Source: Catenulispora sp. MAP5-51
GTDB lineage: Bacteria > Actinomycetota > Actinomycetes > Streptomycetales > Catenulisporaceae
Assembly (NCBI RefSeq): GCF_041261205.1
Contig: NZ_JBGCCH010000002.1
Span: 248,001 to 312,000, forward strand
Length of the DNA: 64,000 nucleotides
Direction of reading: 5' to 3'
Position 1 is the stretch's first letter; each line of letters starts with the position of its first letter. This document shows, piece after piece, positions 1-64,000 of this stretch. A program made the translations under genes and the position numbers. The notes beneath the pieces are model-generated. The model worked only from the letters and a program-made list of their open reading frames with translations, searched no databases and was not told where the DNA came from.

Positions 1-205
1 CGATGACGAAGCACACGGTCCCCGCCTCGTCGCCGGCCTCCAGCCACGCGCGGAGCTTCTTCACAGCCGCCACATGATTCGGCTCGTCCAAAGGGGGCGG
101 CTCGGCTCCGAACACATCGAAGGCCATCTTGTGCCGCAGCCGCTGGATCTCTTCCTCGTCGCCGGGCACGGCCCGCCGCACGCGTACTTCCTCGGTACCA
201 GTCAC
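1..205 (-). CDS. GNAT-like acetyltransferase, N-terminal part only
   Basis: An open minus-strand frame starts with GTG at 203-205 and runs off the left edge of the window without a stop (about 68 codons visible). The visible residues (VRVRRAVPGDEEEIQRLRHK and onward) resemble the first beta strand and helix of GNAT N-acetyltransferases, which typically open with a V-R-x-A-x-x-x-D pattern. The acetyl-CoA binding motif would lie outside the window, so the substrate is unknown. It is divergent from xseB with 22 nt between the starts. The family call rests on the N-terminus only. Confidence 0.5.
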   Translation of the reverse strand, partial: MTGTEEVRVRRAVPGDEEEIQRLRHKMAFDVFGAEPPPLDEPNHVAAVKKLRAWLEAGDEAGTVCFVI

Positions 206-227
206 AGCCGGAAACTATCCTGAAGCC

Positions 228-479
228 ATGGCGAACGAGACGACGATGACCGACGGTGAGACCCCGGACCTGTCCCACCTCGGCTACGAGCAGGCCCGCG
301 ACGAGCTGATGGACGTCGTCCGGCGCCTGGAGACCGGCGGGCTGACGCTGGAGGAGTCGCTGGCCGCGTGGGAGCGCGGCGAGGCGCTGGCCAAGCACTG
401 CCAGGCGAAGCTGGACGGCGCGCGGGCCCGGCTGGACGCCGCGATCAGTACTGGGAACGGGAACGGCGAAGAAGACTGA
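228..479 (+). CDS. xseB: exodeoxyribonuclease VII small subunit
   Basis: This 83-aa protein is the small helical subunit of exonuclease VII, which with XseA degrades single-stranded DNA to oligonucleotides in the cytoplasm. The visible core is LGYEQARDELMDVVRRLE, followed by GGLTLEESLAAWERGEAL and a helix ending CQAKLDGARARLD; this is the two-helix XseB pattern and the family's usual 70-90 aa length. I chose the ATG at 228 because the upstream in-frame extension to 129 overlaps the divergent GNAT gene and resembles no part of the family. xseA, often adjacent in actinobacteria, is not in view. A hairpin at 547-581 follows. Confidence 0.88.
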   Translation: MANETTMTDGETPDLSHLGYEQARDELMDVVRRLETGGLTLEESLAAWERGEALAKHCQAKLDGARARLDAAISTGNGNGEED

Positions 480-546
480 GGCAGCGGCAAGAACTGAAGC
501 CGCGGCAAGACTGGAGCACCAGCAAGTCAGAAGCCGCAGGAACACT

Positions 547-581
547 GAAGCCGGCGAACGCTGCGCGCGGTCGCCGGCTTC
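547..581. terminator. bidirectional hairpin between xseB and glpX
   Basis: Two perfect 11-bp arms, GAAGCCGGCGA (547-557) and TCGCCGGCTTC (571-581), flank a 13-nt loop. It sits between the convergent genes xseB and glpX. There is no clear U-tract, as is common in high-GC actinobacteria. Confidence 0.6.
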
Positions 582-624
582 CGGCCCCGGGAGCCGATGA
601 GAGCCCCCGGGGATCGATCAGGAC

Positions 625-1656
625 CTAGTGGAAAGCCACCGCGCTGTACTGCCGCAGCTTGTCCAGCCGGTGCTCGGAGTCGATGCGGCGCACCGTCCCC
701 GACTTCGACCGCATCACCAGCGACTGCGTCGTCGCGCCGCCGCCGGTGTAGTGCACGCCGCGGACCAGTTCGCCGTCGGTGATGCCGGTGATCGCGACGA
801 AGCAGTTCTCACCGGAGACCAAGTCGTCGGTGAGCAGGACGCGGTCCAGGTCGTGCCCGGCGTCCAGCGCGCGCTGCCGCTCGGCGTCGTCCTTGGGCCA
901 CAGCCGGCCCTGGATCACGCCGCCCAGGCACTTGATCGCGCAGGCCGCGATGATGCCCTCGGGGGTGCCGCCGACCCCGAGCAGGAGGTCCACGCCGGTA
1001 CCGGGGCGGGTGGCCATGATGGCGCCGGCCACGTCGCCGTCGGAGATGAACTTGATGCGGGCGCCGGCCTCGCGGATCTCGGCGACCAGGCCCTCGTGGC
1101 GCGGGCGGTCCAGGACCACCACGGTGATGTCGCCGGGCTCGCGGCGCTTGGCGCGGGCCACGGCGCGGATGTTCTCGGCCACCGGCGCGGTGATGTCGAC
1201 CACGTCCGCGGCCTCGGGACCGGCCACCAGCTTGTCCATGTAGAACACGGCCGAGGGGTCGTACATGCTGTGCCGGTCGGCGACCGCGATCACGGCCAGC
1301 GCGTTGGGCATGCCCTTGCCGGCCAGGGTGGTGCCGTCGATCGGGTCCACGGCCACGTCGCACTCCGGCCCGGAGCCGTCGCCGACCTCCTCGCCGTTGA
1401 ACAGCATCGGCGCGTCGTCCTTCTCGCCCTCGCCGATGACGACCACGCCGCGCATCGAGACGGTGTTGATCAGTTTGCGCATCGCGTTCACGGCGGCGCC
1501 GTCGGCGGCGATCTTGTCGCCCTTGCCGACCCAGCGGCCGGCCGCCATCGCCGCCGCCTCGGTGACCCGGGCCAGCTCCAGCGCCAGGTTGCGGTCGGGG
1601 GCCTCGGAGCCGTCGGAGGTCTGGTTGTCGTTCGCCTGCGGGTCTGCGGCGTTCAT
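625..1656 (-). CDS. glpX: class II fructose-1,6-bisphosphatase
   Basis: A 343-aa protein matching GlpX, the class II FBPase that hydrolyses fructose 1,6-bisphosphate to fructose 6-phosphate in gluconeogenesis and is the main FBPase of many actinobacteria. Metal and substrate motifs are visible: [11 protein letters not shown], then [16 protein letters not shown], then [20 protein letters not shown]. The ATG at 1656 ([11 protein letters not shown]) follows a GGAG sequence about 10 nt upstream; the longer frame to 1938 would run across the divergent DUF4245 gene and is rejected. Divergence from a DUF4245 gene, as here, is a conserved actinobacterial arrangement. Confidence 0.95.
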
Positions 1657-1828
1657 GTATTTAGAGCTCCTCGAGGAGGGGGATCCGCATCGTCGCGGTT
1701 CACGAGGGATGTCGAGGGAGATCGTATCGAGGCTCGCGCCACCCCGGAACCGCGAAGTGGCGGGTCTCATGCCGCCCGATGGCCGGACCCGGCGTAAAAC
1801 CCCAGGGGACGGATGGGACCATATCCCT

Positions 1829-2419
1829 ATGGCCCGCGTTTCCCCGCTCAAGAAGTCCCTGAGGGACATGCTGCTGTCGATGGCGGTGATCTCCCTGCCG
1901 CTCGTCGCGATCGTCGAGTGGTTCCCGCACGACTCCAAGAAGCCGGAGGACGCGGTCCAGACGGTCGACTACACGATCCCGCTGGCCCAGGCCCGCCGCG
2001 ACGCGGACCTGCCGTTCCAGGCCATGGCCCCGACGAGCCTGCCGCCGGGCTGGCGCGCCACCTCGGTGCACGCCGACTTCGACCCCGGCGCGCAGCTGCG
2101 CTGGGAACTGGGCTTCCTGACCTCCGACGACCAGTACGTCGCGCTGGACCAGATCGCCGGCGGCAAGGGCCTGGACCAGCTCCTGACCCTGCAGGCCCCG
2201 GACGCCACCCCGGTCTCCGGCGCCGGCGGCACCGTCAGCGCCGGCGGCTACCAGTGGCAGGTCTACGCGACCCCGGACGGCAGCCGGCACGCGCTGGTGC
2301 GCACCGTGGCGCCGGAGGGCAGCGCGGCGGCCACGACCCTGGGCAAGGTCTCGGTCGTGGTGTCCGGCAGCGGGGCGATGTCGGAGTTGGAAACGTTCGC
2401 GGGATCGCTCCAACAGTAG
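1829..2419 (+). CDS. DUF4245 family membrane-anchored protein
   Basis: A 196-aa protein with a short basic N-terminus ([13 protein letters not shown]), one hydrophobic segment at about residues 12-28 ([18 protein letters not shown]) and an extracytoplasmic domain, matching the DUF4245 layout. The domain contains the family-like stretches [10 protein letters not shown] and GGYQWQVY followed by a segment ending ALVRT. Function is unknown. It is divergent from glpX, and the 172-nt gap presumably carries both promoters. ATG 1829 is the first start that keeps the membrane anchor; the frame extending back to 1265 lies inside glpX. Confidence 0.8.
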
Positions 2420-4585
<2,166 letters not shown>

Positions 4586-4651
4586 GGCAGCGGCGGGCGT
4601 CCACTCGTTCCGGTGATGCGCGAGCGCCTTGCTTGATGAGCCGCCAGCTGG

Positions 4652-4669
4652 GGATATCATGGGATATCC
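4652..4669. promoter_or_regulatory. palindrome upstream of vapBC (candidate VapB operator)
   Basis: GGATATC (4652-4658) and GATATCC (4663-4669) form a perfect 7-bp inverted repeat with a 4-nt spacer, ending 13 nt before the antitoxin ATG and abutting its strong AAGGAGG ribosome site. Ribbon-helix-helix antitoxins of this type usually bind such palindromes to autoregulate. Binding is inferred. Confidence 0.6.
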
Positions 4670-4682
4670 AAGGAGGTTCGAC

Positions 4683-4904
4683 ATGGCTGACCTACTTGTC
4701 CGTGACGTCCCCGAAGAGGTCATGAGCGCTTTGGACGCACACGCCGGACGTCTGGGGATATCGCGCAGCGAGTACGTGCGCCGCCGGCTGGCTGCCGACG
4801 CCGCGCTGTCCGAGGCCCCGGTCCGCAGCGCCGATCTGGTCCGGTTCTCGGATCTGTTCGCCGACCTCGGCGACCCGGACGTCATGGGACAGGCGTGGCG
4901 GTGA
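4683..4904 (+). CDS. vapB: VapB-type ribbon-helix-helix antitoxin
   Basis: A 73-aa protein starting [20 protein letters not shown] and continuing [15 protein letters not shown], the beta strand plus two helices of a ribbon-helix-helix DNA-binding domain; the acidic C-terminus ([17 protein letters not shown]) would wrap the toxin. The ATG at 4683 follows a near-perfect AAGGAGG site. The stop overlaps the start of the PIN toxin, so the two are translationally coupled. It would neutralise VapC and repress the operon through the upstream palindrome. Confidence 0.85.
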
Positions 4905-5308
4905 CGTCCTGGCTCATCGACAAGTCCGCGCTGGTGCGGCTCGGCTCAAGTCCGGACGTCGACGAGTGGGCGTCGAAGATCGAGCGCGGCCTGGTCCGAA
5001 TCAGCACGGTGACCCGGCTGGAGGTCGGCTACTCGGCACGGTCAGGCATGGATCTGCGGACCGGACTGCGCACACCTCCCCTGTCGGCGATGCCAGTCGA
5101 GTACCTGACGCCGGCCATAGAGGACCGAGCGCTGGAGGTGCTGACTCTGTTGGCCGATCATGGGAAGCATCGCGCGCCGTCCATCCCGGATCTGCTGATC
5201 GCCGCTACCGCGGAGTTGGCAGGACTCGCCGTGCTGCACTGCGACAAGGACTTCGATCTGATCGCTGGAATCACCGGTCAGCCTGTGGAGCAGCTCGACA
5301 TCGGCTGA
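4895..5308 (+). CDS. vapC: VapC-type PIN-domain ribonuclease toxin
   Basis: A 137-aa PIN-domain protein. Acidic metal-ligand candidates of the family are visible: D9 in WLIDKSAL, a Glu in TRLEVGYSA, an Asp in [11 protein letters not shown] and Asp residues in [11 protein letters not shown]. VapC toxins are Mg-dependent endoribonucleases that cut tRNA or rRNA and halt translation. The start may be GTG 4895 or GTG 4901; the latter gives a 4-nt GTGA overlap with the vapB stop. All catalytic positions appear intact, so the pair is probably functional. RNA target unknown. Confidence 0.87.
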
Positions 5309-5323
5309 TGCGAACGTGAATGA

Positions 5324-5349
5324 GGGGCCCGCCTCAGCCGGTGGGCCCC
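5324..5349. terminator. hairpin between vapC and LLM oxidoreductase
   Basis: GGGGCCC (5324-5330) and GGGCCCC (5343-5349) form a perfect 7-bp stem that extends with one mismatch to 10 bp. It lies between two convergent genes and has no obvious U-tract. Confidence 0.5.
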
Positions 5350-5366
5350 GCCCGGCACCGCGGCCG

Positions 5367-6212
5367 CTACCCGATCTCCCGCAACCGCGGCAGCTCCGCC
5401 GCGAGCTGCTCGGCGCGCGCCACCGGATCGTCGGTCTGCAGGATCAGCAGCGGGTCGCTGATGCCGATCGCCGTGAACCCCTCGATCGTGCGCCGCAGCG
5501 CGTCGAAGTCGTCGCCGACCCGGATCTGCACCGAGCGGCGGATGCTCGCCGGGTCGCGGCCGACGTCGGCGCAGTGCCGGTCCAGGACCGCCGAGGCCTC
5601 AGCGACCTCTTCCGGGGTGCCGCCGGCGGCGTTCCACACCGCCGCGTACTCGGCGGCCATGCGCAGGGTGCGCTTGCGGCCGCTGCCGCCGATCCAGATC
5701 GGCGGGTGCGGGCTCTGGACCGGCTTGGGCTCCGCGATCGCGTCCTTGATCTGGTAGTGCTTGCCGTCGAAGGTGGTGCGAGTCTCGGTCCACAGGGAGG
5801 TGATGATCCGCAGCGCCTCCTCCAGCCGGTCCGCGCGGTCCCCGGCCGTGCCGAAGGGAAGGCCGAGCATCGTGTGCTCGTTCTCGGCCCAGGCCGCACC
5901 GATGCCGAACTCCAGGCGGCCGCCGGACAGGTGGTCGACCGTGACCGCCATCTTCGCCAGCTCGGCGGGGTGGCGGTAGGTGTTGCCCGTGACCGAGACG
6001 CCGATGCGCACGTGCGACGTCAGCGCCGCCATGCCGGCCAGGGCCGTCCAGGCCTCGAAGATGTCCTTGGTCTCATCGCCCCCGAGGCTGGCGAAGTGGT
6101 CCATGTTCCAGCAGTGGTCGAAGCCGGCTTCGTCGGCGATGCGCCAGACGGCCTTGTACTCGTCGATCGTCGCGTCCTGGCTGAGTTTGATCCCATAACG
6201 GAGGTTCGCCAT
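5367..6212 (-). CDS. LLM-class F420-dependent oxidoreductase
   Basis: A 281-aa protein of the luciferase-like monooxygenase fold, most similar in layout to F420-dependent oxidoreductases. Typical segments are GFDHCWNMDHF, RIGVSVTGNTYRHPAELAKM, TVDHLSGGRLEFGIGAAW, PPIWIGGSGRKRTLRMAAEY and an ADVGRDP-type helix. These enzymes use reduced coenzyme F420 to reduce or oxidise small organic substrates; the substrate cannot be read from the sequence. ATG 6212 is preceded by AGGA. It lies 24 nt downstream of the degenerate LAL gene start side's partner on the opposite flank, with no operon link evident to vapC. Confidence 0.85.
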   Translation of the reverse strand: MANLRYGIKLSQDATIDEYKAVWRIADEAGFDHCWNMDHFASLGGDETKDIFEAWTALAGMAALTSHVRIGVSVTGNTYRHPAELAKMAVTVDHLSGGRLEFGIGAAWAENEHTMLGLPFGTAGDRADRLEEALRIITSLWTETRTTFDGKHYQIKDAIAEPKPVQSPHPPIWIGGSGRKRTLRMAAEYAAVWNAAGGTPEEVAEASAVLDRHCADVGRDPASIRRSVQIRVGDDFDALRRTIEGFTAIGISDPLLILQTDDPVARAEQLAAELPRLREIG

Positions 6213-6236
6213 ACGCCAGTCCTATCGCATCGGCGC

Positions 6237-8372
6237 CTACTTCGCCGTCAGCGCCCCGAGCTTCTTGCGCGACCGCTTTCCCGCGAGCTCCTCCTCCACG
6301 CGCGTCAGCCAAGGCCACGCGCCCAACGCCGCGAAACGGTCCGCCGCGGCCTCCAGCCGCGCCCGGTCGCCGTCCTGACGTCCGAAGGCGAGCAGCGTGC
6401 GCGCCTCCTCGTAACGGTCGTCGGTCTCGGCGTGCAGCCGCAGGGCCTTCTCGAAGTGCAGCTTGGCCTTGCCGCCCTTGGCCTGGCCGACCTGTCCGAG
6501 GCAGCGTTCGGCGACGGCGCGGACCACGATGGACATCGAGGCCGAGGACGCCTCCCTCGCCTGCTCCGCGACTTCCCGCGCCCGCGCGGCCTGTCCGGCC
6601 CGCACCAGTGCCTCGACCAGATCCCCGGCCACCGGCAGCACCGAGGGATCCCGCACGCCGAGCCGTTCCAGCGCCTCGGCGACCCCGCCCAGCACCGTCG
6701 CCGCCGCGTCCCACTTGCCGTCGGCCAGCAGCGCGACGCCGACGGCGTGCTGCGGCCACAGCGCATAAGCCTCGGACCCCGAGGACTCGGCCTCGATCAC
6801 CGTGGCGTCTTCCAGGGGCGCGCCCATCAAAGAACTGACACGCAGCGCCATCCCGCGCGCCACCGCCCGGACCGGCCCCTGCCCGAGCCGGGACGCCAGC
6901 GCCGCCGCCTCCATCGCGTCGTCCCGCGCCGCCGGCCAGCGTCCCGAACGGAAACCGACCTCGGCCCGCGCCACCAACATGGCGGGGAGATGCTCGGCCG
7001 CCCCATACGCACGCAATAGGGCGATTGAGCGGTCCAGTACCGCAGCCGCTCCTCTGCCATCACACGTCCACATGGCCCCGGCCGCGATCGCCGGCACCGT
7101 CAGCGGCCCCATGTCCAGGGGATCGGACAGCAGCGCGGAGGACACCACCGGCGCCAGCATCGCCTCGGCGTCGATGGCGCGCCCGGCCAGGATCAGGCCG
7201 ATCGCGGTGGTGTGGCTGCCGGACTCCAGCAGGGCCTTGATCCGCGTCTGCGGCGTGCGCAGCACCGAGGTGCGGGTCGCGATGCCGTCCAGGCGGTGGT
7301 GCAGCGTCGCGTCGTCGGTGAGGACGCGCGCCTCACGGATCGCCCGTCCCACCCCTCCCAGATCGCCGAGCAGCCGCGCGGTGTCGGCGGCGCCGCTGAG
7401 CCAGCGGGCCCGCGCGCCCTGATCAGGGGACAGACTCGCCGCGCGTCCGTATGAGGACCGCGCGGCCTCCAGCGCTCCGCGCGCCCGCGCGCCGTCCGCG
7501 GAGCGGCCCAGCGCCTCGGCCGCCGGGCCGTCGGTGCCGACCGCCGCGCCGGCGAGGTGCCGGGCCAGGATCTCGCCCTTCTCGGCCTCCCGCAGCTCGG
7601 AGATCGCGTCGACGAACGCCGTGTGCGTCTCCTGCCGCTCGGTCGGAGTGGCGGTGGCGTATATGGAGGTGGCGACACCGAGGTCGCGGAACCGCCAGCC
7701 GGAGGTCGTGGCCTCGACGACGCCGTCGGCGACGGCCGGGGCCAGATCGCCGACCCGCAGGCCGAGATGCTCCAGCGCCCCGCCGACCTCGTCGATGTGA
7801 CCGGTCGCACTGGCGGCCAGGACGAGGAGCGCCCGCGTGGTCGCCTTCGGCAGGTCGCCGGACCCGGCCGGGCGCTGCACCTGCACCGCCACCGCGCCGA
7901 GCGCGCCGAACGGGGCCCGGCGCACGTCGTCGACCCCGATCAGCCAGGCCACCGGCGCGCGCCGGGTGGCCCGGACCGCGACCGCGACGGCCGTCGCCGA
8001 GGGCTTGTCGAGCAGGTGCGCGTCGGCGATGACCGCGATGACCGGCTGGACCGCCGCGGCCTGCACGAGCAGTTCGCCGGCGGCGCGCCCGACGTGGCCG
8101 GCGCCGCGTTCCAGGTCGAGTCCCGCCTCGCCGTCGAGCAGCGGCCGGATCAGATCGGCCAGGCCGGAGAACGCCAAGAGCCCGCGCTCGGCGGTCTGCT
8201 CGCTGGGGATCTGCCCGGCCGAGACGTCACCGCCGGCCCGCAGCAGGGACAATCCTTCGACGACGGGGCCCGCGATCACCGCGAGGTCCGCCGGAGCCGC
8301 CCCGCCGAGCAGGACGGCGCCGCCCAGGCCACGCCGCACATGCTCAAGGAGGGTCTGCACGGGCTGCCGCAT
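6237..8372 (-). CDS. LAL-like TPR protein lacking a P-loop and DNA-binding domain
   Basis: A 711-aa protein built like the middle of large LuxR (LAL/MalT-like) regulators: an N-terminal AAA-like part, then about 450 residues of TPR-like helical repeats, ending in LGAWPWLTRVEEELAG, which in LAL proteins directly precedes the LuxR HTH. Here the HTH is absent: the chain stops about 15 residues later. The Walker A position reads GGAVLLGGAAPADL with no GKS/T, while a Walker B-like VIAVIADAHLLD remains. It therefore probably neither binds DNA nor hydrolyses ATP, and may be a scaffold or decaying paralogue. No frameshift is apparent; codon use looks normal. Confidence 0.7.
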   Translation of the reverse strand: MRQPVQTLLEHVRRGLGGAVLLGGAAPADLAVIAGPVVEGLSLLRAGGDVSAGQIPSEQTAERGLLAFSGLADLIRPLLDGEAGLDLERGAGHVGRAAGELLVQAAAVQPVIAVIADAHLLDKPSATAVAVAVRATRRAPVAWLIGVDDVRRAPFGALGAVAVQVQRPAGSGDLPKATTRALLVLAASATGHIDEVGGALEHLGLRVGDLAPAVADGVVEATTSGWRFRDLGVATSIYATATPTERQETHTAFVDAISELREAEKGEILARHLAGAAVGTDGPAAEALGRSADGARARGALEAARSSYGRAASLSPDQGARARWLSGAADTARLLGDLGGVGRAIREARVLTDDATLHHRLDGIATRTSVLRTPQTRIKALLESGSHTTAIGLILAGRAIDAEAMLAPVVSSALLSDPLDMGPLTVPAIAAGAMWTCDGRGAAAVLDRSIALLRAYGAAEHLPAMLVARAEVGFRSGRWPAARDDAMEAAALASRLGQGPVRAVARGMALRVSSLMGAPLEDATVIEAESSGSEAYALWPQHAVGVALLADGKWDAAATVLGGVAEALERLGVRDPSVLPVAGDLVEALVRAGQAARAREVAEQAREASSASMSIVVRAVAERCLGQVGQAKGGKAKLHFEKALRLHAETDDRYEEARTLLAFGRQDGDRARLEAAADRFAALGAWPWLTRVEEELAGKRSRKKLGALTAK

Positions 8373-8417
8373 GCGTATCAGCCTACTGGTGGAACGCTCG
8401 CGATATGTCGGATCCGG

Positions 8418-8436
8418 TCAACCGTGCTCCGGTTGA
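8418..8436. promoter_or_regulatory. short inverted repeat upstream of the LAL-like gene
   Basis: TCAACCG (8418-8424) and CGGTTGA (8430-8436) are perfect 7-bp arms separated by 5 nt, located 46 nt upstream of the LAL-like start and downstream of DUF3052. It could be an operator or a weak terminator; the sequence does not decide. Confidence 0.3.
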
Positions 8437-8508
8437 GACCTGCGAGACAGGTGTGAGCGGTGAGTCGGGTGCCTCCGGCGCGTCCGCCAGCCCCCGCCAT
8501 GGCCGCCG

Positions 8509-8958
8509 CTAGCGCCGGTCGAGCCGGTACACCAGCTTCAACCCGGACCACGTGGCGTCGATCGCCGCGATCTTCACGTCGACCAGCCCGATCGGCAGCG
8601 CGAGCGCGTCCGCGCGGACCACGCTCTCCGAGACGTCGGTGACGATGTTCGAGGCCTTCTTCGGCCAGCACATCCACAGCGCCCCGCTTTTGGAGAGCAG
8701 AGACGGGAGCTTTTCGTAGCCGTCCGTGAGCGTCGCGTGATCCTTGGCGAACGCCACGATCACGTCGTAGGGGCCGGCACCGCCGTCCTCGGCCGTCTCC
8801 AGCGTCACGTCATAGGGCAGCGGCTCGGGGTCGAAGCCCTCGGGGGCATCGTGGAAGAGCACGTAGTGCCCGGCCTTGATGCCGAGTTTCTTGGGCAATG
8901 GCGTGCCGGAGTAACCGGAGGACTGCGGGGAGTTCACGTCCGCAACCCTAGTCGTCAC
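8509..8958 (-). CDS. DUF3052 family protein
   Basis: A 149-aa soluble protein with the DUF3052 pattern: GYSGTPLPKKLGIKAG near the N-terminus, then a central PYDVIVAFAKDHATL, ALWMCWPKKAS, and VRADALALPIGLVDVKIAAI followed by WSGLKLVYRLDRR at the end. DUF3052 proteins are conserved in actinobacteria and have no assigned biochemical role; some sit near acyl-carrier or pyruvate dehydrogenase genes, which is not the case here. The start is GTG 8958; an alternative GTG lies seven codons in. It is divergent from the two-component regulator. Confidence 0.8.
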   Translation of the reverse strand: MTTRVADVNSPQSSGYSGTPLPKKLGIKAGHYVLFHDAPEGFDPEPLPYDVTLETAEDGGAGPYDVIVAFAKDHATLTDGYEKLPSLLSKSGALWMCWPKKASNIVTDVSESVVRADALALPIGLVDVKIAAIDATWSGLKLVYRLDRR

Positions 8959-9064
8959 AGTTCCGTAAGCACTGGAAAGCCCCGCTCAGGACCACGCGCG
9001 GTGTTTCCTTGGAACGGGACAAGACGGACTGGCACAATGTGATCACCAGGAGGACGCCGACCCG

Positions 9065-9856
9065 ATGACCACGCCGGACACCACCGATGCCGCACCCGGT
9101 ATCGCCATAGCCGCTGAGCGCCAGGACGGCGAGCCGCCCCTGGACGTCCTGGTCGTGGACGACGACGCCACCGTCGCCGAGGTCGTCGCCGCCTACCTCA
9201 CCCGCGCCGGCTACCGCGTCCGCCGCGCCGCCGACGGCCCCTCGGCCGTGGCCGCGGCGGCCGAGCACCTGCCGGACCTGATGGTGCTGGACCTGATGCT
9301 CCCCGGCTTCGACGGCTACGAGGTGCACAAGCGGGTGCGGGCCCTGGGCGAGGTCCCGGTCATCATGCTCACGGCGCGCGGCGAGGAGGGCGACCGGATC
9401 CTGGGCCTGCAGGTCGGCGCCGACGACTACGTCACCAAGCCGTTCAGCCCGCGCGAACTGGTGCTGCGCGCGGGCAGCGTGTTGCGCCGCTCGCGCGGAC
9501 ACGGCCGGGGCCACGCGGGCGAGGCCGAACCGCAGGCCCCTGAGACCCTCGCCCTGGGCCGCCTGGAGGTGGACCTCACCGCACACCAGGCCCGGCTGGC
9601 CGGGGAGCCGCTGGCCCTGACCGGCCGCGAGTTCGACCTGCTGGCGTTCCTGATGGCCAACCCCGGCCAGGCTTTCAGCCGGGCCGAGCTGATGCGGCAG
9701 GTCTGGGGCTGGTCGTTCGGCGACCAGTCGACCGTCACGGTGCACGTGCGGCGGCTGCGGGAGAAGATCGAGACCGATCCGGCCGCGCCGTCGCTGATCG
9801 TCACGGTCTGGGGCGTCGGCTACCGGCTCGAGGCGCCGGAGGGCCCCGATGCGTGA
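9065..9856 (+). CDS. OmpR/PhoB-family response regulator
   Basis: A 263-aa regulator. The receiver domain (residues 27-140) has acidic pocket D32-D34, phospho-acceptor D76 (MVLDLMLPGFDG), T103 and K125 (VTKPFS). The C-terminal winged helix (about 165-258) has LALTGREFDLLAFL, the recognition region STVTVHVRRLREKIE and terminal GVGYRLE. It is phosphorylated by the adjacent kinase, with which it overlaps by 8 nt. The N-terminal ~25 residues are an extra flexible segment. Start ATG 9065 follows AGGAGG. Target genes are unknown. Confidence 0.93.
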   Translation: MTTPDTTDAAPGIAIAAERQDGEPPLDVLVVDDDATVAEVVAAYLTRAGYRVRRAADGPSAVAAAAEHLPDLMVLDLMLPGFDGYEVHKRVRALGEVPVIMLTARGEEGDRILGLQVGADDYVTKPFSPRELVLRAGSVLRRSRGHGRGHAGEAEPQAPETLALGRLEVDLTAHQARLAGEPLALTGREFDLLAFLMANPGQAFSRAELMRQVWGWSFGDQSTVTVHVRRLREKIETDPAAPSLIVTVWGVGYRLEAPEGPDA

Positions 9857-11009
9857 CCTGCTGCTGATCTTCGCCATGGGCGCCGGCTCCGCGGTCGGCG
9901 CCTCGCTCATCGGCTGGCTGGCGCTGCGGGCCCTGCGCGGGCGGTCGCTGCGGGCCTCGCTGTTCGCCTCGGCCGCGACCGGGGTCCTGGCGGTGGTCGC
10001 CGGCATCGTGATCGCCTCCCGCGCGATGTTCCTGTCCTCGCACGACGCCGGGGTCTCGGTGATCGTCTCGCTGTCCGGCGCGGCGGTGACGCTGGCGCTG
10101 GCCACCCTGCTGGGCCGCAGTGTCGCCGACGACAGCCGCACGCTGCGCAACGCCTTGCAGGCCCTCGGCCAGGAGGAGCCGGTGCCGGGCCCGGCCCCGC
10201 ACGGCAGGGCCCTGATGACCGGCGAGCTGGCCGCCCTGGACCGCGAACTGCGCGCCACACAAGCGAAACTGGCCGAGTCGCGGGAACGCGAGCGCGCGCT
10301 GGAGCGCTCCCGCCGCGAACTGGTCGCCTGGGTCTCGCACGACCTGCGCACCCCGCTGGCCGGCCTGCGCGCGATGGCCGAGGCCCTGGAGGACGGCGTC
10401 GCCACCGACCCGGCCCGCTACCACATGCAGATGCGGCAGGCCGCGGACCGATTGGCCGGCATGGTGGACGACCTGTTCGAGCTCTCCCGGATCCACGCCG
10501 GCGCGCTGCGGCTGACCCTGGAGTCGGTGGCGCTGGCCGATCTGGTGGACGGCGCGCTGGCCGAGGGGCAGCCGCTGGCCCGGGCCCGCGGGATCGAGCT
10601 GTCCGGCTCGGTCACGGCCCCGGCCACGGTGCGCGGCGATGTCAGGGAACTGTCACGCGCGCTGTCGAACCTGGTGGTGAACGCGATCCGGCACACCCCG
10701 GAGGACGGCACGGTGCGGATCGAGGCCACCGCGCTGGCCCCGGCCGGCGTGGACGGCGAGCCGCGGGTGCTGCTGTCGGTGACCGACGCCTGCGGCGGGA
10801 TCCCGGAGGAGGACCTGGACCGGGTCTTCGACGTGGCGTGGCGCGGGACGGCCGCGCGCACGCCGGAGACGGAGAGCCCGGTCGGGGCCGGGGCGGGCCT
10901 GGGGCTGGCGATCGTGCGGGGCATCGCCGAGGCGCATTCGGGTGCTGTCACGGTGGGCAATGTCGACGGCGGCTGTCGCTTTGAGATGCTTTTGCCCGTC
11001 CCGGCGTGA
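9849..11009 (+). CDS. sensor histidine kinase
   Basis: A 386-aa membrane kinase. Two or three hydrophobic segments lie at residues 3-25, 37-58 and 67-90 with very short external loops, so it probably senses a membrane or intramembrane signal rather than a large extracellular ligand. The HisKA box is LVAWVSHDLRTPLAGLRAMA with phospho-acceptor H164. The ATPase domain shows the N box LSNLVVNAIRHT, a G1-like box VTDACGGIPEEDL (Asp present, one Cys substitution relative to DNGxG) and G2 GAGLGLAIVRGIAEAH. It pairs with the overlapping response regulator. The stop codon lies in the first unit of a 19-bp repeat array. Confidence 0.92.
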   Translation: MRDLLLIFAMGAGSAVGASLIGWLALRALRGRSLRASLFASAATGVLAVVAGIVIASRAMFLSSHDAGVSVIVSLSGAAVTLALATLLGRSVADDSRTLRNALQALGQEEPVPGPAPHGRALMTGELAALDRELRATQAKLAESRERERALERSRRELVAWVSHDLRTPLAGLRAMAEALEDGVATDPARYHMQMRQAADRLAGMVDDLFELSRIHAGALRLTLESVALADLVDGALAEGQPLARARGIELSGSVTAPATVRGDVRELSRALSNLVVNAIRHTPEDGTVRIEATALAPAGVDGEPRVLLSVTDACGGIPEEDLDRVFDVAWRGTAARTPETESPVGAGAGLGLAIVRGIAEAHSGAVTVGNVDGGCRFEMLLPVPA

Positions 11010-11011
11010 AG

Positions 11012-11072
11012 TTCTGTTTCCGACATGAAGATCTGTTCCCGACATGAAGATCTGTTCCCGACATGAAGATCT
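11012..11072. repeat. 19-bp tandem repeat array after the histidine kinase
   Basis: A variant unit TTCTGTTTCCGACATGAAG (11012-11030) is followed by two identical units ATCTGTTCCCGACATGAAG (11031-11049 and 11050-11068) and a partial ATCT (11069-11072). The array begins 2 nt after the kinase stop and lies 78 nt before the next gene. A related array with the same 19-nt period and the same orientation lies upstream of rex at 63694. Confidence 0.9.
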
Positions 11073-11150
11073 AGGCGTTTATGTTGAGGTAGGCCTGCGA
11101 TGCCTCCGACGGGCCCCCTAGGGTGGTCGGGACTTACGGAGGGGATCGTT

Positions 11151-13034
11151 ATGAACCGCATTCGTCTGACCGCGTCCGCTGTGGCCGCCTCATCCTTGGG
11201 GTCTCTGGGCCTGGTGGGCATCGGGGCGACCAGCGCCCACGCCGCGTCCACCACCCCGAACACGGCTTTCAGCGGCAAGGGATTCGACACCTGCGTCGCG
11301 CCGAGCTCGCCGCAGATGGACGACTGGTACGCCCACTCGCCGTACCGGGGCGTCGGGGTCTACATCGGGGGCGCGTCCTACCACCCGGACCAGGACTGCA
11401 AGTCCTCGGCGAACCCGAACCCGCCCGCGGACGGCGGCTACAGCGCCGACTGGGTCGCGCACCAGGCCGCGACCGGCTGGGGCATGTGGGCCATCTACGC
11501 CGGCCAGCAGGGTCCGACGCTGACCGCCGCGGGCGCGAACCCGACGGCCCTGGGCGCCACGGACGCCGCCGACGCGGTCAAGAAGGCCACCGCCCTCGGC
11601 TTCGGCGCGGGCACGACGATCTTCGTCGACATGGAGCCCTACCACGAGGACGCGACCGCGCAGGCGGTGGTGGCGTACCTGAAGAGCTTCGGGAACTCGT
11701 TGAACGGGACCGGCTTCAAGCTCGGTCTGTACGGCACGTCCGGCAACCCGGCCAGCGGCCACAGCGCGATCGGCGACGCCGCCGCGGACCCGGGGCTCCA
11801 GGCCCAGATCTCCGCCGTGGACATCTCCGGCAGCACCTCGGACCAGCCGAACTTCAACGCCACGACGAACGACCCGTACGTCCCGTCGACCGACTGGGCC
11901 AAGCACCAGCGCGTCCACCAGTACTTCCTGGACGTGACCCGGCAGTACGGCAGCTCGCCGGCGATCCAGGTCGACGAGGACGAGGTCGACCTGTCGCCGA
12001 CCTCGCACGTGACCCTCGACCCGTCGCAGGTGCACGCGGTCCGCTGGGCCGGCAACGACCGCATCGGCACGGCGATCGCGGTGTCCCAGAAGCTGTGGCC
12101 GGCCACGAACAACAGCCTGGCCGACTTCTACGCCCCGGCCGACAAGCGCCCGCTGGCCAAGAGCGCCGTCCTGAGCCGCTCGGACGACTTCGCCGACGCC
12201 CTCGGCGGCTCGGCCCTGGCCGCCCACGACAGCGGACCGCTGCTGCTGACCGAGACCGCGAGCCTGAACCCGGCGACCTCCGCCGAACTGAAGCGGACGC
12301 TGGCTCCCGGCTCCACCGTCTACCTCCTGGGCGGCGAGAAGGCCCTGTCCCCGGCGGTGCTCACGGCGGTGCAGAAGCTGGGCTTCAACCCGGTCCGCCT
12401 GGCCGGCGACGACCGATACACCACCTCGGTGAAGATCGCCCAGCAGATGGCCGGCGACATGAAGGACTCCGGCGGCCACCCGGCCGTGCAGCGCGTCCTG
12501 CTGGCGACCGCCTCGCTGTTCCCGGACGCCCTCGCGGCCGGCACCGCGGCGGGCGCGACCCCGGACACCGTGCTTGTCCTGACCAACGGCACGCAGATGC
12601 CCGCGGCCACCGCCTCCTTCCTGCACCAGTGGGCCGGCACCCCGGCGGGCGCGAACGTCTACCCGGTCGGCGGCGCGGCGAACACCGCGGCCAAGACCCT
12701 CGGCAGCGCGGTCCCGGCCGGCAACCTGAAGCTGAACGGCCTGGTCGGCGCCGACCGCTACGCCACCGCGGCCCTGGTGGCGCACCAGTTCTTCGGCGCC
12801 ACCGGCACCCCGCACATGTACGCGGTCGCCACCGGCCAGAACTGGGCGGACGCCCTGTCCGGCGGCGCCGCGATGGGCACCCTGGACGGCCCGCTGCTGC
12901 TGACGCCGCCCACCACCCTGGCCCCGGCCACCCGCGGCTTCCTCAACGACGAGAAGGCCGGCGGCTCGATCGAGGTCGGCGTGGTGCTCGGCGGGCCGGC
13001 GGCGGTTTCGAACGCGGTGCTGAACAGCTTGTAG
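11151..13034 (+). CDS. secreted DUF1906 (glycoside-hydrolase-like) protein with CWB2 repeats
   Basis: A 627-aa exported protein. A signal peptide (MNRIRLTASAVAASSLGSLG, cleavage near SAHA-AS) is followed by a DUF1906 domain (about residues 40-285: GFDTC at its start, then GVYIGGASY, GWGMWAIYAG and TIFVDMEPY with conserved acidic residues), the glycoside hydrolase-like TIM-barrel fold of Rv2525c type. Three cell-wall-binding type 2 (CWB2) repeats follow, each marked by an xGxDRYxT-like core: RWAGNDRIGTA, RLAGDDRYTTS and GLVGADRYATA. It probably acts on or sits in the cell wall. ATG 11151 follows GGAGGGG. Substrate unknown. Confidence 0.88.
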   Translation: MNRIRLTASAVAASSLGSLGLVGIGATSAHAASTTPNTAFSGKGFDTCVAPSSPQMDDWYAHSPYRGVGVYIGGASYHPDQDCKSSANPNPPADGGYSADWVAHQAATGWGMWAIYAGQQGPTLTAAGANPTALGATDAADAVKKATALGFGAGTTIFVDMEPYHEDATAQAVVAYLKSFGNSLNGTGFKLGLYGTSGNPASGHSAIGDAAADPGLQAQISAVDISGSTSDQPNFNATTNDPYVPSTDWAKHQRVHQYFLDVTRQYGSSPAIQVDEDEVDLSPTSHVTLDPSQVHAVRWAGNDRIGTAIAVSQKLWPATNNSLADFYAPADKRPLAKSAVLSRSDDFADALGGSALAAHDSGPLLLTETASLNPATSAELKRTLAPGSTVYLLGGEKALSPAVLTAVQKLGFNPVRLAGDDRYTTSVKIAQQMAGDMKDSGGHPAVQRVLLATASLFPDALAAGTAAGATPDTVLVLTNGTQMPAATASFLHQWAGTPAGANVYPVGGAANTAAKTLGSAVPAGNLKLNGLVGADRYATAALVAHQFFGATGTPHMYAVATGQNWADALSGGAAMGTLDGPLLLTPPTTLAPATRGFLNDEKAGGSIEVGVVLGGPAAVSNAVLNSL

Positions 13035-13056
13035 GCGCTTCGGCGCTTCGGCGCAT

Positions 13057-13096
13057 AGTCGGCGGCACCGGATTCCGGTGCCGCCGACTCGCTTTT
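13057..13096 (+). terminator. intrinsic terminator after the CWB2 protein
   Basis: Perfect 15-bp arms AGTCGGCGGCACCGG (13057-13071) and CCGGTGCCGCCGACT (13075-13089) enclose an ATT loop, followed by CGCTTTT. It separates two convergent genes and could also act on the minus strand. Confidence 0.85.
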
Positions 13097-13163
13097 CCGC
13101 CGGTCCGCGGATGCCCCCTCCGCGCCCGCCGACCGGCGAAGCTTCAGCCCGGCACTGATGCGA

Positions 13164-15722
13164 TCACTCCTGCGCGATGGCCGCCAGCAGGTCCAGGCGG
13201 GCCGCGCGCCGGGCCGGCCGGGCCGCCGCGATCACTCCGGCCACCGCGCCGGCGGCCAGGATCAGGGCCAGCGCCGCCGGCGAGGCCGCGAAGCCGATGG
13301 CCGTGGAGCCGCCGGCCGCGCGGACCAGGGCCCAGGCCAGGAAGGTGCCGAGGCCGACGCCGCCGAGCGTGCCGAACAGTGCCACCAGCAGCGACTCCCA
13401 GCGGACCAGGGCCCTGGTCTGGCGCCGCGTCAGGCCGACCGCGCGCAGCAGTCCGAGCTCGCGCGTGCGCTCGTGGACCGACAGCGCCAGCGTGTTCGCG
13501 ATCCCCGCCAGCGCGATCACGATCGCCAGCACCAGCAGCACGTACGAGACGGTCAGGACCACATCCACCCCGGAGGCCTGCGCGTCCGCGTACTGCTGCC
13601 GGTCCTGCACGTCCGGGCTGCCGTAGGGCACCACGGCGGCCGTGATCGCCGGACGCGCCGCCGCGACCGTCGTCCCCGGCGCCAGCTTCACGATCACCGA
13701 GGTGTCCGTGACCTGATTCGCGTGCGCGGACCAGGCCGTGGCGTCGATCAGGTAGCTGTCCAGGGAGCCGCGCGGGCCGTAGACGAAGCCGACCGGGACC
13801 GTGCCCGCGGTGCCGTCCGGGAAGACGACCGTGACCGAACTGCCCAGCGGATGCTTCTTCGCCTCCGAGGCCGAGACCCCGATCTCACGGCCGCCGGCCA
13901 GCGCCGCCGCCGAGCCGCCCCGGACGTCCAGCGACACCGCCTGGCTCAGCTTCGCCGTGTCGGCGAACGACACGTTCGTCGCGGCACCGCCGACCGAAGC
14001 CGTCCCCTGCCCGATGCCCACGGCGGCCGCGACGCCCGGCACCTTCTGCAGATCGGAGGCCAGCTGCGGGCTCAGTCCGCCGCCGCCGAAGGACGGCGAG
14101 GAGACCGCGAGGTCTCCGACGAACGACCGGTCCACATCAGACTTCAGCGACGTCTTCACCGACGTGGCGAAGACCGTCAGCAGCGTCACCACCGCGACGC
14201 CCACCATCAGCGCCGTCGCGGTCGCGGACGTCCGGCGCGGATCCCGTGCGGCGTTGCGCCGGGCCAGAACACCGGTCGTCCCCGCCATCCGTCCGCCGCC
14301 GGTGACCAGCGGCCCGAGCACCCGGACCGCCGCGCGCGCCGCGACCGGACCGAGCATCACCACGCCGACCGTGGTGGCCGCGGCCCCGGCTCCGACCAGC
14401 GCCAGCGATCCGCCCGCGACGGCCAGGCCGATCCCGCCGGCCAGCAGCAGCGCGCCGACCGGCGTCCGGACACGTCCGAACCCGGACTGCGTCTCCCCCA
14501 CCGACGCCTCCCGCAGCGCCGCGAGCGGGGCGACGCGCGAGGCACGCACGGCCGGCGACAGCGCGGCCAGGGCCGTCACGCCGACCCCGACCAGCAGCGC
14601 CAGCGCGATCGTCGTCTTCGTCACCGCCAATCCCCCGGCGGGCAAAGCGAATCCGGCCGCGTCGAACAGCGCCTTCAGCGCCTGCGCGATGCCCAGTCCC
14701 CCGACGACGCCGGCCGCCGAGGCCACCAGCCCGAGCGCCGCCGCCTCGCCGAGCGACGAGCGCAGAACCTGGCCCCGCGACGCCCCGAGGGCCCGCAGCA
14801 GGGCGTTCTCGCGCGTGCGCTGGGCGATGAGGATCGTGTAGGTGTTGTGGATCGAGAACGCCGCCACCAGCAGCGCCACGGCGGCGAAGACCAGCAGGAA
14901 GCCCTTGAAGAAGGTCAGGAACGCCGTCCCGATCGCGTCGGTGTTCGCCTTCGTGTACGCCGCGCCGCTCATCGCTGTAACGCCCGGCGGCAACGCCTTG
15001 GACACCGCCGCGACCACAGAGTCCTGCGAAACGCCCGACTTGCCGGTGATCAGGATCTGCGATGCCTGGCCGGGGCGCGAGATGTACTTCTCCGCGACCG
15101 TCTGCGTGAATCCGGCGTACGTCACCTGCCCGATCCCGCCCTGCGTTCCGAATCCGGCGATCCCGACGATCGTGACCCGCACCGGCAGCGGCGTCTGCAC
15201 GACCGTGGTGTCCCCGATCTTCAGATGCCCTGAATCCGCCGCGCCTTTGTTGATGACCGCTTCCACCGGCTGTCCGGCCGCCACGTCGCGCGGTGCGCGT
15301 CCGGAGACCAGGTGGTACGAGTTCAGCGCCGTGGACGGGATCCAGTTGCCGGCGGTGCGCGGCGGTCCGTTGCCGCCGACCGCCTTGCCGTCGGCGCCGA
15401 GCAGTTGGCCGTAGCCCACGATCTCGGGCTGGGCGTCGGCGACACCGGGAACCGTGCGCAGCGAATCAGCAATCTGCGCAGGGACCGGGGCGCGCAGGCC
15501 GCCGAAACCGGAACTGCCGTGCTGGGAGATCAGGGTGTCCGACTGGACGACCGCCGCCACGCCGCTGTCGGCGGTCGCGAAGAGGTTGTCGAAGTTGCGG
15601 GACAGCGTCGCGTTCAGGGTGAGGGTGCCGGCCAGGAAGGCGACGCCGAGGAACACCGCCAGGAACGTGCCGATCAGACGGCGTCGGCGGGCGGTGAGGT
15701 TGCGCAGGGCGATGGTGAGCAT
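13164..15722 (-). CDS. FtsX/MacB-type ABC transporter permease
   Basis: An 852-aa permease with the duplicated FtsX layout: an N-terminal TM at residues 15-37, a first extracytoplasmic domain, three TMs around residues 255-400, an intervening TM pair (about 415-460), a second extracytoplasmic domain and three final TMs (about 715-840). Conserved stretches include RTRENALLRALGASRGQVLR and the matching ERTRELGLLRAVGLTRRQTR in the second half. It belongs to the lipoprotein- or peptide-export-like family rather than to importers. The cognate ATPase is the gene 14 nt upstream. Cargo unknown. Confidence 0.9.
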   Translation of the reverse strand: MLTIALRNLTARRRRLIGTFLAVFLGVAFLAGTLTLNATLSRNFDNLFATADSGVAAVVQSDTLISQHGSSGFGGLRAPVPAQIADSLRTVPGVADAQPEIVGYGQLLGADGKAVGGNGPPRTAGNWIPSTALNSYHLVSGRAPRDVAAGQPVEAVINKGAADSGHLKIGDTTVVQTPLPVRVTIVGIAGFGTQGGIGQVTYAGFTQTVAEKYISRPGQASQILITGKSGVSQDSVVAAVSKALPPGVTAMSGAAYTKANTDAIGTAFLTFFKGFLLVFAAVALLVAAFSIHNTYTILIAQRTRENALLRALGASRGQVLRSSLGEAAALGLVASAAGVVGGLGIAQALKALFDAAGFALPAGGLAVTKTTIALALLVGVGVTALAALSPAVRASRVAPLAALREASVGETQSGFGRVRTPVGALLLAGGIGLAVAGGSLALVGAGAAATTVGVVMLGPVAARAAVRVLGPLVTGGGRMAGTTGVLARRNAARDPRRTSATATALMVGVAVVTLLTVFATSVKTSLKSDVDRSFVGDLAVSSPSFGGGGLSPQLASDLQKVPGVAAAVGIGQGTASVGGAATNVSFADTAKLSQAVSLDVRGGSAAALAGGREIGVSASEAKKHPLGSSVTVVFPDGTAGTVPVGFVYGPRGSLDSYLIDATAWSAHANQVTDTSVIVKLAPGTTVAAARPAITAAVVPYGSPDVQDRQQYADAQASGVDVVLTVSYVLLVLAIVIALAGIANTLALSVHERTRELGLLRAVGLTRRQTRALVRWESLLVALFGTLGGVGLGTFLAWALVRAAGGSTAIGFAASPAALALILAAGAVAGVIAAARPARRAARLDLLAAIAQE

Positions 15723-15736
15723 GGCTGTGGGCCTCC

Positions 15737-16531
15737 CTATTCGCCGGATGTGCCGGATGTGCCGGATGTGCCGGCCTCGCCGAAGCGCTGCATGCGGGCC
15801 AGGACGGCATCGCGCGTGGGCAGCTCCAGCCGGTCCACGAGGCGGCCGTCGGCCAGGAACAGGACCTCGTCGGCGTAGGCCGCCGCCGAAGGGTCGTGGG
15901 TGACCATCACCAGGGTCTGGCCGAGGTCGGTCACCATGGTCCGCAGCAGCCCCAGAACCTCGGCCGCGGACCGGGAATCGAGGTTGCCGGTGGGCTCGTC
16001 GGCGAACACCACCTCCGGGCGCGAGGCCAGGGCGCGCGCGACCGCGACGCGCTGCTGCTGGCCGCCGGAGAGCTCGGCCGGGCGGTGCTTCAGGCGGTCG
16101 CCGAGGCCGACGGTGCGGACGACGGTGTCGAGCCAGTCCCGGTCCGGGGCGCGGCCGGCGAGGTCCAGCGGGAGCGTGATGTTCTCCGCCGCCGAGAGCG
16201 TCGGCAGCAGGTTGAAGGACTGGAAGACGAAGCCGAGCTTCTCCCGCCGCAGCAGGGTCAGCTGCTTGTCGGACGCGGCGCCGAGTTCGACGTCGCCGAT
16301 GTACACCTGGCCGGAGGTCAGGCGGTCCAGGCCGGCCAGGCAGTGCATGAGGGTCGACTTGCCCGATCCGGAGGGGCCCATGACGGCGGTGAAGCGGCCG
16401 GCGGGCAGCGCGACCGTGACGCCGTCGAGGGCGCGGACGGCCGCGTCGCCGCCGCCGTAGTGCTTCACCGCGGCCACCGCGCGGGCGGCGGGCGCCGTGA
16501 GGGTGCTGGGGGTGGTGCTCGTGGTGGTCAT
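15737..16531 (-). CDS. MacB/LolD-type ABC transporter ATP-binding protein
   Basis: A 264-aa ATPase: Walker [10 protein letters not shown] (from residue 52), Q-loop [17 protein letters not shown], signature [15 protein letters not shown], Walker [13 protein letters not shown] and H-loop VMVTHD, the exact pattern of the FtsE/LolD/MacB group. It energises the FtsX-type permease encoded 14 nt downstream. ATG 16531 (MTTTSTTPS) is chosen over the 40-residue-longer frame because the extension has no family similarity. The last codons come from a short 9-nt DNA repeat giving [10 protein letters not shown]. Confidence 0.93.
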
Positions 16532-16612
16532 ACCGTCGATTCCACCTTCGGAGAGTCTGCGGTGTAGTCGTACGACGGGAGTCACCTGGGCTACTTCGCC
16601 GGGAGACAGCGA

Positions 16613-16657
16613 AACGGCGTGACCGCCCGGGCCCGACGCCCGGATGGTCACGCCGTT
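16613..16657 (-). terminator. hairpin terminator after the second DHA2 exporter
   Basis: Perfect 12-bp arms AACGGCGTGACC (16613-16624) and GGTCACGCCGTT (16646-16657) enclose a GC-rich inner stem. It starts 14 nt beyond the exporter stop codon on the minus strand and precedes the ABC ATPase start, insulating that operon. Confidence 0.75.
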
Positions 16658-16670
16658 CGGCGCGCCGGCA

Positions 16671-18152
16671 CTAGTCCCTGTCGAACTGGAGCAGGACCGT
16701 CACCGCGACCGCGACGCCGACCAGGAGTTCCAGCCCGGCGGTGAAAGCGTGGGTGTAGGCGGCGGGGGTGGTCGAGGAGCCGAGGGCGGAGTAGAAGACG
16801 ATCCCGATCACCGCGACCCCGACGGCCCCGCCGACCTGCATCACCGTGGACACCACGCCCGAGGCGGCACCGGTGTGGTGCGGCGCGACCCGGGCCATCG
16901 CCCCGGCGGCCAGCGGGCCGATCGCCAGGCCCATGCCCGCGCCGTCGCCGACCAGGGCCGGGATCATCCACAGCAGGGAGCCGTGGCTGCCGGTCAGGTG
17001 GATGGTGACGATCAGGTCGACCAGGCTCAGCGCCATCAGCAGCGTCCCGGCGGCGGCGGTCTGCCGGCCCAGCCGCGCGGTGACCTTCTGCGCGACCATC
17101 GAGGTGAGCAGGTACCCGGCGCCGATCGGGGTGAAGATCAGGCCGGCGTGCAGGGCGTCCAGGCCCCGGCCGAGCTGCACGTAGAGGGCGAAGACCAGGA
17201 AGAACGAGCCCTGGCCCATCCAGAACACGATCTGCGCGATGATGCCGCGGCCGAAACCTTTGGTGCGGAACAGCGCGGGGTCGATCAGCGGCGACTTCTC
17301 AGCGGCGGCCAGCCGGCCCTGGTACCAGCCGAAGGCCCCGAACAGGACGAGGGCGGCGCCGAAGCTCAGCCAGGTCCACAGCGGCCAGCCCTGGCTCTGC
17401 CCCTGGATCAGCGGCAGCACGGTGGCCACCAGCGCGGCGCTGACCAGCGCGACCCCGGGCACGTCCAGCCGCGTCCGCCCCTCGGCCCGCGACTCGGGCA
17501 GCGCCCGCGGCACCAGCGTCAGCGCCACCGCGCCGACCGGCACGTTGATCAGGAAGCAGCTGCGCCATCCCAGCCCGGCGAAGTCCATGTCGATCAGCAC
17601 CCCGCCGATCAGCTGCCCGAACACCGCGGCCAGACCCATAGCCAGGGCGTAGGCGGTGAAGGCGCGGACCCGCTTGGCACCCTCGAAGGCGGTCCCGATG
17701 ATGGCCAGCGTCTGCGGACTCAGCAGCGCGGCACCGATCCCCTGCACCACCCGCGAGGCGATGAGCACGTTCGCCGTCGGCGCCATCCCGCAGGCGGCCG
17801 AAGCGGCGGTGAACAACGCCATGCCCAGCGCGTACATCCGCCGCCGCCCGAACATGTCCCCGAGGCGCCCGGCGGTGATGACCCCGGCGGCCACGGTCAG
17901 CCCGTACCCGGCGACGATCCACTGGATCGCGGCCGGCGAGGCGTGCAGATCGCGCTGCGTGGCCGGAATCGCGACGTTGACGATGAAGATGTCGAGGGTG
18001 GTCATGAAGACCCCCGCGAGCAGGACCAGGAGGGTCAGGTTCTGGGCCCGGGCACTGTCGCGCCCGGTGCGCTCCGCCGGCGCCTCGTGCGCCGAGCCGG
18101 CCGGTGTCGCCGGTGAAATCGGCGTCGCCTTCAAGATCTGTGTGGTGGTCAT
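16671..18152 (-). CDS. DHA2-family MFS transporter
   Basis: A 493-aa, 14-TM major facilitator: TM1 GVFMTTLDIFIVNVAIPATQ, motif A GRLGDMFGRRRMYALG, and QGIGAALLSPQTLAI in the TM3/4 region, typical of actinobacterial EmrB/QacA drug-proton antiporters. Unlike the 2.5-kb paralogue it ends right after the last TM (VTVLLQFDRD). It is divergent from a SnoaL-like gene across a perfect palindrome at 18187-18207, which implies control by a dimeric repressor encoded elsewhere. Substrate unknown. Confidence 0.9.
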   Translation of the reverse strand: MTTTQILKATPISPATPAGSAHEAPAERTGRDSARAQNLTLLVLLAGVFMTTLDIFIVNVAIPATQRDLHASPAAIQWIVAGYGLTVAAGVITAGRLGDMFGRRRMYALGMALFTAASAACGMAPTANVLIASRVVQGIGAALLSPQTLAIIGTAFEGAKRVRAFTAYALAMGLAAVFGQLIGGVLIDMDFAGLGWRSCFLINVPVGAVALTLVPRALPESRAEGRTRLDVPGVALVSAALVATVLPLIQGQSQGWPLWTWLSFGAALVLFGAFGWYQGRLAAAEKSPLIDPALFRTKGFGRGIIAQIVFWMGQGSFFLVFALYVQLGRGLDALHAGLIFTPIGAGYLLTSMVAQKVTARLGRQTAAAGTLLMALSLVDLIVTIHLTGSHGSLLWMIPALVGDGAGMGLAIGPLAAGAMARVAPHHTGAASGVVSTVMQVGGAVGVAVIGIVFYSALGSSTTPAAYTHAFTAGLELLVGVAVAVTVLLQFDRD

Positions 18153-18186
18153 GGGCTCAACGATGGCCGCGCGGGGGTCATGGAGA

Positions 18187-18207
18187 CGATTACCTGAGTG
18201 GTAATCG
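18187..18207. promoter_or_regulatory. perfect palindrome between MFS and SnoaL-like genes
   Basis: CGATTACC (18187-18194) and GGTAATCG (18200-18207) are perfect 8-bp arms around a 5-nt spacer, 35 nt upstream of the exporter ATG and 79 nt upstream of the SnoaL-like ATG. The size and position fit an operator for a TetR-, MarR- or HxlR-type dimer. No such regulator gene is adjacent. Confidence 0.6.
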
Positions 18208-18285
18208 CGAGGTCATGGCCCCGCACCGCATCGTTGAGGCACAGGCCGCCGGGCAAGCCGGGGGCCGACAACGAAGGGCCCGATC

Positions 18286-18651
18286 ATGACCGACATCACC
18301 AACCTCGTCAACGGCTACATCGCCGCCTGGAACGAGACCGACGCCGACGCCCGCGCCAAGAAGGTCGCGGAGGTCTTCGTCGAGGAGATCGAGTACACCG
18401 ACCCGCTGGCCTCGGTGCACGGCCACGGCGAACTCAGTGCCCTGATCGGCGGAGCACAGGCCCAGTTCGCCGGGCTGAGCTTCCGCCTCGCCGGGGAGCC
18501 GGACGCGCACCACGACGTGGTCCGCTTCACCTGGGAGCTGGCGGCGGGCGACGACGAGGCGCTGGTGGTCGGCTTCGACGTGGCGCTCATCGCGCCGGAC
18601 GGGCGGATCGGGGCGGTCGCCGGGTTCCTGGACAAAGTGCCCGCGATGTGA
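18286..18651 (+). CDS. SnoaL-like (NTF2-fold) protein
   Basis: A 121-aa protein with the cone-shaped NTF2/SnoaL pattern: an N-terminal helix (DITNLVNGYIAAWNETDA), VEEIEYTDPLASVHGHGELS, then strands HHDVVRFTWELAA, ALVVGFDVALIAPDGRIGAV and AGFLDKVPAM. Members are small cyclases, isomerases or ligand-binding proteins; which one applies cannot be told. It is divergent from the MFS exporter and shares the palindromic site with it, so a shared inducer is plausible. Confidence 0.8.
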   Translation: MTDITNLVNGYIAAWNETDADARAKKVAEVFVEEIEYTDPLASVHGHGELSALIGGAQAQFAGLSFRLAGEPDAHHDVVRFTWELAAGDDEALVVGFDVALIAPDGRIGAVAGFLDKVPAM

Positions 18652-18680
18652 GTGCCGCGGACGCGGTGATCACGCGAGCA

Positions 18681-18729
18681 CGCCGGAGGGCGGCGGTCAG
18701 GGGCTTCGGCTCCTGCCGCCGCCCTCGGC
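18681..18729. terminator. long hairpin between SnoaL-like and NlpC/P60 genes
   Basis: A stem of about 19 bp with two single-nucleotide bulges pairs the region starting CGCCGGAGGGCGGCGG with one ending CCGCCGCCCTCGGCG, around a TTCG-containing loop. It lies just past the SnoaL-like stop. A second, smaller palindrome (CCCCTCTTGAGGGG) lies near 18781, nearer the convergent hydrolase gene. Confidence 0.7.
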
Positions 18730-18815
18730 GCGTGGGTGCAGCGGGGGCGCGCAGGGGGGGCGAACTGCGGCGATAGCTCAACCCCTCTTGAGGGGCCTCT
18801 CCTGACGCCCCGTTC

Positions 18816-19940
18816 TCAGCGCTTCGTGCCCGGCGCCATCGCAGGGGCCTGGTTGCCGGTCGGGGTGGGGGCGCTCGGAGCCGGCGGATTGCTGCCCGGA
18901 TTACTCCCCGGGTTCTGACCCGGGTTCTGGCTCGCCGTGCGCTTCGCCTGCGGCGTGGCCGCATCCACAGCCGCGCCGACGACCAGCGGCTGCGGGCGCG
19001 TGGCGCCGAGGTAGTCCGCGGCGCCGATCGGGTCGAAGCGGATCACCGCGCCGGTGTGCGGGGCGTCGATCATCACGCCGCCGCCGACGTAGATGCCGAC
19101 GTGGTGGATGCTGCCCGGGTTGGACAGGTCGGTGGCGTAGAAGACCAGGTCGCCGGGCTGGAGCTGGTCGACGGGGACGTGCGGGCCGGTGTACCACTGC
19201 TCGGAGGCGGTGCGGGGCATGGTGATGCCGACCGAGGTGTAGGCGGCCTGGACCAGGCCGGAGCAGTCGAAGCGGCCGTCGGTGCCGTCGCCGCCCCACT
19301 CGTAGGGGGTGCCGAGGCGGTTGTAGGCGTAGGCGATCGCGCGCACGGCCATGTCGGACGGCGCCAGGGTCGGGTCGGGGGCGCGGAAGGCCTGCTCGAG
19401 CGCCTCGATGTTCTTCACGTAGTTCTGGGTCTCCGCGTACGGCGGGATGCCCTGGTACTGCTCGACCGCGCCGGGCCCGGCGTTGTAGCCGGCCAGCATG
19501 TTCGCCACGGCGTCACCGCCTATCCCCGAGAGCTGGTGGGAGATGGCGCAGTCGTAGCGTGCGGCGGCCGGGATCGCGTCGGCCGGATTGCGCGGATCCT
19601 GTTTGCCGTCGCCGTCTTGCGGTGAAGACCAGTTGGGCCAGGTTCCGGGCATGAACTGGGCGATCCCGATGGCACCGGCCGGGGAGACGATGGTCGGGTC
19701 GAAGCCCGACTCCTGATACAGCTGGGCGGCCAGCAGCGAGGGGGTCAGCGTCGGGCACATGTGCCCGTACTGGTTCATGAGTGCGGCATCGGCGGCCGGC
19801 ACGGTACCGTCGGCGATCCGGCCAACGGTGCTCAGACTGGAGCTGCCGGAGGCCACGCTCATGGTCCCGACGACGATCGCGCCTACCAGAAGGAACGGGG
19901 TGGCCACCAGCGACGCGCCGACGACGACAGATGTCTTCAT
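18816..19940 (-). CDS. bifunctional SLT transglycosylase and NlpC/P60 peptidase (T4SS-type wall hydrolase)
   Basis: A 374-aa exported enzyme. An N-terminal TM/signal segment (residues 3-30) is followed by a lytic transglycosylase domain (about 50-185) with catalytic Glu in LYQESGFDP and the GIAQFMPGTW and LAGYNAGPGAV motifs. A NlpC/P60 domain follows (about 195-320) with Cys in RFDCSGLVQ and His in IHHVGIYVG. The Pro/Asn-rich tail is disordered. Such two-domain hydrolases (VirB1-like, also in Tn916-type elements) open peptidoglycan for secretion machines. It is divergent from the VirB2-like gene and probably serves that locus. Confidence 0.92.
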   Translation of the reverse strand: MKTSVVVGASLVATPFLLVGAIVVGTMSVASGSSSLSTVGRIADGTVPAADAALMNQYGHMCPTLTPSLLAAQLYQESGFDPTIVSPAGAIGIAQFMPGTWPNWSSPQDGDGKQDPRNPADAIPAAARYDCAISHQLSGIGGDAVANMLAGYNAGPGAVEQYQGIPPYAETQNYVKNIEALEQAFRAPDPTLAPSDMAVRAIAYAYNRLGTPYEWGGDGTDGRFDCSGLVQAAYTSVGITMPRTASEQWYTGPHVPVDQLQPGDLVFYATDLSNPGSIHHVGIYVGGGVMIDAPHTGAVIRFDPIGAADYLGATRPQPLVVGAAVDAATPQAKRTASQNPGQNPGSNPGSNPPAPSAPTPTGNQAPAMAPGTKR

Positions 19941-20154
19941 CAGAGCCCTTCCTCCCTTCAGTCGATCATCGGATCAACCGATAACCAAGGTGTGCCGCAG
20001 ACTGATAGAGGAAAACGACACCATAGACAAGGTATCTGCCGTCCGCATCATCCTCGTAGACTGAGTTCCCTACGCTACCGGCAGCGACACCACCACATCG
20101 CGAGTACTACGAACACCATCGTTATAACCACAGGACTGGAGGCAGGCGGTCATC
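19941..20154. other. divergent promoter region of the T4SS-like locus
   Basis: These 214 nt separate the wall hydrolase (leftward) from the VirB2-like gene (rightward). The stretch is visibly less GC-rich than its neighbours and contains no credible gene. It presumably holds two promoters; I cannot pick out a confident -35/-10 pair. Confidence 0.5.
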
Positions 20155-20532
20155 GTGTCTGCACTGCAAATTCTGCATGGCGCGGCGCACACCGTGGCCA
20201 CGTTCCTCGCCGACCCCACCCCGACGCCGGCGCCCCCGGCGGGCAACGACATCAACACGATCATCGGCGGCATCGCCCCGAACTGGGGCCCGTTCGGCAA
20301 GGTGGGCAACGAGGCCCGGGTGATGATCGAGGTCATCATGGCCACCGCGATCATCATCTGCCTGGGCATCGCGGTCTGGGGCGCGGCCAAGCAGCGCATC
20401 GGCGCCACGGCGCTGCGCGACACCTTCTCCGCCGAGCAGGGCAAGGGCCTGATCGTGGCCGGCCTGACCGGTGTGTTCATCATCGGATCCCTCGGCACCC
20501 TGTTCACCATCGTCTACGGCATGGCGATCTGA
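20155..20532 (+). CDS. small two-TM membrane protein, VirB2/pilin-like by position
   Basis: A 125-aa protein with a hydrophobic N-terminal segment, a Pro-rich linker (TPTPAPPAG), and two membrane helices at about residues 57-77 (MIEVIMATAIIICLGIAVWG) and 99-122 (LIVAGLTGVFIIGSLGTLFT). A short basic loop lies between them. Size and two-helix topology match VirB2/TrbC-type subunits, and its place at the head of a type IV secretion-like operon supports that; sequence similarity alone would not. Start GTG 20155, GGAGG upstream at 20138. Confidence 0.7.
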   Translation: MSALQILHGAAHTVATFLADPTPTPAPPAGNDINTIIGGIAPNWGPFGKVGNEARVMIEVIMATAIIICLGIAVWGAAKQRIGATALRDTFSAEQGKGLIVAGLTGVFIIGSLGTLFTIVYGMAI

Positions 20533-20697
20533 CACGGCATGGCGATCCGCCCGGCCCCCGCGGCCGGCCGGAAGAGGTGCCACCAGGCGCCGCCGGTCAA
20601 ACCCGCACGAAGCCATCCGGGTATTTGTTAGGAACTGGTGGCCCGACACGACGACGATGTAACGCGACCGGGGCATCCGGGGTGGGGAGACTTGAAC

Positions 20698-21600
20698 ATG
20701 GTTATCGACGGCGGTAGCGGCGGTCCGGGCCGCACGGGCGACGGCGGCCCACGCCGCGGCCGGCCCGGACGCGCACCGCGCATCGAGCAGCCGCAAACCA
20801 TCATCCGCCTCCCCAAAGACCCCTACGACGGCGAGTTCAAGGCCCCCCGAGCCCGCCGAGGCCGAGGCGTCCTGGCCCTGGCCGCAGTCGTCGTAGTCGT
20901 CGCGGCCGTGATCGCGATCAACAGCAGCAGACACAACACCGGCGCCGCCAGCCAGGGCGCCAGCACCGGCGTCGGCGGCGGGGTGCCCCCGGCGACCGCG
21001 ACGGTGGGGCAGAGCGCTCCGGCGGGGGCGGCTTCGAGTCCTGCGTTCCCCAGCGGATCGATCGGGAGCGTGCTGGTCGGATATCCGAACTCGCAGGCGG
21101 GTGCGGAGTCGGCCGCGGCCAACTACGTTTCCGCTTTCGCCTCCGATGACATGGTCCATCCCGATTCGCGGCACAAGCTGATCCAGGCGATCGCCGACCC
21201 GGCCATAGAGCCTGCGCTGCAGCAATCGCTCGACACCGCATTCAATCGCACCTTGAGCGCGTACGGCCTGGACGCACAGGGCAACCCCCCTAAAGGACAA
21301 ACGTTCGTTTACCGCAACGTGCCGATCGGGGTCAGCGTGCAGTCATACACCAACGCCAAAGCGGTCGTAGCGGTGTGGGACACCACCATCGACGGCATCG
21401 CGGGTCAGGGCTCGACCGAACCCATCACGCAGACGTGGAGCACCTCGACCCTCACGCTCACGTGGGTCAACAACGACTGGCGCCTCAACGACTTCTCCCA
21501 GAGCGACGGACCGACTCCGGTGTCGACCCAGCAGGGCTCGGTGCCCGCCGACATCCAAAAGGCCGTCCAGCAGTTCGCGAGGCTCCGTTATGCTCCTTGA
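20698..21600 (+). CDS. bitopic membrane protein, VirB8/TcpC-like by architecture
   Basis: A 300-aa protein: a basic, Gly/Arg-rich cytoplasmic N-terminus (residues 1-56), one TM (57-74, VLALAAVVVVVAAVIAIN), a Ser/Gly linker, then a ~190-aa extracytoplasmic domain (SQAGAESAAANYVSAFAS, later WSTSTLTLTWVNNDWRLNDF). This topology, and the NTF2-like alternation of the distal part, match VirB8 and the TcpC family of Gram-positive conjugation systems. I favour ATG 20698 with GGGGAGA upstream; GTG 20638 is a possible longer start. It overlaps the next gene by 11 nt. Confidence 0.7.
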   Translation: MVIDGGSGGPGRTGDGGPRRGRPGRAPRIEQPQTIIRLPKDPYDGEFKAPRARRGRGVLALAAVVVVVAAVIAINSSRHNTGAASQGASTGVGGGVPPATATVGQSAPAGAASSPAFPSGSIGSVLVGYPNSQAGAESAAANYVSAFASDDMVHPDSRHKLIQAIADPAIEPALQQSLDTAFNRTLSAYGLDAQGNPPKGQTFVYRNVPIGVSVQSYTNAKAVVAVWDTTIDGIAGQGSTEPITQTWSTSTLTLTWVNNDWRLNDFSQSDGPTPVSTQQGSVPADIQKAVQQFARLRYAP

Positions 21601-22942
21601 TCCTCAGGTGCTGCACGCCGCCCCCGCCGATCCCTGCGAGCTGCTGATCGGGGCCATGAAGACGGCCTGCGAGAACACGCAGCAGATGGTCAACGGCACC
21701 CCGACCGCCCCCGGTACCACCGGAGGCAACAACGTCTCCCCCGCCGATACCCTCACCGACCCTCTCGGCTCCATCGCAAAGGGCTGTGCCGAAGCCGCGC
21801 AGTGGGTCATCAACAACCTCTCCGGCGCGATCACCAAGACCGCCACCGTCAACTTCACGAATATGGGCTTCCTGAAGCAGTACGCGATCGTCTTCGCCGC
21901 CTCGGCGATCCTGACCGTTCTGCTCTGGCTGCTGTCCGTCGTCAAGCGGGCGGTGCGGGGTGACTCCATCGTCACCGCCATAGGTGAGGCCACCGGTTTT
22001 CTGTGGATGGCGGTGCTGGCCTCCGCGTTCACGCCGGTGATCCTGGCTGGGATGGTCAAGATCACCGATAGTGTCTCCGATGCCATCGGCAATGGATCCA
22101 CGGCTGATCGGAACGGGTTCCTCGCCGGCTTCTCCAAGGCTCTGGATCCCAACTCCGGGCTGGGTGGCGGCCCGATCATGCTGATCTTCGTCTCTGTGCT
22201 GTCGATGATCGCCGCCGCGCTGCTCTGGCTGGAGCTCATCATCCGCGCGGCCATGCTCTACGTGGGGGCCGCGTTGGCCACGGCTGTGTACGCCGGGTTC
22301 GTCGACAAGTCGATGTGGGGGCACATTCGGCGGTGGGTGGGGTTGATGATCTCCATCGACCTCATCAAACCCATCATTGTCATCGTCCTTTCGTTGGCCA
22401 CGGCTGTGTCGTCGGGGCCTCAGGACTCGTTCAGCGCCGTGCTGTCCGGGCTGGCGATCATGATCCTGTCGATCTTCGCCTCCGGGCTGGTCTACCGGTT
22501 CGTGCCGGCGTTCGGGGACGAGATGCTGACGTTGCAGAAGGAGCGCGCGGCCAAGATCGGGAAGGCCGCGATCACCAGTGCTGCCTTCACTTCCCCGGCC
22601 GGGACCATGCGCAACGGTATGGCCACTCACGCCAATCGCATCAGCGGCGCCTTCGCCGGTGGCGGTGGGGGCGGCAACATGGGCGGTGCGGTCGCCGGGA
22701 TGTCCGTGGGTGCCCTGGCCAGCGGGGCCGGTGCGGCAGCGGGGATCGCGGCGCACACCGGCAGGGCTCTGACCGTTCGCCCCGGCGCGGACGGCGGCCA
22801 GGGTGGCGGTGGAGGCAACGCCGGTGGTGGTGGCAACGCCGGAGGCGGCAGCGGCGGCTCGGCCACCTCCGCCTCCCGGCTGCAGGCGACCCCCGCCCCC
22901 GTCATCCCCAAGACCCCGCCGCCACCGCGCGGCGGTTCGTGA
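21590..22942 (+). CDS. polytopic membrane protein, VirB6-like (SCO6881-type)
   Basis: A 450-aa protein with a short exported N-terminus, about six TMs (around residues 97-118, 128-158, two in 195-238, 249-273, 280-305) and a long soluble tail rich in Gly (GGGGGNAGGGGNAGGGSGG). The pattern of a polytopic core plus extended tail fits VirB6/TrbL-type channel components of type IV secretion systems, and a comparable protein accompanies SCO6880 homologues in streptomycetes. It overlaps the VirB8-like gene and ends in a triplet 10-bp DNA repeat (22934-22963). Confidence 0.75.
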   Translation: MLLDPQVLHAAPADPCELLIGAMKTACENTQQMVNGTPTAPGTTGGNNVSPADTLTDPLGSIAKGCAEAAQWVINNLSGAITKTATVNFTNMGFLKQYAIVFAASAILTVLLWLLSVVKRAVRGDSIVTAIGEATGFLWMAVLASAFTPVILAGMVKITDSVSDAIGNGSTADRNGFLAGFSKALDPNSGLGGGPIMLIFVSVLSMIAAALLWLELIIRAAMLYVGAALATAVYAGFVDKSMWGHIRRWVGLMISIDLIKPIIVIVLSLATAVSSGPQDSFSAVLSGLAIMILSIFASGLVYRFVPAFGDEMLTLQKERAAKIGKAAITSAAFTSPAGTMRNGMATHANRISGAFAGGGGGGNMGGAVAGMSVGALASGAGAAAGIAAHTGRALTVRPGADGGQGGGGGNAGGGGNAGGGSGGSATSASRLQATPAPVIPKTPPPPRGGS

Positions 22943-22963
22943 CCGTTCGTGACGGTTCGTGAC
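22934..22963. repeat. three tandem 10-bp units across the VirB6-like stop
   Basis: GGTTCGTGAC, CGTTCGTGAC and GGTTCGTGAC follow each other; the first contains the TGA stop of the VirB6-like gene. It may reflect slippage or a binding site. Confidence 0.7.
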
Positions 22964-23137
22964 CAACCCCGGTCCGGGACCGGCGAGGGAGGCGAGGACG
23001 AGATGAGGCACACCGCGAGCGCACGCGTCGGCGGGTTCGCGTCCTGCGATCCCGCCGCCCGCGTTTCCCGGGTAGCGTCGAGGACAGAACCCGGCCGCGC
23101 ACCACGATCACCCGCTCCCCCGCTGGAAGGCACCGCC

Positions 23138-23188
23138 GTGAGCACCACGCCAAGCAGTGACGTCCGCCCCCAGGGGGCCCGGCCATGA
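23138..23188 (+). CDS. 16-codon leader ORF coupled to the SCO6880 gene
   Basis: GTG at 23138, 7 nt after a good GGAAGG site, opens a 16-aa reading frame (MSTTPSSDVRPQGARP) whose TGA overlaps the ATG of the next gene (ATGA at 23185-23188). The downstream gene has only a weak ribosome site of its own, so the mini-ORF may couple its translation. The first codons mimic those of the downstream gene (GTGAGCACCAC versus ATGAGCACCAC). It may instead be chance. Confidence 0.35.
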   Translation: MSTTPSSDVRPQGARP

Positions 23189-24714
23189 GCACCACCCAGC
23201 ACGAGCCGCCGCAGTACCGGCGGGCCTATCTGCTCGGCAAGGCCAAGCCGAGCGCGCTGATCGGGCGGAACCGGGAGACCGGGGAGATCGGCGTCATCAT
23301 CGTGTGCTGCGCGATCTCGCTGCTGTCCGGGTTCTTCGTGCCCACCACGTTCTTGAAGGTGCTGGGCATCCTCGCCGGGCCCGCGCTGGCGCTGATCGTC
23401 GTGTTCATGCCCTACAACGGCCGCACCATCTACAAGTGGTTCGAGATCAACCGCTCCTACAAGCGGCTGCTGCGCTCGCCGCAGGCCACCTGGCGGTCGC
23501 GCGCCATGGAGGCCGGGACGCGGATGGACGGCGGCGAGGTGGAGATCGGCCCTCCTCCGGGTGTCGGACGCCTGCGCTGGCTGCGCGCGCAGTTCGGCCC
23601 GGACGAGATCGCCGTCCTGATGCACCTCGACCGCCGCACCGTCACCGCGACGCTGGAGATCGAGGGCCCCGGCGTCGGCTCGCGGGACTCCGAGGACCAG
23701 GAGACGCTGGTCGACCGGTTCGGCACGCTGCTGCGGCACGTGGCCAACGGCGACGGTTTCGTCACCCGGCTGCAGATGCTCGCCCGCACACTGCCCGCAG
23801 ACCCGGACGCGCACGCCAAGGACGTGGCCCGGCGGGGCGACGAGAACTCCCCGCGCTGGCTCCAGGAGTCCTACGAGCACCTGCTGTCGATGGTCTCGAC
23901 CTCCTCCGAACAGCACCGGGCCTACCTGGTCGCCTGCATGCCCTACACCAAGGACCTGGCCTCCGAGGCCTACGTCATCGGACGCGGCGCCGTGGACGTG
24001 GGGCTGGGCATCATCATGGCGCGCGAGCTGGCCGACATCTGCGCCCGGCTGGCCGACGCCGACATCAAGGTGCGACAGCCTCTGGGCCCGGTCGCGCTGT
24101 CCTCGCTGATCCACTCCATGTACGACCCCGACCACCCGATCGACCACCTGCACGCGATGTCGCGGCGCAACGCCTGGCCGGCCGAGTTGGACGCCACCCA
24201 CCCGCAGTTCCTGCGGGCCAAGACCCGCGAGTCGGTCACCGCCGAGCCGTGGTGCCACGCCACCGCGTGGATCAAGGAGTGGCCGCTGACCCCGGTCGGC
24301 GTGAACTTCCTGGCCCCGCTGCTGGTGCACACCCCGGACGTGATCCGGACCGTCGCGGTGACGATGGACCTGGAGCCCACCGACGTGGCCATCGAGCGGA
24401 TGCTCACCGAGAAGATCAACACCGACGCCGAGGCGTCCCGGCAGGCCAAGCTCGGCCGGGTCGACGACCCCCGCGAGCGGGCCCACGCCGGCCGGGTCGA
24501 CCAGCGCGGCGAGGACCTGGCCTCCGGCGCGGCCGGGGTGAACCTGGTCGGCTACATCACGGTCTCCTCGCGCGGGCCGGACCCGCTGAACCGGGACAAG
24601 CGCACGATCCGGGCCTCGGCGGGCAAGTCCTTCCTCAAGCTGGAGTGGTGCGACCGCGAGCACCACAGGGCGTTCACCAACACCCTGCCGTTCGCGACCG
24701 GGCTGAAGAAGTAA
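23185..24714 (+). CDS. SCO6880-family protein (PrgI/VirB3-like T4SS component)
   Basis: A 509-aa protein matching the actinobacterial SCO6880 family. Residues 1-30 are basic, a two-helix membrane hairpin lies at 37-75, and a ~430-aa cytosolic domain follows (IAVLMHLDRRTVTATLEIEG; RGAVDVGLGIIMARELADIC; WIKEWPLTPVGVNFLAPLL). The hairpin resembles PrgI/VirB3, and the soluble part corresponds to the N-terminal half of VirB4-type proteins, so this and the next gene look like a split VirB3-VirB4. Known function is limited to association with type IV secretion genes. Confidence 0.85.
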   Translation: MSTTQHEPPQYRRAYLLGKAKPSALIGRNRETGEIGVIIVCCAISLLSGFFVPTTFLKVLGILAGPALALIVVFMPYNGRTIYKWFEINRSYKRLLRSPQATWRSRAMEAGTRMDGGEVEIGPPPGVGRLRWLRAQFGPDEIAVLMHLDRRTVTATLEIEGPGVGSRDSEDQETLVDRFGTLLRHVANGDGFVTRLQMLARTLPADPDAHAKDVARRGDENSPRWLQESYEHLLSMVSTSSEQHRAYLVACMPYTKDLASEAYVIGRGAVDVGLGIIMARELADICARLADADIKVRQPLGPVALSSLIHSMYDPDHPIDHLHAMSRRNAWPAELDATHPQFLRAKTRESVTAEPWCHATAWIKEWPLTPVGVNFLAPLLVHTPDVIRTVAVTMDLEPTDVAIERMLTEKINTDAEASRQAKLGRVDDPRERAHAGRVDQRGEDLASGAAGVNLVGYITVSSRGPDPLNRDKRTIRASAGKSFLKLEWCDREHHRAFTNTLPFATGLKK

Positions 24715-24729
24715 GGAGGCTGACACGCC

Positions 24730-26361
24730 ATGGCTGGAAACTCCCTCCTGGACGGCCTGATCGAGGGCTTCGCCTCGCTGGTCTTCGGCAAGGTCGAGAC
24801 CACTCGCCCGCCGGTGCGCACCTCCTCCTCGCAGGCGCAGGCCGTCTATCTGCCGACCGCCGCCCCGGGCCTGGGCGACAGCGGCGTCATCATCGGCCGC
24901 GAGGTGTACTCCGGCAAGGGCTACGTCTACGACCCCTTCCAGCTCTACGGCCAGCAGCTGCCGGCCCCGCACTGGCTGGTGCTCGGCGAGTCCGGCAACG
25001 GCAAGTCGGCGCTGGAGAAGACCTATGTGCTGCGCCAGCTGCGCTTCAAGGACCGCCAGGTGGTGGTCCTGGACGCGCAGGGCGAGGACGGCGTCGGCGA
25101 GTGGCACCTGCTCGCCGAATCGCTCGGCGTCACCCCGGTCCGCCTGGACCCGCACGGCGTGCGCGGCGACAGCATCCGGCTGAACCCGCTGGACCCGGCG
25201 ATCACCTCCACCGGACAGCTGGCGCTGTTGCGGACCATAGTCGAGGTGGCCCAGGGCCGGCCGCTGGACGAGCGCGCCGGCTACGCCCTGAAGGCGGCGC
25301 ACCTGCGGGTCGGCGAGGCGGCGCTGCAGTACGGCCGCCAGCCCATCCTCTCGGACGTGGTCGAGGCCCTGCGCACGCCGCTGACCAGCGCCGCCGAGGA
25401 CATGAACGTGACCATAGAGGACGTGCAGGCCTGGGGCCTGGACGTGGCGCTGGTCCTGGACCGGCTGGTCGACGGCGACCTGGCGGGCATGTTCGACGGG
25501 CCCACCACCTCCGGCATCGACCTGGACTCCCCGCTGATCGTCTTCGACCTGTCGGCCATCGACCGCAACTCGATCGGCATGCCGATCCTGATGGCCATCG
25601 TCGGCGTCTGGCTGGAGCACACCTGGCTGCGCCCGGACCGGGTCAAGCGCATCCTGCTGGTCGAAGAGGCCTGGCACATCATCAACTCGCCCTTCGTGGC
25701 CCAGCTGTTCCAGCGGCTGCTGAAGTTCGGCCGCCGCCTGGGCCTGTCCTTCGTCGCGGTGGTCCACCACCTGTCCGACGTCGTGGACGGCGCCGCGGCC
25801 AAGGAGGCGGCGGCGATCCTGAAGATGGCCTCGACCCGCACGGTGTACATGCAGAAGGCCGACGAGGCCAGAACCACCGGCAAGGTCCTGGGCCTGCCCC
25901 GCTGGGCCGTGGAGATCATCCCCTCCCTGACCCCGGGCATCGCGGTCTGGGACGTCAACGGCGATGTGCAGGTGGTCAAGCACATCATCACCGAGCACGA
26001 ACGCCCCCTGGTCTTCACCGACCGCGCCATGACCGAGAGCTCGGCGGACGCCGCGCTCACGGCGAGCGCCGCAGCGGCCGCGCTGACGGCCGGGACGGCC
26101 GAGGAGACGGCGGCACTGGAGGCGGCCGAAGCGGACCGCCTGGCGGCCCTTCCAGCGCCCGCAACGCCGGTGCGCGCGATCGCGGCGGGGAACCAGCAGC
26201 CCATGGACCGCCAGCGGCGGTGGGCGGTGGAGCCGATCGAGGCGGATGACGACGACGAGCTGACGGCGATCGCCGGGACGCTGTTCGGGAAGAAGGCGGA
26301 GCTGCCGTACCAAGCTGAGGCGCCGTACCAGGCGGAGACGCCCGAGGTCTGGGATCGCTAG
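24730..26361 (+). CDS. VirB4-like secretion ATPase
   Basis: A 543-aa P-loop ATPase: Walker A GESGNGKS (residues 86-93), an Asp after VVVLDAQGED, Walker B ILLVEEAW (308-315) followed by the RLGLSFVAVVHHLSDV sensor strand, as in VirB4/TraC. Without the N-terminal half that VirB4 normally has, it pairs with the preceding SCO6880 protein, 15 nt away. The C-terminal ~120 residues are Ala/Glu-rich and probably disordered, with a PYQAE repeat near the end. It would power assembly or substrate translocation at the inner face of the membrane. Confidence 0.9.
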   Translation: MAGNSLLDGLIEGFASLVFGKVETTRPPVRTSSSQAQAVYLPTAAPGLGDSGVIIGREVYSGKGYVYDPFQLYGQQLPAPHWLVLGESGNGKSALEKTYVLRQLRFKDRQVVVLDAQGEDGVGEWHLLAESLGVTPVRLDPHGVRGDSIRLNPLDPAITSTGQLALLRTIVEVAQGRPLDERAGYALKAAHLRVGEAALQYGRQPILSDVVEALRTPLTSAAEDMNVTIEDVQAWGLDVALVLDRLVDGDLAGMFDGPTTSGIDLDSPLIVFDLSAIDRNSIGMPILMAIVGVWLEHTWLRPDRVKRILLVEEAWHIINSPFVAQLFQRLLKFGRRLGLSFVAVVHHLSDVVDGAAAKEAAAILKMASTRTVYMQKADEARTTGKVLGLPRWAVEIIPSLTPGIAVWDVNGDVQVVKHIITEHERPLVFTDRAMTESSADAALTASAAAAALTAGTAEETAALEAAEADRLAALPAPATPVRAIAAGNQQPMDRQRRWAVEPIEADDDDELTAIAGTLFGKKAELPYQAEAPYQAETPEVWDR

Positions 26362-26364
26362 CCG

Positions 26365-27282
26365 GTGATCGCGCTCCTGTCCGCACCGAGCAATCTGGGC
26401 CTGCGCCCGCCCGAGCCGACCAGCGTCCCGGGCACCGCCAAAGCCCCGGAAGCCTTGCGCGAAGCGGGATTGTTCGCCCGCTTCGCCGAGGCCGGAGCCC
26501 TCGACGCCGGCGTCGTGTTGGCCGGCCGCTACCTGGACGACGCGACGCCGGGACGGCTGCGCAATCAGGACGCGATCATCGAGCACGCCCGGCGGCTGGC
26601 CCGCCGCATCGCCGAGATCCGGTCCGAGGGCAGCTTCCCCCTGGTGATCGGCGGGGATTGCAGCCTGGTGGTCGGAGTGGGGCTCGCCCTGCGCCCGGCC
26701 GGCCGCTTCGCGCTCGTGCACCTCGACGGCCACACGGACTTCCGGAACCCCGGCAACTCCGAGTCCTGCGCGGCGCTGGCGGGCGAGGATCTGGCCGCGG
26801 CCATCGGACGCCACTGGCCGGCGATCGCGGACATCGAAGGGCTCGGACCGTACTTCGCCCCGGCGGACACGGTGCACGCCGGATGCCGCGACGACGACGC
26901 CGAACTGGACGAGGTCCGCGCCGCCATCGGCCTCACGATCCGGGCCTCCGCGATCATCGCCGACGGCGCCGCGGCCACCGCCGACCGGATCCGCGACCGC
27001 GTCGACCGGCCCGGCATCGACGGCTACTGGCTGCACCTGGACGTGGACATCCTCGACGCGGCCGTGATGCCGGCGGTGGACAGCCCCGACACCGGCGGCC
27101 TGCACGCCGGCCAGCTGACCGAGCTGCTGGCCGCCCTCGCGCCGCGCGCGGTCGGCGCGCACGTCACCGTCTACGATCCCGATCTCGACCCGGACGGCCG
27201 GTACGCGCGGGTGCTGGTGGACGTCGTGACCGAGGGCCTGGGGCGCCTGGGGAGCGAGCTGTCCGGACAATCAGGAATCTGA
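26365..27282 (+). CDS. arginase/agmatinase-fold protein with altered metal ligand
   Basis: A 305-aa protein with the ureohydrolase fold: GGDCS (96-100) where arginases have GGDHS, LDGHTD (120-125) where they have DAHxD, and DVDILD (226-231). Three of the usual metal-binding motifs are present but the His of the first is Cys, a variant seen in some actinobacterial arginase-family proteins. Substrate could be arginine, agmatine, formiminoglutamate or another guanidino or ureido compound. GTG 26365 lies 3 nt after the VirB4-like stop, so it is probably cotranscribed with the secretion genes. The 3' end overlaps the convergent GNAT gene by 12 nt. Confidence 0.8.
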   Translation: MIALLSAPSNLGLRPPEPTSVPGTAKAPEALREAGLFARFAEAGALDAGVVLAGRYLDDATPGRLRNQDAIIEHARRLARRIAEIRSEGSFPLVIGGDCSLVVGVGLALRPAGRFALVHLDGHTDFRNPGNSESCAALAGEDLAAAIGRHWPAIADIEGLGPYFAPADTVHAGCRDDDAELDEVRAAIGLTIRASAIIADGAAATADRIRDRVDRPGIDGYWLHLDVDILDAAVMPAVDSPDTGGLHAGQLTELLAALAPRAVGAHVTVYDPDLDPDGRYARVLVDVVTEGLGRLGSELSGQSGI

Positions 27283-28278
27283 TCCGAGCGCCTTCTCGAC
27301 GTCCGCGATCTCGGCCTCGATGTAGACGCTGTCCGCCAGCGTCCGGAATCCGAGCACCCGGTTGATCGAGGCCATGTGGTCCAGGTCGGCAGTCTGGGTC
27401 ATCACCTGCCGGGCCGCGGGACGCTCGGCGACGAGCGTGCGCAACTGCGCCGCCTTTACAGCCAGCCCGAGACCGTGGCCGCGGTGCTCACGCCGTACCG
27501 CGGTGTCGAGCTGCTGCACGACGGTCGGCCGGGCGGCCCCGATCGTGACGATGGTGATGGCGGCGACCTCGCCGGTCACCTCCTCGACGGCCACCACCGC
27601 ACGGGATTCGCGACCGGCCTCGGCGTTGCGGGCCTCCTCCTCCCGCACCCGCGCCGGCGTCCACTGCGGTTCATCCCATCGGAGGTCACCGGAGACCGCG
27701 TCGTCCATCGCCTGCCGGGCGACAACGTAGGACGCGAGCAGGCTTTCGGGAGCGGTGTCGGTCCACGACTCAAGGCGGTATCCGTCGGGGACCGGAACGC
27801 TCCACAGCGTTTGGTCGACCTCGGCGAGGATGAGGATCTGCTGGACGTACCGCAGCGTAGGCCGAAAGCCCAAGCCGGCTCCCCAGAATTCGCCCGAGTC
27901 GTGGGAATCGGCGGATCCGATAACCCGGGTCCGGCCCTCGGCGCGCGCCGCCTCGATCAGTATTCGAAGAAAGTCGGTCGCGATGCCCCGGCGACGCCGA
28001 TCGGGCCGGATGCGGATCTCGATAAGCGCGGTCTGTGTGTTCTCCCTCGCGGGCAGCTGAAGGAAACCGGCGGCTTCCTTCGTTCCCCCGTCGTCGCCGA
28101 ACCACAACTGCGCGAAGTCGCCTTTGGTCGTTCCCGTGCGCAAGGCATATGCCAGCTCCGGCCCCGACCTCGACGGCCGCAGCGGTCGGTCCGCCGCGTC
28201 GAGTTCCGCCAAGAAGGCCGCGGCCTGCTCGAAGTCGCTGTCAGAGGCCTGAGTCTCGTCGAACCGCGTGAACTCCAT
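27271..28278 (-). CDS. tandem-GNAT acetyltransferase
   Basis: A 335-aa protein with two GNAT modules. Module 1 (about residues 1-165) has IEIRIRPDRRRRGIATDFLR, the acetyl-CoA pyrophosphate loop. Module 2 (about 175-335) has DTAVRREHRGHGLGLAVKAA and ends with NRVLGFRTLADSVYIEAEI. Both loops look intact. Double-GNAT proteins include mycothiol synthase (MshD), but the details here do not point to it; substrate unknown. ATG 28278 (MEFTRFDE) is chosen; the longer frame to 28476 covers the small gene just upstream. Confidence 0.82.
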   Translation of the reverse strand: MEFTRFDETQASDSDFEQAAAFLAELDAADRPLRPSRSGPELAYALRTGTTKGDFAQLWFGDDGGTKEAAGFLQLPARENTQTALIEIRIRPDRRRRGIATDFLRILIEAARAEGRTRVIGSADSHDSGEFWGAGLGFRPTLRYVQQILILAEVDQTLWSVPVPDGYRLESWTDTAPESLLASYVVARQAMDDAVSGDLRWDEPQWTPARVREEEARNAEAGRESRAVVAVEEVTGEVAAITIVTIGAARPTVVQQLDTAVRREHRGHGLGLAVKAAQLRTLVAERPAARQVMTQTADLDHMASINRVLGFRTLADSVYIEAEIADVEKALGSDS

Positions 28279-28285
28279 CCATCCC

Positions 28286-28480
28286 TTATAGCGTGAAGTC
28301 CAGTAATCGCGCCGCCTCGTTTTCGCTCCGGCAGGGCCACACGTCCCCGCAGGTGCAGAACACAGGGCCCGGTTCCCCGTCCAGACCCCGCACCTCCACC
28401 CTCTGATGCACCGCGAACAGCACCCCCACCCAGTTGCGGTAATCCGGGGCGACGTGATCGTCAAGACTTGCGACACTCAT
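28286..28480 (-). CDS. small conserved Cys-containing protein
   Basis: A 64-aa protein ([20 protein letters not shown] at the start) ending in a cluster [11 protein letters not shown], three cysteines in a C-x-C-x5-C spacing that could bind metal. ATG 28480 has a good GGAGG 7 nt upstream. It lies 7 nt upstream of the GNAT gene and is probably its operon partner. Similar tiny proteins with a C-x-C/W-P-C tail are common in actinobacteria and have no known function. Confidence 0.6.
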
Positions 28481-28589
28481 GGATGTCCTCCAGTCTCCGC
28501 GCTGTCCGGCGGCACCGTCTTCCAGACACGGTGTCCAACGACGCCGCCCGGCGCGGGTGACGGGTGAATTCTGTGATGGGAGTTGCTGC

Positions 28590-29588
28590 ATGAAGTACCG
28601 CGTCCTCGGGAGTGACGGTCCGCGGGTCTCCGCGCTCGGACTCGGCTGCATGGGCATGTCCGACTTTTACAGCGTCACCCCCGAGTCCGAAGCGGAGTCG
28701 ATCTCGGTGTTGCACCGGGCGATCGACGATCTCGGGGTGACGCTATTGGACACCGCCGACATGTACGGGAAGGGCGAGAACGAGAAGCTGGTCGGGCGGG
28801 CGCTGACCGGCGGCCGGCGGGACGCGGTGGTGCTGGCGACGAAGTTCGGCATCCGGCGCGACCCGGAGACCGACGAGCGTTCGATCCGCAACGATCCCGA
28901 GTACATCCGGGCCGCCGTCGACGCTTCGCTGGCCCGCCTCGGTGTCGACCACATCGACCTCTACTACATGCACCGCCGCAACCCCGATGTCCCGGTCGAG
29001 GAGTCGGTCGGCGCGATGGCGGAGCTGGTGCGGGCGGGCAAGGTGCGCTTTCTGGGTCTGTCCGAGGTGAACGCCGAGACCCTGCGCGCCGCGCACGCGG
29101 TGCATCCGATCACCGCCCTGCAAAGCGAATACTCGTTGTTCACCCGCGACATCGAGGCCGAGGTGCTGCCCGCGGCCCGCGAACTCGGCGTCGGGATCGT
29201 GCCCTACTCCCCGGTCGGGCGCGGGCTGCTGACCGGTGCCATCACCTCGACGGAAGGGCTGGCCGCCGACGACTTCCGGCGTTCCAACCCGCGCTTCGCC
29301 GACGGCAATCTGGAGGCGAACCTGAAGCTGGTCGCGGAGCTGCGCGCGGTCGCCGAGGAGACCGGCCACAGCCCGGTGCAGCTGGCGCTGGCATGGCTGC
29401 TGGCGCAAGGGCCGGACATCGTGCCGATCCCGGGCACCAAGCGGATCAAGTACCTGGACGAGAACTCGGCCGCGGCGGACATCGAGCTGAGCGCCGAGCA
29501 GCTGGCCCGGATCGAGGCCGCGGTGCCTCATGGGGCCGCGTCCGGGGAACGCTACGCGCCTGATTCGGCGCGGCGGACCGAGCGCTAG
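28590..29588 (+). CDS. aldo/keto reductase
   Basis: A 332-aa NADPH-dependent (alpha/beta)8-barrel reductase. The tetrad is visible: Asp in LLDTADMYG, its Tyr, Lys in LATKFGI, and His in [21 protein letters not shown] at the N-terminus and [16 protein letters not shown] near the cofactor site place it in the YghZ/AKR13-type group. Physiological substrate unknown. ATG 28590 follows GGGAG at 8 nt. The TAG stop is part of the CTAG that begins a 196-bp palindromic element. Confidence 0.9.
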
Positions 29589-29780
29589 ACGATTGATTCC
29601 TGGGGGTACCGGCGGCGAAACGGTTGATCAGCGGCGCCTGGCCGCCCCGGCCGACCACCCACAGCCAACCAGGCTGAGGGAGGTCGTCCGGGGCGCCCAT
29701 GCTTGCTGCTGAACCGTTTCGCAAGACTGCTTGTCAGGTGCGGTGCTGCTTGCCGGAACCCCCAGGAATCAACCGTCTAG
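29585..29780. mobile_element. 196-bp near-palindromic element (MITE-like)
   Basis: Terminal inverted repeats of 29 bp (29585-29613 and 29752-29780) match at 27 positions. Inside lie an 11-bp perfect pair GCGAAACGGTT (29615-29625) / AACCGTTTCGC (29712-29722), a 14-bp pair with one mismatch (29643-29656 / 29682-29695) and a hairpin CAGCC/GGCTG at 29662-29676, so the whole segment can fold into one nested stem. Both ends are CTAG, the preferred target of IS630-type elements, which duplicate TA. No ORF is inside. A large attenuator or bidirectional terminator is the alternative. Confidence 0.65.
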
Positions 29781-30015
29781 AAAGCGTTGGGGCGCCTGGC
29801 GAAAAGGACTCCGTCCACCGCCGATGACAGCCGGATAAGCCTTCGACAAACAGTCCTCGCTGTGCCGTAAGGGCCTCTGAGGTACCTGAGGGTCATACGT
29901 AAGGTACCTCAGGGCCCAAGGACTGGCCTGTTGCCTCATGTGTAGGGGGCACCTCCCGCCGGAGACTAGTACACGTCACCGAAGTGGGAGTCATCGAGAG
30001 GCTGGAACCGGAACC
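29781..30015. other. intergenic region with a second inverted repeat
   Basis: No credible gene is present between the palindromic element and the small gene at 30016. Composition is less GC-rich than its surroundings. The one clear structure is the inverted repeat at 29878-29911. Confidence 0.6.
29878..29911. promoter_or_regulatory. 10-bp inverted repeat with AGGTACCT cores
   Basis: TGAGGTACCT (29878-29887) and AGGTACCTCA (29902-29911) are perfect arms 14 nt apart, and flanking GGGCC/GGCCC lets the stem extend to about 16 bp with a bulge. Each arm also contains the self-palindrome AGGTACCT. It could be an operator pair or a hairpin upstream of the 57-aa gene. Confidence 0.5.
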
Positions 30016-30189
30016 ATGAACAACACCGTCTTCACTCTGGAGATCGCCAACGCCCGCCGCACCGAGCTGATCGAGCAGGCGCGCCGCCACGGACTGGCCA
30101 AGCGCGCCCGGAGGACGCGGGACATAAGCCCGGACAAGGTACATACCGTGCACGCCGGATCACGTTCCGGTGAAAGGTCGATGACCTGA
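30016..30189 (+). CDS. 57-aa basic conserved small protein
   Basis: A 57-aa reading frame from ATG 30016 ([20 protein letters not shown]), predicted as one helix rich in Arg ([11 protein letters not shown]) followed by a polar tail. Short Arg-rich proteins with this opening are widespread upstream of regulators in actinobacteria. It lies 16 nt upstream of the LAL regulator. Function unknown; reality rests on codon pattern and start context only. Confidence 0.5.
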
Positions 30190-30205
30190 CCGGGACCCCT
30201 GTGCG

Positions 30206-33200
30206 ATGCTCGACCATGTGTCGATGCGCCAGGTGAGCCCCGTCTTCGTCGGCCGCGGGCCGGAGCTGTCCAAGCTCCGCTCGCTGCTGGCCAGCGCGTC
30301 CCGGGGCGAGCCCGCGGTGGTGGTCGTCGGCGGGGACGCCGGGATCGGCAAGTCCCGGCTGATCGAGGAGTTCGTCCGGCCGCTGCTGGACCTGGACCCC
30401 GCCGCCGGCGATCCGGGCTCGGCTTCCTTCAGCGACGTGCGGGTGCTCATCGGCGGCTGTGCCGAACTCGGCGACGAAGGTGTGGCCTACGCCCCCTTCG
30501 CCGCCGCGCTGCGCCAGCTGCTGCGCGACTTCCCCGGCGCCTTCGGGGACGGCGACGGCGTGCGCCGCCGCGAGCTGGCCTGGCTGCTGCCGGAACTGGC
30601 CGAGGGCCTGTCCGGCGACGACTCCCCGCGCGGCGGCATGATGCGCCCGGCGGGCATGGAGCGCCACAGCGACGCGCTGCCGGCCGTGACGCGCGCCGGT
30701 GAGCAATCCGTACGCGGGCACCTCTTCGACGCCGTCCTGGGCCTGCTGGAGGACCTCGGCTCGGCCGAGACCCTGCTGCTGGTCCTGGAGGATCTGCACT
30801 GGGCCGACCGTTCCACGCGCGATCTGCTGGGCTTCCTGTCCCGGTCGCTGCGCGACTCGCGGGTCCTGGTGGTGGGCAGCTACCGCACCGACGACCTGCA
30901 CCGCGGCCATCCGCTGCGGCCGTTCCTGGCCGAGCTGGACCGGATCCGGGGCGTGCGGCGGATAGACATCGGCCCGCTGACGACCGGCGAGACCGTCGAG
31001 CAGCTCGCCGCGATCTACGGCAAGACCGGCCGGGATCTGCCGCCGGGGTTCGCCGAGGAGGTGTTCGCGCGCGCCGAGGGGAACCCGTTCTTCACCGAGG
31101 AACTGGCGTGCGCGGCCGACGGCTCCAGCCTGATGCCCTCGGACGTCAGCGGTTTCGCGCTCTCCGACACCCTGCGGGACCTGCTGCTGATCAAGGTGGA
31201 GCAGCTTCCCGAGCCCACACAGCGGATGCTGCGCCTGCTGTCGGCGGCGCTGCCGCCGGTGGACCACCGGTTCCTGCTCCTGGTCACCGGGGCCACCGAC
31301 GACGAGCTCAACGAGCAGATCCGCCCGGCGTTCCAGGCGCACATCCTGGTCCCCGGCGAGAGTCCGACCAGTTATCGGTTCCGGCACGCCTTGCTGCGCG
31401 AGGCCGTGCACAACGAACTCCTTCCGGGCGAGCACTCGGCTCTGCACCGCAAGTACGCCGAACTGCTGGAGGCCGAGCCGTCGCTGGTCGCCGCGGAGGC
31501 CCGGGAAGTCGAGCTGGCACACCACTGGTATTCGGCAAGGGACTATCCGCGCGCCTATGACGCGGCGGTGCGGGCGGCCGAGGCCGCGGACGCGCGGTAC
31601 GCGTACGTCGAGGAACACCAGATGCTGGAGCGCGCGCTGGACCTGTGGGACCAGGTGCCCGCGCCCGGCCTGGAGTACGCCCGGCTGCTCTACAAGACCG
31701 CCTGTGCCGCGCACCTGGCCGGCGACCCGCACCGCGCGCTGTCCCTCACGGACAAGGCCCTCAAGCGGGTCGACCCGGAGCAGGACCCGGAACTGGCCGC
31801 GCTGCTGCACCACCTGCGCAGCCGGGACCACCACATCCTGGGCCGCGGCGACGGGATGGCGGACATCTGGGCCGCGCTGGACCTGGTGGACGGCGAGCAG
31901 TGCCCGCAGGTGCGCGTGCAGATCACGAACAGCGCCTCCTTCATCAAGATGCTGACGTCCGACGACATCGACGCCGCGCTGCGCTTCGCCGAGGAGACCG
32001 CGCTGCTGGCCGACAAGATCGACTCGGACCTGTACCGGATCGCGGCGGCCATCACCAAGGGCACGGTGCTGGCCGGGCAGGTCTCCCTGGGCACGCACGA
32101 GGAGGGCCTGGCCATCCTGCGGCAGGCCATCATCGACGGTCTGGGCTACGGCGATCCGGGCATCATCGGCCGCGGCTACATCAACCTGTGCAGCGCGCTG
32201 GAGACCCTGGACCGGCACCAGGAGGCCGTGCAGGTGGCCCGCGCGGGACTGGCCGAGCTGAAGCGGCGCGGGGTCCGGCTGCGGGTCGCCGAGAGCATGC
32301 TGTGGCTGAACATGGCCGAGTCGCTGATCGCGCTCGGCGACTGGGAGGGCGCGGACGCCGCGCTGACCTCCAGCCTGGACCTGGACCCGCCGGGCATCCA
32401 CGGCGCCACGACCCACGAGTACCTGGCCGACCTCGCGGTGCTCGGCGGCGACCCCGAACAGGCCCGCAGCGAGCTGGCGCTGGGCTCGCGCATCCCGAGC
32501 CGGACCTTCGAGCACCAGTACGCGCTGCCGGGCATCCGCCGCGAGATCGAGAAGGCGGTGTGGCTGACTCGCTCGATCAGCGATGCGCGCACAGCGTTCC
32601 AGGTCTTCCTGGACAAGCCGCAGTTCCTGGGCGACGAGCGGTACGCCTGGCGGGTCCTGACCGCGATGGCGATGGCCGAGGCCGACCACGCAGAGCTTTG
32701 TCGATCTACACAGCCGACACGTGCCGCGGCCCGCTCCGGTACCTCGGCCGTGGACACCGCGGGCTCGGCGATCGTGGCGGCCCTGGCCGAGCGCGCCGGC
32801 CGGCTCCCGGCCCTGACCCCGAGCCAGGCCGCGGCCGCCGCGCAGGTGGCGGCGGAGCTGGCGCGCTGGCGCGGCGTCGCGGGCGCCGCGGAGTGGGCCA
32901 CCGCGAGCGAGCTGGCCTCCCGCGAGGGCGTCCACGCGCATCAGGCCGCGTACATCAACTTCCGCGCCTCCGAGGCCTGCGCCGCCAACGGCGACCGCGA
33001 CACCGCCGCCGAACTGCTGCGCCGCGCGGTCCGCGCGGTCGCCACCCTTCCGGACGGACCGCTGTGCCAGGAGGTGCAGGCCCTGGCCCGCCGCGCCCGG
33101 CTGGACATCAGCGACTGCATGCCGGAGGCCCCGGCGCCCGGCGGCGGCAAGGGTGCGGACTCCGGCGCGCCGCTGGGACTGACCGCACGCGAGTTGGAGG

Positions 33201-33373
33201 TGCTGGCGCTGGTCGCGCAGGGCCTGTCGAACCGGCAGATCGGCGAGCGGCTGTTCATCTCGACGAAGACCGCGAGTGTGCACGTCTCCAATATCCTGGC
33301 CAAACTGGGAGTTTCCGGACGCGGCGAGGCGGCGGCGGTCGCGCATCGGCTGCGAGTCTTCGAGCAGGCATAG
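30206..33373 (+). CDS. large LuxR-family (LAL) transcriptional regulator
   Basis: A 1055-aa regulator with all three LAL parts: an AAA domain with Walker [10 protein letters not shown] (residues 42-50) and Walker [13 protein letters not shown], about 550 residues of TPR-like helical repeats, and a C-terminal LuxR HTH ([20 protein letters not shown], then [20 protein letters not shown]). Such ATP-dependent activators often control secondary metabolism or sugar use. The start may be ATG 30206 or ATG 30224 ([11 protein letters not shown]), the latter closer to the usual family start. Contrast with the HTH-less paralogue at 6.2-8.4 kb. Target unknown. Confidence 0.92.
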
Positions 33374-33587
33374 GATTCGCCGCACTCCGGCGGCATCCGT
33401 CCTCGATATTCGTTCCCTGAGTCGCGATCGGCACGCACAGTCACTCCCCGTCGATCGCTTGCGAACCCTGCGCGATCCCTCATTCGGATGGATCGCCCCG
33501 CGCCGTTCCCCTGACACGCCCCGGCAGAGGTCCACACTGATGGTTCGCGCGAGTTTCACGTCGTGCGCCGTCCGTCGAAAGGCCGCC

Positions 33588-35174
33588 ATGAAGACACCGG
33601 TCATGCCCGCGATCGAGGAGCTGCTGCACGCGGCGTTCGACGCCGCGCCGATGCCGGCGGTCCTCGCCGAAGGCCCCGATCACCTGCTGCTGGCCGCCAA
33701 CGACGCGTGCCTGGCCGACTTCGGCGCGCCGGCGCTGCGGCGGCCGGTCGCCGAATCGCTGCCGGAGCTGGCCGCCACCGGTCTGCCCGCGGCCCTGGAC
33801 CAGGCCTACGACACCGGACGCGCGGTGCTGCTGCGGGACCGGATGGTCCGGCGGCGCGGCGGGGACCGGTACTACACGCTGGTGTGCGTGCCGGCCAGCG
33901 GCGGCGTCGCGGTGTTCTGCCGCGACGAGACCGAGCGGGTGCGGCGGGAGCAGGCGCTGCTGGAGGAGGAGACCCGCAACCGCAACATGGCGGTGATGCT
34001 GCAGCGTTCCCTGCTGCCGCAGCGGATCATCCAGCCGGACGAGATCCGGCTCGCGGCGTGCTACCTGCCGGCGCTGGTGCGCTACGAGGACTCCTCGCTG
34101 GACGACGATCCGGTGCTGGAGGTCGGCGGCGACTGGTACGACGCGATCCCGCTGGGCGCCGGCCGCACCGCGCTGGTGGTCGGCGGCGTGACCCCGCAGG
34201 CCGGCGGCGTCGGCGTCCGCGCGGCGGCGGTGATGGGGCGGCTGCGCGCGGCGGTACGGGCGTACGCCTCGCAGAACCTGCCGCCCGGCGAGGTGATGTA
34301 CCACCTGGACCGGCACGCCCTGGACTTCGACGGCGAGCGCACCGGATCCCCGGTCGCGACGCTGGTGTACGCGGTCCACGACGCCGACAGCGGCTCGCTG
34401 ACGTACGCGAACGCCGGCCACCTGCCGCCGCTGCTGCGGCTGCCGGACGGGTACGTGGTGGTCCTGGAGGGCGCCTCGGGGCCCTCGCTGGGCAGCGGCG
34501 ACTGGACCTGGCAGGAGGCCGCCGTCGCGGTGCCGTCGGGGTCGTATCTGGCCTTCTACACCCAGGGCCTGCTGGAGCGCGGCACCGGCGATCTGCGGCG
34601 GGTGTTCGCCCGCGCGCCGGAGGAGGAGCCGCCCCGCCCCGGCGCGGGCCCGGTGGACCTGGTCCGCGACCACATCCTGGCCTCCATCGACCCGCTCTCG
34701 GTCTCCAGCGGCGGCCTGGACCCCGCCGGCGCGGTGCGCACGGACGACGTGGCACTGCTGGTGGCGCACGTCCCGGTCTGGACCGGCGCGCACGCGGCAC
34801 TGTTCCGTTCAGCCTCGGTGGAACTGGTCGGCGGCCCCGAGATCGCCGCACACGCCCGCAGCTACACCGCCGGCGTCCTGACCACCTGGGGCGTCGCCGA
34901 GGACCTCACCGACACCGCGGTCCTGGCGGTCAGCGAACTGGTCGCCAACGCCGTCACCCACGGCACCGCCCCGGTGGTCCTGCGCCTGCGCCGCACCGAC
35001 CGCCGCCTGATCATCGACGTCGCCGACCAGTCCGACCACCTCCCCCGCCGCCGCCTGGCCCGCGAGACCGACGAGGACGGCCGCGGCATCAGCATCATCG
35101 CGGCGGTGGCCGCGGCCTGGGGCGCGCGACCGCTGCCGGAGGGCAAGTCGGTGTGGTGCGAGTTCGAGTTCTGA
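33588..35174 (+). CDS. PAS-PP2C(SpoIIE)-HATPase regulatory protein
   Basis: A 528-aa protein. Residues ~10-125 form a PAS-like sensor, ~130-390 a SpoIIE-type PP2C phosphatase (VMLQRSLLPQ entry helix, EVGGDWYDAIPLG and RTDDVALLVAH metal Asp), and ~410-528 a RsbW-type HATPase (VSELVANAVTHG N box; DEDGRGISII). Such fusions combine the phosphatase and anti-sigma kinase of partner-switching pathways that act on STAS proteins and stress sigma factors. In the phosphatase, the usual G-x-G-xx-A segment reads VVGGVTPQAGGVG, a noticeable deviation. ATG 33588 is chosen; ATG 33540 is possible. Confidence 0.88.
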   Translation: MKTPVMPAIEELLHAAFDAAPMPAVLAEGPDHLLLAANDACLADFGAPALRRPVAESLPELAATGLPAALDQAYDTGRAVLLRDRMVRRRGGDRYYTLVCVPASGGVAVFCRDETERVRREQALLEEETRNRNMAVMLQRSLLPQRIIQPDEIRLAACYLPALVRYEDSSLDDDPVLEVGGDWYDAIPLGAGRTALVVGGVTPQAGGVGVRAAAVMGRLRAAVRAYASQNLPPGEVMYHLDRHALDFDGERTGSPVATLVYAVHDADSGSLTYANAGHLPPLLRLPDGYVVVLEGASGPSLGSGDWTWQEAAVAVPSGSYLAFYTQGLLERGTGDLRRVFARAPEEEPPRPGAGPVDLVRDHILASIDPLSVSSGGLDPAGAVRTDDVALLVAHVPVWTGAHAALFRSASVELVGGPEIAAHARSYTAGVLTTWGVAEDLTDTAVLAVSELVANAVTHGTAPVVLRLRRTDRRLIIDVADQSDHLPRRRLARETDEDGRGISIIAAVAAAWGARPLPEGKSVWCEFEF

Positions 35175-35211
35175 GGCGCTACGGCCCTGACGGACTCCGG
35201 CCTCGAACGGT

Positions 35212-35535
35212 TCAGGCGATCGCGGCGATGTCGCCGTCGTCGAAGTAGATGGCCTGGTGCAGCCGACCACCCAGCGCCACGGCGTACCGGGCCAGGACCT
35301 CCTGGCCGGACACCATGCCCCGCTCTATCTGCGAGATACGGCCCTTGGTGACACCCATCCGGTCGGCCACCTGCTGCTGAGTCAGGCCGCGGCTTCGCCG
35401 GAGCTCGGCGAGCCGGTACCCGGTCGCCTCGGCGAGCAGTTTGACCTTCCTCTCGGCAGCCGCCTCCTCGCCACCGGCCTCCGCGACGAACTCGGCGCGG
35501 ACATCACTCCATTTCACGTACCCGGCCACTGTCAA
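35212..35535 (-). CDS. HigA-like XRE-family antitoxin
   Basis: A 107-aa protein with an N-terminal dimerisation or toxin-contact part and a classical XRE HTH: LAELRRSRGLTQQQVADRMG, then VTKGRISQIERGMVSGQEVL. The TTG start at 35535 overlaps the toxin stop (TTGA, 35532-35535); GTG two codons in is an alternative. As in HigBA operons the toxin gene comes first. It would bind the toxin and repress through the inverted repeat at 35901-35918. Confidence 0.85.
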   Translation of the reverse strand: MTVAGYVKWSDVRAEFVAEAGGEEAAAERKVKLLAEATGYRLAELRRSRGLTQQQVADRMGVTKGRISQIERGMVSGQEVLARYAVALGGRLHQAIYFDDGDIAAIA

Positions 35536-35849
35536 TCCTCCTCTGCGCCATGTTCGTTCAGGTACTGCTGATATCGCTGCTCCGCCAACGGGATCGCCTC
35601 GTCATACCTTCGCTGCCACTGCCCAGCCTTGTCACCGGCGACAAGCAGAATGGTTGATCGCCAGGGATCGAACGCGAACAAAATACGGACCGTACCCGGG
35701 CGCAGCTCTTTGAGATTGGCGATCACCGACCCGCGGGTCGTGTCCACCAACGGCCTGCCCAAGCCCGGACCGACCGTGGCCAGCACGTCAAGCGCGTCGG
35801 AGACCCGTGTGCGATCGGGGAGGTCCAACGCCCTAATCCAGTCCAACAC
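35532..35849 (-). CDS. RelE/HigB (Gp49)-family toxin with probable amber mutation upstream
   Basis: Residues visible from GTG 35849 (105 aa) contain the Gp49-like HigB core LKELRPGTVRILFAFDPWRS followed by LLVAGDKAGQW and EAIPLAEQRYQQYL, the ribosome-dependent mRNA interferase family. Its N-terminus is short: in the same frame, codons GTG AAC GAG GAC GGC GAA precede TAG (35871-35873), then TCG ATC TAC GTT GTC GAC GAG reading SIYVVDE, which looks like the missing first strand. The full gene would be 35532-35891. Either translation restarts at 35849 or the toxin is inactivated. Confidence 0.75.
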   Translation of the reverse strand: MLDWIRALDLPDRTRVSDALDVLATVGPGLGRPLVDTTRGSVIANLKELRPGTVRILFAFDPWRSTILLVAGDKAGQWQRRYDEAIPLAEQRYQQYLNEHGAEED

Positions 35850-35900
35850 CTCGTCGACAACGTAGATCGACTATTCGCCGTCCTCGTTCACGGTTCCCGA

Positions 35901-35918
35901 GTTTAGCATTCACTAAAC
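35901..35918. promoter_or_regulatory. inverted repeat upstream of higBA-like pair
   Basis: GTTTAG (35901-35906) and CTAAAC (35913-35918) are perfect arms around a 6-nt spacer, 10 nt upstream of the GTG that would start the full-length toxin. It is the likely HigA operator. Confidence 0.55.
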
Positions 35919-36148
35919 CTTGCGTTCACCCCCTCACCCTCCGTACTCACCACCGCCCCTTCCGTCCCTCTCCCCACACCCGCTTCGACGCCGCTCCCCA
36001 CCGGCCCGTATATTGCAGTGCACCCACAGCCGTCCCCTCAAGATGCCCTGCCGCCCAAGGCGGGTCGGGCGATAGCATGGGACCTCGGGTTGTCGGTCGC
36101 CGGCCTTCGCGCGGTCGGCGGGGGGACATCGATCTCAGGAGCTGACGG

Positions 36149-36868
36149 ATGAGTGTGGCGGGCGCTGTCGCCTGGCCGGCGCGCACCATATGGTGGCCGC
36201 GTTGGCGTCGTGCGACCGTCGCGAGCGCTCCTGCGAACGGAGTCGCCGCTGTCGTGGCGGCGCTGCGGGAGGCGTTGAACACCCCGACCGAGGATGCCGA
36301 CGACCTGTCCGCCAGCGGGAACCATCCGCTGGCGATGATCGGCGGGAGCACCGCGCCGCGCGGGCACCGGGCGCTGCAGCCCGGCGATGGGCCGTCGCTG
36401 GCCGACCTCTACTACGCGCACCGGCTCTCGCTGGTGCGCCTGGCCATCCTGCTCGTGGACGACAAGGCCTCGGCCGAGGACGTGGTACAGGACTCCTTCA
36501 CCGGCCTGTGGCGCCGCTACGGCGACGACCTCACCGGCATGGAGAACCCGCTCGGCTACCTGCGCACCGCCGTGGTGAACAACGCGCGCTCGGTGCTTCG
36601 CCGCCGCAAGACCGCGCGCGGCTACACCCCGCCGCACGTGCCGGACGCCGCCAGCGCCGAGTCCGTGGCGCTGCTGTCCGAGGAGCACCGCGAGGTGCTG
36701 GAGGCCATGCAGAAGCTGCCCCCGCGCCAGCGCGAGGTCCTGGTGCTGCGCTACTGGTCCGACCTGTCGGAGGCGGACATCGCCGACGCGCTGGGCATCA
36801 GCCGGGGCACCGTGAAGTCGACGGCGAGCCGCGGGCTGGAAGCGCTCGGCAAGATTCTCAAGGGCTGA
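36149..36868 (+). CDS. ECF-type (SigE-family) RNA polymerase sigma factor
   Basis: A 239-aa sigma factor. An N-terminal ~80 residues without similarity is followed by region 2 (LYYAHRLSLVRLAILLVDD, AEDVVQDSFTGLWRRYGD, NPLGYLRTAVVNNARSVLRR) and region 4 (LPPRQREVLVLRYWSDLSEA, then GISRGTVKSTASRGLEALG). The combination matches the actinobacterial SigE-family ECF group. ATG 36149 follows AGGAG at 8 nt. No anti-sigma gene is adjacent: the next gene is a Liv-type lipoprotein in the same direction after 190 nt, and it is unclear whether they are linked. Confidence 0.87.
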   Translation: MSVAGAVAWPARTIWWPRWRRATVASAPANGVAAVVAALREALNTPTEDADDLSASGNHPLAMIGGSTAPRGHRALQPGDGPSLADLYYAHRLSLVRLAILLVDDKASAEDVVQDSFTGLWRRYGDDLTGMENPLGYLRTAVVNNARSVLRRRKTARGYTPPHVPDAASAESVALLSEEHREVLEAMQKLPPRQREVLVLRYWSDLSEADIADALGISRGTVKSTASRGLEALGKILKG

Positions 36869-37058
36869 ACGTTCCGGACTCGGGAGCACTCGAGGGCTGA
36901 AATACCCCACCACCGTCACTCTCAGGAGTGAATCAGTATCACGGTTTGCCAAATTCTGCTGCGCGGCTGTCGCCCCTCTATTGAGTTCTCTGTTGAATTA
37001 GAGCACGCTGCCTTGCTACACCCAACGTTTCTGACGACCCGTCAGGTGGTAGCACTCG

Positions 37059-38699
37059 ATGACCTCCGCGCGCTCACCGCGATTCCGTATCAGTCATGAC
37101 CGCCACAACCGCCCGATAGCGACGGCGATCGTCGTCGCGGCCCTGTCGCTGTCCCTCGGCGCGTGCGGCGCACGCCTTTCCGCCGACCAGAAAGCCGAGG
37201 CCATCGCCTACGGCCAAGGCGCCCACGACGGCTCGCAGAACGCTGACGGCTCCCAGAGCTCCAGCGCCAACGGGACCACCACAGGCGGGACGACCGGTGG
37301 CACCACCGGAGGCACGACCGGGGGTTCCTCCGGCGGCAGCGCGTCCGGCGGTACCAGCGGCGGATCGTCCGGCGGCGCGGCGGGCGGCAGCGGCGGCAAC
37401 ACCGGCGGGGGCACCGGTGGCAAGAGCTCCGGCGGCACCACCGGCGGCAAGACCTCTGGCGGCGGCACCGGCGGCACCGGTGGCACGGGAGGCGGGAGCG
37501 GCGGCGGCTCAGGGGGGTCCGGGGGCAGCGGCTCCGACACCTGCGTCGGCACCGCCTCCGGCTCCAGCGCCGCCGGCGTCACCGCGACCAGCATCAGTCT
37601 GGGCAACGCCAGCGACCTGTCCGGCCCGATCGGCGGTCTGTTCAGCTCGGCGCCGCAGGCCGTCCAGGCGTACGTGGCCTACTTCAACGCCACGCACCCG
37701 AACGGCATCTGCGGCCGCAAGCTCACCGTGCACTCCTACGACTCGCAGACCTCCGACGCCGGCGACAACCAGCAGACGCTGACCGCCTGCCAGGCCGACT
37801 TCGCTCTGGTCGGCTCGGTCTCCGCCTTCGACTCCGGCGGGGCGGCGTCCGCGGCCCAGTGCGGCATCCCGGACCTGCAGGCGGTGAGCACCACCCGGGT
37901 CCGGCAGACCTGCGCGGTGTGTTTCGGCACCGACTCCCAGCAACTGCCGCTGGTGCCGCAGGTGCAGCCCGACTTCTGGAACAAGCAGTTCCCGGGAGCG
38001 AGCGCCAAGGCCGCGTTCCTGTACGTGGACACCGGGACCACGGCGCAGCAGGCGAAGTCGTGGGAGGCGGCCTACGCCAAGGACGGCTTCACCTGGGTCC
38101 TGAACCAGCCGATCGGCGTCTCGGAGTCGAACTACACGCCCTATGTCGTGAAGATGCAGCAGTCCGGCGTGCAGTACGTGCAGTTCCTCGGCGCGTATCA
38201 GGAGGCCGCGACCCTCGCGCAGGCCATGCAGCAGCAGGGTTTCACGCCGAAGGTCTTCGTCCTGGACCCGACCGGCTACGACCCGAACTACGTGCAGCAG
38301 GCCGGCTCGGCGGCGAACAACACGTTCGTCTTCAGCAACGCGGCCATGTTCGAGGAGGCGGGTTCGAACCCTGAGCTGCAGCTCTACACCAAGTGGCTGC
38401 ACCAGGTGGCCCCGGGCGCCGCGCCGACCTACTTCGGGATGTTCGCCTGGTCCTCGGCCGAGCTGTTCACCAGGCTGGCCAACCAGATCGGGCCGAACCT
38501 CACCCGGCCGGCGATGGTGAAGGCGCTGGCCGGTGTGCACAACTACACCGGGAACGGGCTGTTCGCGCCGCAGGACGTCGGCGGCAAGCAGACCTCTCCG
38601 TGCGCGCTGTTCATGCAGTACACCGGGTCCGCGTGGAAACGGGTCTCCCCCGGCTCGGGCTGGACGTGCGGGAACCTCATCAACTCCGGCGTCAACTGA
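37059..38699 (+). CDS. Liv-type ABC transporter substrate-binding lipoprotein
   Basis: A 546-aa lipoprotein. A signal peptide ends in the lipobox LGAC (C36). Residues ~60-160 are a Thr/Gly/Ser-rich linker (GTTTGGTTGGTTGG and similar), then a periplasmic-binding fold of the LivJ/ANF type (SISLGNASDLSGPIGGLF, ADFALVGSVSAFDSGGA) with several cysteines (FNATHPNGICGRK; CAVCFG; SPCALFM; WTCGNLI) probably forming disulphides. The first gene of an operon with LivHM, LivG and LivF. Ligand unknown; the family takes amino acids but also amides, aromatics and steroids. Confidence 0.9.
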   Translation: MTSARSPRFRISHDRHNRPIATAIVVAALSLSLGACGARLSADQKAEAIAYGQGAHDGSQNADGSQSSSANGTTTGGTTGGTTGGTTGGSSGGSASGGTSGGSSGGAAGGSGGNTGGGTGGKSSGGTTGGKTSGGGTGGTGGTGGGSGGGSGGSGGSGSDTCVGTASGSSAAGVTATSISLGNASDLSGPIGGLFSSAPQAVQAYVAYFNATHPNGICGRKLTVHSYDSQTSDAGDNQQTLTACQADFALVGSVSAFDSGGAASAAQCGIPDLQAVSTTRVRQTCAVCFGTDSQQLPLVPQVQPDFWNKQFPGASAKAAFLYVDTGTTAQQAKSWEAAYAKDGFTWVLNQPIGVSESNYTPYVVKMQQSGVQYVQFLGAYQEAATLAQAMQQQGFTPKVFVLDPTGYDPNYVQQAGSAANNTFVFSNAAMFEEAGSNPELQLYTKWLHQVAPGAAPTYFGMFAWSSAELFTRLANQIGPNLTRPAMVKALAGVHNYTGNGLFAPQDVGGKQTSPCALFMQYTGSAWKRVSPGSGWTCGNLINSGVN

Positions 38700-38714
38700 G
38701 ATCGGCGCCGCCGG

Positions 38715-40664
38715 ATGAATGTCTTCCTCACGTACACCATCCTGGGCCTGGTCATCGGCGCCTCCTATGCGATCGCCGCGTCCGGCCTGGTCCTCACCTA
38801 CGCCACCACCCGGATCTTCAACGTCGCGCACGGCGCCACCGCGATGGTCATGGCGTTCGTGTACTGGGAGCTGGCCTACAACCAGGGCCTGTCCAACTGG
38901 CTGGCGGTGCTGATCGTCGTGTTCGGGGTGGCGCCGCTGTTCGGCGCGCTGCTGGAGCGCTGGGTCATCCGCCGGGTCGCCGACTCCGGGATCGGGGTCA
39001 CGCTGGTGGTGACCTGCGCGGTGCTGGTCGGGCTGATCGGCGCCGCGGAGAAGATCTGGCCGCCGGGCGTGCACCAGGTGCAGCAGTTCTTCGCCGGGCA
39101 CGGCGTCACGATGGGCATGGTGCGGATCAGCGGCAACGACCTGCTGACCGTGGCGCTGGCGGTGGTCGTCGGGGCCGTGCTGTGGGCGTTCCTGTCGTTC
39201 ACCCGGCTCGGCGTCGCGATGCGCGCGGCGGTGGACGACAAGGAACTGCTGGCGCTGCACGGCGGCCGGCCGCACCTGATGTCCTCGATCGCCTGGGCCA
39301 TGGGCTCGGCCCTGGCCGCGCTGGCCGGGATCCTGCTGGTCTCCGCGCAGCCCAGCGAACTGAACTACATCTCGCTGACGCTGCTCGTGGTGAACTCCTA
39401 CGCGGCCGCGATGGCCGGCCGGCTGACCAGCCTGCCGCGGACCTTCGTCGGCGCGCTGGTCCTGGGGCTGCTGAACGCCTACGCCTCCGGGTACCTGTGG
39501 ACCGGCCCCGGCTGGACCGGCTTCCGCGAGGCGATACCCGCCATCTTCCTGTTGTTGATGCTGTTGCTGATGCCGCAGGCCCAACTGCGCGTCGGCCGGC
39601 TGGCCGGCGTGGCGGGGGTGCGGACGCCGGAGATGCGCCGGGTGGCACTGGCCTCGGCGCTGCTGCTGCTCGCGGTGGTCTTCGGCAACGCGGTGCTCAG
39701 CGAAGTGAACGTGAACCGGATGGCGCTGGGGCTGTGCTTCGCGATCCTGGCGCTGTCGCTGGTGCCGTTGACCGGGTTCAGCGGATACGTGTCGCTGGCC
39801 CAGTTCAGCTTCTTCGGCGTCGGGGCGCTGACGGTCGCGAAGCTGCACTCCTCGGCACCGACCGCGATCCTGGCCGGGGCGCTGCTGGCAGCGGTCGCCG
39901 GGATCCTGGTGGCGTTGCCGTCGTTGCGGTTGCAGGGCCTGTATCTGGCCCTGTCGACGATCGCGTTCGCGCAGATCATGGACACGATGGTGTTCCAGAA
40001 CCCGTCCCTCGGCGGGTTCGGCGGGTCGCTGGCGACCAAGCGCCTGGACATGTTCGGCTACCGGTTCACCTCCGACAAGGCTTACGCCGTCTTGGCCGCG
40101 GCGGTCTTCTGCTTGGTGGGCGCGGCGGTCATCGTGCTCCGCAAGGGCCGCTATGGCAGGGTCCTGATCGCTTTGCGCGACTCGCCGGCGGCCTGCGCCA
40201 CGCTGGGCCTGAACCCGCGCACGGCGCGGGTCGCGGTGTTCGCGGCGTCGGCGGCCGTGGCCGGGCTCGGCGGCGGACTCTACGCCGGACTGCAGAACCA
40301 GGTCGGGAGCACCAACTTCCAGTTCTTCAACAGCCTGCCGCTGCTGCTGATCGTGGTGTGCGCGGGAGTGACGTCGGTGAGCGGCGCGCTGCTCGGCGGG
40401 ATGCTGCTGATGGCGCTGAACAGCTATCCGAGTGTGCAGGCCTATCTGTTCCTGATCCTGGCGGTCGCCGCGGTCGGGCTCGGGAAGCAGCCGAACGGGA
40501 TCACCGGATGGCTGTTCTCCTTGCGGGACAACCCTTTGGGCGCGCGGCTGGGGATCGGCTCGGCGGGAATCGCCCGAGGTATCGCGAACCGCTCCATAGC
40601 GGGTAAGGGTTCTGGGACCGACGACCCGGTCATGGTCGGGGACGGCGCGGAGGTCGAGGCGTGA
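38715..40664 (+). CDS. fused LivH-LivM branched-chain-type permease
   Basis: A 649-aa permease combining both membrane subunits. Residues 1-290 are LivH-like (ASYAIAASGLVLTYATTRIF; FTRLGVAMRAAVDDKELLAL coupling-helix region) and about 305-610 are LivM-like (SLVPLTGFSGYVSLAQFSFF; GRYGRVLIALRDSPAACATL coupling region). About sixteen TMs result. Fusion removes the need for separate LivH and LivM genes. ATG 38715 lies 15 nt after the lipoprotein gene, and the stop overlaps livG by 4 nt (GTGA). Confidence 0.92.
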   Translation: MNVFLTYTILGLVIGASYAIAASGLVLTYATTRIFNVAHGATAMVMAFVYWELAYNQGLSNWLAVLIVVFGVAPLFGALLERWVIRRVADSGIGVTLVVTCAVLVGLIGAAEKIWPPGVHQVQQFFAGHGVTMGMVRISGNDLLTVALAVVVGAVLWAFLSFTRLGVAMRAAVDDKELLALHGGRPHLMSSIAWAMGSALAALAGILLVSAQPSELNYISLTLLVVNSYAAAMAGRLTSLPRTFVGALVLGLLNAYASGYLWTGPGWTGFREAIPAIFLLLMLLLMPQAQLRVGRLAGVAGVRTPEMRRVALASALLLLAVVFGNAVLSEVNVNRMALGLCFAILALSLVPLTGFSGYVSLAQFSFFGVGALTVAKLHSSAPTAILAGALLAAVAGILVALPSLRLQGLYLALSTIAFAQIMDTMVFQNPSLGGFGGSLATKRLDMFGYRFTSDKAYAVLAAAVFCLVGAAVIVLRKGRYGRVLIALRDSPAACATLGLNPRTARVAVFAASAAVAGLGGGLYAGLQNQVGSTNFQFFNSLPLLLIVVCAGVTSVSGALLGGMLLMALNSYPSVQAYLFLILAVAAVGLGKQPNGITGWLFSLRDNPLGARLGIGSAGIARGIANRSIAGKGSGTDDPVMVGDGAEVEA

Positions 40665-41494
40665 CCCGGTTGGACGTGAAGGACGTGACAGTCCGCTTCG
40701 GCGGCGTGACGGCGGTGGACAGCGCCACGATCTCGGCCGACGGCGGCCAGGTGACCGCCCTGATCGGGCCGAACGGGGCCGGGAAGACCACGCTGTTCAA
40801 CGTGGTCACCGGCTTGCAGCGGCCGACCGCCGGCAAGGTGTTCCTGGACGGCGGCGACATCACGCACACGCCGACGCATCGCCGTGCCAGGCATGGGATC
40901 GCGCGCACCTTCCAGAGGCTGGAAGCGTTCGGCTCGCTGACCGTCGAGGAGAACATCCGGGTCGCGGCGGACGCCGTGCGGGCGAAGAACACCAAGCCGG
41001 CTCAGGTGACCCGGGGGCTGATCAAGCGGATCGGGCTGGAACGCTATGCCCACGCGCGCGCCGACTCGGTGCCGACCGGCGTCGCACGGCTGGTGGAACT
41101 GGCGCGGGCGCTGGCGATCGACCCGGAGCTGCTGCTGCTCGACGAGCCCTCTTCAGGACTGTCGGAGGCCGAGACCGACGCGTTCGGCGAGTTGCTCCGG
41201 GACCTGGCCGCGCAGGGTCGGGCCGTGCTGATCGTGGAGCACGACATGGGGCTCATCATGCGGGTCTCGAACCTCATCCATGTGCTGGACCGGGGCAAGC
41301 TCATCGCCTCCGGGACGCCGGCGGAGGTGCAGGCGGATCCGTTGGTGCGCAAGGCGTATCTCGGCGAGGAGGACGAGCCGGAGGCCGAGGCGGACGAGGC
41401 GAAAGACGAGAAGGACGAGCCCGCCGACGCCACGCTCGTGCTGCCGGCCGCCGAGGACGAGGAAGAAGAGAAAGAGTCCGGAGGCTGGTTCTGA
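40661..41494 (+). CDS. LivG-type ABC ATPase with acidic tail
   Basis: A 277-aa ATPase: Walker A GPNGAGKTT, Q-loop ARTFQRLEAFGSLTVEEN, a signature region reading VPTGVARLVELARALAIDPE (the usual LSxGQ is altered to PTGVAR, as in several Liv paralogues), Walker B LLLLDEPSSGL and H-loop VEHDMGLIM. Residues ~235-277 form an extra acidic tail (EEDEPEAEADEAKDEKDEP). It overlaps LivHM by 4 nt and LivF by 1 nt (TGATG), so translation is coupled. Confidence 0.92.
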   Translation: MTRLDVKDVTVRFGGVTAVDSATISADGGQVTALIGPNGAGKTTLFNVVTGLQRPTAGKVFLDGGDITHTPTHRRARHGIARTFQRLEAFGSLTVEENIRVAADAVRAKNTKPAQVTRGLIKRIGLERYAHARADSVPTGVARLVELARALAIDPELLLLDEPSSGLSEAETDAFGELLRDLAAQGRAVLIVEHDMGLIMRVSNLIHVLDRGKLIASGTPAEVQADPLVRKAYLGEEDEPEAEADEAKDEKDEPADATLVLPAAEDEEEEKESGGWF

Positions 41495-42204
41495 TGGCGC
41501 CGATCCTGGAGCTGGAGAACGTCCACGCGGCGTACGGCCGTATCGAGGTGCTGCACGGCGTCGACCTGGCGGTCCCGCGCGGCGCCGTGGTGGCTCTGCT
41601 CGGGCCGAACGGGGCCGGGAAGACGACGCTGATGAAGGTGTGCTCGGGACGTCTGCGGGCCACCTCAGGCCACGTACACCTCGGCGGCTCGCACGTGAAC
41701 AACGCCGCCCCGGACGCCTTAGCCCGCGCCGGGCTGTGCACGATCCCCGAGGGCCGCGGCATCTTCCCGAACCTGACGGTCGCGGAGAACCTGCGGCTGT
41801 CGGGACTGGCGGGGCAGTCCTCGGCGGCGGAGATCTACGAGACGGCGTTCAGCCGGTTCCCGCGCCTGGCCGAGCGCTACGACCAGCTGGCCGGCTCGAT
41901 GTCCGGCGGCGAGCAGCAGATGCTCGCCATGGCCCGGGCGCTGGTGACCAATCCGGCGGTGCTGCTGGTCGACGAGCTGTCGATGGGGCTGGCCCCGCTG
42001 ATCGTGAGGCAGTTGTACGACGTGCTCGGGCAGATCGCGGAGCAGGGCGTGACCGTGGTCGCGGTGGAGCAGTTCGCCGACATGGCGTTGCGGGTCGCGG
42101 ACTTCGCGGCGGTGATGACGCACGGCAGGATCGTGGCCTTCGACGAGCCGGAGGTCATCCGGCGGGATCTGGCCGCGTTGTATCTGGGAGGTGCGGCAGC
42201 GTGA
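41494..42204 (+). CDS. LivF-type ABC ATPase
   Basis: A 236-aa ATPase: LHGVDLAVPRGAVVALLGPN runs into Walker A (GPNGAGKTT), then ARAGLCTIPEGRGIFPNLTV typical of LivF, signature MSGGEQQMLAMARAL (intact), Walker B VLLVDELSMGLAP and an H-loop position occupied by Gln (VAVEQFADMAL), which is standard for LivF. It works with LivG as an asymmetric ATPase pair. The stop overlaps the next gene by 4 nt (GTGA at 42201-42204), linking the unusual secreted protein to the operon. Confidence 0.93.
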   Translation: MAPILELENVHAAYGRIEVLHGVDLAVPRGAVVALLGPNGAGKTTLMKVCSGRLRATSGHVHLGGSHVNNAAPDALARAGLCTIPEGRGIFPNLTVAENLRLSGLAGQSSAAEIYETAFSRFPRLAERYDQLAGSMSGGEQQMLAMARALVTNPAVLLVDELSMGLAPLIVRQLYDVLGQIAEQGVTVVAVEQFADMALRVADFAAVMTHGRIVAFDEPEVIRRDLAALYLGGAAA

Positions 42205-43973
42205 GTACTGGGCCATCAGGAAAAGCTGGGCCATCAGGAAAAGCTGGGCCATCCGAAAAGGCTGGGCCATCAGGAAGGTCACGGAGTTCAGGGGTGCGGC
42301 GGGGCGGTGCGGCCGCCGCGGCGGTGGCGCTCGGGGTGCTGACGGCGCCCGCGGTGTGGGCCGGGCCCGCGCCGGCGCCCAGGCCCGCGGACGGCGGGTC
42401 GCCGCCGGGGCTGGGCGGCTGGACGATCTCGGCCTCGGCCGCGCCGGTCACCATGGAGATCTACGACCCGAAGATCCCGATCCCGGCCCAGCCCGGGCAG
42501 CCGAACCTGGAGTTCGACCTGTCCTACACGCGGGCCAGCTACGGGTCCGGGCCGACCGGGGCCGCGACGGCCAGCTGGCTGTGGCCCGGGGACGCGATCG
42601 CGTTCGGGCTGGGGCAGCTGTTCAACTCCCCGAACGTGAAGTACCCGATCCTGACGAACGTGCAGTACCCGGGCAGCACCCCGGACGCCACCATGCAGCC
42701 GATCCCGGGCTCGTACATGCAGTCCCACACGGACGGCAACGGGTCCACGTCGGTGTCGACGTTCGGGCTGCCGCTGCCGGGGACCGGGCCGTCGCTGCCG
42801 GGGCAGGCGCCGTCGAGCGCGCCGTCCTCGGCGCCGTCGTCCTCCTCCGGCGGCCTGCTCGGCGGGCTGCTGCCCCAGCCGCAGCTGCCGGACCTGGGGT
42901 CGCTCATCCAGTTCCTCACCGGCCAGTCGGCGCTGGTGGACGTGCAGGGCGAGCGGTCGCAGTCCTCGGCGACGGTGACCAACGGCAAAGCCGTGGCCAC
43001 CGCGGAGTCCGACGCCGGGAAGCTGCTGATCCTCGGCGGGCTGATCGAGTTCGACGGCCTGAAGGTCACCTCGCAGAGCACGTCGGACGGCGTCAAGGGC
43101 GCCTCGACCGGGAACGTCGACTACGGCTCGATGTCGGTGGCCGGGGTGAGCTTCGGCATCACCGCGAACGGGATCCAGACCCCCTTCGGCCTGATCGCCC
43201 TGCCGCAGCTGCCGGACGCGATGAACCAGCTGCTGGCGCCGCTGGGCATCTCGGTGGCGCTGCCGGCGGCCGGCGACCTGTCGAAGGACACCGCGGGCGA
43301 GATGTTCAGCCACGGCCTGCAGGTCACCATCGACACGGCGAAGCTGAAGGCGATGCTGCCGCTCACGCCGGTGCTGAACCAGCTCTTCGCCCAGATCCCG
43401 CCCTCCCTCACCCAGCAGCTGCCGCCGCAGCTGAGCCAGATCATCAGCGTCCTGCCCCAGCTGGCCCCGAAGATCGTGCTGACGGTCGGCTCGGCGAAGT
43501 CCAAGGCCGACGCCTCGCAGGCCATCGCCATGACCGGCGGCACCACGACCGGCGGCACCACCGGCGGCTCGAGCAGCACGACCGGCGGCACCACGGGAGG
43601 CGGCACGACCACCGGCGGCACCACGACCGGCGGCTCCGGAACGAGCGGCACCACCGGCGGCACGGTCGGCGGCGGAGGCGACAGCGGCGCGGGCACCGTC
43701 GGCGGCGGCACCACGGGAGGCGGCACAGCCGGCGGCACGACAGGCGGCACCACCGGCAGCACAGTCCCGAACCCTCCGCTGCAGAACACCGCCGCGAAGG
43801 TGACCCCGGCAGCCTTCGGCGGCCTGCCCGGCCAGCTGATGCTGGGCGCGGCGGCGGTGGCCTGCGTCGCAGCGTGGGGGCTGCGCAAGTACAGCACGCT
43901 GCTGTTCGGCGGCGCGGGCTGCGAGGCGGGGCACTCCACCGGGGTGCCGGACCTGCGGGAGTTCGAGGAATGA
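42201..43973 (+). CDS. secreted Thr/Gly-repeat protein, Liv operon member
   Basis: A 590-aa protein of unrecognised family. It opens with four GPSGKA-like repeats, then a signal/TM segment (GGAAAAAVALGVLTAPAVWA), and a ~400-aa exported domain with no recognisable enzyme motif (WTISASAAPVTMEIYDPKIP; ESDAGKLLILGGLIEFDGLK). A Thr/Gly-rich stretch (GTTTGGTTGG type, ~450-530) and a final TM (LGAAAVACVAAWGLRKYSTL) with a short tail follow. Start GTG 42201 overlaps livF. The Thr/Gly linker echoes that of the operon's binding lipoprotein, hinting that both span the cell wall. Confidence 0.7.
   Translation: MSTGPSGKAGPSGKAGPSEKAGPSGRSRSSGVRRGGAAAAAVALGVLTAPAVWAGPAPAPRPADGGSPPGLGGWTISASAAPVTMEIYDPKIPIPAQPGQPNLEFDLSYTRASYGSGPTGAATASWLWPGDAIAFGLGQLFNSPNVKYPILTNVQYPGSTPDATMQPIPGSYMQSHTDGNGSTSVSTFGLPLPGTGPSLPGQAPSSAPSSAPSSSSGGLLGGLLPQPQLPDLGSLIQFLTGQSALVDVQGERSQSSATVTNGKAVATAESDAGKLLILGGLIEFDGLKVTSQSTSDGVKGASTGNVDYGSMSVAGVSFGITANGIQTPFGLIALPQLPDAMNQLLAPLGISVALPAAGDLSKDTAGEMFSHGLQVTIDTAKLKAMLPLTPVLNQLFAQIPPSLTQQLPPQLSQIISVLPQLAPKIVLTVGSAKSKADASQAIAMTGGTTTGGTTGGSSSTTGGTTGGGTTTGGTTTGGSGTSGTTGGTVGGGGDSGAGTVGGGTTGGGTAGGTTGGTTGSTVPNPPLQNTAAKVTPAAFGGLPGQLMLGAAAVACVAAWGLRKYSTLLFGGAGCEAGHSTGVPDLREFEE
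42215..42283 (+). repeat. 18-bp coding tandem repeats (GPSGKA units)
   Basis: About four copies of an 18-nt unit of the form GGGCCATCAGGAAAAGCT, with small variations in the last two, encode GPSGKA, GPSGKA, GPSEKA and GPSGRS near the N-terminus of the secreted protein. The units are richer in A than the surrounding sequence. Confidence 0.75.
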
Positions 43974-44031
43974 CGGCGGTGGCACCAGCCATGGCGGCAC
44001 CGGCGCCCCGGCACGCTCAGAAGGGCGATCG

Positions 44032-44424
44032 ATGAGCACTGCGAAGACCTTCGCCGGCCGCGCGATCAACGGCCAGCTCCGCGCCGCCGCCGTGGCGGCG
44101 CGGCCCAAGACCCGCACCACCGAGTCCGAGCGCCTGATGCAGCAGGGCCTGTCGCTGGCCGGCAGCCTGCTGATGCCGCTGGGGCTGCTGGCGATCGGCC
44201 TGGGCTGGTACGGGGCGGCGCACACGCCCTACAGCTTCGAGCAGGTCGCGTACCTGGTGTCCGGGGGGATCGGCGGGCTGGCCCTGACCACGCTCGGCGG
44301 GTTCCTGTTCTTCGGGTCCTGGCTGGCGCGGATCGCGCATCAGCAGCGGCAGCAGACCGAGTTGCTGGCCGGGGAGATCGCGCGCCTGGCCGACGCGATC
44401 CTGGCGCTGGAAGCCGGGGACTGA
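44032..44424 (+). CDS. small two-TM membrane protein, end of Liv operon
   Basis: A 130-aa protein with a basic N-terminus, two TMs (about residues 42-62, LAGSLLMPLGLLAIGLGWYG, and 74-98, YLVSGGIGGLALTTLGGFLF) and a cytosolic coiled-coil-like helix (RIAHQQRQQTELLAGEIARL). Family unknown. It starts 58 nt after the Thr/Gly-repeat protein in the same direction and ends in a perfect bidirectional terminator, so it closes the operon. It may assist the preceding secreted protein. Confidence 0.65.
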   Translation: MSTAKTFAGRAINGQLRAAAVAARPKTRTTESERLMQQGLSLAGSLLMPLGLLAIGLGWYGAAHTPYSFEQVAYLVSGGIGGLALTTLGGFLFFGSWLARIAHQQRQQTELLAGEIARLADAILALEAGD

Positions 44425-44480
44425 ACACAGTGAAGCGCGGGCCCCGTTCTGCCGAACGGGGCCCGCGCTTCACTGTGTTC
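44423..44480. terminator. 27-bp perfect hairpin, bidirectional terminator
   Basis: Arms at 44423-44449 and 44454-44480 are perfectly complementary over 27 bp around the tetraloop TGCC. The right arm ends GTGTTC and the left begins GAACAC. It separates the Liv operon from the convergent peptide-binding lipoprotein gene and overlaps the stop codon of the former. Confidence 0.9.
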
Positions 44481-44484
44481 GGGC

Positions 44485-46212
44485 TCAGCTGGTGAAGCCG
44501 ACCTTGGTCCAGTCGTAGTCCTGGAAGCCGAACGCGCCGAAGTTGGCCAGCGTCGTCTTGGTGGCCCAGATCTGCGGGCGCTGGTACAGCGGGATCAGGC
44601 TGGCCTGGTCGGTGGCGAGCTTGTCCGCGGCGTTGGCGTCGGCGATGGCCTGGGTCGGGTCGGTGTCCGCCAGGGCCTTGGTCAGGGCCTGGTCGATCGC
44701 CGGGTTGTTGTCCAGGCGGGGGTTGTTGTGGATGTTCTTCGGGTCCGTGACCGACTGGATCTGCGGGGCGCCGCTGCTGATCGGGAACGGGTTGCCGGTG
44801 TAGGCGAAGGCGGTGATGTCGAAGTTGCCGGTGTTGATGTACTTGTCGAAGAAGTCGTCGCTGTTGACCGGGGTCTCCTCCAGGCCGATGCCGATCTTGG
44901 CCAGGTCGGCCTTGACCATCTGGGCCTCGTTGGAGGTGGTCTTCACGCCCTGCGGCTCGATCCACTTCAGGTCCAGCTTGACGCCGCCCTTGGCGCGGAT
45001 GCCGTCGCTGCCCTTGACCCAGCCGGCCGCGTCCAGGGCGGCGTTGGCGGCGGTCGGGTTGAAGGCGACGTCGGCGCCGTTGTCCTGGTAGCCGGTCTGG
45101 TTGTTCACGAAGAAGCGGTTGTTCAGGACCGTGGGCTTCCAGGTGCCCAGGTTCTTCAGGTCCACGTCCGCGATCTGCTGGCGGTCCAGGGCCTGGTAGA
45201 TGGCCTTGCGGACGGCGTCGTCCTTCAGCGCCGGGCTCTGGGTGTTCATCGAGATGTGGCGCCAGTCCGGGCCGCCGGCGTAGTGCACGGTGCTGTCGGT
45301 GGTGTCCTTGATCTTCGCGTACAGCGCCGACTGCGGGCCGACCTCGAAGGCGTCGATCTCGTGGTTGTTGTAGGCGTCGGCCTGGGCCGAGGTGTCCTCG
45401 ATCGCCCGGAAGACGATCTTGTCCACGATCGGCTTGGTGCCCCACCAGTTCGGGTCCGCGACCACGGTGATGGTCTTGTTCGTCGCGTCCATGCCCTGGA
45501 GCTTGTACGGCCCGGCGGTGACCGGGATCGCGTTCATGTAGGCCTTGTTCCAGCCGTCGGCCGTGGAGATCTTCGAGGCCGGGTACAGGCCGGCGCCGTC
45601 GAACTGGTCGAACATGGACTTCCAGTCCGAGAACGGCGTCTTGTAGGTCACCACGACGGTGGAGTCGTCGGCGCCGCGCGCGACCGAGGCCATCTGGTCG
45701 TAGCCGGTGGAGCTGGCCACGTCGAAGCCGGCCGCCGAGCCCTCCTCGCCCTTCCAGGTGGCGACGAAGTCCTTGTAGGTGATCGGGGTGCCGTCCGACC
45801 ACTTGGCCTTCGGGTTCAGCTTGTAGGTGACGGTCTGCTTGCCGTTCACCGTGGCCTCGTCGGCGGAGACCAGGTAGTCCGGGTTCGGGGTGGCCTTGCC
45901 GGTGGCGTCGAAGTGGAACAGCTGCGGCATCATCGTGGACAGCACCTTCTGGGTGTCCTGCTCGTTGCCGTTGTTGGTCATGCCGTTCCACTGCGACGAG
46001 TACTGGTCGATCGCGAGGGTCAGGGTGCCGCCCTTGAGGGTGGAGGCGTCCTTGGCGTTGATGTCGTTGGCGGTCGCGACCGGGATCGACTTGCCGCCGC
46101 CGGACGCCGAGCCTGAGGACGAGCTCTTGCTGGAGGAGCAGGCCGTCGCCGTGAGCGCGGCGGTCGCCAGGATCGCCAGGATCGCCGGCGACTTCTTGAT
46201 CATGCTGGACAT
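44485..46212 (-). CDS. peptide ABC transporter substrate-binding lipoprotein (operon 1)
   Basis: A 575-aa DppA/OppA-type lipoprotein: signal peptide with lipid-anchor C25 (ATAALTATACSSS), Ser/Gly linker, then the SBP_bac_5 fold (GTPITYKDFVATWKGEEG; DSTVVVTYKTPFSDWKSMFD; the WRHISMNTQSPALKDDAVRK segment). It captures oligopeptides or similar molecules outside the membrane. It is the last gene of its operon, downstream of both permeases and the fused ATPase. ATG 46212 follows GGGAG at 8 nt. Confidence 0.92.
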   Translation of the reverse strand: MSSMIKKSPAILAILATAALTATACSSSKSSSSGSASGGGKSIPVATANDINAKDASTLKGGTLTLAIDQYSSQWNGMTNNGNEQDTQKVLSTMMPQLFHFDATGKATPNPDYLVSADEATVNGKQTVTYKLNPKAKWSDGTPITYKDFVATWKGEEGSAAGFDVASSTGYDQMASVARGADDSTVVVTYKTPFSDWKSMFDQFDGAGLYPASKISTADGWNKAYMNAIPVTAGPYKLQGMDATNKTITVVADPNWWGTKPIVDKIVFRAIEDTSAQADAYNNHEIDAFEVGPQSALYAKIKDTTDSTVHYAGGPDWRHISMNTQSPALKDDAVRKAIYQALDRQQIADVDLKNLGTWKPTVLNNRFFVNNQTGYQDNGADVAFNPTAANAALDAAGWVKGSDGIRAKGGVKLDLKWIEPQGVKTTSNEAQMVKADLAKIGIGLEETPVNSDDFFDKYINTGNFDITAFAYTGNPFPISSGAPQIQSVTDPKNIHNNPRLDNNPAIDQALTKALADTDPTQAIADANAADKLATDQASLIPLYQRPQIWATKTTLANFGAFGFQDYDWTKVGFTS

Positions 46213-46257
46213 ATCGTTTCTCCCGTAGTGGAACGCTTTGGGTCGGTGAGGATTGAG

Positions 46258-46294
46258 GAGCCGGTCAGAGCCGGTCAGAGCCGGTCGGAGCCGG

Positions 46295-46297
<3 letters not shown>
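46258..46297. repeat. four 10-bp tandem repeats at an intercistronic junction
   Basis: Four copies of GAGCCGGTCA (one with a G substitution) run into the stop codon of the fused ATPase. They lie between that gene and the binding-protein gene and could influence translation or mRNA processing. Confidence 0.7.
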
Positions 46298-48444
<2,147 letters not shown>

Positions 48445-48448
<4 letters not shown>

Positions 48449-49377
48449 CGCGCCGAGGCTCCCGTCGAGTTGGGGTCGAGGGCGTCGCGCAGGCCGTCCC
48501 CGATGAAGTTGACGCACAGGATGATCAGCACCAGCACCGAGGCCGGGAACACGAACAGGTACCACTGGTCGGTGGAGGCGAACTGCGCGCCGTCGTTGAT
48601 CACGGTGCCGAGCGAGACGTTGGGGCTGCGGATGCCGAAGCCCAGGAAGGACAGGAACGACTCGGTGACGATCGCGGCGCCCACGTTCAGCGTGAAGTCG
48701 ACGATCAGGATCGAGGAGAGGTTCGGGATGATGTGCCGGCGGATGATCGTCCAGGCCGGCACGCCCATGTACCGGGCGGCCCGCACGAACTCCCGCTCCC
48801 GGATGGTCAGCGTCATGCCGCGCACCACCCGCGAGGTGATCATCCAGCTGAACAGCGCGATCATCGGCACCAGCACCAGCCAGTTCGCCCCCTGGAAGTA
48901 CGGGGACAGGATGATCAGCATCAGCAGCGAGGGCACGACCAGGAACAGGTCGGTCAGCCAGACGATGACCTTCTCCCACCAGCCGCCGAAGTAGGCCGCG
49001 GCGGTGCCCAGGAGCCCCGCGGACCCGGTGGACAGCAGCGCCACCAGCAGACCGATGATCAGCGACTTCTGCATGCCGTTGACGGTCTGGGCGAACATGT
49101 CGTGGCCGACGTCGTCGGTGCCGAACAGGTGGTCCCCGGTCGGCCCGGACTGGGTGTTGATCAGGTCGATGTCGCTCGGCGACCAGTGCGTCAGCAGCGG
49201 GCCGGCGAAGGCGAAGACGAACAGCAGCACCAGGCCCACCAGGCCCACCATGGCCAGCTTGTTGCGGCGGAACCGGCGCCAGACCAGGGCGGCGCGCCCG
49301 GAGCCCCCGGCGCCCTCGGGGGCGGCGGCGAGCGGCTGGACGTTCTCCACGTCCGCGGCGGTCGGAGCGGTCATCAC
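48445..49377 (-). CDS. DppC-type peptide permease (operon 1)
   Basis: A 310-aa inner-membrane permease: OppC N-terminal TM (LAMVGLVGLVLLFVFAFAGP), HLFGTDDVGHDMFAQTVNGM, and the coupling EAA loop around REFVRAARYMGVPAWTIIRR. The last residues match the family end FIGDGLRDALDPN. Start GTG 49377 or the next codon ATG 49374. It forms the channel with the DppB-type subunit encoded 55 nt upstream. Confidence 0.93.
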
Positions 49378-49432
49378 AGGGCCCTTCGGTGGCTGGTGCG
49401 GCTGAGCGGTGCGGCGGGGGTCGACGGCGCGG

Positions 49433-50416
49433 TCACAGCCGGACCCGCGGGTCGAGCACGGCGGTGATGATGTCCGAGAGCATCCCGGCGATGAGCACCA
49501 GCACCGCGGAGAACAGGGTGATCACCGCGACCGAGTTCACGTCGGAGTGGTTGGTGGCGTCGGTGAACCAGGAGCCCAGGCCGTTCCAGCCGAAGACCCG
49601 CTCGGTGATGATCGCGCCGGCGAAGGTCAGGATCGTGGAGTAGGTCACCAGCGTCATGACCGGGATGACCGCGGTGCGCACGCCGTGCTTGAGGATCGCC
49701 TGGCTCTTGCGCAGGCCCTTGGCCCGCGCCGTGCGCAGGAAGTCCGAGCCCAGCACGTCGAGCATCTGGCCCCGCTGGTAGCGGCTGTAGAAGGCGATCA
49801 GGCCCAGCGACAGCGAGATGGTGGGCAGCAGCAGGTGGTCGGCGCGGCTGAACAGCTCGCCCCAGAAACCGGTCGCGTTCGGGTCGATCTCGCCCTGGTA
49901 CTGCAGCAGCGGGGTGTCGCCGCCGACCGCCTTGTTCACCTGGACCGCGATCAGCTTCAGCAGCGGCGCCAGCACGAAGACCGGCATCGCGAAGATGATG
50001 TAGGACCCGAACGTGATCGCGTGATCACTGAACTTGTACTGTCTGACCGCTTGGAACGAGCCGATCAGGATGCCCGCCACGGCCGACAGCAGGGCGGCGA
50101 TGGAGACCAGGCGCACGGTGACCCACACGCTGATCGAGAAGTGCTTGCCGACCGAGTCCAGCTGCCAGGTCTTGCCGAAGTCGCCGTGCGCGACGCCGTC
50201 GACCCAGTGCGCGTAGCGCTCGAGCACCGGCTTCTGCGGGTTCTCGTTGCGCTGGTCGAGCTCGTGGTACATCACCACGGCCGGGGTCGGCGGGTTCTTC
50301 TGCAGGTACATGTCCTTGGGGTGGAAGGCCGTGGCCGCCCCCAGGTACGCCAGGGACGTGGCGACGAACACCAAGACCACATAGTTCAGAAGCCTGCGAA
50401 CTATGAAGGCACCCAT
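49433..50416 (-). CDS. DppB-type peptide permease (operon 1)
   Basis: A 327-aa permease with the DppB pattern: TM1 at VRRLLNYVVLVFVATSLAYL, a long first periplasmic loop with ELDQRNENPQKPVLERYAHW, and the EAA-type loop SDFLRTARAKGLRKSQAILK before GAIITERVFGWNGLGSWF. First gene of operon 1; ATG 50416 follows GGAGGG at 7 nt. Pairs with the DppC-type subunit. Confidence 0.93.
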   Translation of the reverse strand: MGAFIVRRLLNYVVLVFVATSLAYLGAATAFHPKDMYLQKNPPTPAVVMYHELDQRNENPQKPVLERYAHWVDGVAHGDFGKTWQLDSVGKHFSISVWVTVRLVSIAALLSAVAGILIGSFQAVRQYKFSDHAITFGSYIIFAMPVFVLAPLLKLIAVQVNKAVGGDTPLLQYQGEIDPNATGFWGELFSRADHLLLPTISLSLGLIAFYSRYQRGQMLDVLGSDFLRTARAKGLRKSQAILKHGVRTAVIPVMTLVTYSTILTFAGAIITERVFGWNGLGSWFTDATNHSDVNSVAVITLFSAVLVLIAGMLSDIITAVLDPRVRL

Positions 50417-50757
50417 GCCTGACCCTCCGTGCTCTATGCCACAACCGGTTAAGCGGGCATAGATCAGTGAGGCAGTACAGATCGTTCCAAGCCCGTCCGT
50501 AAACAGGTTCCCGGATGTTCACCGGGAAATCGATCACGAACAGGGCACGAAGTGATTTCTAGTTATAAACACTGACACACTTCGTGAAGGCCCAATAACG
50601 GGCAGTGTGCGCATAAGGGAAAAAAGAGACACCGGGTGCGCGGATGCTCACGCGAACCCGGTGTCCTCACCGTAGCGATCTTCGTTTGTGTCCACAATGT
50701 GAGAGGCCGTCAGCCTCTCGGAATCCTGGAGTCCTTACCTCTACGGTGTGACCCGCG
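50417..50757. other. intergenic region between the two peptide-transport operons
   Basis: These 341 nt contain the promoter of operon 1 (adjacent to 50417) and the terminator of operon 2 (50618-50665). The sequence is locally AT-rich (TTCTAGTTATAAACACTGAC near 50560), a plausible promoter area. No gene is visible. Confidence 0.6.
50618..50665 (-). terminator. intrinsic terminator of peptide-transport operon 2
   Basis: On the minus strand GACACCGGGT (50665-50656) pairs with ACCCGGTGTC (50637-50628), and the inner CGCG pair strengthens the stem; it is followed by a U-tract read from the A-run at 50619-50626 (TCTTTTTT). It has a clear textbook form and lies about 93 nt beyond the last stop codon of operon 2. 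Confidence 0.92.
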
Positions 50758-52782
50758 CTACTCCCAGATCGGGAAGTGGCACGCGGCCTGGTGCCCCTCG
50801 GTGCCGTACGGCACCAGCGGGGGCTCGCTCTGCCCGCAGATCTCCTGCGCGGCCGGGCACCGGGTGCGGAACCGGCAGCCCGAGGGCGGGTTGATCGCGC
50901 TGGGCAGCTCGCCGACGATGCCGCTGCTGGCCTTGGCCTTCTCCACCTCCGGATCGGCCACCGGGATGGTGTCCAGCAGGCCCCGGGTGTAGTGGTGGAT
51001 CGGCTTGGAGTACACCGACTCGGCCGGGCCGATCTCGACCAGCTTGCCCAGGTACATCACGCCGATGCGGTCGGACACGTAGCGGACCACCGACAGGTCG
51101 TGCGAGATGAACAGGTAGGACAGCCCGTGCTCGGCCTGCAGGTCCTTCATCAGGTTCAGGACCTGCGACTGGATCGACACGTCCAGCGCCGAGACCGGCT
51201 CGTCGGCCACGATCAGCTTCGGCGCGGGCGCCAGGGCCCGGGCGAAGCCGACGCGCTGCCGCTGGCCGCCGGAGAACTCGTGCGGGTAGCGCTCCAGCGC
51301 CGAGGCCGGCAGGCCGACCTGCTCGAAGAGCTCCTTGATCCGCGCGTCACGGGTCTGCTTGTCGCCGACCTTCTGGATGTCCAGCGGCTCGCGGACCACC
51401 GTGCGCACCCGCATGCGCGGGTCCATGGCGGCGTAGCTGTCCTGGAACATCAGCTGGACGTCGCGGCTCTTCTTGCGCCGCTCGCCCGACTTCAGCGCGG
51501 CCAGGTCCGACCCCTCCAGGCGCATCGCGCCGGCAGTGGTGTCCTCCAGCCCGACGATCAGCTTGGCCACCGTGGTCTTGCCGCAGCCGGACTCCCCGAC
51601 CAGGCCCACGGTCTCGCCCTTGCGGATGCTGAACGAGACCCCGGCGACCGCGCTGACCGAGCCGATCTGCCGGCGCAGGAAGCCCTTGGTGATCGGGTAG
51701 TCCTTGACCAGATCGCTGACCTCCAGCAGCACCTCGCCCAGCTCCGGGGAGGGCAGCTCCTCGGACGTGGTGGCCTCCGAGAGGGTCACCGCCACCTCCT
51801 CGCCGGAGCGTTCCGCGGCGCCCACCGGGTGGAAGCACGCGAACTCGTGGCCCACCTCGTCCACCCGCGAGGGCGGGTCCTGCGCACGGCAGTCGTCCTG
51901 CGCGTAGCGGCAGCGCGCCGCGAAGCGGCAGGCCGCCGGCGGCTTGGTGAGGTCCGGCGGCATGCCGGGGATCGAGTACAGCCGGGTGCCGCTGTCGGCG
52001 CCGCGCTCGGGCAGCGAGTCGAACAGCGCCTCGGTGTACGGGTGCCGCGGGTTGGAGTACAGCCGCTCGGTGGTCGTGGTCTCCACGATCCGCCCGGCGT
52101 ACATCACGTTCACCCGGTCCGCGCGGCCGGCGATCACGCCGAGGTCGTGCGTCACCAGGATGACCGCCATGCCCAGGCGCTCACGCAGGCCGTCGATCAG
52201 CTCCAGGATCTGCTTCTGCACGGTCACGTCGAGCGCGGTGGTCGGCTCGTCGGCGATGAGCAGCTTGGGCTCGTTGGCCAGCGCGATCGCGATCATCGCG
52301 CGCTGGCGCATGCCGCCGGAGAGCTGGTGCGGGTAGTCCCGGGCCCGTTGCAGCGGACTGGGCATCCCGACCAGCTGGAGCACCTCGACCGCGCGGTCGT
52401 GGCCCTCGGACTTGCTGGCCCCGCGGTGGATCCGCACCGACTCGGCGATCTGCTTGCCGATGGTCATCGTCGGGTTCAGCGAGGTCATCGGGTCCTGGAA
52501 GATCATCCCGACGTCGTTGCCCCGGACCTTGGACATCTGTTCTTCGTCCAGCTGCAGCAGGTCCCGGCCGTCCAGGAAGATGCTGCCGTCCGGGCTGGAG
52601 CCGCCGTTGGGCAGCAGCCGCATGATCGACATCGCGGTCATGGTCTTGCCCGAACCGGACTCGCCGACGATGCCGATGGTCTCGCCGGCCTCGACGCTGA
52701 AGCTGATGCCGTCGACCGCCTGGACGACCGAGCGCTTCAGCTTGATCTGAGTGTGGAGGTTCTGGACCTCTAGAAGTGCCAT
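50758..52782 (-). CDS. fused DppD-DppF peptide transporter ATPase (operon 2)
   Basis: A 674-aa double ATPase. Half 1: Walker A GESGSGKTM, signature LSGGMRQRAMIAIAL, Walker B LLIADEPTTALD. Half 2: Walker A GESGCGKTT, signature FSGGQRQRVGFARAL, Walker B LIVADEPVSALD. Both halves carry the oligo_HPY Cys cluster (CRFAARCRYAQDDC; CRFRTRCPAAQEIC). Last gene of operon 2, 7 nt after the DppC-type permease and followed by a strong terminator. Paralogous to the operon 1 ATPase but clearly diverged. Confidence 0.95.
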   Translation of the reverse strand: MALLEVQNLHTQIKLKRSVVQAVDGISFSVEAGETIGIVGESGSGKTMTAMSIMRLLPNGGSSPDGSIFLDGRDLLQLDEEQMSKVRGNDVGMIFQDPMTSLNPTMTIGKQIAESVRIHRGASKSEGHDRAVEVLQLVGMPSPLQRARDYPHQLSGGMRQRAMIAIALANEPKLLIADEPTTALDVTVQKQILELIDGLRERLGMAVILVTHDLGVIAGRADRVNVMYAGRIVETTTTERLYSNPRHPYTEALFDSLPERGADSGTRLYSIPGMPPDLTKPPAACRFAARCRYAQDDCRAQDPPSRVDEVGHEFACFHPVGAAERSGEEVAVTLSEATTSEELPSPELGEVLLEVSDLVKDYPITKGFLRRQIGSVSAVAGVSFSIRKGETVGLVGESGCGKTTVAKLIVGLEDTTAGAMRLEGSDLAALKSGERRKKSRDVQLMFQDSYAAMDPRMRVRTVVREPLDIQKVGDKQTRDARIKELFEQVGLPASALERYPHEFSGGQRQRVGFARALAPAPKLIVADEPVSALDVSIQSQVLNLMKDLQAEHGLSYLFISHDLSVVRYVSDRIGVMYLGKLVEIGPAESVYSKPIHHYTRGLLDTIPVADPEVEKAKASSGIVGELPSAINPPSGCRFRTRCPAAQEICGQSEPPLVPYGTEGHQAACHFPIWE

Positions 52783-52789
52783 GGCCGTC

Positions 52790-53725
52790 TCACCGCTTCT
52801 GGAGCCGGGTCTCGAAGGCGTCGCGAAGGGCGTCTCCGATGAAGTTGCAGGAGATGATGATCAGCACGATGGACACGCCCGGCGGATAGATCATCCACCA
52901 GTAGTTCTGGTCCAGGTAGCTGGATCCGTTCGCGAACATCCCGCCCCAGTCGTCGTTCGGCGCCTGCAGGCCCAGCCCGATGTAGCTGAGCACGGACAGC
53001 GCGAAGACCGAGTTGGCGATCGACAGCGAGGTGTTCACGATCGTGGTGCCGATGGTGTTCGGCAGGATGTGCCGGAAGATGATCCGCGGGCTGCGCCCGC
53101 CCATCATCCGGCAGGCCGCCACGTAGTCGCGCACCTTGATGGTCAGGGTGTCGCCGCGGGTCAGGCGGGTCAGGCTGAACCAGCTGGTCAGCGCGATCAC
53201 CATGATGAACACCGTCTTGGTCCGGCCCAGGGTGGAGGCCAGGTAGATCAGCGCGAAGATGAGCGGGATCGACAGCAGCGCGTCGATGGTCCGCATCATG
53301 ATCGAGTCGACCCAGCCGCCGACGTACCCGGCGACGGCGCCGTACAGCATGCCGATCACCGAGGCCAGCACGCCGGAGGCGATGCCGATCTCCAGCGAGA
53401 TCTGGCCGGCCTTCATCAGCTTGCCGAGTTCGTCCACGCCGTTCTGGTCGGTGCCCAGCGGGTGGCTGGGGCCCGGCGGCAGGGTGATCTCGTCCATCTG
53501 CACGTGCGAGGTGTTGCCGTGGTAGACCAGCGGCCCCAGGAAGCACATCAACACGTAGAAGACCAGCACGGCGAAGGCGACCACGGCCAGCCGGTTCTCC
53601 AGGAAGACCTCCAGGCCCCGGCGGAACATGGAGCGCGCCGTCTCGGTCGGCTCGATGCCCAGCATCTGGTCCGCGGTCGGAACGTCGTCCCCCATCCCGG
53701 GGGCCTCAGCGATGATCTCGTCCAT
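52790..53725 (-). CDS. DppC-type peptide permease (operon 2)
   Basis: A 311-aa permease with the DppC N-terminal TM (NRLAVVAFAVLVFYVLMCFL), HPLGTDQNGVDELGKLMKAG and EAA loop KVRDYVAACRMMGGRSPRII. It shares the family end FIGDALRDAFETRLQ. It overlaps the DppB-type gene by 1 nt, so translation is coupled, and is 7 nt from the fused ATPase. Confidence 0.93.
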   Translation of the reverse strand: MDEIIAEAPGMGDDVPTADQMLGIEPTETARSMFRRGLEVFLENRLAVVAFAVLVFYVLMCFLGPLVYHGNTSHVQMDEITLPPGPSHPLGTDQNGVDELGKLMKAGQISLEIGIASGVLASVIGMLYGAVAGYVGGWVDSIMMRTIDALLSIPLIFALIYLASTLGRTKTVFIMVIALTSWFSLTRLTRGDTLTIKVRDYVAACRMMGGRSPRIIFRHILPNTIGTTIVNTSLSIANSVFALSVLSYIGLGLQAPNDDWGGMFANGSSYLDQNYWWMIYPPGVSIVLIIISCNFIGDALRDAFETRLQKR

Positions 53726-54672
53726 CAGGTGAGCCTCACTCGTGGGTCCAGGGCGGCGTAGGAGATGTCAGCCACCAGCGACCCGACGACCGTCACGATC
53801 GCCGTCAGCATGGTGGTGCCCAGGACGATCACGAAGTCGTTCTGCAGAGCCGCATTGATGGTCAGCACGCCGATGCCCTGGATGTTGAAGATCTGCTCGA
53901 CCAGCAGCGCGCCGCCGACCAGCGTCGGCAGGGACAGGCCGATCAGGGTCACCATCGGGATCATCGCGTTGCGCAGCACGTGCCCGTAGAGCACGCGGCG
54001 CTTGGTCGCGCCCTTGGCGATCGCCGTCCGCACGTAGTCCTGGGTGAGCTCGTCCAGCATCGAGGAGCGCATGTACCGGCTGTAGCCGGCCACTCCGCTG
54101 ACCACCAGCGTGCCCACCGGGAGGATCATCTGGGACGGCTGGGAGAACGCCGCGTGGAAGGAGTCGATCTGGGTCGCGATCGGGATCACGTGGAACTGGA
54201 CCTGGAACAGGTCCCGCAGCACGACGCCGAGGAAGAACACCGGGATCGCGTAGCCGATGAAGGAGAACGTGGTGATGGTGTAGTCGGTCACCGAGTTGCG
54301 GCGGGTGGCCTGCACCACGCCCAGCGGGACGGACAGGACGATCGTGAAGAACAGCGCGAGCCCGACGATGTAGATGGACTGGCCCAGCGTCTCCTTCAAC
54401 AGGTCGTTGACGCTCTGGTTCTTCTGGTAGCTGTAGCCGAGGTCGAAGTGGACCACCAGGCGGGTCAGCCAGTGCCAGTACTGCATGTACAGCGGCTGGT
54501 CCAGACCCAGTTTGTGGTTCAGGACCGCCAGGCTCTGCGGGTTGTAGTTCTTCCCGAGCATCGCCCGCGCCACGCCGTTGGGCATCAGGTGCATCATGCC
54601 GAACGTGGCGATCGAGACGATGAACAGCGTCACGATCGACTGGAAGAATCGGCGGATCAGATAGGTGGTCAC
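53725..54672 (-). CDS. DppB-type peptide permease (operon 2)
   Basis: A 315-aa permease: TM1 SIVTLFIVSIATFGMMHLMP, then GLDQPLYMQYWHWLTRLVVH with LGYSYQKNQSV, and the EAA loop TQDYVRTAIAKGATKRRVLY. Start GTG 54672 lies inside the foot of a strong hairpin (54671-54698), so ribosome access may be limited and its expression kept below that of the upstream binding protein. Confidence 0.93.
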   Translation of the reverse strand: MTTYLIRRFFQSIVTLFIVSIATFGMMHLMPNGVARAMLGKNYNPQSLAVLNHKLGLDQPLYMQYWHWLTRLVVHFDLGYSYQKNQSVNDLLKETLGQSIYIVGLALFFTIVLSVPLGVVQATRRNSVTDYTITTFSFIGYAIPVFFLGVVLRDLFQVQFHVIPIATQIDSFHAAFSQPSQMILPVGTLVVSGVAGYSRYMRSSMLDELTQDYVRTAIAKGATKRRVLYGHVLRNAMIPMVTLIGLSLPTLVGGALLVEQIFNIQGIGVLTINAALQNDFVIVLGTTMLTAIVTVVGSLVADISYAALDPRVRLT

Positions 54673-54698
54673 CGCGACCCCCCGCCGGGGGTCGCGGT
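54671..54698 (-). terminator. intercistronic hairpin between binding protein and permease genes
   Basis: ACCGCGACCCCC (54671-54682) and GGGGGTCGCGGT (54687-54698) form a perfect 12-bp stem around CGCC, immediately after the binding-protein stop and overlapping the GTG of the permease. Such hairpins often stabilise upstream mRNA or attenuate read-through, giving an excess of binding protein. No U-tract follows. Confidence 0.75.
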
Positions 54699-54715
54699 GA
54701 CGTCAGTGCGCTGTA

Positions 54716-56647
54716 TCACTGGGTGTAGTACCAGAACTCAGGCTCGAAGCCCTGGAATGCGTCCTGACCGGAGTCGTGGAAGTTCTTCGCCACGGCCCAC
54801 GGCCAGATCTGGTTCATCATCCAGATCAGCGGCAGCGAGATGCTCGAGGCGTAGGACTCGTAGTCGTACCAGGCCTGCGGGTCGGTGCTCTTGATGGTCT
54901 TGGCCACCGCGGCGTCGAACTTGGGGTCGGAGAACCCGAAGATGTTCGAGCCGGCTCCGGTGGTCAGCAGCGAGTCCGTGGTCGGCTGCAGGGAGAAGAC
55001 CCAGCCGCCGTACAGGATCGCGTCCCACTGGCAGCCCGCCGGGCTGCTGGCCGAGCAGCCGACCAGTTCGCCGCCCAGGGTGTTCTGGGTCTTGGTGACC
55101 AGGTTGATCGAGATGCCCGCGGCAGCCGCCGACTGCTTGTAGGACGCCAGCATGGTGTCCATGGCCGGGTGCGCCGACGGGTACTCCAGCGTGAACTCCG
55201 CCTTGTCGCCGGCGTTGATGCCCGCGCCGCACTGGTTGTCAGCGGTGCCCGGGGTCTTGCAGGTCGCCGGGGTGGTGGAGGTGTCCCAGCCGTGCGCCGC
55301 CATCAGCGACTTGGCCTCGGCCGGGTCGAACTTGGCCGCGGCGGCCTTGGCCGCCGGGGACAGCGTGTTGCCGTCCGGGTAGCCCGGGACGACACCGGTG
55401 GTCGGGTAGCCCCAGCCCTTGTAAGCGCCCTTGATGGCACTTTCCTGGTCCATCTCGTCCTGCAGGGCCTTGGTGAAGTAGGCCTGCTTGAACAGGTTCC
55501 CGTGGTTCTTGGAACCGAAGTTGACCTGGTAGTAGCCGATCGAGTCGAGCAGCGCGCCCTTCTCGACGTTGTACCCCGAGGACGCCAGCGGGTTGCCGGC
55601 CTGCAGGTCGGTGCCGTTGTACTGCGGGGTGTCGGCGTTCGGGAAGACGCCGATCTGCAGCGCGTTCGCGCCGGTGGAGCCGGCCTTCAGGACCGTCCAC
55701 TCCGCGTCCGGGCTCTGGAACGACTCGAAGTCGACCTCGTCCAGGTACGGCTTGTGCTCACCGGTGAACTTGGTGTTCGGCACGATGGAGAAGGCGCCGG
55801 AGGTCGCGTTGAAGTCCTTCAGGACCCACGGGCCGTCGACGATCTTCCACAGCGGGTTGGAGGCGAAGGTCTTGACGTCCTTGCCGGCCGTGTTCAGGTA
55901 CTTCCAGACCGCGTCGCAGTCCTGCTGCAGCGTCGGGGAGGTCAGGGTGTCCGTCGAGCACTTGCCCTTGGTCCCGTTGCCGTCGGTGACGTCCCAGGCC
56001 AGCGGCATCGGCGTGACCGTCTGCAGGGCGTTGCCGATGATGTAGTTCTGGTTGTACTGCTGGTCGAACGTGATGCTGATGCTGGAGTCGCTGACCGTGG
56101 TGGACTTGATGTTGTCCGGCAGGTAGTTGACCCCGGCCGCGGCGTTCGGCGGGCTGTAGTAGCCCGAGTTCTTCTCCTCGGCCTTCAGCATGTTCAGCCA
56201 GAACTGCACGTCCTGGCCGGTGACCTTCTCGCCGTTGCTCCAGCCCCAGGTCGACTTCAGCGGAACCGTGACGGTCAGGCCGTCCGCGCTCCAGGTCGGC
56301 TTGTCCGCCGGACCCATGTCGTAGTTGACCGCGAGCTTGTCGTTCAGGCCGACGAAGTACAGCGGACGGTAGAAGTAGTACTGGAACTGACCGGCGTTCT
56401 GGGTGCTCAGCTGGTCGCTGCTCATGAACGGCCAGATGGCGTCCGGGCTCGAGCCGGCCGGCCACTCCGCGACGTGCGCGACGCCGCCCTGCTTCGCCGG
56501 GGCGGCGGAGCTGGACGAGACGGTGACCGGGTTCGTGGCGTTGTTGTCGCTGCCGCTCTTCTTCGAGCTGCCACAGGCGGCGGCGGACGCAAGGACCGCG
56601 ATCACACCTGCCATCGCCACGATTTTTCGGGTATTTCTGACGGCCAT
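54716..56647 (-). CDS. peptide ABC transporter substrate-binding lipoprotein (operon 2)
   Basis: A 643-aa DppA/OppA-type lipoprotein with signal peptide and lipid-anchor C25 (VLASAAACGSS). The mature SBP_bac_5 domain includes WSADGLTVTVPLKSTWGWSN and NGEKVTGQDVQFWLNMLKAE, and later LMAAHGWDTST. A CKTPGTADNQCG segment may form a disulphide. It is first in operon 2, unlike its counterpart in operon 1. ATG 56647 follows GGGAGGG; the longer frame to 56833 has no signal peptide. Confidence 0.92.
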   Translation of the reverse strand: MAVRNTRKIVAMAGVIAVLASAAACGSSKKSGSDNNATNPVTVSSSSAAPAKQGGVAHVAEWPAGSSPDAIWPFMSSDQLSTQNAGQFQYYFYRPLYFVGLNDKLAVNYDMGPADKPTWSADGLTVTVPLKSTWGWSNGEKVTGQDVQFWLNMLKAEEKNSGYYSPPNAAAGVNYLPDNIKSTTVSDSSISITFDQQYNQNYIIGNALQTVTPMPLAWDVTDGNGTKGKCSTDTLTSPTLQQDCDAVWKYLNTAGKDVKTFASNPLWKIVDGPWVLKDFNATSGAFSIVPNTKFTGEHKPYLDEVDFESFQSPDAEWTVLKAGSTGANALQIGVFPNADTPQYNGTDLQAGNPLASSGYNVEKGALLDSIGYYQVNFGSKNHGNLFKQAYFTKALQDEMDQESAIKGAYKGWGYPTTGVVPGYPDGNTLSPAAKAAAAKFDPAEAKSLMAAHGWDTSTTPATCKTPGTADNQCGAGINAGDKAEFTLEYPSAHPAMDTMLASYKQSAAAAGISINLVTKTQNTLGGELVGCSASSPAGCQWDAILYGGWVFSLQPTTDSLLTTGAGSNIFGFSDPKFDAAVAKTIKSTDPQAWYDYESYASSISLPLIWMMNQIWPWAVAKNFHDSGQDAFQGFEPEFWYYTQ

Positions 56648-57107
56648 AGAGCCCTCCCCTTCGACGGAGCCGGCTCGGTGTGTGGATCCGGGCCGGTCGC
56701 GGTTTTGTGAGCGCGCCCGACAGCACGACGAAGACAGGCAGTGGCGCCGAGGGTGGCTCACGACCACTCCTGCATACAGTGGCCCAACAAAGGGGGAAAA
56801 GCGATCACGGATCGGCAACAAAATCGATGTCAAATGACCTACGGACCTGCTACGGGCGCATGTCCGGGGGAATTAACAAGATCGATACCGGACGCGGAAA
56901 GATCTTCGTTTTCCAAGATCCTTTACCCGTTACCGCAGGTAAACCGGCACCGCCGCGGACCCCTTGGATATCCACCCGTTACCATCGGGGGAAGCCCGCC
57001 GTAAAAGTATACGAACCCCCGCATCCTCTCCACCGGGGCCCGGCAAGGGTCCGGCAAGGGATGAGGGGGTTCGGGGGAGGGGATGTCCCGAGGCGGGACA
57101 CTTGTCC
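56648..57107. other. intergenic region upstream of peptide-transport operon 2
   Basis: These 460 nt lie between hemB (which ends here, reading leftward) and the operon 2 binding-protein gene. No gene is visible. A 10-bp direct repeat ACCCGTTACC recurs at 56925-56934 and 56974-56983, and AAAGATCTT (56898-56906) faces AAGATCCTTT (56915-56924) as an imperfect inverted repeat. The stretch 56780-56960 is relatively AT-rich and is the likely promoter area. Confidence 0.5.
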
Positions 57108-58079
57108 CTAAAGCATCCGCGAGGCCTCCACGGCCCAGTAGGTGAGCACCGAGGCGGCCCCGGCCCGGCGCACGGAGGTCAGCGTCTCCAGGATGGTCCG
57201 CTCCCGGTCCAGCCAGCCGTTGGCGGCCGCGGCCTCGACCATCGCGTACTCGCCGGACACCTGGTAGGCGACCACCGGCACCTCGGAGATGTCCGCCACC
57301 TGCCGGACGATGTCCAGATAGGACATGGCGGGCTTGACCATCACCATGTCCGCGCCTTCCTCGATATCGAGGCGGACTTCGCGCAGGGATTCGCGCGCAT
57401 TGGCCGGGTCCTGCTGATAAGAGCGCCGGTCGCCCTGCAGGCTGGACTCCACGGCCTCCCGGAACGGGCCGAAGAAGGCACTCGCGTATTTCGCGGAATA
57501 GGCGAGGATTCCGGTGTCCTGCAAGCCCGCTTCGTCCAATGCGCGGCGGATATAGGCGACCTGTCCGTCCATCATGCCGCTCGGGCCGACCATATGCGCG
57601 CCGGCCTCGGCCTGCCTGACACCCATTTCCGCATAGCGTTCCAGCGTCGCGTCGTTGTCGACGGTGCCGTCTTCCCGGATGACTCCGCAATGTCCGTGAT
57701 CGGTGAATTCATCCAGACACAGATCCGACATGATCACTATGCGGTCGCCGACCTCGTCGCGGACCTCGGTGATGGCGCGCTGCAGGATCCCGTGCGGGTC
57801 GGTGCCGGCCGTGCCGCGCGCGTCCTTCTCCGCCGGGACGGCGAAGAGCATGAGGCCGCCGATCCCCTCGGCGACCGCCTCGGCCGCGGCCTTCCGCACC
57901 GACGCCAGGGTGTGCTGCAGGACGCCCGGCATCGACGTGATCGGCGTCGGCTCGCTCACCGTCTCCTTGACGAACAGCGGGAGGATGAAGTCGGCGGGAT
58001 GCAGACGGGTCTCGGCGGCGAGGCGGCGCATGGCCGCGGTGGTGCGCAGACGACGGGGGCGGTCCAGCGGGAAGCTCAT
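57108..58079 (-). CDS. hemB: delta-aminolevulinic acid dehydratase (porphobilinogen synthase)
   Basis: A 323-aa enzyme that condenses two 5-aminolevulinate molecules into porphobilinogen. Both Schiff-base lysines are visible: K197 in [10 protein letters not shown] and K249 in [10 protein letters not shown]. The metal-loop is [15 protein letters not shown], with Cys, Asp, Cys (C121, D123, C131) rather than the three cysteines of zinc enzymes or the Asp/Ala set of magnesium enzymes. ATG 58079 ([10 protein letters not shown]) is chosen over a 13-residue extension. It is separated from the rest of the haem cluster by the DUF5709 gene. Confidence 0.95.
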
Positions 58080-58183
58080 ACATTTGAGGGTACTCGCGGT
58101 TTTTCGGCCGCGAGGCACGACTGCGTGCTCTGTGCGGAATCAGACACAGAGCACGGGATATCAGGGGTAAGCGCGAAGCCGGA

Positions 58184-58642
58184 TCAGTCGACGGCGTCGT
58201 CGTATTCCTCGTCGAGTTCCTCGTCGTCGACGATGTGCATGGCCGCCTCCTCGGCGGAGGCCGCGCCGCCGTCGATGCCGACATCCCGCGCCGACAGATC
58301 GGCGTTGCCGCCGGAGTGTGAACCCTCGTCCGGCGCCATCAGCCGGCCGGAGCGCCGGCCGCCGACCTGGTCGCCCATCAGCTCACCGTCGCCGCCGGCG
58401 TAGTCACCGAGGCCGTCCCAGTCCTCCGGGAGGTCCGTGACGTCCGGCGTCTCCTCGGCCAGGCGCTCGTCCATGGTCTCCGGGTCGCGCAGCGCCATCG
58501 GCCGGTCCGGCGGCGAATAGCCGGTGTCCAGCTCGTCCGGACCCGAGATCAACGTGTCGGAACCGTCCAGCTGCTCCAGCGGGTCCTGGGCGTCCGGATC
58601 CGGCTGCGGCAGGTAGACGTCGTCCGCGAAGCCACTGCTCAT
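58184..58642 (-). CDS. DUF5709 family acidic protein
   Basis: A 152-aa, very acidic and probably disordered protein with the DUF5709-like elements LDTGYSPPDRPMALRDPETM, DERLAEETPDV and an end rich in Asp/Glu (DDEELDEEYDDAVD). It lies between hemD/cobA and hemB in the same direction with gaps over 100 nt. DUF5709 proteins have no known role. ATG 58642 is preceded by a weak ribosome site. Confidence 0.75.
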   Translation of the reverse strand: MSSGFADDVYLPQPDPDAQDPLEQLDGSDTLISGPDELDTGYSPPDRPMALRDPETMDERLAEETPDVTDLPEDWDGLGDYAGGDGELMGDQVGGRRSGRLMAPDEGSHSGGNADLSARDVGIDGGAASAEEAAMHIVDDEELDEEYDDAVD

Positions 58643-58751
58643 GCGACTACCTGACCACTTCCGTCCCACGGACGCAACTCATTGCCGTGTCCTTGCCGCG
58701 TCCACACCGCGTCCACACCGCGTCCGCTGCGGACAGCGGCCGGACGGCGAC

Positions 58752-60539
58752 TCAGCGTGCGGAGCGGCGCCGTCCGCCCGGCCGGCGCTCGGAGGGCCGG
58801 TAGAGCGGCTCGCCCGCGGTCAGCGCCGAGACCCGGCGGGACTCGCCGAAGGCGGCCAGCGCGTCGGCCAGCGCGGTCACCGACGCCGAGGGCGCCATGA
58901 CGTCCACGCGCAGTCCGTGCTCCTCGGCGGTCTTCGCGGTCTGCGGGCCGATGCAGGCGATCACGGTCGCCGCGTGCGGCTTGCCGGCGATGCCGACCAG
59001 GTTGCGGACCGTGGAGGAGGAGGTGAACAGGACCGCGTCGAAGCCGCCGCCCTTGATCGCCTCGCGGACCTCGGCCGGCGGCGGCGCGGCGCGCACCGTC
59101 CGGTAGGCGGTCACGTCGTCCACCTCCCAGCCCAGCTCGATCAGGCCGGCGATGAGCGTGTCGGTGGCGATGTCGGCCCGCGGCAGGAAGACCCGCTCGA
59201 TCGGGTCGAAGACCGGGTCGTAGGCCGGGAAGTCCTCCAGGAGCCCGGCCGCCGACTGCTCGCCGGAGGGCACCAGGTCCGGCTGCACGCCGAAGGCGAC
59301 CAGCGCCTGCGCCGTGGACTCGCCGACCGCGGCGACCTTTATCCCGGCGAACGCCCGGGCGTCCAGGCCGTACTCCTCGAACTTCTCGCGGATCGCCTTC
59401 ACAGCGTTCTGCGACGTGAACGCGACCCACTCGTAGCGGCCGGTCACCAGGCCCTTGACCGCGCGCTCCATCTGCTGCGGGGTGCGCGGCGGCTCCACGG
59501 CGATGGTCGGCACCTCGTGCGACACCGCGCCGTAGGTGCGCAGCCGGTGGGACAGGCCCTCGGCCTGCTCCTTGGTGCGCGGCACCAGGACCTTCCAGCC
59601 GAACAGCGGCTTGGTCTCGTACCAGGACAGCGCGGCCCGGTCGGCGACGGCCGCGCCGACCACCACGACCACCTCGCCGCCGGCCGCGATCAGCGCGGAG
59701 GCCTCGATCGCGACCCGGGCCAGCGTGGAGACCACGGTGCGCTGGGTGGTCATCGAGCCGTCGGCGGTCACCGCGACCGGGGTGGTGGCCTTGGCCAGAC
59801 CGGTCGCCTGCAGCGCGGCCGCGGCCGCCTCCAGCAGGTGCGCCGGGCCCACCATCACCAGGGTCTCGTGCGCGCCCAGGGGACCGGCGCCGGGCTTGCC
59901 GGCGGAGTCGGCGACGTCGGCCAGCGACCGGATCCGCACCCCGCCCTGGCCCGAGGAGCGGCCCAGCGGGATGCCGGCGTACAGCGGCACCGCGGTGGAG
60001 ACCGCGACACCCGGGACGATCTCGTAGACCACGCCCGCCTTGGCGCACAGCGCGGCCTCGGCCGCCACCACGCCGGACAGGCCCGGGTCCCCGGAGGTCA
60101 GCCGCACCACGCGGCGGCCGGCGGAGACCTCGGCGAGCAGGTTCTTCATCCGCGAGGCCGGGGTCAGCGAGACCGCCGCGTCCCCGAGCTCGCCCAGCTC
60201 GCCCCGCTCGTTCTCGGCCACCGGCACCAGGGCGGCGTCCGGGTTCAGGTGCGGCGCGAGCCGCTCCAGCAGCGTGGCCTCGGCGGCGATCACGTCGGCG
60301 GCCCGCAGCAGCGCCACGGCGCGCAGGGTCAGCAGCTCCGGGTCACCGGGGCCGGCACCGACGAAGGCCAGCAGTGCCGTCGTCGCACAGGAATCGAGCG
60401 CAGAGGCCGAACCTCGCTGTGTAGTCGTCACCATGCCTGCCTCACCCCCACCGTCCGTCTTGTCGTTTTGCGTGGAAGCCCCCAGCGCGCCGCCCGCGGC
60501 GCCCTCCAGGACTTCGAGCACGTTCACCATGTCGGTCAC
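58752..60539 (-). CDS. hemD: bifunctional uroporphyrinogen-III C-methyltransferase / synthase
   Basis: A 595-aa fusion. After a ~50-aa extension, residues ~55-290 form the SAM-dependent methyltransferase (FVGAGPGDPELLTLRA; VRLTSGDPGLSG; VPGVAVSTAVPLYAGIPLG) that makes precorrin-2 from uroporphyrinogen III. Residues ~325-570 form the HemD domain (KVLVPRTKEQAEGLSHRLRT; WVAFTSQNAVKAI; DAVLFTSSSTVRNL) that closes and inverts hydroxymethylbilane. The pair routes tetrapyrrole flux to haem or sirohaem/cobalamin. GTG 60539 overlaps hemC by 4 nt; ATG 60530 is an alternative. Confidence 0.93.
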   Translation of the reverse strand: MTDMVNVLEVLEGAAGGALGASTQNDKTDGGGEAGMVTTTQRGSASALDSCATTALLAFVGAGPGDPELLTLRAVALLRAADVIAAEATLLERLAPHLNPDAALVPVAENERGELGELGDAAVSLTPASRMKNLLAEVSAGRRVVRLTSGDPGLSGVVAAEAALCAKAGVVYEIVPGVAVSTAVPLYAGIPLGRSSGQGGVRIRSLADVADSAGKPGAGPLGAHETLVMVGPAHLLEAAAAALQATGLAKATTPVAVTADGSMTTQRTVVSTLARVAIEASALIAAGGEVVVVVGAAVADRAALSWYETKPLFGWKVLVPRTKEQAEGLSHRLRTYGAVSHEVPTIAVEPPRTPQQMERAVKGLVTGRYEWVAFTSQNAVKAIREKFEEYGLDARAFAGIKVAAVGESTAQALVAFGVQPDLVPSGEQSAAGLLEDFPAYDPVFDPIERVFLPRADIATDTLIAGLIELGWEVDDVTAYRTVRAAPPPAEVREAIKGGGFDAVLFTSSSTVRNLVGIAGKPHAATVIACIGPQTAKTAEEHGLRVDVMAPSASVTALADALAAFGESRRVSALTAGEPLYRPSERRPGGRRRSAR

Positions 60540-61489
60540 GCCCCGGCCTCCATGAGCTCGGCGGCGCCGTCGGCGAGCAGCGCCTGGGCCACCCGCCGTC
60601 CCAGGGCCTCGGGCTCGCCGACCTCACCGGTCCGGGAAAGCCGCAGGCCGCGGGACCCGCTGACGGTAGCAACCACCCCGGTCAACGACAAAACGTTGTC
60701 ATCCAAGGCGATCGCGTGGCCACCCACCGGAGCCGAGCACCCGGCCTCCAGCACCGCCAGCATGGTGCGCTCGGCGACCACCGCGGCCCGGGTGGCCGGA
60801 TCGTCCAGCACCGCCAGCACGCCGACCAGGTCCGCGTCCGCGCACTCCACGGCCAGCGCGCCCTGTCCGGGCGAGGGCAGCATCACGTCCGGCCCGAAGA
60901 CCTCGGTCGCCTCCTCGGCACGGCCCAGCCGCTGCAGGCCGGCCAGCGCCACCACGACCGCGTCCAGGTCGCCGGTGCGCACGTGGTTGACCCGGGTGTC
61001 GACGTTGCCGCGGATCGGCACGACCTCCAGGTCCGGCCGGATCATCTTCAGCAGCGCCATCCGCCGCGCGGCGCCGGTCCCGACCTTCGCGCCGGCCGGC
61101 AGGTCGGCCAGCTTCAGGCCGTCCCGCGCCACCAGCGCGTCGTTCACCGCCGCGCGCTCGGTCACCGCCGCCAGGTGCAGCCCCTCGGGCGCCGCGGTCG
61201 GCAGGTCCTTCAGCGAGTGCACCGCGAAGTCGATGGTGCCGGCGTAGAGCGCCTCCCGCAGAGCGTTGACGAACACGCCGGTACCGCCGATGACGGACAG
61301 CGCCTCGCGCGAGGTGTCTCCGTACGTGGTCACGTGGACGAGCTCCACGGGACGCCCGGTGGCCGCGGTCAACGCCTCGGCGACCATCCCGGACTGGGCC
61401 AGGGCCAGGGCGCTGGCCCGGGTGCCCAGCCGCAACGCCCGATCGGGACCGGGGGAAGGCGACCCTTGGCCGCCCGGACTCCCGCTCAT
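60536..61489 (-). CDS. hemC: porphobilinogen deaminase (hydroxymethylbilane synthase)
   Basis: A 317-aa enzyme that links four porphobilinogens into hydroxymethylbilane. The dipyrromethane-cofactor cysteine is C251 in LEAGCSAPVG. Other family motifs are RLGTRASALALAQS, VHSLKDLPT with its catalytic Asp nearby, and LPSPGQGALAVE. The segment GTGAARRMALLKMI replaces the more common GTSSLRR, as in other actinobacteria. It overlaps hemA by 4 nt (ATGA) and hemD by 4 nt (GTGA). Confidence 0.96.
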   Translation of the reverse strand: MSGSPGGQGSPSPGPDRALRLGTRASALALAQSGMVAEALTAATGRPVELVHVTTYGDTSREALSVIGGTGVFVNALREALYAGTIDFAVHSLKDLPTAAPEGLHLAAVTERAAVNDALVARDGLKLADLPAGAKVGTGAARRMALLKMIRPDLEVVPIRGNVDTRVNHVRTGDLDAVVVALAGLQRLGRAEEATEVFGPDVMLPSPGQGALAVECADADLVGVLAVLDDPATRAAVVAERTMLAVLEAGCSAPVGGHAIALDDNVLSLTGVVATVSGSRGLRLSRTGEVGEPEALGRRVAQALLADGAAELMEAGA

Positions 61490-62808
61490 GCTGACACCTC
61501 ATTCGTCGTGCCCGCGGCGTTCGCCGCGCTGACGGCCTCCACCGAGGCCGGATCGAGGCCGAAGAGCTCACGCAGCGCCTCGGCGTAGGAGGACCCGCCG
61601 GGCGCGCCGGCGAGTTGTTTCACGCGCACCGTCGGCACGTGAAGAAGCTTGTCGACCACGCGCCGCACGGTCTGCTCGACCTCGGCGCGGTCCTTGTCGC
61701 CCAGATGCGGGGTCTTGCCCCGCAGCCGGTCCAGCTCGGCGCGGACCACGTCCGCGGCCATCACGCGCAGTGCGGCGACGGTCGGTGCGACGGCCTCCGC
61801 GCGCTGTGCGGCAGCGTAGGCCTCGACCTCGCCGAGCACCAGATCGCGGACCGCGCCTATCTCCTGGGCGGCGCCGGCGGCCTGCGCGCTGCCGTCCTCG
61901 GCGACCCGTTCCAGGTCCACGACGTGCACGCCGGCCAGCTCCCGGACCGCCGGATCGACGTCGCGCGGCAGCGCCAGGTCGACCAGCGCCACCGGGTGGC
62001 TGTGCGCGGCCCGGTTCAGCATCTCGCCGGTGATGACGTAGCCCGGCGCGCCGGTGCAGGCGACCACCAGGTCGGCCTCCCCCAGCGCCGGCACGACCTC
62101 CGCCATCGGCACCACGTCGCCGCCGTACTGCGACGCCAGGTGCTCGGCCCGCTCCTGGGTCCGATTCGCCACGACCATATGACGAACGCCGGCCCGGTTC
62201 AGTGACGCGGCGGCCAGCGCGGCCATCGAGCCGGCCCCGATGATCAGGGCCCGCAGCTCGTTCGGGCCCTCGACCCGCAGCGCCTGGTAGGCCGCTTCCA
62301 GGGCGACCGAGACCACGGACTGCCCGGCCCGGTCCAGGCCGGTCTCGCTGTGCGCGCGCTTGCCGACCCGCAGCGCCTGCTGCATCGCGTCGTTCAGCGC
62401 GCGCCCGGCGGTGCCGTGGTCCTGGGCGGTGGCCAGGGCGGTGCGGATCTGGCCGAGGATCTGCGGCTCGCCGACCACCATCGAGTCCAGGCCGCAGGCG
62501 ACGGTGAACAGGTGCTGCACCGCGCGGCCGTCGTAGTGCACGTACAGGTGCTGCGTCAGCTCGGCCGGCTCCACGCCGGTGTGCAGCGACAGCAGTTCGG
62601 TGATCTCGGTCACCGCGGCGTGGAACTTGTCGACGCCGGCGTAGACCTCGATGCGGTTGCAGGTGGCCAGGGCCGCGGCCTCGTGCACGTTCGGGGACGC
62701 GGCGAGGTCGGCCAGGAGTTTGCCGGTGCGCTCGGTGCTCAGGGCCGCGCGCTCCAGGAGCGCGTGGGGTGCGGACCGGTGGGACAGTCCTACCGCTAGA
62801 AGGCTCAC
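61486..62808 (-). CDS. hemA: glutamyl-tRNA reductase
   Basis: A 440-aa enzyme that reduces glutamyl-tRNA to glutamate-1-semialdehyde with NADPH, the first committed step of the C5 haem pathway. Catalytic C50 lies in AALATCNRIEVYA; VACGLDSMVVGEPQILGQI follows, then the NADPH-binding IIGAGSMAALAA and VVANRTQERAEHLA. Start GTG 62808 overlaps the rex stop by 4 nt. It is part of the rex-hemA-hemC-hemD transcript. Confidence 0.96.
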   Translation of the reverse strand: MSLLAVGLSHRSAPHALLERAALSTERTGKLLADLAASPNVHEAAALATCNRIEVYAGVDKFHAAVTEITELLSLHTGVEPAELTQHLYVHYDGRAVQHLFTVACGLDSMVVGEPQILGQIRTALATAQDHGTAGRALNDAMQQALRVGKRAHSETGLDRAGQSVVSVALEAAYQALRVEGPNELRALIIGAGSMAALAAASLNRAGVRHMVVANRTQERAEHLASQYGGDVVPMAEVVPALGEADLVVACTGAPGYVITGEMLNRAAHSHPVALVDLALPRDVDPAVRELAGVHVVDLERVAEDGSAQAAGAAQEIGAVRDLVLGEVEAYAAAQRAEAVAPTVAALRVMAADVVRAELDRLRGKTPHLGDKDRAEVEQTVRRVVDKLLHVPTVRVKQLAGAPGGSSYAEALRELFGLDPASVEAVSAANAAGTTNEVSA

Positions 62809-63659
62809 GAGGGGATCCCGGTGTCGATCAAGGAGGAATCGAGGGCTGGACGGCCGGAGGAGGAGGCCTTGGAAGGTCCGCCGGCGGTCTTCCCGCCGCC
62901 GTCGGACTCCGCCGGCTCGTCTCCGGCCTGCGGCAGCGCGTGCCCGCCCTTGCGCTGCTCGTGGAAGGCGAGGATCTGCAGCTCGATGGACAGGTCCACC
63001 TTGCGCACGTCCACGCCCTCGGGCACGTTCAAGACCACCGGCGCGAAGTTCAGGATCGAGGTGATCCCGGCCGCGACCAGACGGTCGGCGACGGGCTGGG
63101 CGGCGGCTGCCGGAGTCGAGATCACGAAGATCGAGATTCCAAGGCCGCGGATCGCCGATTCCAGTTCGTCCGCATGCCGGACGCGGACCCCGGCCACCAC
63201 CGAGCCGGTGAGGGCGGGGTCGGCGTCGAACAGGGCCGCCACGCGGAAGCCGCGGGAGGCGAACCCCCCGTAGTTGGCCAGCGCGTGGCCCAGGTTGCCG
63301 ATGCCGATGATGGCCACGGCCCAGTCCTGGGTCAGGCCCAGCTCGCGGGAGATCTGGTAGACGAGGAAGGAGACCTCGTAACCGACCCCGCGCGTCCCGT
63401 AGGAGCCCAGGTAGGAGAAGTCCTTGCGGAGCTTGGCGGAATTGACTCCGGCCGAGGCCGCCAGTTCCTCGCTGGAGACGGTGATGATGCCCCGCTCCTG
63501 CATGCTGATCAGAGCCCGCAGGTAGACCGGCAGCCGCGCGACGGTGGCCTCCGGGATGCCCTGCCGGTGGGAACGCAGCGAGGATCCGTTGCCGGAACGG
63601 GAGTCCGATCCGGTGCCGCCCGACGCGTTGCTGCTCGTGCTGGCCACGCTGCTCCTCAT
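62805..63659 (-). CDS. rex: redox-sensing transcriptional repressor Rex
   Basis: A 284-aa Rex: a Ser/Gly-rich N-terminus, winged helix (VARLPVYLRALISMQERGII; VNSAKLRKDFSYLGSYGTRG), Rossmann domain (VAIIGIGNLGHALANYGGFA; VAALFDADP) and a C-terminal helix, then a ~45-aa flexible tail. Rex senses NADH/NAD+ and represses respiration and haem genes, releasing DNA when NADH is high. ATG 63659 has no clear ribosome site; GTG 63647 follows GAGGAG by 4 nt and may be the true start. First gene of the haem operon, as in streptomycetes. Confidence 0.94.
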   Translation of the reverse strand: MRSSVASTSSNASGGTGSDSRSGNGSSLRSHRQGIPEATVARLPVYLRALISMQERGIITVSSEELAASAGVNSAKLRKDFSYLGSYGTRGVGYEVSFLVYQISRELGLTQDWAVAIIGIGNLGHALANYGGFASRGFRVAALFDADPALTGSVVAGVRVRHADELESAIRGLGISIFVISTPAAAAQPVADRLVAAGITSILNFAPVVLNVPEGVDVRKVDLSIELQILAFHEQRKGGHALPQAGDEPAESDGGGKTAGGPSKASSSGRPALDSSLIDTGIPS

Positions 63660-63693
63660 CGCGCTCGCGCTCGGCGTTGCCGTCGTGCTGTGG

Positions 63694-63749
63694 ATCTGTG
63701 TCTCACAAGAAAATCTGTGTCTCACAAGAAAATCTGTCGACAATCTGTG
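63694..63749. repeat. 19-bp tandem repeat array upstream of rex
   Basis: Two identical units ATCTGTGTCTCACAAGAAA (63694-63712 and 63713-63731) are followed by partial copies ATCTGTCGACA (63732) and ATCTGTG (63743). Compared with the array at 11031, 13 of 19 positions agree (ATCTGT, C, ACA and GAA blocks), the period is the same and the orientation is the same. It lies in the rex leader, 34 nt from the start codon. Confidence 0.9.
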
Positions 63750-63880
63750 CGTGTCACCCGTGGTCGAGCCACACGGCCGCACCGGTCTCGGGCCCGAACA
63801 GCGGTGCCCTGGCCACGACGGCCGTAGAGGCGTCCGCGCAGAGCTTGCGCGCTTGTTCCTCTTGCCATGCACGATAGGCG

Positions 63881-63900
63881 TTTGTGAACGCACGCACAAA
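63881..63900. promoter_or_regulatory. rex: Rex operator (ROP-type site)
   Basis: TTTGTGAACGCACGCACAAA matches the Rex consensus TTGTGAA-N4-TTCACAA fully in the left half and at five of seven positions in the right half. It is 222 nt upstream of the annotated rex start, consistent with autoregulation of the rex-hem operon known in streptomycetes. Confidence 0.75.
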
Positions 63901-64000
63901 GTCTCGTCGGTCACCCGGAGCCGAGATGTCCCAATTGTCAGCACAACTGAAGGCCGAATAGTTACCAAACCGGGCACGCCAGTGCCGTGGATCACTCTGC

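Follow-up and report, generated by a model that had tools for sequence, protein, structure and literature searches.

The 64,000-nucleotide stretch of Catenulispora sp. MAP5-51 DNA analysed here (the window) carries a six-gene block that, judged by its sequence, represents in Catenulispora the cmdBCDEF (SCO4127-4131) and tgdA (SCO4132) cluster known from Streptomyces. We propose that this core chromosomal locus descended from a conjugative type IV secretion system (T4SS), that it probably no longer conjugates, and that it builds a pilin-based structure or conduit during development; we place the probability of this reading at roughly 60%. The best reading is of an order-wide, domesticated T4SS without a coupling protein that would form a VirB4-powered pilin or conduit complex in the envelope. 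The whole order looks to have retained the T4SS in its chromosome while the DNA-feeding part decayed or disappeared, and what was once a conjugation machine now seems to serve development.

The cmd/tgdA locus, its mutant phenotypes and the suggestion of a type IV-like channel by Xie et al. in 2009 (PMC2782261) were already known. New here are the order-wide count, the plasmid relatives with VirD4, the degenerate VirD4 at the cmdA position and the lack of an integrase within 100 kb.

Gene content and identity of the locus

A first-pass annotation of this DNA had described six proteins of a T4SS-like machine, and all six are present by open reading frames, Pfam/NCBIfam profiles and transmembrane (TM) counts (Table 1). 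The description stands and its interpretation holds in part; the identity of the locus as cmd/tgdA, with its published mutants, was missed. The hydrolase gene is divergent from the rest and separated from cmdF by 214 nt. Beyond it, 105 nt lie between cmdF and cmdE, cmdE and cmdD overlap by 11 nt, and gaps of 242 nt and 15 nt precede cmdC and cmdB respectively; the earlier account of a cluster joined mostly by overlaps or 15-nt gaps is thus partly right. The right edge had been set at 27282, wrongly taking in an arginase-family gene. We rejected this gene as a seventh member because no examined related locus has an arginase.

Table 1. Genes of the window locus and the gene that follows it, with positions counted from the first letter of the window.
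Gene product	Position	Strand	Properties
VirB1-like cell-wall hydrolase (SLT + NlpC/P60)	18816-19940	-	374 aa, one TM; Pfam NLPC_P60 E=4e-25, SLT E=1e-16
CmdF, small pilin-like protein, putative VirB2 role	20155-20532	+	125 aa; two hydrophobic segments, 56-74 and 99-117; start codon uncertain
CmdE, bitopic, NTF2/VirB8-like extracytoplasmic domain (residues about 150-292)	20638-21600	+	320 aa, one TM
CmdD, polytopic VirB6/TrbL-like, Gly-rich tail	21590-22942	+	450 aa, six hydrophobic segments
CmdC, SCO6880 family	23185-24714	+	509 aa, two TMs; NCBIfam NF042935, 193 bits (cut-off 60)
CmdB, VirB4 ATPase domain	24730-26361	+	543 aa, no TM; Pfam AAA_10 and P-loop_TraG above cut-off
Arginase-family protein, non-member	26365-27282		no counterpart in related loci examined

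The gene order F-E-D-C-B, with the hydrolase beyond F, is that of cmd/tgdA. Published S. coelicolor cmdB mutagenesis primers encode ESGNG[K/R]SALE and VQVV[K/R]HLIT, and the window ATPase contains ESGNGKSALE and VQVVKHIIT; the counterparts of the CmdB signature peptides ESGNGRSALE and VQVVRHLIT are therefore present. One published cmdB primer has a single mismatch to S. stelliscabiei. The K404 of the cmdB paper misfits, the corresponding lysine being 413 in S. stelliscabiei, and the K90 and K404 primer names in that paper look swapped. Streptomyces CmdB is 33.1% identical to the SLP2 ATPase over 391 aa, and the published figure for SCO4127 is 33% (133/393) (PMC2782261). SCO4130 and SCO4131 have one and two TMs, matching CmdE and CmdF of the window, and SCO4130, the CmdE orthologue, is a glycosylated membrane protein in S. 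coelicolor (PMC6593405). By position and domain the window hydrolase is the orthologue of TgdA/SCO4132.

A chance origin of the block is far from likely, as it is conserved in about 80 loci of the order. Relative to C. rubra its genes have dN/dS values of 0.06-0.32, indicating purifying selection on the Catenulispora copies.

T4SS counterparts of the six proteins

We show that the proteins correspond to VirB1, VirB8, VirB6-like and VirB4-ATPase components, with CmdF as a putative VirB2-like part and CmdC as a putative VirB3/VirB4-N part. The roles first assigned from topology are supported, VirB8 through a structural model and VirB4 through a PDB match; the SCO6880 protein, taken jointly with the ATPase, corresponds to one fused VirB4.

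The SLT and NlpC/P60 domain pair also heads plasmid clusters. In the 59 chromosomal loci where its position could be judged, the hydrolase gene is divergent and within 2 kb in 29/59, further away in 12/59 and absent from the stored flank in 18/59. CmdF matched no Pfam family and no curated family above cut-off; homologues sit at the corresponding point of plasmid clusters (E=4e-22 and 8e-22), and a plasmid homologue has a weak, sub-cut-off match (E=0.002) to a pilin-like ICE family. Size, topology, place and this one sub-threshold match suggest that CmdF is a pilin.

CmdE gave no useful Pfam match, and its plasmid homologues were detected at E=5e-48 and 1e-47. In its AlphaFold2 model, where pLDDT exceeds 90 within the NTF2/VirB8-like domain, the best match is to VirB8 proteins: the leading VIA-align rows are DotI (Z 13.3), an IcmL-like protein (12.9) and VirB8 (12.4), and VirB8/DotI/TraM chains span Z 13.3 to about 11, against 10.7 and below for other NTF2 folds. 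For CmdD, a weak NCBIfam SCO6881 match was found; Pfam TrbL_4 is matched by 8/31 orthologues (best E=2e-4), the window protein itself not being among them, and plasmid homologues scored E=3e-63 and 2e-49.

We read CmdC as a VirB3-like two-TM unit joined to the N-terminal part of VirB4. Its C-terminal 140 or so residues align upstream of the ATPase domain in fused 664-aa VirB4 proteins of the same genome. Thus VirB4 appears to be split in two here, CmdC and CmdB together corresponding to the one fused VirB4 of other elements in this genome. The AlphaFold2 model of CmdC shows two TM helices and a helix at the start; its top Foldseek rows are TrwK/VirB4 (best E=0.005), which count as weak support because the model is poor (mean pLDDT 48.9). 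CmdB has the Walker A motif GESGNGKS, with lysine 92, and matches the VirB4-like protein of PDB 4ag5 at E=3e-5. PDB sequence searches with CmdC, CmdE, CmdD and CmdF profiles returned nothing credible.

Inheritance and genomic context

The CmdF gene occurs in 241/246 genomes of the order and in 0/384 genomes outside it. Comparison across relatives, which the first-pass annotation had named as a check, found the locus to be order-wide and syntenic, and our data show vertical inheritance and near-universal occurrence within the order. Its site is well inside the chromosome in many Streptomyces-group genomes that are finished. The locus tree follows genus relationships, with insecure rooting, because the outgroup from contig C41 of the Catenulispora genome is too distant (branch length 10). 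Across the order, no conserved cargo gene was found inside the cluster.

Genome-wide statements are based on family searches, which for relaxases covered the TrwC family. In the window and its surroundings these searches found neither a relaxase nor a VirD4 nor an integrase, supporting the earlier view of a chromosomal machine without relaxase or coupling protein, and the nearest tyrosine recombinase/integrase is more than 100 kb from the locus. Elsewhere in the genome they recovered five VirD4-like matches, one TrwC relaxase (on contig C66 only) and 15 tyrosine-recombinase matches. Three other T4SS loci of this genome lie near an integrase, unlike the cmd locus, and the remaining VirD4 genes that were examined belong to T4SS loci with their own VirB4, beside an integrase.

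Decay of the coupling protein

In related Streptomyces plasmids, an intact coupling protein gene, virD4, follows the same five genes. A gene at the corresponding cmdA position is present in 65/80 loci of the order and absent from the window and from C. rubra. The Streptomyces-type protein encoded there is 28.5% identical to plasmid VirD4 over 526 aa (E=3e-44), yet the P-loop GK[ST] is kept in 0/65, the Walker B D-E has become D-D and the tail is lost; its sequence marks it as a degenerate, predicted ATPase-dead VirD4 relic. Embleya keeps only the anchor of this relic, and in Kitasatospora, Actinospica, Actinocrinis and Catenulispora there is no coupling protein at this position. The absence of a coupling protein is therefore not a primary feature of the system, since plasmid relatives keep VirD4 downstream of the ATPase and Streptomyces keeps a relic. 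Pilus building in known T4SSs needs VirB4 and not VirD4 (PMC12857230), which fits the conservation of pilin and VirB4 beside the decay of VirD4. That an entire order of filamentous actinobacteria domesticated a conjugation machine, retaining pilin, VirB4 motor, VirB6/B8 scaffold and wall hydrolase as an envelope machine for development, its feeder coupling protein decaying through an ATPase-dead relic to loss, is in our estimate about an even bet.

A model for Cmd function

The name cmd was given in 2009 and refers to the phenotype (PMC2782261). In S. coelicolor, aerial growth, sporulation and segregation of chromosomes are all disturbed when cmdB-F or tgdA is lost, and antibiotic production is also affected in mutants of the cmd/tgdA cluster (PMC2782261, PMC6585502). 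Neither cmdA deletion nor mutation of SCO6878 or SCO6881 causes a sporulation defect in S. coelicolor (PMC2782261). Only in S. coelicolor, S. lividans and S. avermitilis is a developmental role known (PMC2782261), all phenotypes being from Streptomyces and none from Catenulispora.

We infer a mechanism in which CmdC would anchor the CmdB motor in the membrane and the two would act on pilin-like CmdF subunits, with CmdD as the platform and CmdE as the wall-side collar of the assembly. A short pilus or conduit may then be built through a hydrolase-opened gap in the walls of aerial hyphae. Against a pilin or conduit, chromosome mis-segregation in the mutants could point to DNA movement instead, and in many Streptomyces loci the hydrolase gene does not adjoin the cluster.

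It is possible, but unlikely, that the locus is a translocator of chromosomal DNA working across sporulation septa or between hyphae, through CmdB or a coupling or FtsK-type motor encoded elsewhere. Of the spores of the cmdB and cmdA-F mutants, 8% and 6% are anucleate, and chromosomes are uneven (PMC2782261); CmdB, as a VirB4 protein, falls within the FtsK/HerA superfamily of ATPases (PMC12857230); and the Catenulispora genome holds many FtsK-type matches besides its five VirD4-like ones. However, none of the chromosomal loci examined has a dedicated coupling protein that is not either dead or lost, cmd deletion left transfer of an SLP2-derived plasmid unchanged (PMC2782261), and the other VirD4 genes examined have T4SS loci of their own.

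Quite unlikely, too, is an exporter of proteins or envelope enzymes without a coupling protein, resembling the Ptl and Brucella systems, whose cargo would be a wall or surface protein for aerial growth. VirD4 is optional in T4SSs, some of which lack it and export proteins (PMC12857230), and the wall hydrolase is linked to the locus by position and phenotype (PMC6585502). Against this, the cluster holds no conserved cargo gene across the order. Moreover, substrates of the Gram-negative examples enter by way of the periplasm, and that compartment has a different organisation here. We favour a pilin or conduit role over the protein or wall-associated export suggested at first. An ordinary integrative conjugative element or a recent remnant of one, to which the homology of the parts to conjugative plasmid genes might point, is already refuted for the window locus by its near-universal occurrence, interior chromosomal site, genus-following tree, purifying selection, and distance from any tyrosine recombinase, with no relaxase or intact VirD4 nearby.

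If the domestication reading is true, this would be a Gram-positive T4SS working for the development of its own cell instead of DNA transfer. According to a 2025 nomenclature review, DNA transfer accounts for nearly every function known for Gram-positive T4SSs; Streptomyces is mentioned there in the discussion of TraB, and the word 'sporulation' is absent from the text (PMC12857230). A T4SS part for every gene, and a coupling protein dying in place, recast what had been 'membrane proteins for differentiation'. The resulting question, whether Streptomyces aerial growth depends on a pilus or conduit from a former conjugation machine, is testable in ordinary laboratory strains.

Comparison with known systems

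The linear plasmid SLP2 of S. lividans (NC_004933) shares an SLT/C40 hydrolase, a small protein, a polytopic protein and a VirB4-like ATPase in one run, with about 33% ATPase identity. It differs in that its genes are required for plasmid transfer, an FtsK-type gene lies upstream, and its SCO6880-like region is detected in the C-terminal part alone. Large Streptomyces/Actinacidiphila plasmids (for example NZ_CP108821, NZ_CP108308 and NZ_CP023977, pMDJK44.2) carry CmdF-E-D-C-B homologues in the same order, and profile tests of two such clusters gave E-values down to 1e-134. In these plasmids, however, an intact VirD4/TraM-recognition coupling protein follows, typing assigns a MOBF relaxase to pMDJK44.2, extra small genes occur in several, and in some the hydrolase is replaced at its site by an M23 peptidase gene. 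The SCO6871-6884 type element on contig C41 likewise has a small protein, an SCO6881-like protein, SCO6880 (455 bits to SCO6880_fam) and an ATPase in one run, but is only 23-28% identical, with VirD4 present and an integrase nearby. The cmdABCDEF (SCO4126-4131) and tgdA (SCO4132) genes of S. coelicolor are orthologous to the window locus, with the same genes, order and signature peptides, except that Catenulispora lacks cmdA and has an unrelated arginase gene at that position, while its hydrolase stays close to the cluster.

Layout of the locus and its identity with cmd/tgdA

All six type IV secretion system (T4SS)-like proteins that the first-pass annotation had described at 18816-27282, in a 10.9-Mb draft genome, are present (see table). 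The window itself spans C2:248001-312000. Its right-hand edge has to be withdrawn: the terminal gene, ending at 27282, is of the arginase family and has no counterpart in any related locus examined. Arginase-family, GNAT and aldo/keto-reductase genes fill 26365-29588, which separates CmdB from a large AAA regulator. Catenulispora rubra has the closest named relative of the window ATPase (93%), which makes a Catenulispora species the most likely source of the DNA. It has no arginase gene and its GNAT gene survives just as a trace, which marks the stretch as lineage-specific; the next called gene after the C. rubra cluster is the regulator found further downstream in the window.

Genes of the window locus, with window coordinates
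Feature	Position	Strand	Remarks
SLT + NlpC/P60 hydrolase	18816-19940	-	divergent from rest
CmdF, 125 aa, two TMs	20155-20532		TM count computed
CmdE, bitopic protein	20638-21600		TM count computed
CmdD, six TMs, Gly-rich tail	21590-22942		TM count computed
CmdC, SCO6880 family, two TMs near N-terminus	23185-24714
CmdB, soluble P-loop ATPase	24730-26361

The window locus is the cmd/tgdA cluster. Streptomyces coelicolor cmdABCDEF (SCO4126-4131) codes for five membrane proteins and a VirB4-like ATPase, CmdB; CmdC and CmdD are resembled by SCO6880 and SCO6881 (PMC2782261). Next to it lies tgdA (SCO4132), whose product is a putative lytic transglycosylase (PMC6585502) that the window hydrolase matches in place and kind. 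Three independent links support the identity. Firstly, published cmdB mutagenesis primers (PMC2782261) translate to ESGNG[R]SALE and VQVV[R]HLIT, with lysine changed to arginine, and the window ATPase counterparts read ESGNGKSALE and VQVVKHIIT; the S. stelliscabiei orthologue shows a single mismatch to one primer. Secondly, SCO4127 and its SLP2 counterpart share 33% identity (133/393; PMC2782261), and a Streptomyces CmdB orthologue gives 33.1% over 391 aa against plasmid SLP2. Thirdly, CmdE (one TM) and CmdF (two TMs) have the same TM numbers as SCO4130, a glycoprotein, and SCO4131 (PMC6593405, PMC2000904). Separately, the "K90A" and "K404A" primers in the Methods of PMC2782261 look swapped, and encode lysine to arginine (in one, lysine to glutamate) rather than alanine.

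Assignment of T4SS parts

The cluster encodes components of a T4SS. For CmdB the matches are to Pfam AAA_10 and P-loop_TraG and, among solved structures, to the VirB4-like protein 4ag5. The extracytoplasmic domain of CmdE is modelled with pLDDT above 90, and its best structural alignments are to DotI, IcmL-like and VirB8 proteins (Z 13.3 to about 11), against Z of 10.7 and less for unrelated NTF2 folds. TrbL_4 is matched by 8/31 CmdD orthologues, and the SCO6881 match is weak. CmdF is a candidate VirB2-like pilin by size, topology and place only.

Sequence alignment indicates that CmdC and CmdB are the two halves of VirB4. In each of two further elements elsewhere in this genome, a single 664-aa frame aligns to the C-terminal part of CmdC, weakly (E=5e-4 and 0.01 with the CmdC profile; 1e-11 with NF042935), and its following portion aligns to CmdB (E=3e-16 and 6e-11). 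The two N-terminal TM helices of CmdC and the helix that accompanies them may resemble a VirB3 unit, in a poor model whose structural matches to VirB4 are weak.

Conservation across the order

Among 80 loci of the order of Streptomyces, Kitasatospora, Embleya, Actinospica, Actinocrinis and Catenulispora, scored where members were detected, the F-E-D-C-B block keeps one gene order and strand. The hydrolase lies beyond CmdF within 2 kb in 29 loci, further off in 12, and is missing from the stored flank in 18. CmdF is present in 241/246 genomes of the order and matches 0/384 genomes outside it. Of the five in which it was missed, three are assemblies of 630-850 contigs and two are incomplete drafts from the same genus. 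In a separate sample, CmdC is 72-74% identical in 8/8 other genomes of the order; outside it, CmdC is sporadic, with identity at or below 33%. In a CmdC+CmdB tree whose root is unsure, chromosomal copies cluster largely by genus and family, and plasmid copies form one well-supported separate group. One Kitasatospora-type locus, from 'Saccharothrix sp. ST-888', is placed inside the Kitasatospora group; this genome is probably misnamed. Catenulispora copies compared with C. rubra give dN/dS of 0.06-0.32, indicating purifying selection.

The cmd locus was rejected as a mobile element: the closest tyrosine recombinase on its contig is more than 100 kb distant. The earlier description of a chromosomal machine is supported, and the locus is syntenic across the order. 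Three other T4SS loci of the genome (on contig C41, on the window contig near 588 kb and on C5 near 441 kb) each have a VirD4 coupling-protein gene and a tyrosine recombinase no more than about 10 kb away, and the sole TrwC relaxase is on contig C66. The locus near 588 kb (L110 7716-11878) and that on C5 (L111 6487-10814) pair the 664-aa fused VirB4 with an adjoining VirD4, with an integrase near, and C3 holds a third VirB4/VirD4 pair of similar kind near 614 kb. The C41 locus (L109, 12000-31000), which is like the SCO6871-6884 kind, is the genome's second T4SS of SCO6880 type; it has a VirD4 gene, and an integrase lies near.

Fate of the coupling protein

Large Streptomyces and Actinacidiphila plasmids have these genes too, identically arranged and followed downstream of the ATPase by an intact VirD4/TraM-recognition protein; all five CmdF-E-D-C-B homologues were profile-confirmed on two such plasmids. 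Directly behind the conjugation genes of one Streptomyces plasmid lies a CATRA/CHAT-domain conflict-system cluster (L108 19327-25899). In 65/80 chromosomal loci CmdB is followed, at the cmdA position, by a VirD4 homologue, which by its place would be SCO4126 itself; that of S. stelliscabiei is 28.5% identical to plasmid VirD4 over 526 aa (E=3e-44). The P-loop GK[ST] is kept in 0/65 of these genes, with about a dozen of the loci truncated at contig ends. Where the sequence extends to Walker B, its D-E is replaced by D-D or something else; the C-terminal tail is gone, and TraG-D_C matches are sub-threshold only. In Embleya, a 150-aa N-terminal anchor is all that is left, and no VirD4 homologue is detectable at this position in Catenulispora (the window included), Actinocrinis, Actinospica or Kitasatospora-type loci. 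These sequences show that the coupling protein died in place on the chromosomes.

Proposed function and relation to known systems

The make-up of the cluster, its conservation and the decay of its coupling protein are shown by the sequences; the mechanism is inferred. T4SS pilus making requires VirB4 but not VirD4 (PMC12857230). Selection on VirB2-, VirB4-, VirB6- and VirB8-like parts, combined with the disappearance of VirD4, suggests a machine that would build a pilin or conduit. The wall hydrolase would open the wall of aerial hyphae, and CmdF may be assembled across it there. Rival explanations are a DNA translocator driven by other motors and a protein exporter; the protein or wall-associated export first proposed for this locus is possible.

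S. coelicolor colonies are light grey, with apparently fewer spores, when any one of cmdB, C, D, E and F or the entire cluster is deleted; in cmdB and cmdA-F mutants aerial growth is late, hyphae branch and collapse, and some spores are anucleate (8% and 6%, respectively); cmdA deletion leaves sporulation without apparent defect; plasmid transfer is stated, with no data given, to be unaffected by cmd deletion; and cmdB transcription rises with aerial growth (PMC2782261). Actinorhodin is raised to an equal level in tgdA and cmdBCDEF mutants (PMC6585502). S. coelicolor CmdB is membrane-located and requires two lysines for function, one of them that of Walker A; Xie et al. 2009 suggested that a type IV-like channel might be formed. 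In the available text of the literature naming SCO4126-4131, T4SS roles for the remaining cmd genes are assigned nowhere. The locus is already known, and its Catenulispora version is an ordinary one; so far as the literature shows, what is new beside the S. coelicolor system is the full part assignment, the split of VirB4, the standing of the cluster as core to the whole order and the graded death of the coupling protein.
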